Virus record (IMG/VR): IMGVR_UViG_3300009082_000043
Coordinates: 1-33,725 of that record
Length of the DNA: 33,725 bases
Reading direction: 5' to 3' (one strand)
DNA from: a virus
Part shown: piece by piece, positions 1 to 33,725 of the stretch
How positions within the stretch are numbered: position 1 is the first letter of the stretch
Layout of the letters: each line of letters begins with the position of its first letter
Program-made: the position numbers and the translations under genes
The notes under the pieces: model-generated
What the model was told of the DNA's origin: nothing
Seen by the model: the letters and a program-made list of their open reading frames with translations, nothing else
Databases searched by the model: none

Positions 1-95
1 CTGTCTTCACTGAGTAAACCTGGAGAGGTTACTACCACGGTAGTGGGAGAACCACTAGAACCATATGTTTTAACTAATTCAATTACTGCTGCCAT
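1..95 (-). CDS. Partial tail-region protein (N-terminus only)
   Basis: The first 31 codons of a gene that runs off the left edge of the window. It starts ATG at 95 behind a strong AAGGAGG whose bases overlap the stop codon of the upstream tail gene, so the two are tightly coupled. The visible N-terminus (MAAVIELVKTYGSSGSPTT) is not enough to name a family. Its place just after the tape measure and a small tail protein suggests a distal tail or baseplate component, by synteny only. Confidence 0.7.
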   Translation of the reverse strand, partial: MAAVIELVKTYGSSGSPTTVVVTSPGLLSED

Positions 96-107
96 TTTAT
101 TTCCTCC

Positions 108-467
108 TTAAATTGACTGTAAGAATTCTACAGTAAAAGTATTCCATTTTTCATACGTACTTTCAGGATTAATACCTGTCATTACACAATTAGTATAACT
201 TACTCCCTCTACTACTAATGTGGCTGCTTCATGTCCTAAAAGGTCAGGTAGAGTTCTAAAATATTCTTCTAGGTCTTTTCTAGATTGTTTGATAACGTAT
301 GCACTAACTGTAATAGTACGATAACCTCCCCCCATTTCCTCTGTACTATAAATACGTACACCTTTTGCTCTAGGTATAACACGAACAGAAGTATTTCCAG
401 AAAAACCAACTACTGCCCAAGCGTAATCGCCTATAGTTACTCCATTAAACGATACTCTACTAGCCAT
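108..467 (-). CDS. Small tail protein downstream of tape measure
   Basis: A 119-residue soluble protein without signal peptide or membrane segment. It is rich in beta-type alternation and Gly, and carries a VRVIPRAKG stretch near residue 30 and a C-terminus ending in FTVEFLQSI. The ATG lies inside a TAATG overlap with the stop of the tape measure gene, and GGAGG precedes it. Position between the tape measure and further distal tail genes suggests a tail tip, distal-tail or tail-completion role. I do not recognise the family with certainty, so the call rests on context. Confidence 0.6.
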   Translation of the reverse strand: MASRVSFNGVTIGDYAWAVVGFSGNTSVRVIPRAKGVRIYSTEEMGGGYRTITVSAYVIKQSRKDLEEYFRTLPDLLGHEAATLVVEGVSYTNCVMTGINPESTYEKWNTFTVEFLQSI

Positions 468-2362
468 TATATTCCTCCAGTTGCTACTGAAGTTTGTAAA
501 GTTCTAAGACGTGCTTGCATTTGATTTAATTCTTTTCTTATTGCTCTATTCTGAGCTTCCATTTCTCTAGAAACAGTCTGAAATCCTTCAACATATGTCT
601 GTCCTAACTGTTGCTGATTTTTCCTCGTCTGATTAGCGGATTCATTAATACTTTTAGATAAATTTTCACTCGCTTTGGCGTTAGTCTCATCGTTTTTCTT
701 AAACATTCCTGCAAGTTTGTCCCATAACTCTGAAATTCCTTTTCCACCTAAATATCCACCTAATGCCCCTAATAATCCCCCACCCAAACTTCCAACAGTT
801 CCACCTACAGCAGTTCCTATAGGGCCTGCTACAGAACCAATAGTCGATCCCGCAGCTAATCCTTGAGTCGCTCCCGCATATGCGCCCAAACCTGCTCCCA
901 CTAATCCAGTACCCTCTTTCTGTAATGAAGTCATTCCGCTGGGTCCTTTAATAGAAGCCAGTTCTCCTACTTTTCCTGCTAAATTAAGTAATCCTTCAAT
1001 TACTCTGCCAATTAATTCTAATCCACTTATTACGCTATCAGCCCATCCCTCAACCTGTTCCGAAGTTAACTTATCCATCAAATTAGTAAACTTCTCTCCC
1101 ATATCATCTAAAGCAGGTTTGACTTTCTCTTCATAATACTCTCCAAGAGTTTCAAAAAATATTTTTACTCCATCTGATTCTCTTAGGTAATTTACTATTC
1201 CCATTATACGTTCCGACAAATCATCTAAAACAGGAATCAATAGTTCCTTGAATCCTTCTCCTATCTCTATTAATAACTGTTCTCCAGAAGATAGAAAATT
1301 TTCAAAAGTGCCTGCAAGAGTTTTTTGTCTATTAGCTAGCATCTTATCCACTAATGAGCCATCAAATCCTCCTCCTAAAGTAGAAGCCATTTCCTTGCGT
1401 AAACTCGAAAAATCCATTTTCAATAGTTGAGTGACTGCCCCTATAGTCATAGCACTTCCCTTATATGCTTTAGAAAATGCATCACTTTTTTTCTGCATGT
1501 CAATCAATATGTCTAAGAACGGACGCATATCTCCCTGACTATTTTTTACTTTTATTCCTACTTCTGTAAGGGCCTTACCTAGATTACTGGATTCCTCTGC
1601 CATCTCATTCATAAGTAACCCTAATGCCATCTGGGCTCTAGTCGCTTGCATACGACTAGCTAGTTGTCCAAATACTCCCACTACTTCTTGAAATTTCCAT
1701 TTAAAAGAAGAAGCAATAGGCAGTAAAGAATTTAATGCCATTCCCATACTACTTAACTCAGTACCGTCTGCTGCATAAGCTAAATAATTTACGGCTTCGG
1801 CGGCAGTCAAATTCTGGTCTTCAAACATACGTAAAGACCTAGCGACTAATTCAGCAGTACTTCCATAATCAGCTGCACGTGCTTTAGCTAATTTAGCAGC
1901 TTGTTCCATAATAATAAAAGACTCTTCTCCTTTATAGCCTGCATCTCCTACTTCAGTTAATGCCTTAATCATATTTCCCACGTATGTCTGTACATTAGAA
2001 GAAGCCTCCAGTACTCTCAATTGATAGTTCTCCCAAGCATCTCCCGCTGCTTCTGCTCCTAACATAGACTGCTGCCAAGCAGTATACATAGCTTCCTCAT
2101 ATTTAGTAGCAGCGTAGGTAGCAGCAGTCAATCCTGCAGCTATTCCTAAAGAAGCTACCTTAATAGCATTAACTGCGAATGAAACTGTCTTACCTATACC
2201 ATCCCAGACACCTCCCAATATCTTACCTAATTTCTCAGAAGACTCTTTAAGTTTCTTCTGATTCTCTTCCATTTCATTCAAAGCCTTATTAGCTTCGTCG
2301 GATCCTTGGATAAATCCTTTCGAATCTAAAACCAGTTTAGCTATTAATTCCTTCAAAACCAT
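467..2362 (-). CDS. Tail tape measure protein
   Basis: A 631-residue protein with tape measure architecture. It has a helical, Lys/Glu-rich start (residues 1-45), a hydrophobic segment with small residues around 60-85, and then a long helical core of the TP901 tape measure type. A Gly/Ala-rich hydrophobic stretch at roughly 478-548 (repeated GAGLGAYAG- and GGGLLGALGG-like patterns) may insert into the host membrane during DNA injection. The C-terminus is a Gln/Arg-rich coiled coil (about 570-620). Tape measures set siphovirus tail length; at roughly 1.5 A per residue of helix this would give a short-to-medium tail of around 90-100 nm, which is an inference. It lies directly after the two chaperone-like genes and is joined to both neighbours by TAATG overlaps. 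Confidence 0.9.
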   Translation of the reverse strand: MVLKELIAKLVLDSKGFIQGSDEANKALNEMEENQKKLKESSEKLGKILGGVWDGIGKTVSFAVNAIKVASLGIAAGLTAATYAATKYEEAMYTAWQQSMLGAEAAGDAWENYQLRVLEASSNVQTYVGNMIKALTEVGDAGYKGEESFIIMEQAAKLAKARAADYGSTAELVARSLRMFEDQNLTAAEAVNYLAYAADGTELSSMGMALNSLLPIASSFKWKFQEVVGVFGQLASRMQATRAQMALGLLMNEMAEESSNLGKALTEVGIKVKNSQGDMRPFLDILIDMQKKSDAFSKAYKGSAMTIGAVTQLLKMDFSSLRKEMASTLGGGFDGSLVDKMLANRQKTLAGTFENFLSSGEQLLIEIGEGFKELLIPVLDDLSERIMGIVNYLRESDGVKIFFETLGEYYEEKVKPALDDMGEKFTNLMDKLTSEQVEGWADSVISGLELIGRVIEGLLNLAGKVGELASIKGPSGMTSLQKEGTGLVGAGLGAYAGATQGLAAGSTIGSVAGPIGTAVGGTVGSLGGGLLGALGGYLGGKGISELWDKLAGMFKKNDETNAKASENLSKSINESANQTRKNQQQLGQTYVEGFQTVSREMEAQNRAIRKELNQMQARLRTLQTSVATGGI

Positions 2363-2664
2363 TAAATTCTCCTTATTTCTCCACCAATTTCATTCATCAA
2401 TTTTACTAATTGTACATCTTCAGGCATTTGTGCATCATCAGTAGATATGGACGAATTAAATCCTAAATCAGGTACTTTACCTACAAAAGCACAATTTATA
2501 ATGTAAGATTGCATTAATAAATCACTCATTCTACGTTTATTAATAGCAGTAATTAGTTTCTCAATCTCCGGCATCTCTAAACTTTGAATATATTCTATAC
2601 TCCAACCGTACTCATGGGCCAATAAATCTACTGTATTAAAAACTAATTCTTTAGCATCATTCAT
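2362..2664 (-). CDS. Putative second tail assembly chaperone
   Basis: A 100-residue, mostly helical protein in the slot occupied in siphoviruses by the second tail chaperone (lambda GT-like). The segment HEYGWSIEYIQSLEMPEIEK resembles the short tail-chaperone or small tail proteins found just before the tape measure. Its ATG shares a base with the stop of the preceding gene (TAATG), with AGGA about 8 nt upstream. It can therefore be made by reinitiation, and no slippery heptamer is needed or visible. The opposite end also overlaps the tape measure start by one base. Confidence 0.6.
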   Translation of the reverse strand: MNDAKELVFNTVDLLAHEYGWSIEYIQSLEMPEIEKLITAINKRRMSDLLMQSYIINCAFVGKVPDLGFNSSISTDDAQMPEDVQLVKLMNEIGGEIRRI

Positions 2665-2966
2665 TAAGCATTTCCTGAACTACACATAGCAATTAATGAA
2701 TAGACAGAATCTAATTCCAGAATTTCTGCCATAGTTTCTTTCTGCAATTCTGGATTATGTTTATGTAGAATTTCATAAGAGACATCAATCATAAGTTGAA
2801 TTAATTCTACAGTTATTCTTCCCGAAGTTCTTTTTTCGTCTAAAGCAGCTAAAAATGGTAACAATCTTTGGGTATCAGCTAAAGTTAATTTTCTGACTGT
2901 ATATTCTTTTCCATCAGCTAAAGTAATTTTCTGTTCCTTAGTATTAGTCACTCTCTCTTCTGTCAT
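2664..2966 (-). CDS. Putative tail assembly chaperone
   Basis: A 100-residue protein: a short beta section (ITLADGKEYTVRKLTLADTQ) followed by helices. This is the usual design of the first tail assembly chaperone (lambda gpG-like, which coats the tape measure before tube polymerisation). It sits between the tail tube and tape measure genes, as that role requires. In many phages it is extended by a -1 ribosomal frameshift. Here the -1 frame is open for only about five codons before the next ATG and holds no canonical X-XXY-YYZ site, so separate translation is more likely. Confidence 0.65.
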   Translation of the reverse strand: MTEERVTNTKEQKITLADGKEYTVRKLTLADTQRLLPFLAALDEKRTSGRITVELIQLMIDVSYEILHKHNPELQKETMAEILELDSVYSLIAMCSSGNA

Positions 2967-2984
2967 CTCTATCTCCTTAAATTG

Positions 2985-3013
2985 GGAAGCCGTAGAGGTA
3001 TTCTACGGCTTCC
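2985..3013 (-). terminator. Perfect 12-bp hairpin after the tail tube gene
   Basis: Perfect inverted repeat with arms 2985-2996 and 3002-3013 (GGAAGCCGTAGA and its complement) and a 5-nt loop. It is only 11 nt past the tail tube stop. On the minus strand the stem is followed by CCAATTTAAGG, so the U-tract is poor. It is better read as an attenuator, partial terminator or 3'-end stabiliser than as a full rho-independent terminator. The ribosome binding site of the next gene follows at once. Confidence 0.6.
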
Positions 3014-3024
3014 ATATTTTCTTC

Positions 3025-3393
3025 TTATGCAGGATTAGCTGCTTTTCTCAAAGTCATAGTAGACACCACAAATGCATCTTGTGCTTGTCTGACTTCATAT
3101 GACACCAATTTACAATTAGTTATTGAACCCGTTAGTCCCCCACCTTCCGCGCCAGCAGATAATGTGAGAGTAACATACTCATTATCTAATTCAGCGGGGT
3201 CAACGTCAAACTTAGCAGATTCAACTGTAATTTCTACAGATTTTGCACCTAACTCAATCCACATAGGAAGTCTATGGTCACCACCCCTAAATTCTACTGG
3301 ACCTCCATCCGTACGAACTGTGATACCTGTACAAGAAGCTATCGCAGTACCACTTCCAATTTGAATTGTACCTACTCCAAACTTATAAGCCAT
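3025..3393 (-). CDS. Major tail tube protein
   Basis: A 122-residue, Gly/Thr/Val-rich beta protein (IQIGSGTAIASCTGITV, later VEITVESAKFDVDPAEL) with no Cys cluster or membrane segment. Small beta-barrel tube subunits of this size lie between the tail terminator and chaperone genes in many phages. The ribosome binding site is very strong (AAAGGAGGAATAAAG before the ATG), and a stable hairpin follows the stop. Both fit a heavily expressed virion subunit. The assignment is by size, composition and synteny; a minor tail or decoration protein is the alternative. Confidence 0.75.
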   Translation of the reverse strand: MAYKFGVGTIQIGSGTAIASCTGITVRTDGGPVEFRGGDHRLPMWIELGAKSVEITVESAKFDVDPAELDNEYVTLTLSAGAEGGGLTGSITNCKLVSYEVRQAQDAFVVSTMTLRKAANPA

Positions 3394-3407
3394 CTTTATT
3401 CCTCCTT

Positions 3408-3824
3408 TTATTCATTCGTAATTACTTCCAGAATGACTGTTCCTACCCAATACTCCTGCCCTTCATCAAAAGTAATATCGGCAGAAGTCTTTGTTATTTG
3501 ATTTACTATTAACGTAGACTCATTCAAACTACTACCTTTTCTATTTAATAATTCAAGTACTCTCTCTACTATCTGAACACAGTTTTTATATGGTTCATCT
3601 ACTTTTTTCTGGCGTACCCAAACAAAGATATGCAAAGTCGAAACAGTACTCAAAATAATAGAATCACTCTTGCCCCAACTTTTTCTAATAGTGATTTGCT
3701 TGTCCTCACCCTCTTTAGGTAATTCAGTTACTCTCACAGAAGAAGAAGAAGATAGCATATTTTTTAACGTGGTATCACTTAATAAATAACTTCTAATTTT
3801 TATAGTCAAATCGTAAGTAGACAT
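3408..3824 (-). CDS. Tail terminator-like (neck) protein
   Basis: A 138-residue alpha/beta protein. An N-terminal helix and Ser-run (residues 24-29) lead into a beta section (KQITIRKSWG, LHIFVWVRQKK), a helix (CVQIVERVLELLNRKG) and a last strand (WVGTVILEVIT). This resembles tail terminator/DUF3168-type proteins that cap the tail tube at the head side. Its position between an HK97 gp10-like gene and the tail tube gene is the usual one. The start overlaps the previous stop as TAATG. Confidence 0.65.
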   Translation of the reverse strand: MSTYDLTIKIRSYLLSDTTLKNMLSSSSSVRVTELPKEGEDKQITIRKSWGKSDSIILSTVSTLHIFVWVRQKKVDEPYKNCVQIVERVLELLNRKGSSLNESTLIVNQITKTSADITFDEGQEYWVGTVILEVITNE

Positions 3825-4324
3825 TATCCTAAGGCATCCTTTAAGAATCTTACTATTTCATTTATATTCTCTTCTACCGCAGGAGTCAAAAATGGCTTTG
3901 GTCTCATTCCCTTTACTTCTTTAGCAAAAACGGCTCTTCCCTCCATTTGTGCTCTTTTCCATCCTGCAGAAGTAGTAGGACGTGCTCCTGAAGATACCCA
4001 AGCAAGAACTTTAGCTTTTTTAGGTCTAATTACTGTCTTACTGGGACCATAAATACCTGTACCCAGTTCTACATAGGGCGCATACTTTGTATTTGTTCCT
4101 ACTACACCTATTAACTGATGATTTCCTGGTTCTATTTCGTACGTTATGCTTGCTTTTAACGTTCCTGTTCGTACAGGCGTTCTATCTCTCGCCTTATCTG
4201 CTAGGAAATTTAAAAATTGAGAGTACCCATAAGCTACCCGCGCATTAGATGTACCATCACGAAACTTTTTTAGTAAATCTTTTAACTCTGTTAAATCAGG
4301 CGTAGTAAAAGTTATAGTTGCCAT
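3824..4324 (-). CDS. HK97 gp10-like head-tail/tail completion protein
   Basis: A 166-residue protein with the hallmark sequence of the HK97 gp10 family (DUF646-like): a helix, then DRTPVRTGTLKASI at about 51-64, then GTNTKYAPYVELGTGIYG at about 86-103, and the C-terminal PFLTPAVEENINEI followed by a terminal helix. Members act in head-tail joining or tail completion. The ATG is in a TAATG overlap, but with the out-of-frame remainder of the neighbouring adaptor gene, not with that gene's current stop. This helps show that the adaptor is frameshifted. Confidence 0.85.
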   Translation of the reverse strand: MATITFTTPDLTELKDLLKKFRDGTSNARVAYGYSQFLNFLADKARDRTPVRTGTLKASITYEIEPGNHQLIGVVGTNTKYAPYVELGTGIYGPSKTVIRPKKAKVLAWVSSGARPTTSAGWKRAQMEGRAVFAKEVKGMRPKPFLTPAVEENINEIVRFLKDALG

Positions 4325-4422
4325 TACTCTATTCGCTTCAAAATAACTTTGTAGTGGTGATGCTGATTACTCTCATTCAAGACTCCTGATACATTCCAAG
4401 TAACTCCTTCGGGGTCAACTAC
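4324..4422 (-). pseudogene. Out-of-frame C-terminal remainder of the head-tail adaptor
   Basis: 32 sense codons, open from about 4422 to a TAA at 4326-4324, in the -1 frame relative to the adaptor gene that stops at 4419. The encoded text reads VVDPEGVTWNVSGVLNES, then a His-rich HHHYKVILKRIE. It has the look of the C-terminal strands of gp16-type adaptors, and its stop forms a TAATG overlap with the next gene. It has no start codon or ribosome binding site of its own. Joining it to the 76-residue upstream part gives about 110 residues, the usual family size. Confidence 0.7.
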
Positions 4423-4649
4423 GCGGTCTCAATTTTTATATTTGCTCCTGCTAATACATAAAGAACACCATCTCCCGAAATTATTTTTCCACTATCATCT
4501 CTATTGTGGTTTTCACTTTTAGGTTGAATAGTTCCTTTGATTGTAGTTACCAATGACCACGTCTCTTTCGCTTCGCCATACTCATTTTCAGTTCCTAAAC
4601 TTCTACGATATATCTGTTCATCGTCTTTCAAAAAATCTATAAGTGCCAT
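4419..4649 (-). CDS. Head-tail adaptor (head closure, gp16-like), apparently frameshifted
   Basis: A 76-residue product with the start of a phage head closure or head-tail adaptor protein: a helix, then the strand-rich IYRRSLGTENEYGEAKETWS, then IKGTIQPKS, then GKIISGDGVLYV. Family members run to about 110 residues and end in a few more strands, which are found intact in the -1 frame at 4422-4324. The simplest reading is loss of one base near 4420-4435 (mutation or assembly error). A programmed -1 shift is less likely because no slippery run is present. It follows the gp6-like connector gene, as expected. Confidence 0.75.
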   Translation of the reverse strand: MALIDFLKDDEQIYRRSLGTENEYGEAKETWSLVTTIKGTIQPKSENHNRDDSGKIISGDGVLYVLAGANIKIETA

Positions 4650-4650
4650 T

Positions 4651-5271
4651 TTAAATTGCCCTTACATCAAAGGAATTTCCACCTTCGTAATTACTAACAA
4701 TTTGTTCAATCAATTTCGATATCTTAACCGTAGATTCACTAGAAGAATTGTATGCAATAGAATAGTCCCCTATTCTTTCACTAGACACTTCATCAGTCAA
4801 TCCTCTTTGAACACAATACAGTTGTGCGCCAAATAAAGTAGCCAATAACTCTATGAGAGACGGAATTGAATCATCTCCATACGAATATGAAATTCGCCAA
4901 TTCAGGGTTCCTTCTTCAAATACTGCTTCATTATGATAGTCCACTAAAGAAAACCAATCGGAATTAGGAAGTAACTTTAATTTGATTATTCCTGTATCTG
5001 CGTATAATACAAATTCTTCTTCGTCCAATTCATGCCATACTCTATCTGCATCTTCCCACTCTACTTTTGTTACTGCACTTACTGGGAAGTTATTTAAAAT
5101 TAAACTGTCACACCCACTACCATCATAAAGTTCATCAGTGATAGTTACCTCTCCAAAAGAAGTTCCCAACGTATTATCTACTAATGAGCATGCATGAGTT
5201 ACAGTACTTTCTGCAACATCATCTTCGTCTATATTTAATAAGGCTGCAATTTTTTCTGCACTAGTGTACAT
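4651..5271 (-). CDS. Head-tail connector (gp6/gp15-like)
   Basis: A 206-residue protein. It starts with a helical MYTSAEKIAALLNI section of the kind seen in head-tail connector proteins such as HK97 gp6 and SPP1 gp15. A beta-rich middle (FPVSAVTKVEWED, YADTGIIKLK, NWRISYSYGDDSIP) and a helical C-terminus follow (LIELLATLFGAQLYCVQRG, then a Ser-rich stretch and KISKLIEQIV). It is the first gene after the capsid and its terminator, the standard place for the connector that binds the portal. GGAG precedes the ATG. Confidence 0.75.
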   Translation of the reverse strand: MYTSAEKIAALLNIDEDDVAESTVTHACSLVDNTLGTSFGEVTITDELYDGSGCDSLILNNFPVSAVTKVEWEDADRVWHELDEEEFVLYADTGIIKLKLLPNSDWFSLVDYHNEAVFEEGTLNWRISYSYGDDSIPSLIELLATLFGAQLYCVQRGLTDEVSSERIGDYSIAYNSSSESTVKISKLIEQIVSNYEGGNSFDVRAI

Positions 5272-5399
5272 CTTTTTCTCCTAGATAAAATTTCACTTTA
5301 CTATCCTTAAATAAAAACAGCTAGTAAATTGTTAAGTTTAAATATTTTTATAAATCTCTAAATATTAGACTTTAAATTGTAAGGAGTTAAATAATCGAT

Positions 5400-5431
5400 A
5401 AAAAGAGGCTTATATTTTCATATAAGCCTCT
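5400..5431 (-). terminator. Rho-independent terminator after the major capsid gene
   Basis: Inverted repeat with perfect 12-bp arms at 5404-5415 and 5420-5431 (AGAGGCTTATAT and its complement) and a 4-nt loop. On the minus strand it is followed directly by TTTTTATCGATTATTT, a proper U-tract. It begins 27 nt past the capsid stop. The next 130 nt up to the connector gene are very AT-rich and could hold a promoter, though I see no convincing -35/-10 pair. Confidence 0.8.
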
Positions 5432-5457
5432 CTATATTACTTCAAAGACTGCTCAGA

Positions 5458-6489
5458 TTAACTGGCATTAAATTTAACTAAGGCCACCGCTTCTGAGTTA
5501 CCAGCGACACCTGAGTTATATGCCTTATGACGAACAGTGAAGTCAATTCGTTCACTGATAACAAAACGAATCTTATCATGCTCTTCAAGTTCTTTCTTCA
5601 CAATCTTAATTTTCCTACGGTCACCAATCAGAGGTTCGTCTACAGGAACAAGAACACCTGTACCTACTGAACCTTTATTTCCTGCATCTACATAATCTAA
5701 ATATGCAGTCTCATACGTCGCGACTCCATAAATAGAATCTGCCATACCCGGTTCGGTAGCAACTGCATCATCCTTACGTGCCCCTTGTAACCATGTCTGA
5801 TTGACCATCCTACGTGAACGTCTTAAGTATTCCGCAATAGTAGAATCGATAAACAGTACCAACTTTTTACGATTTCTACCGTACTTTCCTAACAACTTAA
5901 TGGTCTGAGAAACAGCTTCCTCTATTCCCTGAACTTCTAATGAACCAGAAGCAGTCTCTTTAACCACACCAGGTTGAACCATACTAGCAGCTACCGCTAA
6001 AGCAACCAACCCATTAAAAGCCTTTCTAGGGTCATCAGCAGTACCAAAAGCTGTATCCCCTGCAATCATCGCAAGTTCTTCAGCTTCAGCAAAAGCTTCC
6101 CCAAAAGACTCTAACAACAAATCTACCACATCTACAGCTGCATCTTCAATATCGTCATTGTCGACAGAAGCATAAGCCATAAGCTTTTTAGCCTCCAACC
6201 TCACAGAATGAAGTTTCGGACCAATTTGGTTAGCCTTTCCGGAAATATCTACCTGGGTCGGAACAAAATACACTCCTGAACCCGGAGTATTTCTACCTGA
6301 AGTCAAAACAGGAATGTCCAATGTCTTTTTAGACATAGGAACTTCCCTAAACAACTGACGGCAATAATTGATGTCAGAGATGTATTTTACAATCTCATTC
6401 GCCAACGGTTTTGGTAAATAACCACCATCGACATCATCAATCTTAAAGTCACCAGCTGTTGCAAGTGCTTTCCTAATTTCCTCACTCAT
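5458..6489 (-). CDS. Major capsid protein (HK97 fold)
   Basis: A 343-residue capsid protein of the HK97 type. Visible landmarks are GGYLPKPLANEIVKYI near residue 22 (start of the N-arm/E-loop side), the strand-loop VPVLT-type segment near 60, KKLMAYASVDNDDIEDAAVDV (spine helix start) near 103-122, and a long helix with FGEAFAEAEELAMIAGD. A strand-rich C-terminal half ends in DFTVRHKAYNSGVAG. No large pro-domain is present, consistent with scaffolding from the preceding protease-scaffold gene. A very strong AGGAGG and a downstream terminator fit the most abundant virion protein. Confidence 0.9.
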   Translation of the reverse strand: MSEEIRKALATAGDFKIDDVDGGYLPKPLANEIVKYISDINYCRQLFREVPMSKKTLDIPVLTSGRNTPGSGVYFVPTQVDISGKANQIGPKLHSVRLEAKKLMAYASVDNDDIEDAAVDVVDLLLESFGEAFAEAEELAMIAGDTAFGTADDPRKAFNGLVALAVAASMVQPGVVKETASGSLEVQGIEEAVSQTIKLLGKYGRNRKKLVLFIDSTIAEYLRRSRRMVNQTWLQGARKDDAVATEPGMADSIYGVATYETAYLDYVDAGNKGSVGTGVLVPVDEPLIGDRRKIKIVKKELEEHDKIRFVISERIDFTVRHKAYNSGVAGNSEAVALVKFNAS

Positions 6490-6524
6490 TTTTATTTCCT
6501 CCTATTACGTTAAAAACGTTTGCA

Positions 6525-7730
6525 TTAACTCCTAATAATAGAAGTCAACGCCTTCTTGATTAACTCTTTTTGTTTTGATACATCCAACTTCTTGAATTTT
6601 TCTTCATCTAAAAGAGTACTAACCTCATCATCCGATTCCTCTTTTAAATCTAAGTCTGTCTTGATAATAGTACCCTTGCGACTAGGAACTAATCTTATCT
6701 TTCCTAGACGACTATCCAGGGCCTTCACTACTACCTCTTCAATTTCACCCAATTCTAATGATTTCTCACTAGATACGGGAACAGGCTCTGATTTCTTTTC
6801 TAAAGCAGCTAAAATTTGGTCAACTTTAGCAGCTAAAGAAGCAATCGCTTCCTGAAGAGCCATAGTGTCGTCAGTTTTAGTTGTTTCAGTAGCAGCTTCT
6901 GCAATCGCTTCAGGAACAGTTTCTGCAGCAGTTTCCTGGGCAGCTTCCTGGGCAGCAGTAGTAGCCGCTTCAACAACAGCAGTATCAGTAGTCACTTCAG
7001 CAACAGCCTCTTCAACCGCAGCAGCTACCTCGGTAGCAACCTCCTCTACTACTGCGTCTATAGCAGGAGTAGGAGTGGGTTCCTCTTTTGGTACAGTAGT
7101 TGGAGTGACATTCTCTACATCAGTGGCTTTAGAAATTTCTTCTATAGTTTTCTCTGTTTCCACCTCGTAATCCCTCCTCTCTTCAGAATCCTCAAGGGGA
7201 ATACTTTCGAGAGCTTTACATATTCCCCCTATTAAACTCAAACACTTGTCACTTACTTGAAATTCCGCATTTGGATTAGCAGGTAAGCCCACAATACTTA
7301 CTTCTAAAATTTCAATGTCTTCTACTAAATTAAATTCCTGTTTAGTAGAAGAATCGAACTTTCTACTACCTTTGATAAGTTTTCCTCCCACAGAAAACTT
7401 ATTCAAAATTCCCTCTTGAATTAATTGCCAAATATCCGGACGAGTCTTACTAATAAATGCCTCAATCCATAATCCTTTTTCATCCACTCCCGCATCAAGA
7501 ATTTTTCCTACGGGAGGTTGGTCATGCTTATGCTCATAAAAAAGTGTGGTGTTCTGTTTTAAATCTTCTACAGCATGAACTAACGCATCTTTGGAAATTA
7601 CATCATTCTGTCTATCTAAATCACTAGTAGCAGCATACCCTCTAATCACCCATACATCGTTATCAGTTACACTCTTTTTAATTTCAAGAGCAGGAAAGAA
7701 ACTAAATTCTAGTGCAGTTTTTTTATTCAT
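6525..7730 (-). CDS. Prohead protease fused to a scaffold-like domain
   Basis: A 401-residue protein. Residues 1-160 are an HK97-type (U35) prohead protease: GYAATSDLDRQNDVI, FYEHKHD with the likely catalytic His67 or His69, FSVGGKL with Ser113, and ILEVSIVGLPANPNAEF with Glu143 as the third member. Residues about 195-290 are low-complexity, very rich in Glu, Ala, Thr and Val. The C-terminal third holds a coiled coil (LQEAIASLAAKVDQILAAL) and charged helices, the usual scaffold (delta-domain) character. No internal start with a ribosome binding site is seen before MALQEAIASL, so the scaffold is probably made only as a fusion. No Shine-Dalgarno sequence is visible upstream of the ATG at 7730. 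Confidence 0.85.
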   Translation of the reverse strand: MNKKTALEFSFFPALEIKKSVTDNDVWVIRGYAATSDLDRQNDVISKDALVHAVEDLKQNTTLFYEHKHDQPPVGKILDAGVDEKGLWIEAFISKTRPDIWQLIQEGILNKFSVGGKLIKGSRKFDSSTKQEFNLVEDIEILEVSIVGLPANPNAEFQVSDKCLSLIGGICKALESIPLEDSEERRDYEVETEKTIEEISKATDVENVTPTTVPKEEPTPTPAIDAVVEEVATEVAAAVEEAVAEVTTDTAVVEAATTAAQEAAQETAAETVPEAIAEAATETTKTDDTMALQEAIASLAAKVDQILAALEKKSEPVPVSSEKSLELGEIEEVVVKALDSRLGKIRLVPSRKGTIIKTDLDLKEESDDEVSTLLDEEKFKKLDVSKQKELIKKALTSIIRS

Positions 7731-7792
7731 GGTATTTACATAAATAAAAACAGAAAAAGAAATTAAAGGTTAAAAATTTTTTACTTTTTTAA

Positions 7793-8098
7793 CTATTGCG
7801 TGAATTCTTCGCGTACTACGTTAAGATTTAAAGACTGTATTTCTTTAATAAACTCAGAATCTATTTTTTCTAAAAGTTTTCTTCCTCTAGAGGTCTTGCT
7901 CATAATTAAAGCATGTCTAGTCTTTATCAACTTGGAGGCGTTTACAGGAAATAATACAAAATCAGAAACTTCTACCTTAATCTTATTACTCCTTAAATTT
8001 CTTATTTCCTTAATACTGTGTTTCAACAAAACTCCAAATATTTGCATTATTTCTTTTTTTGAATAATCCGCAGCAAATTTGTATGAAATCTTTTTCAC
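7793..8098 (-). CDS. Small basic protein between MuF and protease genes
   Basis: A 101-residue Lys/Arg-rich helical protein with an unusual GTG start at 8098, well supported by AAGGAG about 9 nt upstream. There is no Cys cluster or membrane segment. Its place in the head module suggests a small head or packaging accessory. I do not recognise the family and give no function. Confidence 0.55.
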   Translation of the reverse strand: MKKISYKFAADYSKKEIMQIFGVLLKHSIKEIRNLRSNKIKVEVSDFVLFPVNASKLIKTRHALIMSKTSRGRKLLEKIDSEFIKEIQSLNLNVVREEFTQ

Positions 8099-8099
8099 C

Positions 8100-9098
8100 C
8101 TATTTCTCCTTCTGTCTTAAAATCTTCATAGCCTCTTCAGTGCTTCCCTCATCTATTAATTTATAAAGTTTATCCTCTTCTGCTCTACTTAATTGGAAAA
8201 AACTCATTATATGTACCCCATCTTTTGCACTAAAGATGGTATCGGGGTCTGCAAACATATCGGTAGCTTCAGTAGGTTCTTCATATTTTTTATACTCACT
8301 AACTATCCAGGTACATCTACAATTAGGATGATAGGGTAGCACATCCATGGACTCTTCCACAGAATAAATCTGACCATTCATAGGAGTGCATAGTTCACAC
8401 GCTCCTGGATTAGTTACCCATCTTAATGACTTCGCAATATCACTCTGCTGATATCCATAGACTCTACCATTATTTAGTGCTCTATTCATTTCGGTTCTAG
8501 CAACCATAGTAGTATATCTATCCTTATCCATTACGTATGAATATTCTTTTCTTACTACCTCCCCCATATCATTTACTTTCGCGGGAACTCTAATTCTTAA
8601 AGGACCATCAAATAATTTGGATATCTGTTGATGAATATCTTCTATAGGAGTACCCTGTTTGATACTATCCTTTATAATTTCCTTGGTGCGTTCTTGAATA
8701 TCCCCCGCCAATAATTTTGAAAAATCTTTGTAGTGTTCATCATAAAAATCTGCTACGGGTGTCATATCTATATTCCAGGACAATAACATCTTTAAGTCAG
8801 AATAAGCTCTCTCTAGTCCTTTTTGAGAAGAAGCAGCAGCTAATGATGCCAATTGTTTTGGAAGTTCACCTAATTCAAAAGAAGCAATAGCTTGAATTTC
8901 TTCGGGAGTTAAATCCTCTATTCCTTTTTGAATAGATAATGACTTTTGAATTATATTATCAAGGGAGGAGTGAACCTGCTTTTCCCAAGATTTGATAGCT
9001 TTATAAATATATAGTTTAAAGGAATTTTCTTCCTGATTAATATCTACAAATCTCGCTTTGATAAGAATATCATTTACAAAACTCGGAAGATTTCTCAT
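8100..9098 (-). CDS. Minor head protein, MuF/SPP1 gp7-like
   Basis: A 332-residue protein of the MuF head morphogenesis family. The diagnostic section is the C-terminal half: YTTMVARTEMNRALNNG at about 195-211, then RWVTNPGACELCTPMNG (Cys234, Cys237), then LPYHPNCRCTW (His257, Cys260, Cys262). These Cys/His residues form the metal-binding core of the domain. The N-terminal half is helical. Such proteins sit in a few copies inside the head near the portal and may be ejected with DNA. The start overlaps the portal stop as TAATG. Confidence 0.88.
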   Translation of the reverse strand: MRNLPSFVNDILIKARFVDINQEENSFKLYIYKAIKSWEKQVHSSLDNIIQKSLSIQKGIEDLTPEEIQAIASFELGELPKQLASLAAASSQKGLERAYSDLKMLLSWNIDMTPVADFYDEHYKDFSKLLAGDIQERTKEIIKDSIKQGTPIEDIHQQISKLFDGPLRIRVPAKVNDMGEVVRKEYSYVMDKDRYTTMVARTEMNRALNNGRVYGYQQSDIAKSLRWVTNPGACELCTPMNGQIYSVEESMDVLPYHPNCRCTWIVSEYKKYEEPTEATDMFADPDTIFSAKDGVHIMSFFQLSRAEEDKLYKLIDEGSTEEAMKILRQKEK

Positions 9099-10396
9099 TA
9101 TTCATTCTCTCCTGAATTGAGTAAACCTTCTAAACCTCCTCCTACAGATGGGGTAACTAGTGTATCTCCTCCTTCTATTGCCTCTAATTGGAAATACTTT
9201 TTTCTTGCTTCGTTAGGAGTTAAAATTCCTCCAGTAACTAAACTCACAGCAACAGTAGAATCCTGTAACTCATCTTTAATATCAACTGATTCGTACACTA
9301 TCTTAACATCATTATATTGAAAACCCTGTTGGACTAGAACTTTAGTTAACTGATAACATTCCATTTCCAATAAAGGTTTCACAGTCTCTGTTCTATAAGC
9401 TTCCAATTGTTCTCTAGAATTTAACTTACCTGTAGTAGGGTCTATTACTCCTAATACGATAGGTTGCATACCATAACCAGTCATAATCTTAGTTAGTAAC
9501 CACTTCTGATATTCCAAAAATTGCATATCTCTATTAGTAAGATTCATGGGTGTCCATGTAATTTTTCCATTTACAATGGCAGTCTTATGATTCTTTCCTG
9601 CAATTTCTTGCTTCCAATATTGGCGGAATCTTACCAATTCTTCCATACTCAATCCATCTGCCCCTATAATTCCCGAAGCCTCTCCATTGTTTTTAAAGAA
9701 GTCTGCGTTATATTTATTTGCAAATAAATCACTTATGACAGTCTGGAATAGAGATTCTAGTGGACTCAAACCATACACTGAACCTGACTTTGGATTATTT
9801 ACTAAATATATCACATTTTTTCTAGGTAAATGTTCATCGGGTACTTTTTCTCCCCTAATCATTCCACCCAATACTATAAAAGCATCTTCTTCATTTTCAA
9901 ACTCTCCCTTATTATTTACATTTAATCTCACTCTTTCTCCATCTAGAGAATACAACTCCGCAGGAATTCCCGTAGTATCATATACAATTTCAACTCCCCC
10001 TGCATCGTAAATTAAAATATCTCGTAGATACTCCCTACGAATGTCTGACCATGATTTTAGTCCGGTATTAGGGTCTTCCAAAAGAGTCTGAATATCGTCA
10101 ATGTGCTGTTTTGTTACGTCAGTAATTTCATCTTCTTCATTAATGGGTACTACTTTTAAAGCAGAGTTTGTAACGGATTTAGTAATCTTATCTACACACG
10201 CTCTTACCCACTCATTTCTAACGTACATTCGCCACATATCATCATAACTTACTACTAGTTCGCGTTCAGCAAAATTTCTTTTATCTCCTACTAAATAATT
10301 TGTAGAAAGAGACAATCCTCCTTTTTGTAACTTCAAGGATTCATGTACTGCCTTATTGACTTCTTCAGTAAATTTTTCTTTTGATATAAAAAACAT
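9098..10396 (-). CDS. Portal protein
   Basis: A 432-residue portal of the HK97-like family. Seen are VSYDDMWRMYVRNEWVRACV near residue 50 (N-terminal wing), a core with KNVIYLVNNPKSGSVYGLSPL at about 192-212, FFKNNGEASGII after it, and a crown/stem-like helix near SREQLEAYRTETVKPLLEME. The C-terminus is short and ends in a flexible Gly-rich tail. Portals form the dodecameric ring through which DNA is packed. Unusually, no terminase gene lies upstream; fibre genes do. The 133 nt before the next gene are AT-rich and carry no gene. Confidence 0.88.
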   Translation of the reverse strand: MFFISKEKFTEEVNKAVHESLKLQKGGLSLSTNYLVGDKRNFAERELVVSYDDMWRMYVRNEWVRACVDKITKSVTNSALKVVPINEEDEITDVTKQHIDDIQTLLEDPNTGLKSWSDIRREYLRDILIYDAGGVEIVYDTTGIPAELYSLDGERVRLNVNNKGEFENEEDAFIVLGGMIRGEKVPDEHLPRKNVIYLVNNPKSGSVYGLSPLESLFQTVISDLFANKYNADFFKNNGEASGIIGADGLSMEELVRFRQYWKQEIAGKNHKTAIVNGKITWTPMNLTNRDMQFLEYQKWLLTKIMTGYGMQPIVLGVIDPTTGKLNSREQLEAYRTETVKPLLEMECYQLTKVLVQQGFQYNDVKIVYESVDIKDELQDSTVAVSLVTGGILTPNEARKKYFQLEAIEGGDTLVTPSVGGGLEGLLNSGENE

Positions 10397-10529
10397 TGCA
10401 ATTTCTCCAAATTCTAGTCACTTACTTGAAATTAAAAACAAAATAAAGATTCTTTAGTTTAATTCTTTCATGAAATTAATAGGTATACATCACTTTTCTA
10501 TTTGTATCTAGGCAATTCCCTGTGTTTCC

Positions 10530-10868
10530 TTATGAAAAAAGACTTTCTAAAATTTTTAACTTAATAGTTTCTGTCTTATCTACAGAAGTTGTTGCATTCC
10601 AAATTGCCTTTAATTCCATATTGTAGTTTCCTACCTCTAAAGCTAAATCATTGACTGTCAAATTGACATAAACCTTCTGTTCACTAACATCCGATTTATC
10701 AAAATCAGCATCTACTTTCTGAATTACAGTAGTACCCGATTCATCCTTAACAATTAGTGCAAAAAGAGCAGAAGAAATTGCCACATTATACGTAAAGGTA
10801 AGAGTCTTCCCCTCACGTTGTTTTAATGACAATTTATTAGTAGTTTGACCATTAATCGTTAAACTCAT
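10530..10868 (-). CDS. BppU N-terminus-like Ig-fold baseplate/fibre protein
   Basis: A 112-residue, all-beta protein. The pattern (hydrophilic LSLKQREGKTLTFTY, then FALIVKDESGTTVIQK, then LTVNDLALEVGNYNMEL and a final strand) matches the Ig-like N-terminal domain of the BppU/DUF2479 family that attaches receptor-binding proteins to baseplates. It overlaps the end of the next gene upstream by 17 bp in a different frame. This family assignment is by pattern only. Confidence 0.5.
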   Translation of the reverse strand: MSLTINGQTTNKLSLKQREGKTLTFTYNVAISSALFALIVKDESGTTVIQKVDADFDKSDVSEQKVYVNLTVNDLALEVGNYNMELKAIWNATTSVDKTETIKLKILESLFS

Positions 10869-11109
10869 TGCATACTCCTATATTTATTGAGGGTTCATCT
10901 ATTTCAACTCCAATTTCAATAACAGTATCTTCCTGTACATCTACAGTTATAGAGGGTTCATCTGTAATTATCTCTATTGACTGTTCGCCAATATCTACAG
11001 AAATAGCGGGTTCAAAAATAGCTATATCTATCCCTATTCCCTCTACTAATACTTGTTCAGTATTTGGAGAGCAAATAAACCCTTCGGTTATTAAGCACAA
11101 AGCATCCAT
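10852..11109 (-). CDS. Small acidic repeat protein
   Basis: An 85-residue, strongly acidic protein built from short degenerate repeats: FEPAISVDIGEQSIEI, DEPSITVDVQEDTVIEI and DEPSINIGV. Each carries an E/D-P-[AS]-I core about 17-20 residues apart, as expected of stacked beta strands. Its ATG is in a TAATG overlap, and its end runs 17 bp into the BppU-like gene. I know no named family. It is likely a small spike or fibre adaptor by context. Confidence 0.5.
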   Translation of the reverse strand: MDALCLITEGFICSPNTEQVLVEGIGIDIAIFEPAISVDIGEQSIEIITDEPSITVDVQEDTVIEIGVEIDEPSINIGVCNEFND

Positions 11110-11603
11110 TAAACAACTCTCCTAACACCATATGTTTCTAACTGCGATGATATATAAGACGCAGATACTTCGTATGTTTCTAAAACATTCGTATCTGCAT
11201 CGTAATCAGCAGTGGATGGATATATCTTGATTGTTGCAGAGACCAATTTATTAAAACCGTTATATACTGGGTTAACAATCCGCATATTTTCTTTATTTAA
11301 TCCCAGAAGTCTCAATAAATCTTCCTCTTTTGCCTTTTCAGATACCACTTCAAACATTTCTACTACATCTTGATAATCTGTAGGAGTAGTATAAATAACA
11401 TAAAAATGAGCTAATTCAGTAAACGTATAAAAGGTTTTATAGAAACCATTACCTACGTCAGTTAAAATTCCACTTGCAATTGTACTATTGTCAGAAACCT
11501 TTCTAATGACATACGAAATTGATAATCCGCCAATAGCCGTACCATCTTTGTCCGTTACGAAAACTGAAATAGGTTGGGGTGTATTTATAACAACTGAATT
11601 CAT
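11109..11603 (-). CDS. Ig-like domain tail/fibre accessory protein
   Basis: A 164-residue protein with two visible parts. Residues 1-85 form an Ig-like strand set (QPISVFVTDKDGTAIGGL, SGILTDVGNGFYKTFYTF, HFYVIYTTP). After a short KAKEEDLLRLLGLNKEN linker comes a second small domain with YNGFNKLVSATIKIYPSTA and a C-terminal YEVSASY strand. The linker and second domain resemble a module often seen in environmental phage fibre clusters. It joins the next gene by TAATG. The role is inferred from context: baseplate or fibre attachment. Confidence 0.55.
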   Translation of the reverse strand: MNSVVINTPQPISVFVTDKDGTAIGGLSISYVIRKVSDNSTIASGILTDVGNGFYKTFYTFTELAHFYVIYTTPTDYQDVVEMFEVVSEKAKEEDLLRLLGLNKENMRIVNPVYNGFNKLVSATIKIYPSTADYDADTNVLETYEVSASYISSQLETYGVRRVV

Positions 11604-11659
11604 AATTTATCCTAAAATAATTTTTAACACAAAGTAACACAATCTAATTCTCACCCCAA

Positions 11660-11893
11660 TTATTGATAATTGGTTATAATAGAATTTAAAATTATTTTAT
11701 CTGAAAAATGCAAGGGGTTCAAAAAAGATATGACTAATTGTTGGCTATCCCCATCCCAAAAACACCATTGCAATTCTTTATCAATCATCTCAGAATTTAA
11801 AATGTCATAGGAAATACCCGAAATTAACTCACCAGAATCATTTAAAGTTGATAAATCAGGTTTGTTCATAATGTTTAAGTAAGTGTATTCCAT
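11660..11893 (-). CDS. Hypothetical small protein in fibre cluster
   Basis: A 77-residue protein, Asn/Ser/Leu-rich, with an aromatic QWCFWDGDSQQLV core and no signal peptide. The ATG directly abuts the stop of the preceding gene, and GGAG stands upstream of it. It is unrecognised; context suggests a chaperone or accessory of the adjacent fibre protein. Confidence 0.5.
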   Translation of the reverse strand: MEYTYLNIMNKPDLSTLNDSGELISGISYDILNSEMIDKELQWCFWDGDSQQLVISFLNPLHFSDKIILNSIITNYQ

Positions 11894-12424
11894 CTAAGAT
11901 ATTCTCCAAATCTCTAATCTAGCATTTCTAATGTACGATGTACCTGCCTCTGCATTAAAATCTAAATCTATAAAATGAACTCCACTGGAAAGAGATACAA
12001 CCCCAAAACCGCTTGAAGGAATTTCATCAGTATTATCTTTTATTTCTATTAATGCCTGCATAATAGTCGTAACATCATCTATTTGTACTCTAGCTCCAAA
12101 CGAGTCACTAATACCTGACTGTCCATACTCATATGACCAACCAATTCTATACGTTCCCGCAGGCAAACTGGGGGTAGTCAATCGTAATTTTTGCTGCATA
12201 GAAGTAGACGTAGTAGATGATTCTCCCAAAGATTCTACGTACTGATACTCCTTACCAAATTGAGAAGTACTGGTAACTAATTCTGATATACTTACAGAAT
12301 TCGTTCCATCGGTTAAATCACCACTAATATATAAATCCTTAAACCATCCTTTTAGCCACCTCTTCAATGAAGTACCTAAATTTCCTTCTTCATTTGCTCT
12401 TGGGACAATATTTCTAGTAGCCAT
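11894..12424 (-). CDS. Fibre/receptor-binding protein with conserved phage N-terminal motif
   Basis: A 176-residue protein. Residues 1-45 are the recurrent fibre N-terminal module (RNIVPRANEEGNLGTSLKRW, then DLYISGDLTDG) seen at the start of many tail fibre or virion-attached proteins. Residues about 55-176 form a separate beta domain of the jelly-roll/TNF-like type (PAGTYRIGWSYEYGQ, VHFIDLDFNAEAGTSYIRN, LEIWRIS). This suggests a short fibre or decoration with a lectin-like head. A strong AGGAGAG site precedes the ATG. Confidence 0.6.
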   Translation of the reverse strand: MATRNIVPRANEEGNLGTSLKRWLKGWFKDLYISGDLTDGTNSVSISELVTSTSQFGKEYQYVESLGESSTTSTSMQQKLRLTTPSLPAGTYRIGWSYEYGQSGISDSFGARVQIDDVTTIMQALIEIKDNTDEIPSSGFGVVSLSSGVHFIDLDFNAEAGTSYIRNARLEIWRIS

Positions 12425-12433
12425 AATTCTCTC

Positions 12434-12817
12434 CTATACTTTTGGGACAATTTCATCTGAAACGACTTCAAAAAATCTATCTTTTGTACCACTTAAACTT
12501 GGCATCATATCATTGTTACCATCATTCTCAAAAATAAAATCTATACCATCATCTAGAGTGATATCCTCGTTGATATCAAATTCAAATTTGTTCTGTAATT
12601 GTAAATCAGATAAAAGTTTTACTCCATTATACTCATCGGTTAATCTAACTTCTCTTAAATCCGGTTCTAAATCTAAAGTATGAGTGTCAGAATTTTCGAA
12701 CGAAATTCCTTTACATGACATGTAATCTTCGTCAGGATTTATCTCAGTAGGATACCCATTATCATCCTGACTACCTTGAACAACAGTCTCTATTTTTAAA
12801 GGACGTATTTTGTCCAT
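12434..12817 (-). CDS. Acidic fibre-associated protein
   Basis: A 127-residue, Asp/Glu-rich protein. Its first third (KIETVVQGSQDDNGYPTEIN) resembles short proteins encoded beside phage fibre genes. The rest alternates acidic turns and hydrophobic residues (NEDITLDDGIDFIF), possibly metal-binding loops. The ATG at 12817 has only a weak ribosome binding site and follows a strong hairpin, so its expression is probably lower than that of the gene before it. I give no specific function. Confidence 0.5.
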   Translation of the reverse strand: MDKIRPLKIETVVQGSQDDNGYPTEINPDEDYMSCKGISFENSDTHTLDLEPDLREVRLTDEYNGVKLLSDLQLQNKFEFDINEDITLDDGIDFIFENDGNNDMMPSLSGTKDRFFEVVSDEIVPKV

Positions 12818-12834
12818 AAAAGAGTCTCAATATA

Positions 12835-12867
12835 ATAGAGGGGAGATATTTTACGTCTCCCCTCTAT
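12835..12867 (-). terminator. Hairpin after the 450-residue fibre-type gene
   Basis: Perfect 12-bp inverted repeat, arms 12835-12846 and 12856-12867 (ATAGAGGGGAGA and its complement), 9-nt loop. It lies 12 nt past the upstream stop. On the minus strand the stem runs into TATATTGAGACTCTTTT, a broken U-tract, so it is a probable partial terminator. Confidence 0.65.
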
Positions 12868-12878
12868 CATACCTAAAG

Positions 12879-14231
12879 TTAAGAAGTTTTCTTAACAAAC
12901 ATTACATCTACATGTACATCAGTAGCGTTTTTAGCAATTCCTCCTAACCAAATATACTCTCCAGAACCAAAACCTGCAATAGAGGTCACCCAACCATTTG
13001 ACCCATCCCAATAATATTTGGTTCCTGCAGTAGCTCCAGAAAGAATACCTGTCAATACTGTATCATTGGCTAAGACTTTTACAAGTTGTCCTGCACTTTT
13101 AGTCTCAGCGGCTACTCCTATAATTGCTTGTGCTACAGTAATATCATCGTAGGGTAGAATAGTATTATTTGCACTTATATATACTAAATCACCCGCACTA
13201 ACTCCGCCCGTACCCACTGTATATTCAATACCTCCCACTCCCGCAGCAATTTCTGCATAAATTTCCTGTAATGCTGCTTCAACATCAGTAGTAGAAGTAT
13301 AACCACCCACATCCTCAATACCTATAATAGAGGCTCCTTTTCCATTAGCAACTGAAGCTAAATCTTCTGCTTTAACTGCCTTAGCATCGTTAAAAGCAGT
13401 AGACCAATCAATTGCTAAATTATCAGAACCATCATCAACTAAACCTGCTCCTGCAAAATCACCAGGTTCTACTCCCACTTCGTTACTGGTAATTTTTAAC
13501 CCGCCTCCAGATAACAGATTTAATCTAATGTCACTAGATACTATTTCTACCCCAGTAGAAGCAGTGAGGGCCTCAAACTCTTTCTTAACCCAAGGACCTG
13601 CTCCACCAAAATAGTAAATACTATCAGTTTCATCATCTACACTTACGAATGTTCCAGTAGTTACTGTAGTAAATTCCCAACTAGAACCATTATATTCTAC
13701 AATCTCGTAATCATGTCCTGCCCAAGCTCCAGTACCTGTACCATTAATTAAGTACCTATCTCCAGTACTAGGTGAACCCGGAGGAGTCAAGAGAATATCT
13801 AATACTGACTCTTGCCATTCCGCACTTGTACCCGAAGCAGCTATTTGAGTATCTACATAATTTTTATCTACTAATTGCGCAGGGTCATTAAAACTTTTTG
13901 CAGCATCATAAGCAACTACTCCTGTAAAATCCCTAGTACCATCCACCTTTGAATACTGAGTATGGTCATCATCTCCTAAACCTGCAATACTTCCATGGTC
14001 AATTGAGGCGACTGTAAAATGTTCATCCGCACTAAAATTTAACAATTGGTCATGGTCAATAACTCCAAAAGCTAGTAAGGATGCAGCAATTTTACCTGTT
14101 GCATCTAACTTAATCGGCTTGCCCGCATCATCTATCCCAGCAGAAGCTGCTACAAAATCAGCACTCTCATATGCTCCCGCAGTTTCCTCATAATCTCCTT
14201 GGGCATTCACAAAAATGAATTTTTTAGACAT
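12879..14231 (-). CDS. Fibre-type protein with DUF2793-like module and C-terminal beta domain
   Basis: A 450-residue, Gly/Ala/Asp-rich protein in three parts. Residues 1-130 carry repeated DH-x-L and LGDDDHTQYSKVDG turns common in fibre shafts. Residues about 138-217 are a DUF2793-like module (PPGSPSTGDRYLINGTG, AGHDYEIVEYNGSSWEF, then a final aromatic strand) shared with two other proteins in this window. Residues about 338-450 form a beta domain (AGDLVYISANNTI, IGVAAETKSAGQLVKV, GTKYYWDGSNGWV) that also exists as a separate gene at 14609-14995. A strong GGGAGGG site and a following hairpin suggest high expression. Likely a fibre, spike or head decoration. Confidence 0.65.
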   Translation of the reverse strand: MSKKFIFVNAQGDYEETAGAYESADFVAASAGIDDAGKPIKLDATGKIAASLLAFGVIDHDQLLNFSADEHFTVASIDHGSIAGLGDDDHTQYSKVDGTRDFTGVVAYDAAKSFNDPAQLVDKNYVDTQIAASGTSAEWQESVLDILLTPPGSPSTGDRYLINGTGTGAWAGHDYEIVEYNGSSWEFTTVTTGTFVSVDDETDSIYYFGGAGPWVKKEFEALTASTGVEIVSSDIRLNLLSGGGLKITSNEVGVEPGDFAGAGLVDDGSDNLAIDWSTAFNDAKAVKAEDLASVANGKGASIIGIEDVGGYTSTTDVEAALQEIYAEIAAGVGGIEYTVGTGGVSAGDLVYISANNTILPYDDITVAQAIIGVAAETKSAGQLVKVLANDTVLTGILSGATAGTKYYWDGSNGWVTSIAGFGSGEYIWLGGIAKNATDVHVDVMFVKKTS

Positions 14232-14246
14232 GCCGAAACCCTCCCT

Positions 14247-14585
14247 TTATTCATTAAAAATAATTTTTCCTGTATCTGGGTCATATCCCCAGTTCTTATC
14301 TTCAATTTCATATTTATCTGTTAATCTTTGAACGTATTCCTTATACTCCTTATCTGCTAACATATACTGTTTAAGATTGACATTCTTCTGTTCCTTCAAT
14401 GAAGTATATTTCTGACTTAACTCCATTACTTTTAACTTATACACCTCCATCTGTAACTGAACATTATTTAAAAGTAAATCCTGTTTTTCCAATATTAACT
14501 TCTTGTTTATTCTTCTAGTGAGTGAAAGTTCTACTTGACACAACTCAGAAGAAGTTAATGCTATCTCGTTTTTATCCTTTTTCAT
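14247..14585 (-). CDS. Coiled-coil protein in fibre cluster
   Basis: A 112-residue, strongly helical protein. A long heptad-like region (LTRRINKKLILEKQDLLL through LKVMELSQKYTSLKEQK) occupies about residues 20-75, and a short globular end with YDPDTGKIIFNE follows. The composition fits an intravirion coiled coil or an assembly chaperone for the adjacent fibre protein. No known family is recognised. Confidence 0.5.
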   Translation of the reverse strand: MKKDKNEIALTSSELCQVELSLTRRINKKLILEKQDLLLNNVQLQMEVYKLKVMELSQKYTSLKEQKNVNLKQYMLADKEYKEYVQRLTDKYEIEDKNWGYDPDTGKIIFNE

Positions 14586-14608
14586 TCTATTTTCCTCTTG
14601 AAATAATG

Positions 14609-14995
14609 TTAATTTCTAATCACCCTATTTTGACTTACTTCTACCAACAACGAAGAAGAAGATTTTCCTATTCCCACCTTTACAACTACACTTCCAGATA
14701 ATGTAGGAGGAAATACAGTAATTTGTCCTGGTACTATATCTAAAAAATATGTACTATTCTCAACTAATCCCGACTTTTCTAAAAATCCTCCAATTCTTAC
14801 TGTACACTCTAAATTGTTTTTCTTCGCAGTTATAAATCCTACTACTCTGGAGGTAGTTAGACTTAGGGCAGATGCTTTAGAAACCATATTTGGTCCTGAA
14901 AAATAAACAGCATCTCCTACTATTTCTTGAGTAGTACAAATCACTCCCTCAATAATATTATCATCTTTTCTAATTGCAGTAGAAATTGCAGTCAT
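14609..14995 (-). CDS. Stand-alone homologue of the fibre C-terminal beta domain
   Basis: A 128-residue all-beta protein. Its order of features (GDAVYFSGPNMVSKA, VVGFITAKKNNLECTVRIGG, NSTYFLDIVPGQITV, VVKVGIGKS) follows the last 110 residues of the 450-residue fibre-type protein two genes downstream: Gly-Asp-x-Val-Tyr-x-Ser, then Val-x-Gly, then a Tyr-rich turn and final strands. A single-domain decoration or fibre-tip protein is likely. The homology is seen by eye and is low in identity. Confidence 0.5.
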   Translation of the reverse strand: MTAISTAIRKDDNIIEGVICTTQEIVGDAVYFSGPNMVSKASALSLTTSRVVGFITAKKNNLECTVRIGGFLEKSGLVENSTYFLDIVPGQITVFPPTLSGSVVVKVGIGKSSSSLLVEVSQNRVIRN

Positions 14996-15048
14996 AATAA
15001 ATCTCTCATAATTAAAACAAAATCTAAAACTGATAAGTTTAATTCTTT

Positions 15049-16086
15049 TTAATACTGATATACCACTTTTCCATTCTCATCAGTAATTTCTATATGTTTG
15101 TCAGATTCTATTTTATCTTGAATCCGCTTCTTCTTCTGTTTTTCTGTCATCTCTTTAGAAGCGGATTCATTCTTTTTTATGTCAAATAAACTGCATAAAA
15201 GTGACTTATTTGAATTCTTTCCAGCAGGATTTACTTCACTTACTCTTACAACAGTATATATCTTTGAGACGGGTTTTTCTCCCGTACCTTTAATGGGTTG
15301 AGTAGTTCTAGTAACTCTCTTAATAGACCTTATAATGAAGCTAGATTTACTGGAAACTATCACCTCTCTTTCACTCTTTATATGACTAAAGGCAGAAATA
15401 GCTACTGCTCTGGATACGTTAGAAGTTACAAAAATTGTATTACCGAATTGTTCAGCCACTTTTCCCGTAGATGACCAAGACGAAACTCCTTTCATATTTA
15501 TTCTTTGTCCTGACTTTAATTTAGAATTGATAGTTTCGGGAAGAACCATTCCTCTAAAAATAGGTTCATCATACTTAGGAGCCTTTGATATATACTGTTC
15601 TATCAATTGTGCTTTACGTTTATCAGATGAGTCGGGATTTTTTCCCATTTGAGCATTTCTAATATCTCCATAATTGTCACAAGTATAGTGGTTTAGGGCT
15701 GAACGTATATCTCTCACTTTAGTAGAATCTGCCTCTTCTCCTATGTCAGCAGCTATCAACTTCTCTCTTTCTCTATTACCTTCTATTGAATTAATACTAG
15801 TGGTTACTTCTCTATGTCCTCTAGTAGCTATAGAAGAACCAGAAGGTTTTTCTGTACTACCTGATGAAGGTTTAGAAGTGGAAGACGTTGAAGGTTTACC
15901 TCCTGTTTTAGGCGGTTTTCCTTTTCCTCCACTAATGTTAGGTCCACCTAATTGTTGTCCATCTGCTCCTATTGGAATGTGAGTACCATTTACTGTTATC
16001 CAAGTAATATCTTCACTTTTTGATAGCCATTCTGGAACTAATGTCCATATTTTTTCTCTTATTTTGTGTAAATTTTTAGGATTCAT
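15049..16086 (-). CDS. ADP-ribosyltransferase (ExE, R-S-E class), probably virion-borne
   Basis: A 345-residue protein. Residues 24-43 hold DITWITVNGTHIPIGADGQ, a peptide known from phage head/MuF-type proteins. A Gly/Ser/Pro/Lys-rich linker follows to about 90. The ADP-ribosyltransferase domain spans about 105-270 with all three core elements: Arg178 in EPIFRGMVLP, the Ser-rich strand GVSSWSSTGKVAEQFG at 200-215, and the ExE motif Glu239-Arg-Glu241 in KSEREVIV. ExE marks arginine-directed mono-ADP-ribosyltransferases (compare C3/VIP2-type toxins and phage T4 Alt/Mod in role). The C-terminus is Lys-rich. Its place among virion genes suggests packaging and injection into the host, which is inference. 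Confidence 0.75.
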   Translation of the reverse strand: MNPKNLHKIREKIWTLVPEWLSKSEDITWITVNGTHIPIGADGQQLGGPNISGGKGKPPKTGGKPSTSSTSKPSSGSTEKPSGSSIATRGHREVTTSINSIEGNREREKLIAADIGEEADSTKVRDIRSALNHYTCDNYGDIRNAQMGKNPDSSDKRKAQLIEQYISKAPKYDEPIFRGMVLPETINSKLKSGQRINMKGVSSWSSTGKVAEQFGNTIFVTSNVSRAVAISAFSHIKSEREVIVSSKSSFIIRSIKRVTRTTQPIKGTGEKPVSKIYTVVRVSEVNPAGKNSNKSLLCSLFDIKKNESASKEMTEKQKKKRIQDKIESDKHIEITDENGKVVYQY

Positions 16087-16098
16087 AATAATTCTTCC

Positions 16099-16926
16099 TT
16101 ATATTTTTCCTGCTTCTCTTGCTTGACTTATAAGAATAGCTCTATGCATTTCCTCTGCTTCTTTTTTTGTAGGAAAACACTTTATAACTGTACCCGGTTC
16201 CTTATCAGTAGTACTTCCAGGTTTTTTAGGGTGAGCATGCACTACACACCATTTATTACCTCTTTTAACTACTCTCTTACTAATTTCATCCTTTTCAAAA
16301 ATAGGACCGCATATTACCTGATACTCTTCCCCATTTGGGTCTATTCTAAAGTGAATACCTTTTTCAGTTTCTATTGTTTCCTCAGAAGGGGATACTTCTC
16401 CTACCTTTTCAGGTTCAATTTCTTTTTTTGAAGTAGGAAGAACAATTGGGCCTCTTCCTATACAAGGACGATGATACCACTTTCCTTCTTTATCTTGATA
16501 TAATTCTTTCTCTCCAATTTCCTTCTCACAATAAGGACAAATCCATGTCTCCTTAGATTCAGAATCTTCTACTACTCTGACTTTCTTTCCTCCTAATTCC
16601 TCTTCCTCTTTTTCTTTAGCAAGTCTCTCCTGTTCTTCCTTTCGTCTAGCTATAGAAATTTCCTTGTCTTCTTTTTCTTCTTGACTACGGGTGATTTCGC
16701 CATTTTTCATATTTTGAATGTTTTGAGAAACTATATTAGTATTTGTTTTTCCTTCACTAATTTTTTTCATACATTCAGTTACGCAGTCATCCACATCTTC
16801 ACAACAATTTCCTCTTGCTTCTAGTTTAACTCTGCAGTTACTTAATGAACCACAATAACCATCATACCAACCGTATTCTCCAAAATGACTTATTCCCTTC
16901 TTATCTACACATGAATCTCTATTCAT
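16099..16926 (-). CDS. Cys-rich, coiled-coil, Zn-finger virion-cluster protein
   Basis: A 275-residue mosaic. Residues 1-55 hold seven Cys (6, 25, 31, 41, 42, 48, 52) around GEYGWYDGYCG and CCEDVDDC, vaguely like a phospholipase A2 core but with Val where the catalytic His would be. Residues 75-115 are a highly charged coiled coil. Residues 127-160 form a likely zinc site (Cys130, Cys133, His152, Cys155). Residues about 205-265 carry NKWCVVHAHPKKPG and VIKCFPTKKEAEEMHRAI, a module seen appended to phage structural proteins. It directly precedes the ADP-ribosyltransferase gene; the two may act together. Function unknown. Confidence 0.6.
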   Translation of the reverse strand: MNRDSCVDKKGISHFGEYGWYDGYCGSLSNCRVKLEARGNCCEDVDDCVTECMKKISEGKTNTNIVSQNIQNMKNGEITRSQEEKEDKEISIARRKEEQERLAKEKEEEELGGKKVRVVEDSESKETWICPYCEKEIGEKELYQDKEGKWYHRPCIGRGPIVLPTSKKEIEPEKVGEVSPSEETIETEKGIHFRIDPNGEEYQVICGPIFEKDEISKRVVKRGNKWCVVHAHPKKPGSTTDKEPGTVIKCFPTKKEAEEMHRAILISQAREAGKI

Positions 16927-17065
16927 TTCTTATCTCCTTTTTAACTAAATTAAACTTTTCTGCTAAAATTTGAATGATTTTATCTTTTTCTTTTGAGGTT
17001 AATTCAGAAAATGTTTTATCAAATAATTTTTCTTTAAAATTAGGATTTTTAGTACGTTTTATCAT
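16919..17065 (-). CDS. Small Lys-rich protein
   Basis: A 48-residue gene found by reading the gap: ATG at 17065, TAG at 16921-16919. It is mostly helical and very basic (MIKRTKNPNFKEKLFDK, then ELTSKEKDKIIQILAEKF). Its 3' end overlaps the next start by 8 bp and supplies that gene's AAGGAG site, typical of real packed genes. The ribosome binding site is weak (TGGAA). Function unknown. Confidence 0.5.
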   Translation of the reverse strand: MIKRTKNPNFKEKLFDKTFSELTSKEKDKIIQILAEKFNLVKKEIRNE

Positions 17066-17069
17066 AATA

Positions 17070-20000
17070 TTATTTCCAGTTCAATGCAGAAGCATGTATT
17101 TTTAATTGTTTAGAGTTATGGGTAGTTAATTTATATTTCATATCTGTATCACTATCCTGTTCACTTAAATCAAATTCTGCGGTTAAAATACGTTTAGATG
17201 AATCAAAATCTCCCAAGTCTGATAGAGTACCCTGTTCCCAATTTGTTCCATCATCTCGTGTGACCCATGCTTTTAAATCTGTATTTAAAGTAATAGAATC
17301 TACATCTTCTTCCAGAATTACCATTCGGGCATCATCTGGTTCGGTCTCAGCTACAAAAGTATCTGAAATCAAAGTCATACTTTCTACCCCCAAACCATGT
17401 TCTGCTGTTGGAGCAGTAAAACCCGAAGTCCAATAAGCTGTTCCTTTCAGTATTCTAATTTCATCTAACCAACCATTAAACCAACGAGTTACTGGATTAT
17501 ATGTTGTTTTACCAATTATCAAAGGTTGACTTAAATTACCCAAAGTTCCAAAAGCTTGATGTTGTGTTACTGTTTGAGAAACACCATCTATAAACATATA
17601 ACAAGTTGAGCCACTCCTAACAACCGCAACATGATACCAAGTACCCGTGGAGGGTGTCCAAGAACAAGAAAAATAACCTCTATAACCTCCATTATCATAA
17701 GCATAAAAATATAATTTATTTTCACTACCCAATTGTATAACCCAAAAATTATCGCCACTTCCATCTGATTGACCTATTAAATCATAATATTCTCCCGGGA
17801 GGGCATTAAATCTAATCTGAAAATCTATAGTAAAATTTCCCGACCCAAAAGTCCAATCATCAGAATCGGGTACACTTAAATAATCCCCATTACCATCAAA
17901 CAACACAGAGGCTCCTCCAAACTTGCTCTGAGCGGTATCAATTTGAGCATTTCCATTTGCTGTTACAGTATGTTCATAAGTAGAATCATCTGTAATTGTT
18001 GTACTTCCATCAGTGCCATTACCATGCAATAATAATACTGTATCAGTATTAACATAAGGTGAATAAAAATCTCCACTAGAATCATACACCTCGTTCGTAC
18101 TTGACGTGGTATCTATTCCACTTTCATCTTCATATTCATCTACAATACCATCTACCATATTAAAATACACTAAAGAATTTTGAATAGCTAATCTAAAGGC
18201 ATTTAAGATTATATTTGCCTGCATTTTAACTAAATCTAATGGTGTAAAACTTCTTGTTCCATCGTCAAGAGATTCTGCCTTATCTACCCTTCCATCCTCG
18301 TCAGTGTCATAGGTAGCCTTTGTCATATCACCCGAACCAGCACCACCAGAAGAAACACCAAAATTATACCAGTTTGTTCCATCATTTGTATATTGCCAAG
18401 CATTTGCTGAACTGTTGTATCTTATTTTGGGTTCACTTGCATCCCCATTATGTGCGGTAATAGTTTTTGTAGTATCTGTACCATCACCGACAGCGAAATC
18501 ATTACCACTTGTACCGGTGTCGGTATTTTGAGAGTGCTTTTTAGAAACCGCGTCGCTTACTCCCGATTTAGCAATACTGCTATCTGCGGGTAAACCATTG
18601 GAATCTGCAGAAATTAAATTATTTTCCACAATTGACGAACTATGGTCACTAGCAGAATTTAATGCATGTGACCTATCATGAGCTTTATTAACGGCATCAG
18701 TAGTGTTTAAATTGGGTACATTACTTAAACCAACATCATCTTTATCTACACCGTGAGGATTACTTGTAGAATCTATGTGAGATTTGATTTGTGCTGCCGA
18801 TTTTGAATTACCTGCACCATCATCTACTGCCTCTGCCTTATCTACTATACCATCAGCGTCAGTGTCATAGGTTGACTTTAACATATCTCCCGAACCAGTA
18901 CCTGCTTCAATGTCTGCAAAAGTGGTGCCATCATTGCTTATTTGCCAAGTATTGGTTGAAGCATTATATCTAATTTTAGGGGGATTACCATCACCGTTAT
19001 AAGCTGTAATATCTTTATTAGTATCAGTCCCATCGCCTACATTAAAATTATTCTGATTTGTTCCTGTGTCTGTATTTTGAGAGTGCTTTTTAGATACTGC
19101 ATCAGCTAAATTTGTTTCACTTTGAGTATAAGAATCTAATGTCGTCTTATTACTATGTGTATGACTATTATCTACGGCACTCTCAATTTCTTGAGCAGTA
19201 GCTGAATATGTACCATCATTGACTGCCTCAGCAACATCTACCCTACCATCATCATCAGCATCATACGTTGTTTTTAACATATCGCCAGCACCAGCTGCTG
19301 CCCCAAAATCATACCAGGTAGTCCCATCATTCGTGTATTGCCACTTATTTGTTGTAGAATTGTATCTAATCTTTGGAGGATTAGCATCCCCATTAACAGC
19401 AGTTATTGATTTATCAGTATCATTACTATCGCCTACATTAAAATTATTCTGATTTGTTCCTGTGTCTGTATTTTGAGAGTGCTTTTTAGATACTGCATCA
19501 GATGTATCTAAATTTGGAACATTTCCTAAACCAACATCAGTCTTATTTACACTATGAGGATTTCCTGATGTAGTTAATCTATGTGAGGTATTACTAGCAA
19601 CAGCAGAGTGGTCACTCCCCGTTCCTTGACTATGTGTATAAGCGGTTTTGGTTTGAGCGGCAGAAACTTCATTAGCCCCTCCTTCGTCTAATTTCGTATC
19701 TGTATTTTGAGTATGAGTTAAGGCTAATCCATCTACTATATCCTCTGCGGTGGCATAATTAACTCCATCATTAATAGCTTCTGCCTCATCAACAATACCA
19801 TCTTCGTCAGTATCGTAAACAGACTTTCTCATATCTCCGCCAATAACCCTCCAATTCGCTCCAACACTTGCTTCATCTCCCGAAGCACTAGTAGAAATAC
19901 AAATAATAAAATTACTTAAAACCACCTTCTTGCCAGAAGAACCTCCTATTTTGCCTGCAGTAGAAACTAAATAATAATCTCCCGTATCTGCTGCGGGATA

Positions 20001-20339
20001 ATTAGGATTTCCTGAACAATCAATTGTTCCCTCATAATTAGTATTTCCACCAGAACTTCCTGGAGTTAATTCTGTCCAAGACGCACCTGTAAATTTGTAA
20101 TAAGTATCTTCATCACTTACCCAACAAATCCAACCTTCTACAGGTGTTAAAAAATCCCAAGAACTACCATTATATTGAGTTACTTCGTCATCGTGACCTG
20201 TCCAGGTTCCAGATGCTGGTGAACCCACGATATACCGATTTCCCTTAGAGGGACTTCCAGGAGGAGATGTAAGGTCCTTATCTAAAACAGGTTGTTGCCA
20301 AGAATTTTTAGTTCTTACTTCTACTAAATAATCAGCCAT
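17070..20339 (-). CDS. Large tail fibre with EF-hand loops and LamG-like domain
   Basis: A 1089-residue adhesin. Residues 12-92 are a DUF2793-like module (SPPGSPSKGNRYIVG, GHDDEVTQYNGSSWDF). Residues about 165-700 hold tandem units. Four perfect 12-residue EF-hand loops (starting at 176, 360, 492 and 678, pattern D-x-D-x-D-G-x-V-D-x-A-E) alternate with KKHSQNTDTGT / DITAYNGD / PKIRYN blocks that look like fibre shaft repeats. A Leu/Asn-rich helix (700-725) then leads to a LamG/concanavalin-like domain at about 763-985 (LLLHGNGTDGS, SKFGGASVLFDGNGDYLSV, WYHVAVVRSGS, FNGWLDEIRI), likely the glycan-binding head. A final beta segment closes the protein. Calcium probably stiffens the shaft. Confidence 0.8.
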   Translation of the reverse strand: MADYLVEVRTKNSWQQPVLDKDLTSPPGSPSKGNRYIVGSPASGTWTGHDDEVTQYNGSSWDFLTPVEGWICWVSDEDTYYKFTGASWTELTPGSSGGNTNYEGTIDCSGNPNYPAADTGDYYLVSTAGKIGGSSGKKVVLSNFIICISTSASGDEASVGANWRVIGGDMRKSVYDTDEDGIVDEAEAINDGVNYATAEDIVDGLALTHTQNTDTKLDEGGANEVSAAQTKTAYTHSQGTGSDHSAVASNTSHRLTTSGNPHSVNKTDVGLGNVPNLDTSDAVSKKHSQNTDTGTNQNNFNVGDSNDTDKSITAVNGDANPPKIRYNSTTNKWQYTNDGTTWYDFGAAAGAGDMLKTTYDADDDGRVDVAEAVNDGTYSATAQEIESAVDNSHTHSNKTTLDSYTQSETNLADAVSKKHSQNTDTGTNQNNFNVGDGTDTNKDITAYNGDGNPPKIRYNASTNTWQISNDGTTFADIEAGTGSGDMLKSTYDTDADGIVDKAEAVDDGAGNSKSAAQIKSHIDSTSNPHGVDKDDVGLSNVPNLNTTDAVNKAHDRSHALNSASDHSSSIVENNLISADSNGLPADSSIAKSGVSDAVSKKHSQNTDTGTSGNDFAVGDGTDTTKTITAHNGDASEPKIRYNSSANAWQYTNDGTNWYNFGVSSGGAGSGDMTKATYDTDEDGRVDKAESLDDGTRSFTPLDLVKMQANIILNAFRLAIQNSLVYFNMVDGIVDEYEDESGIDTTSSTNEVYDSSGDFYSPYVNTDTVLLLHGNGTDGSTTITDDSTYEHTVTANGNAQIDTAQSKFGGASVLFDGNGDYLSVPDSDDWTFGSGNFTIDFQIRFNALPGEYYDLIGQSDGSGDNFWVIQLGSENKLYFYAYDNGGYRGYFSCSWTPSTGTWYHVAVVRSGSTCYMFIDGVSQTVTQHQAFGTLGNLSQPLIIGKTTYNPVTRWFNGWLDEIRILKGTAYWTSGFTAPTAEHGLGVESMTLISDTFVAETEPDDARMVILEEDVDSITLNTDLKAWVTRDDGTNWEQGTLSDLGDFDSSKRILTAEFDLSEQDSDTDMKYKLTTHNSKQLKIHASALNWK
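19032..19105. repeat. 74-bp direct repeat, copy 1 (fibre shaft)
   Basis: Identical at every base to 19428-19501, 396 bp away (132 codons, in frame), inside the large fibre gene. It encodes the KKHSQNTDTGTNQNNFNVGD block. Exact identity between protein repeats that are otherwise diverged points to recent duplication or gene conversion. Confidence 0.85.
19428..19501. repeat. 74-bp direct repeat, copy 2 (fibre shaft)
   Basis: Second identical copy of 19032-19105. A recombination between the two would remove or add one 132-residue shaft unit without breaking the frame, so fibre length could vary. Confidence 0.85.
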
Positions 20340-20342
20340 AAC

Positions 20343-21350
20343 TTATTTCTCACTTAGTAATTCGTTAATACGGTTATTTGTGGTTTGTTGATTAAAAATA
20401 CAATACTTTTCTAAATACCAATATAACCATTTATCTTGTTTTTCACTATTAAACCAACCTTTTACATTAATTGCTCTAATTAAATCAGATAGGTGTCTTA
20501 AGTCATAGGTCACCCAATGATATTCAGGATAACCCCAAGAAATAATTGGCTTGTGATGCATCATTGCTTCTATTCCACTACCACTATTAGCCAATACTAC
20601 ACAATATGCCTTCTCTAAAAAATCGTGAATATTTACTTTTCCAATAAAAATCTTTACTTTCTTGTCAATTTTTGCAAGTCTTTCTCCAACTGCTTTTGAG
20701 AAATTGTTATTACTTGCAAATTCTCCATCCATATATGGGTGTAACTTTACAACAATAGTACGTGTATCTATTCTTGCTAATTCTCTCACTATTCCTTCTA
20801 ACTTTTCAACATAATTGCCAAAATCGTATCTCTTGACTACCTCATCACCCACACATTGTCCTAGTACTAAATAATAATTCTCAAACTCTACTTCAATATC
20901 AGAAGGTTTATAATAATTTCCCCATTTGTTTTCTTTTGCAGTAATCCATTCTACTACTTTCGTATCAAAAAAATGTTCTACTTTAGAACTATTATAATTT
21001 TCAAAATCTGGTTTTTGGTACGCTATGGAGGAAAATGGTCCATATCCTAAAATATCTAATGTAGCATAATCTTTTGTAGGAACAGTAGGTTTTAAAAATA
21101 AATTTAATTTACTGGGTAAAATATCTCCAGTTAAATGAGAAATATCTGCGTGATTGTAAATCACTACATCCATATTAGTATGTATTTGCCAATTATAAAT
21201 TTGACAGTTTAATCCTTCACATACAAACTTAGGATGCTTATAAATCTCAAACCCATTTTCCTCCATAGCGTGAGTAATCCACATTACATGGCTCTTCCAT
21301 GATTCCTTCATATCAGGAAATTTGTAAGGCCAAAATAGAATCTTCTTCAT
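20343..21350 (-). CDS. Capsule-type glycosyltransferase (GT-B, KpsS/KpsC-like)
   Basis: A 335-residue GT-B-like enzyme. The C-terminal half has TIVVKLHPYMDGE near 197-210 and VLANSGSGIEAMMHHKPIIS near 253-272, followed by a Trp/Tyr-rich WGYPEYHWVTYDL. These are the typical nucleotide-sugar-binding signatures of the capsule synthesis family (pfam Capsule_synth; KpsS/KpsC transfer Kdo) and of related GT-B enzymes. The N-terminus (KKILFWPYKFPDMKESW) begins a Rossmann fold. It has AAGGATAG before its ATG and stands between two fibre genes. It might alter host surface glycans or glycosylate the fibre; substrate unknown. Confidence 0.6.
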   Translation of the reverse strand: MKKILFWPYKFPDMKESWKSHVMWITHAMEENGFEIYKHPKFVCEGLNCQIYNWQIHTNMDVVIYNHADISHLTGDILPSKLNLFLKPTVPTKDYATLDILGYGPFSSIAYQKPDFENYNSSKVEHFFDTKVVEWITAKENKWGNYYKPSDIEVEFENYYLVLGQCVGDEVVKRYDFGNYVEKLEGIVRELARIDTRTIVVKLHPYMDGEFASNNNFSKAVGERLAKIDKKVKIFIGKVNIHDFLEKAYCVVLANSGSGIEAMMHHKPIISWGYPEYHWVTYDLRHLSDLIRAINVKGWFNSEKQDKWLYWYLEKYCIFNQQTTNNRINELLSEK

Positions 21351-21363
21351 GTACTATCCTTGC

Positions 21364-21840
21364 TTAAAGAGAGATAATAATACACTTGTAATCTGCATCA
21401 TACGTCTGATTTACAGGTCCAGTAGGTCCCTGAGGTCCAGTAGGTCCCTGAGCACCCGTAGGTCCTTGAGGTCCGGTAGCACCTGTTGCACCTGTTGCAC
21501 CTGTAGGTCCTTGAGGTCCGGTAGGTCCTTGCGCACCCGTAGGTCCAGTGGGTCCTTGCTGACCCAAATATTCGGACCAAGCAGAACCATCATACTTATA
21601 AAACTTGTTTTCGTCTTCAATCCAACAAATCCAACCTTCAGAGGCAACCACGAACTGCCAAGCAGCGCCATCATAATAGGTTATCTTGTTGTCATGACCT
21701 GACCAATCGCCAGTAGCGCTGCCCCCTACAATATACCTATCTCCCTTGGCGGGACTCCCTGGGGGTGATGTAAGGTCCTTGTCTTTGACAGGCTGCTGCC
21801 ACGCAAACTGGTCTAAAATTGGAATACGATAATCTGGCAT
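21364..21840 (-). CDS. Collagen-like short fibre with DUF2793-like head
   Basis: A 158-residue protein. Residues 10-91 are a DUF2793-like module very close to the start of the 1089-residue fibre (same SPPGSP / RYIVGG / [11 protein letters not shown] order). Residues 93-143 are 17 uninterrupted Gly-X-Y triplets rich in Pro-Thr, which should form a collagen triple helix. The last 13 residues ([15 protein letters not shown] region) match the C-terminus of the next protein downstream. A strong AGGAGGAGAAGG site precedes the ATG. The gene looks more GC-rich than its neighbours. Likely a trimeric fibre or adsorption rod. Confidence 0.75.
21412..21564 (-). repeat. Collagen-like Gly-X-Y repeat array
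   Basis: 17 near-identical 9-nt units (GGT CCT/GCA/CAA-type codons) encoding Gly-Pro-Thr, Gly-Ala-Thr, Gly-Pro-Gln and Gly-Ala-Gln triplets. Low complexity keeps all frames open, so open frames here on either strand are not evidence of genes. Unit number is likely to vary by slippage. Confidence 0.9.
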
Positions 21841-21858
21841 TTCCTTCTCCTCCTATTG

Positions 21859-22317
21859 TTAAGGTCCAACTATGTAACAAGAATAATCTGCATCGTATGT
21901 CAATGAATGACGCTTATCTACTGCATCCTTTATATCAGCAGCAGAAGCAGAATTTCCTGCACCATCATCTATTGATTCTGCTTTGTCTACTATACCATCA
22001 TCATCGGTATCGTAAACGGATTTTAACATATCCCCTACTCCTACCTCACTACCACTAATTCTAAAAGCTACAAATCCTTTCAATAAACATAGAATGCTAC
22101 CTGAACTAGTAGCTTTTACCCTAATTTTTTTGCAACTTGTAAATCTGAACAGTGTAGTCTCTGATGAAAAAATGCTAGTACCCCAACCACCCTCTAAATA
22201 TTCCTGAACTTCTATAGACAGTACTCCACAATCAAGTTGCCAATATAAAATGTCAAAAGTAGGTGCAATTTCTAGCCAATCAGTAGTTACGGAAATTGTA
22301 GAATTGTATATTCGCAT
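21859..22317 (-). CDS. Fibre accessory protein with one EF-hand loop
   Basis: A 152-residue protein. Residues 1-90 form a beta domain with three Cys (TDWLEIAPTFDILYWQLDCG, then FRFTSCKKIRVKA, then LCLLKGFVAF). Residues 97-135 are a copy of the large fibre's repeat: an ideal EF-hand loop at 103-114 followed by DDGAGNSASAADI. The C-terminus ends in LTYDADYSCYIVGP, shared with the collagen-like protein. It is a likely tail fibre component or adaptor. No Shine-Dalgarno is seen; the gene starts 3 nt after the upstream stop. Confidence 0.6.
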   Translation of the reverse strand: MRIYNSTISVTTDWLEIAPTFDILYWQLDCGVLSIEVQEYLEGGWGTSIFSSETTLFRFTSCKKIRVKATSSGSILCLLKGFVAFRISGSEVGVGDMLKSVYDTDDDGIVDKAESIDDGAGNSASAADIKDAVDKRHSLTYDADYSCYIVGP

Positions 22318-22319
22318 AT

Positions 22320-22499
22320 TTAATCAATATACTTGACAATAACGTAATCGGGATCCAAGTTTGTTACCTTTTTAGTATTAACAAAAGCCACAAAAAGTTC
22401 ACCATTAACTGAAAGTTTTAATCCATCTTTTCCACTCTTGAACGTCTTTTTCCATATTACTCCTACGTTCTCAGTGACTTTCTTTTTCTGTTCAGACAT
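22320..22499 (-). CDS. Hypothetical small basic protein
   Basis: A 59-residue gene read from the gap, ATG at 22499, TAA at 22322-22320. The text (QKKKVTENVGVIWKKTF, then GLKLSVNGELFVAFVNTKK, then DYVIVKYID) suggests a small beta protein. It overlaps the upstream gene by 8 bp and ends 3 nt before the next ATG. Function unknown. Confidence 0.6.
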   Translation of the reverse strand: MSEQKKKVTENVGVIWKKTFKSGKDGLKLSVNGELFVAFVNTKKVTNLDPDYVIVKYID

Positions 22500-22683
22500 C
22501 TTCTTTTCCTTTCTCTTCTTCTATTATAATTTTTAAAATATTTAAAGTTTCATTGCACTCAAATCTAGTAATATATTTCTTGTCAAAATAAAGTCTACCC
22601 CCATCAGTACGTATTATGATTTGAGGCTTATAAGTACCATAGTTTATGTCAGAACTAGAATTTTTTACGAAAATACAATCCAT
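22492..22683 (-). CDS. Hypothetical small beta protein
   Basis: A 63-residue protein. A GTG at 22698 gives a longer form, but AGAGGA lies 6 nt before the ATG at 22683, so that start is chosen. The sequence (YKPQIIIRTDGGRLYFDKKY, then LNILKIIIEEEKG) is alternating hydrophobic and charged, as in a small beta sheet. No family is recognised; it lies between lysis-type and fibre genes. Confidence 0.5.
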   Translation of the reverse strand: MDCIFVKNSSSDINYGTYKPQIIIRTDGGRLYFDKKYITRFECNETLNILKIIIEEEKGKEDV

Positions 22684-22698
22684 TGTAAATCCTCTCAC

Positions 22699-22965
22699 CT
22701 ATTCAGTTCCGCCTTTAGTCATAAATACACTAGTAAATTTCCATATAGCAGTACCTATACCCGCTATCCAAGAACAAATCTGCAATACTCTCATAAAAAA
22801 TCCAACTGCTTTTTTTACTCCACTTATTTCAATCTCTATTGATGTTAATCTATCGCGTATTTCAGAATTTACTTTCTGCTGTTCCTTGATAGACTCATCA
22901 AGTCTAATCATTAAATCTTCTAGTATTAAATTAGTTGTACCCTTTGATTGTCTAGGTTGGGGCAT
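22699..22965 (-). CDS. Holin-like / XhlA-like one-TM protein
   Basis: An 88-residue protein: a coiled coil at about 15-48 (LIRLDESIKEQQKV-type heptads) and then one membrane helix at about 54-80 (GFFMRVLQICSWIAGIGTAI) with a short polar tail. This is the plan of haemolysin XhlA-type and other small holin-like phage proteins. It adjoins the C39-like peptidase gene, consistent with a lysis cluster. Tail-membrane accessory is the alternative. Confidence 0.5.
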   Translation of the reverse strand: MPQPRQSKGTTNLILEDLMIRLDESIKEQQKVNSEIRDRLTSIEIEISGVKKAVGFFMRVLQICSWIAGIGTAIWKFTSVFMTKGGTE

Positions 22966-22967
22966 GA

Positions 22968-23384
22968 CTATTTCTCCTTAGAAGTGATAATCAATAAATC
23001 TACTACTTCTCGCTGTATCCACTCGAAAGTAGCTCTATTTCGTCTGCCGGTGTAAGGGTCGATATAAATGAACTTATCTCCTACCTTACCTATTAATAAC
23101 ATAAAATGATTACGTTGACCTAAAATAATAGGTCTTCCTTTTATAATCTTCTCAACATCGCGTAATCTTTTTATCTTGACCACTTCTATGTTAAATCGCC
23201 TTAAATATCTAATGATATCGCTGGGATAACATCCTTTTCTATCAATAACTCTCAAATCCTTGCCAATATCCTCTTGCAATATATTCGTATATCCATAAAA
23301 CTTAAGTATCATTTCAATACATGCAGGACCACAGTGCATAGTTTTTTGTTTGATACCTGCAATAGAGAGAAGAATATTTGCCAT
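22968..23384 (-). CDS. C39-like cysteine peptidase
   Basis: A 138-residue protein with the papain-like C39 core: Gln13 and Cys18 in KQKTMHCGPACIEMI, His93 in RNHFMLLIG, and Asp109 in YIDPYTGRR. The usual order (Gln, Cys, His, Asp) is intact. C39 domains cut leader peptides at double-Gly sites or hydrolyse peptide bonds more generally. Here no transporter is fused. The start is taken as ATG at 23384 because GAAGG lies 5 nt upstream; a TTG at 23396 would add four residues. Position beside a holin-like gene suggests lysis or virion-entry use, but anti-host proteolysis is equally open. Confidence 0.7.
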   Translation of the reverse strand: MANILLSIAGIKQKTMHCGPACIEMILKFYGYTNILQEDIGKDLRVIDRKGCYPSDIIRYLRRFNIEVVKIKRLRDVEKIIKGRPIILGQRNHFMLLIGKVGDKFIYIDPYTGRRNRATFEWIQREVVDLLIITSKEK

Positions 23385-23445
23385 AGTAGCCTTCAAGATA
23401 TCTCTAAATTAAAACACGTAAAAGCTTAAAAGTTTTAATTTAATT

Positions 23446-23886
23446 TTATTTCACTAAAAATGAAATATAGACACATAGGCTCGACAAAAGGAAAGCAAAC
23501 CAATAACAGGTCGGAAATGGTCCAAACCAGTCTCTATGCCAACTGACATCTCTACTAATAAATTTACTTAAAGTATATGCGGGATTGAGAATAAACCACA
23601 AAATATCTTCTACTACTAAATACGTGAATAAGGTAGCGAAAGTTAGACACTCAGAGGAAATTGACCAAACGGTAAAAAAATATGGACTGTGGAATCCTAA
23701 TCCTAACATAATAAACATCCAAAAGTGGTACCCTGTAAGGGGTTTACCTCCTAGCAGTACCCTCCAAATAGGATTTCTACGCCAAGTAGGTAACTTACAC
23801 GCCCATCCATCACTTCCTTCTATTTCAATTTCCCATAAAGCGTGGCACCCTGCTAATACTAAAAGAAAGATACCTATTCTCCACAT
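23446..23886 (-). CDS. Polytopic membrane protein
   Basis: A 146-residue protein with about four membrane segments (roughly 3-20, 52-75, 78-98 and 124-144), very rich in Trp and Phe. The motifs WEIEIEGSDGWACKLPTWR, GKPLTGYHFWMF and EDILWFILNPAY look conserved and recur in bacterial proteins of unknown function. Such a protein in a phage suggests an auxiliary or envelope-active gene. No function can be assigned. Confidence 0.65.
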   Translation of the reverse strand: MWRIGIFLLVLAGCHALWEIEIEGSDGWACKLPTWRRNPIWRVLLGGKPLTGYHFWMFIMLGLGFHSPYFFTVWSISSECLTFATLFTYLVVEDILWFILNPAYTLSKFISRDVSWHRDWFGPFPTCYWFAFLLSSLCVYISFLVK

Positions 23887-23895
23887 AGCGTGTCC

Positions 23896-24075
23896 TTATT
23901 TAACAGTATCTCCATCCCAGCACATTCCATTGACAATGTGATATACCATATTGTCGTAAATCTTTCCGGTACCCTTGCAGCTTTTACAGGAAGGTGTTGG
24001 AGTTCCTTCTGGACAGCAACATCCACACTTTTTTTCAATAATTTTTGTAATAATCTCTAACTTATTTTCAGGCAT
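23896..24075 (-). CDS. Small Cys-rich protein with DnaJ-type CxxCxGxG motif
   Basis: A 59-residue gene read from the gap, ATG at 24075, TAA at 23898-23896. It has a CGCCCPEG cluster (Cys17-21) and CKSCKGTGKIY (Cys30, Cys33), the DnaJ-type zinc motif, plus Cys52. It probably binds zinc and may be a small adaptor. It lies between the pyruvyltransferase-like and membrane protein genes. Confidence 0.65.
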   Translation of the reverse strand: MPENKLEIITKIIEKKCGCCCPEGTPTPSCKSCKGTGKIYDNMVYHIVNGMCWDGDTVK

Positions 24076-24078
24076 ATT

Positions 24079-25077
24079 CTACTCCATCCAAGTAAAATGA
24101 TTCATAATTACTGTCTGTTCTCTCTGGGCAATTGCGTTAAATTGCTCATAGATTGCAGAGTCCTTCATCATTTCCAGGAACAAAGGAAGCATACCTTCTT
24201 TATTTGTTGATTCTGTACAATACTTATAGCCCTCTGTTCCAAAAAGATGTTGTATCTGATATTGTACTTTCTTTACTTCTTCAGATAAACTTAATACAGG
24301 TCTACCTGTGATAATAGATAAAAGTATGCCATGTAATCTATGAGTAATACTTCCGGCAGTGCACCTACATATTGCTAAGTACTTGTGGGGTTCTTTCATA
24401 AAAACTTCTCCAAACGCTTCTCCCAATAAAATTCCTCCATAGCGGGGAATATACTCCTTCTGGTAATTTATATAGTCAGAAGTTCCGTGGGGTACCCAAA
24501 TAAAAGAATAACCTTCCTTTGTGAGAGAAGTCAATAGTGTATGAGTACTTTCTATAATATCCGTGTTCTCTTCCGTACGAATAGAAACAGTTAAAACCTT
24601 AGGATAAATAGGTTTAGAAAAATTTCTAGTATTGCTATAATGCCAGAATGATAAGTCGCCCGCAACCACTACATCATTTCTTTCTAAACCTAAAGATTGT
24701 CTCATTTCTAAAGTAGTTCCATAATCTCTTACTCCTATAAACTTGGCACTTTCTATTACATCTTTCCACATTTGATGTTTCACATAAAATTCCTGACTTC
24801 CTGCTCCTATTATTAATAAAGATTTTCCTTGTCCCAAACCTTTTAGAGAATCATACAGTCTTAAATCTACTTTTGTGTTATTCCAATCATGTATCTGCTC
24901 TTCTTCTCTGGAATATAAAATACCCCCAGGTCCCAATATTAGATATTCCGCCTCGTCAAAATTTTTAGTGGGAATATACCCCCTTTCAAGTAAAATCTGT
25001 TCAAGTGCTTGAGTTATTGCCATATCACCTATACTCGTATATTTAGCACCAATTATATAGACAGATTTCATTTTCAT
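24079..25077 (-). CDS. Polysaccharide pyruvyltransferase-like protein (CsaB/WcaK type)
   Basis: A 332-residue protein of the polysaccharide pyruvyltransferase superfamily. Seen are an N-terminal strand-loop VYIIGAKYTSIGDMAITQAL, a second strand with ILGPGGILYSREEEQ, then LLIIGAGSQEF, and the segment IGVRDYGTTLEMRQSLGL that starts the second GT-B-like half. Near the C-terminus comes RCTAGSITHRLHGILLSIITGRP, the typical donor-side SxxxHR/HG helix. Enzymes of this type attach pyruvate ketals to surface glycans, enabling S-layer anchoring or capsule change. It overlaps the GT9 gene by 4 bp (ATGA), so the two are co-expressed. Confidence 0.7.
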   Translation of the reverse strand: MKMKSVYIIGAKYTSIGDMAITQALEQILLERGYIPTKNFDEAEYLILGPGGILYSREEEQIHDWNNTKVDLRLYDSLKGLGQGKSLLIIGAGSQEFYVKHQMWKDVIESAKFIGVRDYGTTLEMRQSLGLERNDVVVAGDLSFWHYSNTRNFSKPIYPKVLTVSIRTEENTDIIESTHTLLTSLTKEGYSFIWVPHGTSDYINYQKEYIPRYGGILLGEAFGEVFMKEPHKYLAICRCTAGSITHRLHGILLSIITGRPVLSLSEEVKKVQYQIQHLFGTEGYKYCTESTNKEGMLPLFLEMMKDSAIYEQFNAIAQREQTVIMNHFTWME

Positions 25078-26366
25078 TTTTCAACAAACTTTTTCAATTC
25101 TTTCAAAATAATTTGAGGAGAAATTTTTCCTATACACCAACCAGGATGCGAATAGTTGACACATTCTTCATTTCTATCATTACAGGGATAGCAACTTACA
25201 GGGGGTTCAATAGAGACAGTTTCAGGATATGCCCTCCATTCACTATCTATAGTAGAAGGTAAAAATATCGTTGGTTTGAAAAAAGAGGCAGCTACGTGTA
25301 AGGGTGAGGAATCAATAGTAATAACTATATTGGCACTTTCTACTATTGCAAACATCTCTCTAATAGAAGTAGTTCCTCTTAAGTCAAGACAATTTGTATA
25401 TTTGAAGAAAGTAGATGTTTTCCCTTTTCTGCGTAATTCTAAACTATCTCCTAGTGTATCTCCTATTAAAATGATACGATATCCTGGAAATGTACTATGA
25501 ATAGTGTCAACTAAGAATTGTCTCCGTTCTCTAGGGTAAATTCTTCTATTATCGGCACTAGTAAATGCTATGACTATATTCTGAGAAGAATCTGAAATTA
25601 CGTTTCTTGCAAACTGTTTCTCCTCGGGAGTTAAATAAATCTCTGGTCTACAGGATATTAAGTTTTTTGGATTTACTCCACATAATATTGCAGATGATTT
25701 TACTCTATGTTGTCTACAAAACTCTTCTTCATATAAAGATAGTTTAAACGATATATCAAAAACTTTTTCATATGAATTTATTTCTACTTCATCTAAACTC
25801 TTCACGCATCTCTGAATATAAGGAAGATATTTAAGAGCATCGGGAAAACGGGTAACTACTTCTACACTATATCCCATAGAGTGTAGAGTTTTAAGTGTAG
25901 GAATAAGCATCAAAATATCGCCTAAACCATCGAAATCAATAACTAAAATTGAATTTTTTATTTTAGTTGTTGATATTGAGTCAAATGACTTAAGTTCTAT
26001 TTTAGTTCTCCTGTGTAATTCATGTACTATATCTTCTCCCCACCCATCACCATACATGCACTCAACTCCTTCTACTTTTTCTAGGGTATCCTCAATATAA
26101 AATTTTTCTTGTAAATTTATATAGACAATGTCCTCACTTGCTATAGGTTGAGCATAGTCAGTGACAATTGCTATAACACAATGAGTTTTAAGAAGAGTTT
26201 TAATGTGGTGTATTACAAAATCGTTATCTCCCAAAATATCAGTAAATACTAATACAAATGGCTTTTGACTACGTAATGACACTATTTTATTTTTGAAGGA
26301 TATTATGGGGGTATGTATATTGACAGGAACGGTAAACTGTATCTGGGTTTCATTCAACTCAATCAT
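25074..26366 (-). CDS. GT9-family glycosyltransferase (ADP-heptose LPS heptosyltransferase-like)
   Basis: A 430-residue protein. Residues 1-140 are an extra Rossmann-like N-terminal domain. From about 143 the GT9 fold begins with ILVIDFDGLGDILMLIPTL, the heptosyltransferase signature loop. It continues with NIVIAFTSADNRRIYPRERR and ITIDSSPLHVAASFFKPTIF (donor pocket), then a C-terminal Cys pattern CYPCNDRNEEC and GWC found in the family. Cellular members build LPS inner core. A phage copy beside a pyruvyltransferase homologue suggests glycan remodelling of the host surface or virion glycosylation. It overlaps the upstream Cys4 gene by 8 bp. Confidence 0.75.
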   Translation of the reverse strand: MIELNETQIQFTVPVNIHTPIISFKNKIVSLRSQKPFVLVFTDILGDNDFVIHHIKTLLKTHCVIAIVTDYAQPIASEDIVYINLQEKFYIEDTLEKVEGVECMYGDGWGEDIVHELHRRTKIELKSFDSISTTKIKNSILVIDFDGLGDILMLIPTLKTLHSMGYSVEVVTRFPDALKYLPYIQRCVKSLDEVEINSYEKVFDISFKLSLYEEEFCRQHRVKSSAILCGVNPKNLISCRPEIYLTPEEKQFARNVISDSSQNIVIAFTSADNRRIYPRERRQFLVDTIHSTFPGYRIILIGDTLGDSLELRRKGKTSTFFKYTNCLDLRGTTSIREMFAIVESANIVITIDSSPLHVAASFFKPTIFLPSTIDSEWRAYPETVSIEPPVSCYPCNDRNEECVNYSHPGWCIGKISPQIILKELKKFVEK

Positions 26367-26664
26367 CCTCGGTATCGTCTGCGGGTGCTTCTTCTAACGC
26401 CAATTTCATCAATTCACTCAATGCATTCTTTTCGCTAGATACCATCTCCTCATCACTCTCGTCTTCGTTTACTACAACCTCTTCACTTTTTTGTTTTTTA
26501 TACCTCTTAAGGGCAATCATACAATTTAATGTATTGACCTTAAATCGGCATTCTTCTTTAAGAGGGCAATTTCCACAACTATATTTCGCATTAGCAATGG
26601 GCATGTCGCCCATATCTGGTCCCTTATCTAACGGTTTTGGATTGTTTCCTGATAATGTTTTCAT
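26359..26664 (-). CDS. Cys4 metal-binding protein with acidic tail
   Basis: A 101-residue protein with four Cys (30, 33, 39, 48) in YSCGNCPLKEECRFKVNTLN and an acidic C-terminal half rich in Glu and Asp. The pattern fits a zinc ribbon or small Fe-S site. It overlaps the exonuclease stop as ATGA and the GT9 start, so it is part of one transcription unit. No family is recognised. Confidence 0.6.
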   Translation of the reverse strand: MKTLSGNNPKPLDKGPDMGDMPIANAKYSCGNCPLKEECRFKVNTLNCMIALKRYKKQKSEEVVVNEDESDEEMVSSEKNALSELMKLALEEAPADDTEDD

Positions 26665-27611
26665 CTGTCATTCTCCAACTTGGAAATAAAGTGATTATTT
26701 CTACTTAACTGGTCACTAAATAGAATCAGAGTGTCTCTAAATTCACTTAAAATTGAATGAAATTCATAATCGGTTAGTATCTCTTCTAAGGAAATTTCAT
26801 CAATTTCTCTATTTTTTATCAATAAAGTTTTTACTTTCTCAAGTACTTCCGAATTGATAAACTGTTTTAAGTCTACTAACTTCATATTTCTTAAAAGGAT
26901 TTCATGCTGTCCCCTTACTAATTTTCCTGCTATGTCTAAATCAGTATTATCACACAATGCATTAATAGAGTGATACTTTTGAAGTAATTTCTTTGCTCTA
27001 ACTTCTCCTATTCCCCTAATACCTGGAATATCATCCCCTGAATCTCCCATAAGGCACTTATATAATAGAAAATCTTCTCGCTCTAAACCGATTTTTTCAT
27101 AAAAATTTTGTGAATTAACAGTATTTTTCTTTATAGGGTCATACCAATCTACGTTAGTACCTACTAATTGTAGCATATCTTTATCACTAGTTACTACTAC
27201 AGAAGAGTAATTAATAGAAGAGGCTAATTCGGTAATAGCACATAACATGTCATCCCCTTCATAACCCTCCAACTGTATTTGAGGAATCCCTAACGCATCT
27301 AATACTCTCTTGACTTCATTAATCTGCTGAAAAAAGTTCTCTCTACCCTGGCGTTCTTCTTCTGTTTTAGGTTTTCTATTCTCTTTATAGGTAGGTAAAA
27401 TCTTTTTTCTATTGTGACTACTTCCATAATCCCATACAATAACAAGAGCATCAGTCAAGTGATTTCTTATAAAGGCAGAAATCATGTCCAATACCCCATA
27501 CATAACAGAAGTACGTCTGCCTTTACTATCGCTCAATTGAAATACACAATTGGCTCTAAATGCAGTATGATTTCCATCAAAAATGGCAACTGTTTTTTGT
27601 CTTTCACTCAT
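26661..27611 (-). CDS. 5'-3' exonuclease / flap endonuclease (RNase H-like, Pol I N-terminus family)
   Basis: A 316-residue FEN family nuclease. The acidic metal-site motifs appear in order: VAIFDGNHTAFRANC near residues 9-22, LVIVWDYGSSHNRKKILP then the conserved YKENRK, GYEGDDMLCAI near 115-125, VVTSDKDMLQLV near 140-150, and GDSGDDIPGIRGIGEVRA near 190-207 as the helix-three-turn-helix DNA clamp. It would remove RNA primers or flaps during phage replication, like T4 Rnh. It joins the Zn-ribbon gene by a TAATG overlap. Confidence 0.88.
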   Translation of the reverse strand: MSERQKTVAIFDGNHTAFRANCVFQLSDSKGRRTSVMYGVLDMISAFIRNHLTDALVIVWDYGSSHNRKKILPTYKENRKPKTEEERQGRENFFQQINEVKRVLDALGIPQIQLEGYEGDDMLCAITELASSINYSSVVVTSDKDMLQLVGTNVDWYDPIKKNTVNSQNFYEKIGLEREDFLLYKCLMGDSGDDIPGIRGIGEVRAKKLLQKYHSINALCDNTDLDIAGKLVRGQHEILLRNMKLVDLKQFINSEVLEKVKTLLIKNREIDEISLEEILTDYEFHSILSEFRDTLILFSDQLSRNNHFISKLENDR

Positions 27612-27952
27612 TAATCTACCTGTAGGGTACCCACTTTTTTAGTTTTCTTTTTTACTTTTTTCTTAGGAGCATCTTTTGCAATAGAATATCCATCACTCGC
27701 ATCTTCTATTCCCATTTTAGCAAGTGCTCTGTCTATCTTTTTCATACTTCTACCTGTCTTGCCACTAAACTGGGGTGTCCATCCTGTACCTCTAAAAATA
27801 ATGCCAGAACCTGCTCCTAACAATCTTACCACCTCTCCAGAGCATTCTGATTTTTCACACTCAAAATGTGTTTTCAGTTTTGGGGAAGACATAGTTTGTA
27901 ATACCAAAATAGTCTTGCCACACGCTAAACACTCATATTCATAGTGAGGCAT
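27611..27952 (-). CDS. FmdB-like zinc ribbon protein
   Basis: A 113-residue protein that opens with MPHYEYECLACGK, the FmdB/CxxC_CxxC_SSSS-type zinc ribbon, with the second pair at Cys32 and Cys37. A Gly-rich turn (RGTGWTPQFSGKTG) and a Lys-rich tail follow. FmdB-like ribbons bind zinc and are common small regulatory or adaptor proteins. It sits in the DNA metabolism block just upstream of the exonuclease gene in the transcript. Confidence 0.75.
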   Translation of the reverse strand: MPHYEYECLACGKTILVLQTMSSPKLKTHFECEKSECSGEVVRLLGAGSGIIFRGTGWTPQFSGKTGRSMKKIDRALAKMGIEDASDGYSIAKDAPKKKVKKKTKKVGTLQVD

Positions 27953-27977
27953 AATTTTCTCCTATTACTATTATATC

Positions 27978-28451
27978 TTATCTGTGAATAATTACTCCAA
28001 ATCCTTCATCTAGAGTAGGTTCTTCATACATACCCTCAAACATTTCCCAAACAGAATTCCATAACGACTCATCATCTTGACCGTGAGGATTGGACATTCT
28101 ACGAGATACACTTTCCATTTGCGTCAATCTTGGAAGAATATCAGCACAGCAAGAATATCCATATTCTCTAGCAATCGCTAATTGTTTATCTCGCAATTTC
28201 TTTGAGACATTAGTTTCATCTGATACTATATTCCATCCCTCCTTCATGAATTCACGCATTAATGTAAGATATCCGAAGGCTATTGCTTTTTCAACTTCAT
28301 AATCAAATAAATATTCTCCACTTCCAACCATATATCTCAAAGCATCTCTACTCAAAATACAATAACCCTGTTCAAAATACTGTTTAGATAGGGTAGACTT
28401 GCCTGAACCTATATTACCCACTAACATGATAAATTGTTTTTCTCTTTCCAT
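27978..28451 (-). CDS. P-loop kinase (polynucleotide kinase/AAA_33 type)
   Basis: A 157-residue kinase. The Walker A motif GNIGSGKST is at 12-20, followed by ILSRDALRYMVG (substrate-side Asp) and VSDETNVSKKLRDKQLA, then a lid rich in Arg (QMESVSRRMSN). This is the pattern of T4 Pnk-type and zeta-toxin-like small P-loop kinases. The start is ATG at 28451, behind AAGGAGAAGT. A longer form from a GTG at 28616 has no ribosome binding site and would be read through strong hairpins, so it is rejected. It lies directly downstream of the candidate structured RNA and could act on nucleic acid ends. Confidence 0.75.
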   Translation of the reverse strand: MEREKQFIMLVGNIGSGKSTLSKQYFEQGYCILSRDALRYMVGSGEYLFDYEVEKAIAFGYLTLMREFMKEGWNIVSDETNVSKKLRDKQLAIAREYGYSCCADILPRLTQMESVSRRMSNPHGQDDESLWNSVWEMFEGMYEEPTLDEGFGVIIHR

Positions 28452-28465
28452 ACTTCTCCTTATAA

Positions 28466-28893
28466 AATAGCGAGAGTATATTCTTGTATGAGGGTGGCAT
28501 TCCTCTCTTGACATGGGAATATACTCTCTCGAGTTTTCTTTCCTATAGACACCTACTGGGATAGGTAACTCTAATCGTCTACTCTTATTTCTGACTGTGC
28601 CTTCAGTCTCACCCACTATCTTTCAAAAATGTCTAAGTGGAGAGTGAGAGTTGCATTGGCTTTTAAGTCTTGGCTCTCTGCTAGTGCCAAATCTTAGCTT
28701 TTCTCTCCACTTATTTTAGGGGGTAGGACTTCTACCTGCTAAGCTTTCTTCCTATGCACAACGGTTAGGTTTCCGTCTGCCTGTATCTTCTATTGGTGTG
28801 TTCGGATTGAGTTACCCTACTCAACGGTCAATGCCATCTCCATTCGTAGTCTCCACCTAGGAAAGGGTCTCGACTGAATTCCGGTCATCTTCC
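28466..28893 (-). ncRNA. Candidate large structured non-coding RNA
   Basis: About 430 nt (within a 495-nt gene-free gap, 28452-28946) with visibly higher GC than its surroundings and no supportable gene. Hairpins seen on the minus strand include: 28819-28824/28807-28812 (6 bp), 28773-28776/28761-28764, 28732-28736/28722-28726 (5 bp), 28703-28713 with 28634-28644 (11 bp, enclosing an inner TTGGC/GCCAA stem at 28686-28690/28670-28674), 28604-28608/28593-28597, 28561-28566 with 28542-28555 (alternatives), and 28517-28528/28472-28483 (12 bp). CTTAGC at 28693-28698 can also pair with 28738-28743, a possible pseudoknot. Size and phage context recall large ornate RNAs such as ROOL or GOLLD, but the family is not established. 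A TATAAT stands just upstream. Confidence 0.6.
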
Positions 28894-28899
28894 ATTTTT

Positions 28900-28925
28900 A
28901 TTATAGTATGCGTAACTGTTTACGC
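28900..28925 (-). promoter_or_regulatory. TATAAT with a dyad in the spacer, upstream of the structured RNA
   Basis: A perfect -10 hexamer (TATAAT, 28905-28900). Five nt further upstream lies the inverted repeat GCGTAA-ACAG-TTACGC (28925-28910), in the place where a repressor or MerR-like activator would bind between -35 and -10. The -35 region (GTCGCG) is poor, so activation or phage-specific control is possible. As an alternative, the dyad may be part of the RNA. Confidence 0.4.
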
Positions 28926-28946
28926 GACCCCTAAAATGAAAAAGAA

Positions 28947-29129
28947 CTATTCTTCACTAATTGTTTCGGATACTTCTAATTCAAATCCATAAAATCGTGA
29001 CAAAGAAGAATTCTCTACTTTATTAAGAGCTTCTTCTGCTTTCTTCTTGTCAGTAAACTCCTGCACAAACTCTTTGTTACATGCATAAGGTTTTCTATAT
29101 TTGTAAATAGTGTAAAGATACATTTTCAA
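28947..29129 (-). CDS. Hypothetical small protein
   Basis: A 60-residue, helical, Lys/Glu-rich protein (MYLYTIYKYRKPYACNKEF, then DKKKAEEALNKVE). GGAG stands before the ATG. It is the last gene before the structured RNA in the direction of transcription. Family unknown. Confidence 0.55.
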   Translation of the reverse strand: MKMYLYTIYKYRKPYACNKEFVQEFTDKKKAEEALNKVENSSLSRFYGFELEVSETISEE

Positions 29130-29150
29130 TCTCCAATGAAATATTATATC

Positions 29151-29306
29151 TTAAATACACTCTCCAAATGAATGACTTAATACTTCTCCTAGGTCTCTCT
29201 TATCAATTAATTTATGACAATATCCGCATTCTAAATAGTGTTCTAAGGGATTAGCTACCTCTATTATTTCTTCCTTCTCATTTACACGTTTACCTTTAAT
29301 ATTCAT
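29151..29306 (-). CDS. Small Zn-finger-like protein
   Basis: A 51-residue gene read from the gap. Candidate zinc ligands are Cys27, Cys30, His45 and Cys50 (ECGYCHKLI, then SHSFGEC). The start is ATG at 29306, 5 nt after AAGGAG; an ATG at 29310 reads into a stop after four codons. The Shine-Dalgarno overlaps the upstream stop. Confidence 0.6.
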   Translation of the reverse strand: MNIKGKRVNEKEEIIEVANPLEHYLECGYCHKLIDKRDLGEVLSHSFGECI

Positions 29307-29315
29307 TCATTCTCC

Positions 29316-29468
29316 TTACTCAAATTCACGTAAAAATTTTGTTGAGTCTACCATCTCAATAGGAATTTCTTCTCTCATATCTAAATCCCAAGCAGTATCA
29401 CTATTCCAATCTTCTACTTCTGCTGCATTTCCATAAATTGTTTCATAAATACCTGGTTTATTTTCCAT
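29316..29468 (-). CDS. Small acidic protein
   Basis: A 50-residue gene, ATG at 29468 behind AAGGAG, TAA at 29318-29316. It is acidic and Trp-containing (YGNAAEVEDWNSDTAWDLDM). It overlaps the transglycosylase 3' end by 11 bp. No function can be assigned. Confidence 0.55.
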   Translation of the reverse strand: MENKPGIYETIYGNAAEVEDWNSDTAWDLDMREEIPIEMVDSTKFLREFE

Positions 29469-29829
29469 AGTTTCTCCTTAATATAGTCTCTACATTATTC
29501 TTCCAATACTTATTTAAGGGATGTGCATTAAGAGGTGCATATCTACATCCCAGAAATGTTAGGTAATCCTGGGAATTTCCACTGTTCCTCCACCTAACAA
29601 CATTATTCACTACAGTATTCATACACACATGTCTACACTCTGTATATCCCGTACATTTTACTGACATTATTCCGAAAGGATATCTAGTCTTTTCTCCTCC
29701 TTCAGCAATATAAATAGCATCTACAATCTGTTCACAAGAATATCCACTTGCCTCTCTACACGTATCGGCATAACTAAATGAATAAAAAATCCCTACTACC
29801 AATATAGTCCAAAGTATTTTCTTATACAC
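29458..29829 (-). CDS. Exported lytic transglycosylase-like endolysin
   Basis: A 123-residue protein. The start is taken as GTG at 29829, 7 nt after AGGAG. An in-frame ATG at 29853 has no site and would put charged residues ahead of the signal. Residues 2-25 are a signal peptide (YKKILWTILVVGIFYSFSYA, cleavage before Asp-Thr-Cys). The mature domain has DAIYIAEGGEKTRYPFGI with the likely catalytic Glu, then CRHVCMNTVVNNVVRW and FLGCRYAPLNAHPLNKYW. It resembles a small phage transglycosylase family. Several Cys suggest periplasmic disulfides. It would cut peptidoglycan. Confidence 0.7.
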   Translation of the reverse strand: MYKKILWTILVVGIFYSFSYADTCREASGYSCEQIVDAIYIAEGGEKTRYPFGIMSVKCTGYTECRHVCMNTVVNNVVRWRNSGNSQDYLTFLGCRYAPLNAHPLNKYWKNNVETILRRNYGK

Positions 29830-30148
29830 TATACTTCTCCTGTAATTTCCCACACTTTATACAGCGTTTAGCCATTTCTTTTACGTTACCTACACTATCT
29901 ACCTTCCCTAATATCTCTTCGGTAAACGTAGGCAATATTGATTGATGTTTCATACCTCTACTAAGCATTTCACTTACAAGTTCATCATGACGTTTTCGAA
30001 GATTGTGAACTTCCACTAAACCTTTTTCTACATATCCCTTAATAGAAATACCTCGATTAATTGTTCCTGCAAACATGTGAGTCTCTACATGTTCACCTAA
30101 TAGGTGCTGATTACACATCACTTTAGGATTTACATTCCACATTCTCAT
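29822..30148 (-). CDS. Pyrimidine dimer DNA glycosylase / endonuclease V-like protein
   Basis: A 108-residue protein related to T4 DenV. QHLLGEHVE at 14-22 matches the T4 QHLMAEYRE helix, placing Glu22 where T4 has catalytic Glu23, and LRKRHDELVSEMLSRG matches the second signature helix. T4 uses the amine of Thr2; here residue 2 is Arg, as in the MRMW-type branch of the family, so the chemistry may differ. It would act on damaged DNA. The start overlaps the upstream small gene as ATGA. The C-terminus has a CIKCGK pair, perhaps a metal site. Confidence 0.7.
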   Translation of the reverse strand: MRMWNVNPKVMCNQHLLGEHVETHMFAGTINRGISIKGYVEKGLVEVHNLRKRHDELVSEMLSRGMKHQSILPTFTEEILGKVDSVGNVKEMAKRCIKCGKLQEKYSV

Positions 30149-30291
30149 ATCTTACCTAACTGCTTATCTACTGTCCAACAAAGCCAATAGTAGAAATGTC
30201 TATTACAGACTGTATTCTTTGACTTCTTGCACCATGTCAAAAAATTCCAGTAGATTCTGATTTTTTGAAAGAAAAATTCTATTTGGTCCAC
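30145..30291 (-). CDS. Small Trp/Cys-rich protein
   Basis: A 48-residue gene with a GTG start at 30291 behind AAAGGAG; it ends in an ATGA overlap with the DenV-like gene. It is rich in aromatic residues and Lys (QKIRIYWNFLTWCKKSKN, then HFYYWLCWTVDKQLG) with three Cys. Weakly hydrophobic segments might be membrane-peripheral. Function unknown. Confidence 0.5.
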   Translation of the reverse strand: MDQIEFFFQKIRIYWNFLTWCKKSKNTVCNRHFYYWLCWTVDKQLGKI

Positions 30292-30545
30292 CTTTTTCTC
30301 CTTTCATTTCTTACCTCTTCTAACAACATATCTATCTCTGGGTGACTAATTATGCCTATCCTAAAACCACTTCCCGTAAGGTAATTGTGCATGATTCTTA
30401 ACTCTCTATCTCCCCAATTACACTGCTCTAACCAACTTCTTAATTTCCCAACATTTTCTACTTGATTACGTTTCCAGGTACCTACTAAAGACTTTCTCAA
30501 CTGCTGCCAATCCTCTCTATTCACTATCTCGCGAATATCTTCCAT
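30279..30545 (-). CDS. Hypothetical protein
   Basis: An 88-residue, basic, helical protein (REDWQQLRKSLVGTWKRN, then HNYLTGSGFRIGIISHPEID). The ATG is in a TAATG overlap with the small coiled-coil gene upstream. No family is recognised. Confidence 0.55.
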   Translation of the reverse strand: MEDIREIVNREDWQQLRKSLVGTWKRNQVENVGKLRSWLEQCNWGDRELRIMHNYLTGSGFRIGIISHPEIDMLLEEVRNERRKRWTK

Positions 30546-30667
30546 TATTTCTTCTCCAATCCATTAATACGTTCCTGAATCTCAATTACCTGACTTTTAT
30601 CTCCTACTCTTCTCGCCTCATTCAAATCTAACTTTAACTCTCTTAATTCATTTTTTATATCCCTCAT
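30545..30667 (-). CDS. Small coiled-coil protein
   Basis: A 40-residue gene, ATG at 30667 behind GGGAGG, stop in a TAATG overlap. It is almost wholly helical and charged (NELRELKLDLNEARRVGDKS, then VIEIQERINGLEKK), as in short coiled-coil phage peptides. Confidence 0.6.
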   Translation of the reverse strand: MRDIKNELRELKLDLNEARRVGDKSQVIEIQERINGLEKK

Positions 30668-30689
30668 CGTATCCTCCCTTTGCTTTCTT

Positions 30690-30718
30690 AATATAAATAT
30701 AAGATACTTTTGAGTAAA
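30690..30718 (-). promoter_or_regulatory. Possible sigma70-type promoter
   Basis: TTTACT (30718-30713), a 17-nt spacer and TATATT (30695-30690) on the minus strand, in a 72-nt gap between the methyltransferase-like gene and the 40-residue gene. Four and five bases match consensus. AT-rich DNA makes chance matches likely. Confidence 0.3.
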
Positions 30719-30739
30719 AAACAAGGGGGGATATCAAAA

Positions 30740-31312
30740 TTATTTTAAAATAGTTATTGTGAAGTAAACGCGTAAATAACTAGATATAGGTTCAAATAAA
30801 TAGACTGGTTTCAATCTCTTCTTTCCAAAGGTTTCTCCTATATCTATTGTAGCGTAAATAAGGGCTTCTCTATATGCTTTCCAACTATCTGGATTTAATC
30901 CTACTTGTGACAGTATGACCTTACTTCTTTTGTATCTCCAGTTCTCAAAATCAGTGTAGGTTACAATCAATCCTTTATTGGCTAATTTAACTGCAGTAGG
31001 TAAACATATCCAGCAACTGTCATATGGGTCTAAATCAACAACATCAGCAGTCATTCCGCTTCCGTGCAATAAATTTAAAAATCTATCTGCTGGTAAATGA
31101 TAGTTTGTTTCATATTGGGTATCCAAATCGTTTGTCATTGCCTCAATTTTCATTCTAATATACCTATTACTATTTCCTGCATATGCATCTATCAAAGTTC
31201 GTGTACCTACCTGCTTTACAAAGTGTCGGTCAAGGTCGTACTTAAAATCTAAACGTTCCTGATACCTATTTGCTCTATTTCTTTCTTTATAATTATTTTC
31301 AGGAAGATTCAT
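30740..31312 (-). CDS. Trm1-like SAM-dependent methyltransferase homologue
   Basis: A 190-residue Rossmann-type protein. LIDAYAGNSNR at 40-50 is a motif I-like loop. VVDLDPYDSC at 91-100 and KGLIVTYTDF at 113-122 match the DLDPYG-S and VTxTD motifs of the tRNA guanine-26 N2-dimethyltransferase (Trm1) family. The protein is much shorter than Trm1 and lacks its C-terminal domain, so target and activity are open. It overlaps the radical SAM gene by 4 bp (ATGA). It could modify host or phage RNA or DNA. Confidence 0.6.
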   Translation of the reverse strand: MNLPENNYKERNRANRYQERLDFKYDLDRHFVKQVGTRTLIDAYAGNSNRYIRMKIEAMTNDLDTQYETNYHLPADRFLNLLHGSGMTADVVDLDPYDSCWICLPTAVKLANKGLIVTYTDFENWRYKRSKVILSQVGLNPDSWKAYREALIYATIDIGETFGKKRLKPVYLFEPISSYLRVYFTITILK

Positions 31313-31818
31313 TTTAACCTCATCAGAACTTCATCTTTAGGTAGAGGGCAATCTGTCCTCCATTTTATTTCGTCTCTGACCTTCCATCCTTCAAGATTAA
31401 TGTCTTTTGGTAGTTTTACTCCCTCAAATAAGTTTAAATGAAGAGATTTTCTTTCTTTCATAGAAGGATGTAGAAAGTTATTCAAGGTGACAAAATCCTC
31501 TATATCAGTAAGATTATTAGTATGAATTGTCAAGTTAATTCCATCTAATAGTTCTAATAAATATTGAATCCAATAAACGTTTATACATAATGCAGTATAC
31601 ATGTAAATTTTTGTTTGTGTATTTTCCTCCCTAATCTCAGTAATTGTCTGCCTCACTAATCCTGGTCGTAACATAGGTTCGCCACCTGTCAACATAATCT
31701 CATCATAATCGGCATAGGAAGTACAAATAGGTATAGCAGTCAAGTCCCAAAACTTATTGCAACACTTCTCACAATTACGTCCACATTCTTCAAATAAAAG
31801 AAGTCTAAGTTTCTTCAT
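31309..31818 (-). CDS. Small radical SAM protein
   Basis: A 169-residue protein with the CX3CX2C cluster (Cys12, Cys16, Cys19, in FEECGRNCEKCCN) that binds the 4Fe-4S cluster, and GGEP at 45-48 (DEIMLTGGEPML) for SAM. The rest fits a short partial barrel. Size resembles activase or small modification enzymes; there is no added SPASM domain. It overlaps the upstream Zn-ribbon gene by 14 bp and the methyltransferase-like gene by 4 bp, so the three are co-expressed. Substrate unknown. Confidence 0.75.
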   Translation of the reverse strand: MKKLRLLLFEECGRNCEKCCNKFWDLTAIPICTSYADYDEIMLTGGEPMLRPGLVRQTITEIREENTQTKIYMYTALCINVYWIQYLLELLDGINLTIHTNNLTDIEDFVTLNNFLHPSMKERKSLHLNLFEGVKLPKDINLEGWKVRDEIKWRTDCPLPKDEVLMRLK

Positions 31819-31933
31819 CTGGTATACCTCTCAATGCATCTAAGCACTCTCTAGAACAAGCACATTCAGGACCATTAGTCTCCTCTTCAGTCCCATCAAA
31901 TACCTTTCCACAATTTAAACATATCCCCGTCAT
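31805..31933 (-). CDS. Small Zn-ribbon-like protein
   Basis: A 42-residue gene read from the gap, ATG at 31933, TAG at 31807-31805. CLNCGK (Cys5, Cys8) and CACSRECLD (Cys24, Cys26, Cys30) suggest a treble-clef-like zinc site. Its end overlaps the radical SAM start. Confidence 0.6.
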   Translation of the reverse strand: MTGICLNCGKVFDGTEEETNGPECACSRECLDALRGIPDEET

Positions 31934-31935
31934 GC

Positions 31936-32124
31936 TTACCCTCCCTTTAAAATCTTCTGATAAAGTTCTATCATGTAATTCAAAACGTTGGGTGACTGTT
32001 TATATGCTTTTCTAATCGTCTGTTCTGCGCCTTCTACTCCAAATCTCTGTAATGCATCTTTGATATGTTGACGGGCAGTTAACTCTACTACTTGGTGCAT
32101 ATTAGTTATTCCTTTTACTTGCAT
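31936..32124 (-). CDS. Hypothetical phage protein
   Basis: A 62-residue helical protein (VVELTARQHIKDALQRFGVE, then YMIELYQKILKGG) of a kind common in phage early regions. It has a TAATG overlap with the gene before it. No function is known. Confidence 0.6.
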   Translation of the reverse strand: MQVKGITNMHQVVELTARQHIKDALQRFGVEGAEQTIRKAYKQSPNVLNYMIELYQKILKGG

Positions 32125-32318
32125 TATTTCTTCTCCCTCGTTCTGGCTTCTATCATTACGTCAGCGATTAAATAACATCGTTTTGATAATGAATCCAACA
32201 CGTCCTCGCTCCAGTTCCAATTTTCCTTCTGCGTCGCAAGTTCTCCTGCTAACGCTTGCCCAGCGAAATAATCCCTTAACGATATACCTGCCGTTACTTT
32301 ACCTTTTATTTCTTCCAT
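32124..32318 (-). CDS. Conserved phage protein with LRDYFAGQAL motif
   Basis: A 64-residue protein with GISLRDYFAGQALAGELA near its start and a helical end (RCYLIADVMIEARTREK). The motif recurs in many phage and prophage early genes, where its role is unknown. GGGGAGG precedes the ATG. The gene is more GC-rich than the left half of the window. Confidence 0.65.
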   Translation of the reverse strand: MEEIKGKVTAGISLRDYFAGQALAGELATQKENWNWSEDVLDSLSKRCYLIADVMIEARTREKK

Positions 32319-32541
32319 ATTTTCCTCCCCGTATCAGTTTGTGGATGGCGGTTGCCATATCTTTTAACATTAAATAATCTGTAAGATATTTTTCCTGCCG
32401 TTCATAAACGCCAGCCAATACTTCCCCAAGACTCTCCACGCTAATGCTGTCCAACCATGCGTCAATCTCGTCGGCGTCGTATGCTCTGTCACATCGTAAA
32501 CCTGATTGCTTTATTACTTCAAATGATTTAGGTTTTTCCAT
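32299..32541 (-). CDS. Hypothetical helical protein
   Basis: An 80-residue, charged helical protein (YDADEIDAWLDSISVESLGE, then KDMATAIHKLIRGGKYGRN). It overlaps both neighbours by about 14-20 bp. No family is recognised. Confidence 0.55.
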   Translation of the reverse strand: MEKPKSFEVIKQSGLRCDRAYDADEIDAWLDSISVESLGEVLAGVYERQEKYLTDYLMLKDMATAIHKLIRGGKYGRNKR

Positions 32542-32830
32542 CTTCCACCTCGGCGAGTTGTTGTTTCAACCTATCATTCTCATCCTGCAACCTCTTAGCG
32601 TGTTCCCAAATCGTTCCGCATGGGTCACGGAGTTCAGCCATTAACTCTTTCTCGATCTCGGAACGTCCTGCTTTGCGTGCTTGCTCTTCCCTCTTTCGGA
32701 TTAGGGTGAGGATGGCTTGGGCTAATTCTTTTTTCTCATAATATAAGTCTCTTGGCTGTTCGCAATAACAAGGTTGGTCATTAATATATTTACAAACCAA
32801 TCCATCAATCTCTTTCAATTCATCTTCCAT
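32528..32830 (-). CDS. Hypothetical coiled-coil protein
   Basis: A 100-residue protein with a Cys triplet near the start (KYINDQPCYCEQP) and two helical, Lys/Arg/Glu-rich segments ending in a coiled coil (HAKRLQDENDRLKQQLAE). Such proteins are common accessory genes of phage early regions. Confidence 0.55.
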   Translation of the reverse strand: MEDELKEIDGLVCKYINDQPCYCEQPRDLYYEKKELAQAILTLIRKREEQARKAGRSEIEKELMAELRDPCGTIWEHAKRLQDENDRLKQQLAEVEDGKT

Positions 32831-32832
32831 GA

Positions 32833-33096
32833 TTACCGTCCTTTTGTAACGATTTCATAGGTCTTTTTAAATATGTCTGGTTTGCATGGGTAGAACTCTC
32901 CGTTTACGCCTTTGATAATATAATCCCCAACATCACACCTCATCTTTCCTTCAAGCGTATCAATAAAAATCGGCTTATTATCAGATTGCGTACTGAGCCC
33001 ATATGGACACCATTTTTCTAACTCATCCCAATTTGTCCCTGTGTGCAAAACTGCTTCAACCACGACAGGCTTTTTTCTTACTGTTAATTTCATCAT
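32833..33096 (-). CDS. Conserved phage protein of the PGDYG-like type
   Basis: An 87-residue protein with [18 protein letters not shown] at the start and [20 protein letters not shown] toward the end, the hallmarks of a very widespread small phage protein family of unknown role. AAAGGAG precedes the ATG pair. Confidence 0.75.
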
Positions 33097-33129
33097 CTCT
33101 CTCCTTTAAATATCCCCGCAGTTATTGAT

Positions 33130-33156
33130 ATTATAGCTTAATCTAGGTTATCTCAA
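33130..33156 (-). promoter_or_regulatory. Possible promoter for the small-gene operon
   Basis: TTGAGA (33156-33151), 15-nt spacer, TATAAT (33135-33130) on the minus strand, about 35 nt before the ATG at 33096. Hexamers are good, but the spacer is short. Confidence 0.35.
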
Positions 33157-33330
33157 TCTAATACCTTTACACCAAATTGTACACCAATCTTGTCTAGAAA
33201 AATTATCACAAATACTGATTGCCTTATGTAGGTCACTTATTCTACAAACTACTTCTCCTAAAGAATTGACTACTGTACATCCATACTTTTTAACTGCTTG
33301 TTCTGCTTCTTTGTGATTAGTTATCTTCAT
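33148..33330 (-). CDS. Hypothetical protein
   Basis: A 60-residue protein (HKEAEQAVKKYGCTVVNSLG, then ISDLHKAISICDNFSRQDWC) with four Cys spread over its length. It starts 7 nt after the previous stop, with a GGGGAAG site. Family unknown. Confidence 0.55.
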   Translation of the reverse strand: MKITNHKEAEQAVKKYGCTVVNSLGEVVCRISDLHKAISICDNFSRQDWCTIWCKGIRLR

Positions 33331-33337
33331 GCTTCCC

Positions 33338-33721
33338 CTATCTAGTTAAGCCTACCTTACGCTTAAACTCAAGTAACTTCTCTCCTGCCTTAGGATTGTC
33401 TTGCAATATAAACATGTGTTTGAAGTGCCACACTATTGACTTCCTAGTCCTCCCCAACTCTATTGCTACTTCATATGCTAACTTTCTAAACTGAGGACTC
33501 TTTACTGACACTATACCTTTAAACTTGTCGTACACTACTTCATACTCTTCCTCCGACCAATCTTCTCCGTGATTCTCATACTTCCTCATCAACTCATATT
33601 TCTTCTTTATGTCTGATATGTCCTCTAACTGTTCTCTGCGTTCTCTTACCTGTCGGTTTTTACTCTCGTACAAGCCTGAGCAAAAACTGCAACTATCTTT
33701 TGTTACTCCGTGTACACACAT
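33338..33721 (-). CDS. Possible Zn/HTH DNA-binding protein
   Basis: A 127-residue protein. Residues 1-16 hold CVHGVTKDSCSFC, a possible metal site. The middle is charged helix. Residues 53-105 (EDWSEEEYEVVYDKF, then AIELGRTRKSIVWHFKHMF) look like a Myb/SANT-like helix-turn-helix. The window edge is 4 nt upstream of the ATG, so the ribosome binding site is cut off. Could be a transcription or homing-type regulator. Confidence 0.55.
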   Translation of the reverse strand: MCVHGVTKDSCSFCSGLYESKNRQVRERREQLEDISDIKKKYELMRKYENHGEDWSEEEYEVVYDKFKGIVSVKSPQFRKLAYEVAIELGRTRKSIVWHFKHMFILQDNPKAGEKLLEFKRKVGLTR

Positions 33722-33725
33722 TCCC

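Follow-up and report, generated by a model that had tools for sequence, protein, structure and literature searches.

A candidate structured non-coding RNA in the largest gene-free stretch of an uncultured phage record

Few large structured RNAs are known from phages, and the roles of GOLLD and ROOL are not known. ROOL (RF03087) forms a homo-oligomeric RNA nanocage. OLE RNA and HEARO RNA are long structured RNAs that abut the ribosome-binding site of a downstream gene, and in this they resemble the candidate described here. GOLLD is often >800 nt long and has a conserved 3' region, and both ROOL and GOLLD are frequently located near tRNA islands (PMC12286853). A further independent class, if true, would mean that large RNAs evolve repeatedly in phages, and would supply a new system in which to ask what such RNAs do.

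The window analyzed here (the whole stretch of DNA, 33,725 bases) is a virus record from an uncultured phage (IMG/VR IMGVR_UViG_3300009082_000043). Because no terminal repeat was found in the 33,725 bases and no counterpart of the putative large terminase of a relative (G002) was matched within them, the record is probably a tailed-phage fragment. The minus strand carries almost all supportable genes. Those for structural proteins (MCP, portal, Mu F-like protein) occupy 0-10 kb, and genes of polysaccharide type occupy 20-26 kb; the region 26.7-28.5 kb encodes a 5'-3' exonuclease, a Zn-ribbon protein and a polynucleotide-kinase-type P-loop kinase, and small genes fill 28.9-33.7 kb. The late gene module includes a protein with an NAD:arginine ADP-ribosyltransferase (ART) domain (15049-16086; PF01129, E 4e-5), three phage genes at 20343-26366 carry Capsule_synth, polysaccharide pyruvyl transferase and glycosyltransferase family 9 domains, 22968-23396 encodes a Peptidase C39 family protein, and 31309-31818 encodes a Fer4_12 / radical-SAM-like protein that is a member of phrog_31524, whose function is not known. 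The candidate RNA lies in the non-structural part of the phage, and its neighboring genes are all on the minus strand:

28947..29129, minus strand: upstream gene, a small protein of at most 60 aa with no family assigned; stop codon at 28947
28464..28937, minus strand: candidate structured non-coding RNA, outer limits set by the outermost helices; no coding frame, three perfect stems, GC 0.43
27978..28451, minus strand: downstream gene, a 157-aa P-loop kinase, polynucleotide-kinase type (PF13671, 6e-15; phrog_505 polynucleotide kinase, 4e-12), preceded by AAGGAG

Coding tests of the gene-free stretch

The stop codon of the small gene (28947) and the start codon of the kinase (28451) are separated by 495 nt, and a spacer of ~500 nt is unusual for a genome with overlapping ORFs. 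The sequence-only reading had described 28452-28946 as the only gene-free stretch. When gaps are ranked on the gene strand it is the largest in the 33.7-kb record but not the sole one, others being present at 5272-5457, 10397-10529 and 4325-4418. The further claim that it holds no supportable gene agrees with our survey: no ORF >30 aa begins and ends inside 28452-28946 on either strand, and all frames in the stretch are dense with stop codons. No translated gene emerged there from the ORF survey of both strands or from recoding, where reading TGA, TAG or TAA as sense opened no gene-sized frame. The only long frame to cross the stretch is that of the kinase when extended upstream, in frame, to a GTG (27978-28616), and this extension to 28616 was rejected as unsupported, with relatives of the kinase (43-45% identity) starting at about the ATG at 28451. 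No relatives of the small upstream gene were found with which to check its completeness. The elevated GC content noticed previously is also present, at 0.43 in 28452-28890 versus ~0.35 around it and near 0.35 for the genome.

Perfect stems, predicted fold and transcription

Two long stems had been picked out by eye, and both are perfect, one of 11 bp (28703-28713/28634-28644) and one of 12 bp (28517-28528/28472-28483). The possible pseudoknot between 28693-28698 and 28738-28743 is complementary as proposed (CTTAGC/GCTAAG) and extends to 9/10 positions (28689-28698/28738-28747). A third perfect stem, absent from that reading, is a long-range pairing of 10 bp (28928-28937/28713-28722) that spans 205 nt and starts where the 11-bp stem ends (28713). 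The stems thus abut, running from 28703-28713 to 28713-28722 and then to a hairpin at 28722-28736, an arrangement of perfect stems reminiscent of compact RNAs. The parts of the predicted fold are as follows:

28928..28937, minus strand: 5' arm of the long-range stem, AUUUUAGGGG, partner 28713-28722; 10/10 complementary
28910..28925, minus strand: hairpin GCGUAA-acag-UUACGC; pair probability 0.94, perfect palindrome occurring once in the window
28760..28777, minus strand: hairpin GACGG-AAACCUAA-CCGUU with a 5-bp core and an 8-nt loop; core pair probability 0.91-0.92, three additional outer pairs in the MFE structure
28738..28747, minus strand: pseudoknot arm 1, AAAGCUUAGC; 9/10 complementary to 28689-28698, crossing the 11-bp stem
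28722..28736, minus strand: hairpin GGUAG-aaguc-CUACC, between the long-range stem and the pseudoknot arm; complementarity and folding
28713..28722, minus strand: 3' arm of the long-range stem, CCCCUAAAAU, adjoining the 11-bp stem; complementarity and folding
28703..28713, minus strand: 5' arm of the perfect 11-bp stem, partner 28634-28644; pair probability 0.88-0.98
28689..28698, minus strand: pseudoknot arm 2, GCUAAGAUUU, within the loop that the 11-bp stem closes; complementarity
28669..28691, minus strand: inner hairpin UUUGGC...GCCAAG, capping the 11-bp stem; pair probability 0.83
28634..28644, minus strand: 3' arm of the perfect 11-bp stem; complementarity and folding
28593..28608, minus strand: hairpin GACUG-aaggca-CAGUC; pair probability 0.84
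28472..28528, minus strand: 3'-terminal hairpin with the perfect 12-bp stem; pair probability 0.99

The 10-bp long-range stem reaches a pair probability of 0.86-0.95 when 28705-28947 or 28629-28947 is folded. It is missing from the MFE structure of the full stretch, where other long-range pairings (28805-28873 with 28529-28576) replace it, and these competing pairings may be either alternatives or part of a larger pseudoknot. The 9/10 pairing of 28689-28698 with 28738-28747 would knot two domains together; some bases of its second arm also belong to the inner hairpin at 28669-28691, leading to partial competition. The 12-bp hairpin ends ~10 nt before the Shine-Dalgarno sequence of the kinase.

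Perfect Watson-Crick stems were counted in 6000 dinucleotide shuffles of the stretch. Stems of at least 10 bp arose at a mean of 0.095 per shuffle, three or more of them in 1/6000, and two local stems of at least 11 bp in none (0/6000). Across 665 windows of 496 nt from the same genome, only that starting at 28451 has at least three stems of at least 10 bp plus at least two of at least 11 bp; three stems of at least 10 bp also occur in the windows at 6951, 14151-14401 and 15101. The area 14151-14896, which also shows three perfect stems of at least 10 bp per 496 nt, is coding. Since coding frames are lacking and three perfect stems lie far beyond chance, a structured non-coding element is supported, and the shuffle result is also compatible with non-RNA causes such as inverted repeats in the DNA.

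Bulk folding energy is weaker evidence than the stems. MFE z-scores were -2.83 (minus strand) and -4.70 (plus strand) over 469 nt, and -3.15 (minus) and -3.24 (plus) over 440 nt with a pooled deviation; by folding energy the stretch ranked 8th (minus) and 4th (plus) among 68 equal-sized windows of the genome. Because coding windows of the same genome reach similar z-scores and the plus strand folds at least equally well, this measure is not diagnostic and fixes no strand. The transcribed strand is probably the minus strand. No convincing promoter for the candidate RNA was found: the TATAAT at 28900-28905 lacks a -35 element, and a transcript begun from it would miss the 5' arm of the long-range stem.

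Elsewhere in the window, a two-part motif, TWAAC-N16-TGTTTTTATTTWNG, has five sites on the minus (gene) strand versus 0.69 expected:

5306-5340, 7739-7773, 10427-10461, 15007-15041 and 23403-23437, minus strand: TWAAC-N16-TGTTTTTATTTWNG sites

All are found at 5.3-23.4 kb, in or adjoining intergenic gaps, and two sites occur at matching places in a relative (L002 6041-6075 and 8485-8519). The motif is probably a phage-specific late promoter. No site is present upstream of the candidate RNA; the nearest thing to one there was rejected, with three mismatches (no better than chance) and its upstream half unmatched. After the MCP gene, a terminator-like hairpin (5398-5437) is followed by the promoter-like motif, and the position of this hairpin is kept in related viruses, with compensatory changes in 2/5 predicted pairs.

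Searches for relatives and known families

BLASTN of the stretch against phages and plasmids returned only chance matches (E ~6), and no exact 25-mer was found in IMG/VR. Pattern scans (three of IMG/VR, counting the 25-mer, and one of GTDB genomes) gave candidates that were all rejected. The gapped pattern AAACCTAA-N6-12-ATAGGAAGAA matched 13 IMG/VR stretches, most of which are coding, and outside the pattern itself none resembles the candidate; CCAATAGAAGATACAGG matched 11 IMG/VR stretches, none clearly similar outside it; and GGAAACCTAACCGTTGTG had a single match in GTDB genomes (L088), with no further similarity and judged to be chance. The surroundings of the L088 match resemble a cobalamin riboswitch by eye. 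A DNA search of 36 related virus records gave a 28-nt match in L060 that falls within a coding frame, the rest being short. Single-sequence covariance models were built for 28629-28760 (R1) and 28464-28620 (R2); R1 recovered only the window itself from 37 records, and neither R1 nor R2 matched anything in 21 loci. These searches may have passed over near-identical records, and the lack of close relatives in them does not mean that none exist in nature. An internal duplication (TAAGTGGAGA/TAGGTGGAGA and two TGTnnATAGGAA motifs) was likewise discarded, with a half-versus-half alignment score of 19 that is no better than shuffles (16.3 +/- 2.8).

The MCP has relatives in six IMG/VR records (61-81% identical). 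G002, a 90-kb relative with an 81% identical capsid, is without the element: its kinase homologue (L015) has a dUTPase-like gene directly upstream, its Zn-ribbon homologue has short ORFs upstream and not a structured stretch, and in the parts examined for gaps it has no gene-free stretch >251 nt. In the four other kinase relatives (L023-L026) another coding gene lies immediately upstream. Since the element is missing in G002 and a coding gene is found upstream in five kinase relatives, it appears to be accessory and not a conserved kinase leader. In the related 90-kb virus, a 902-aa protein at L017 7940-10648, by sequence probably the large terminase, contains an intein (PF14890, 2e-12), and a second intein-like sequence, reading ...IIVHNC, occurs at L015 21-482.

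The suggestion of a divergent GOLLD or ROOL was not borne out, as Infernal/Rfam scans returned neither family at the gathering threshold or at E<=5. Rfam 15 cmscan of the whole window gave 0 matches, and the three sub-threshold Rfam matches in 28300-29050 (E 1.9-4.7) are weak and unrelated. The GOLLD model (RF02032, gathering 150 bits) had no match, and a single-family search of the record was also empty at E<=10; that search gave matches in five control genomes, over the cut-off in none. The ROOL model (574 positions, gathering 99.1 bits) likewise had no match and its single-family search was empty at E<=10, but since this search matched no control genome and so had no positive control, cmscan is the stronger test for ROOL. 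ARAGORN found no tRNA in the window, a contig that may be a fragment, and no Rfam riboswitch family matches the stretch.

Nor did the stretch prove to be a remnant of a known intron, with no group I or group II match in 28300-29050. The group I model (RF00028) found nothing in the region, its best hit in the window being 1100-1237 at 11.6 bits versus a threshold of 50 bits. A group I intron proposed by eye from GGAAACCUAA and GAAGGCACAGUC was rejected, as no core could be assembled and the model finds nothing there; the string GGAAACCUAA is also present in some group I introns. The stretch does not interrupt a gene: the kinase aligns with its relatives from its own start codon, and the upstream gene stops at 28947. 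Overall the sequence-only observation holds up for the most part and exceeds chance.

Competing explanations and comparison with described RNAs

We favor, at evenly balanced confidence, a phage-encoded structured non-coding RNA of ~430-475 nt (28464-28937) on the minus strand, belonging to no Rfam 15 family and known from one sequence. Such an RNA would be copied leftward together with the neighboring genes and, at the 12-bp hairpin, would be cleaved from the kinase message or stop short of it. It would adopt a multi-domain fold in which the 10-bp long-range stem and the 11-bp stem each close a domain, the two domains adjoining, joined by the pseudoknot and followed by the 3' hairpin with its 12-bp stem. 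It may then act in trans, binding protein or its own copies during infection, which is the least certain step. The varied genes upstream of the kinase in its relatives, showing that the element is not a fixed kinase leader, agree with this proposal. Against it stand the single sequence, with no homologue found to align for covariation, the plus strand that folds at least as well as the minus, the several coding windows that equal its bulk MFE, the want of a convincing promoter and the several long-range pairings that compete.

The stretch ends directly at the kinase Shine-Dalgarno sequence and the genes are co-directional, as would be expected of a cis-acting leader. The stretch would then be a long 5' untranslated region through which the kinase/Zn-ribbon/exonuclease operon is controlled at the level of translation or RNA decay, for example by the 12-bp hairpin beside the Shine-Dalgarno sequence. 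We regard this as unlikely, given that in L015 and L023-L026 the kinase relatives (43-45% identity) lie immediately behind a coding gene and lack such a leader, that a multi-domain stretch of 475 nt is longer than leaders tend to be and that no riboswitch family matches. We assign a similarly low probability to an insertion or relic, whether a gene in decay, what is left of an intron without an ORF, or a small mobile element that is non-coding and carries inverted repeats. Its deviant GC content and the relatives without the element would suit such an origin, 28713-28937 is bounded by a perfect inverted repeat of 10 bp, and ATTTTAGGGG...CCCCTAAAAT could mark the two ends of an insert of 225 bp as its terminal repeats. 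However, there is no second copy in the window or relatives and no visible target duplication at the repeat ends, the repeat leaves out the 12-bp stem and the greater part of the 11-bp stem, and the densely stopped frames and lack of a group I/II intron match speak against a relic.

Inverted repeats could also serve at the level of DNA, as binding sites, a replication origin or a packaging site, and both the perfect inverted repeats, including GCGTAAacagTTACGC, and the equally good folding of the plus strand are consistent with this. We nevertheless consider it quite improbable: the region has no iterons (only four two-copy families of 7-12 nt), the cumulative GC skew makes no turn here, and the three stems differ from one another with no repeated site. 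Just as little credence is given to an unstructured spacer whose stems are a chance pick from a 33.7-kb genome. Coding windows with similar MFE z-scores and the windows at 6951, 14151-14401 and 15101 with three long stems lend themselves to that view, but only one shuffle in 6000 matched the stretch, and nearly 500 nt of spacer is unusual where ORFs overlap.

The structured-RNA reading may be carried further, to the first known member of a new class, a large phage RNA (~475 nt) with a pseudoknot and no relation to GOLLD or ROOL that would act in trans in infection, possibly as an RNA-only assembly; we think this improbable. One sequence, with no homologue found for covariation, is too little on which to claim a new class, and the present value of the candidate is that of a lead, one sequence without relatives.

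Compared with described systems, the candidate is like group I introns (RF00028) in its stable stems and pseudoknot, and these introns are also common in phages; it differs in having no match in the region and in leaving the kinase gene uninterrupted. It has no Rfam match to OLE RNA or HEARO RNA, and its neighbor encodes a polynucleotide-kinase-type P-loop protein. Unlike GOLLD, it is ~475 nt at most (in a gap of 495 nt), has no tRNA in the window and has no model match, and unlike ROOL it has no match to the 574-position model and no tRNA island. With GOLLD it shares the character of a large multi-domain RNA of phages and prophages, and with ROOL that of a large ornate phage RNA with a complex pseudoknotted structure, and the description "GOLLD/ROOL-like" remains an analogy.
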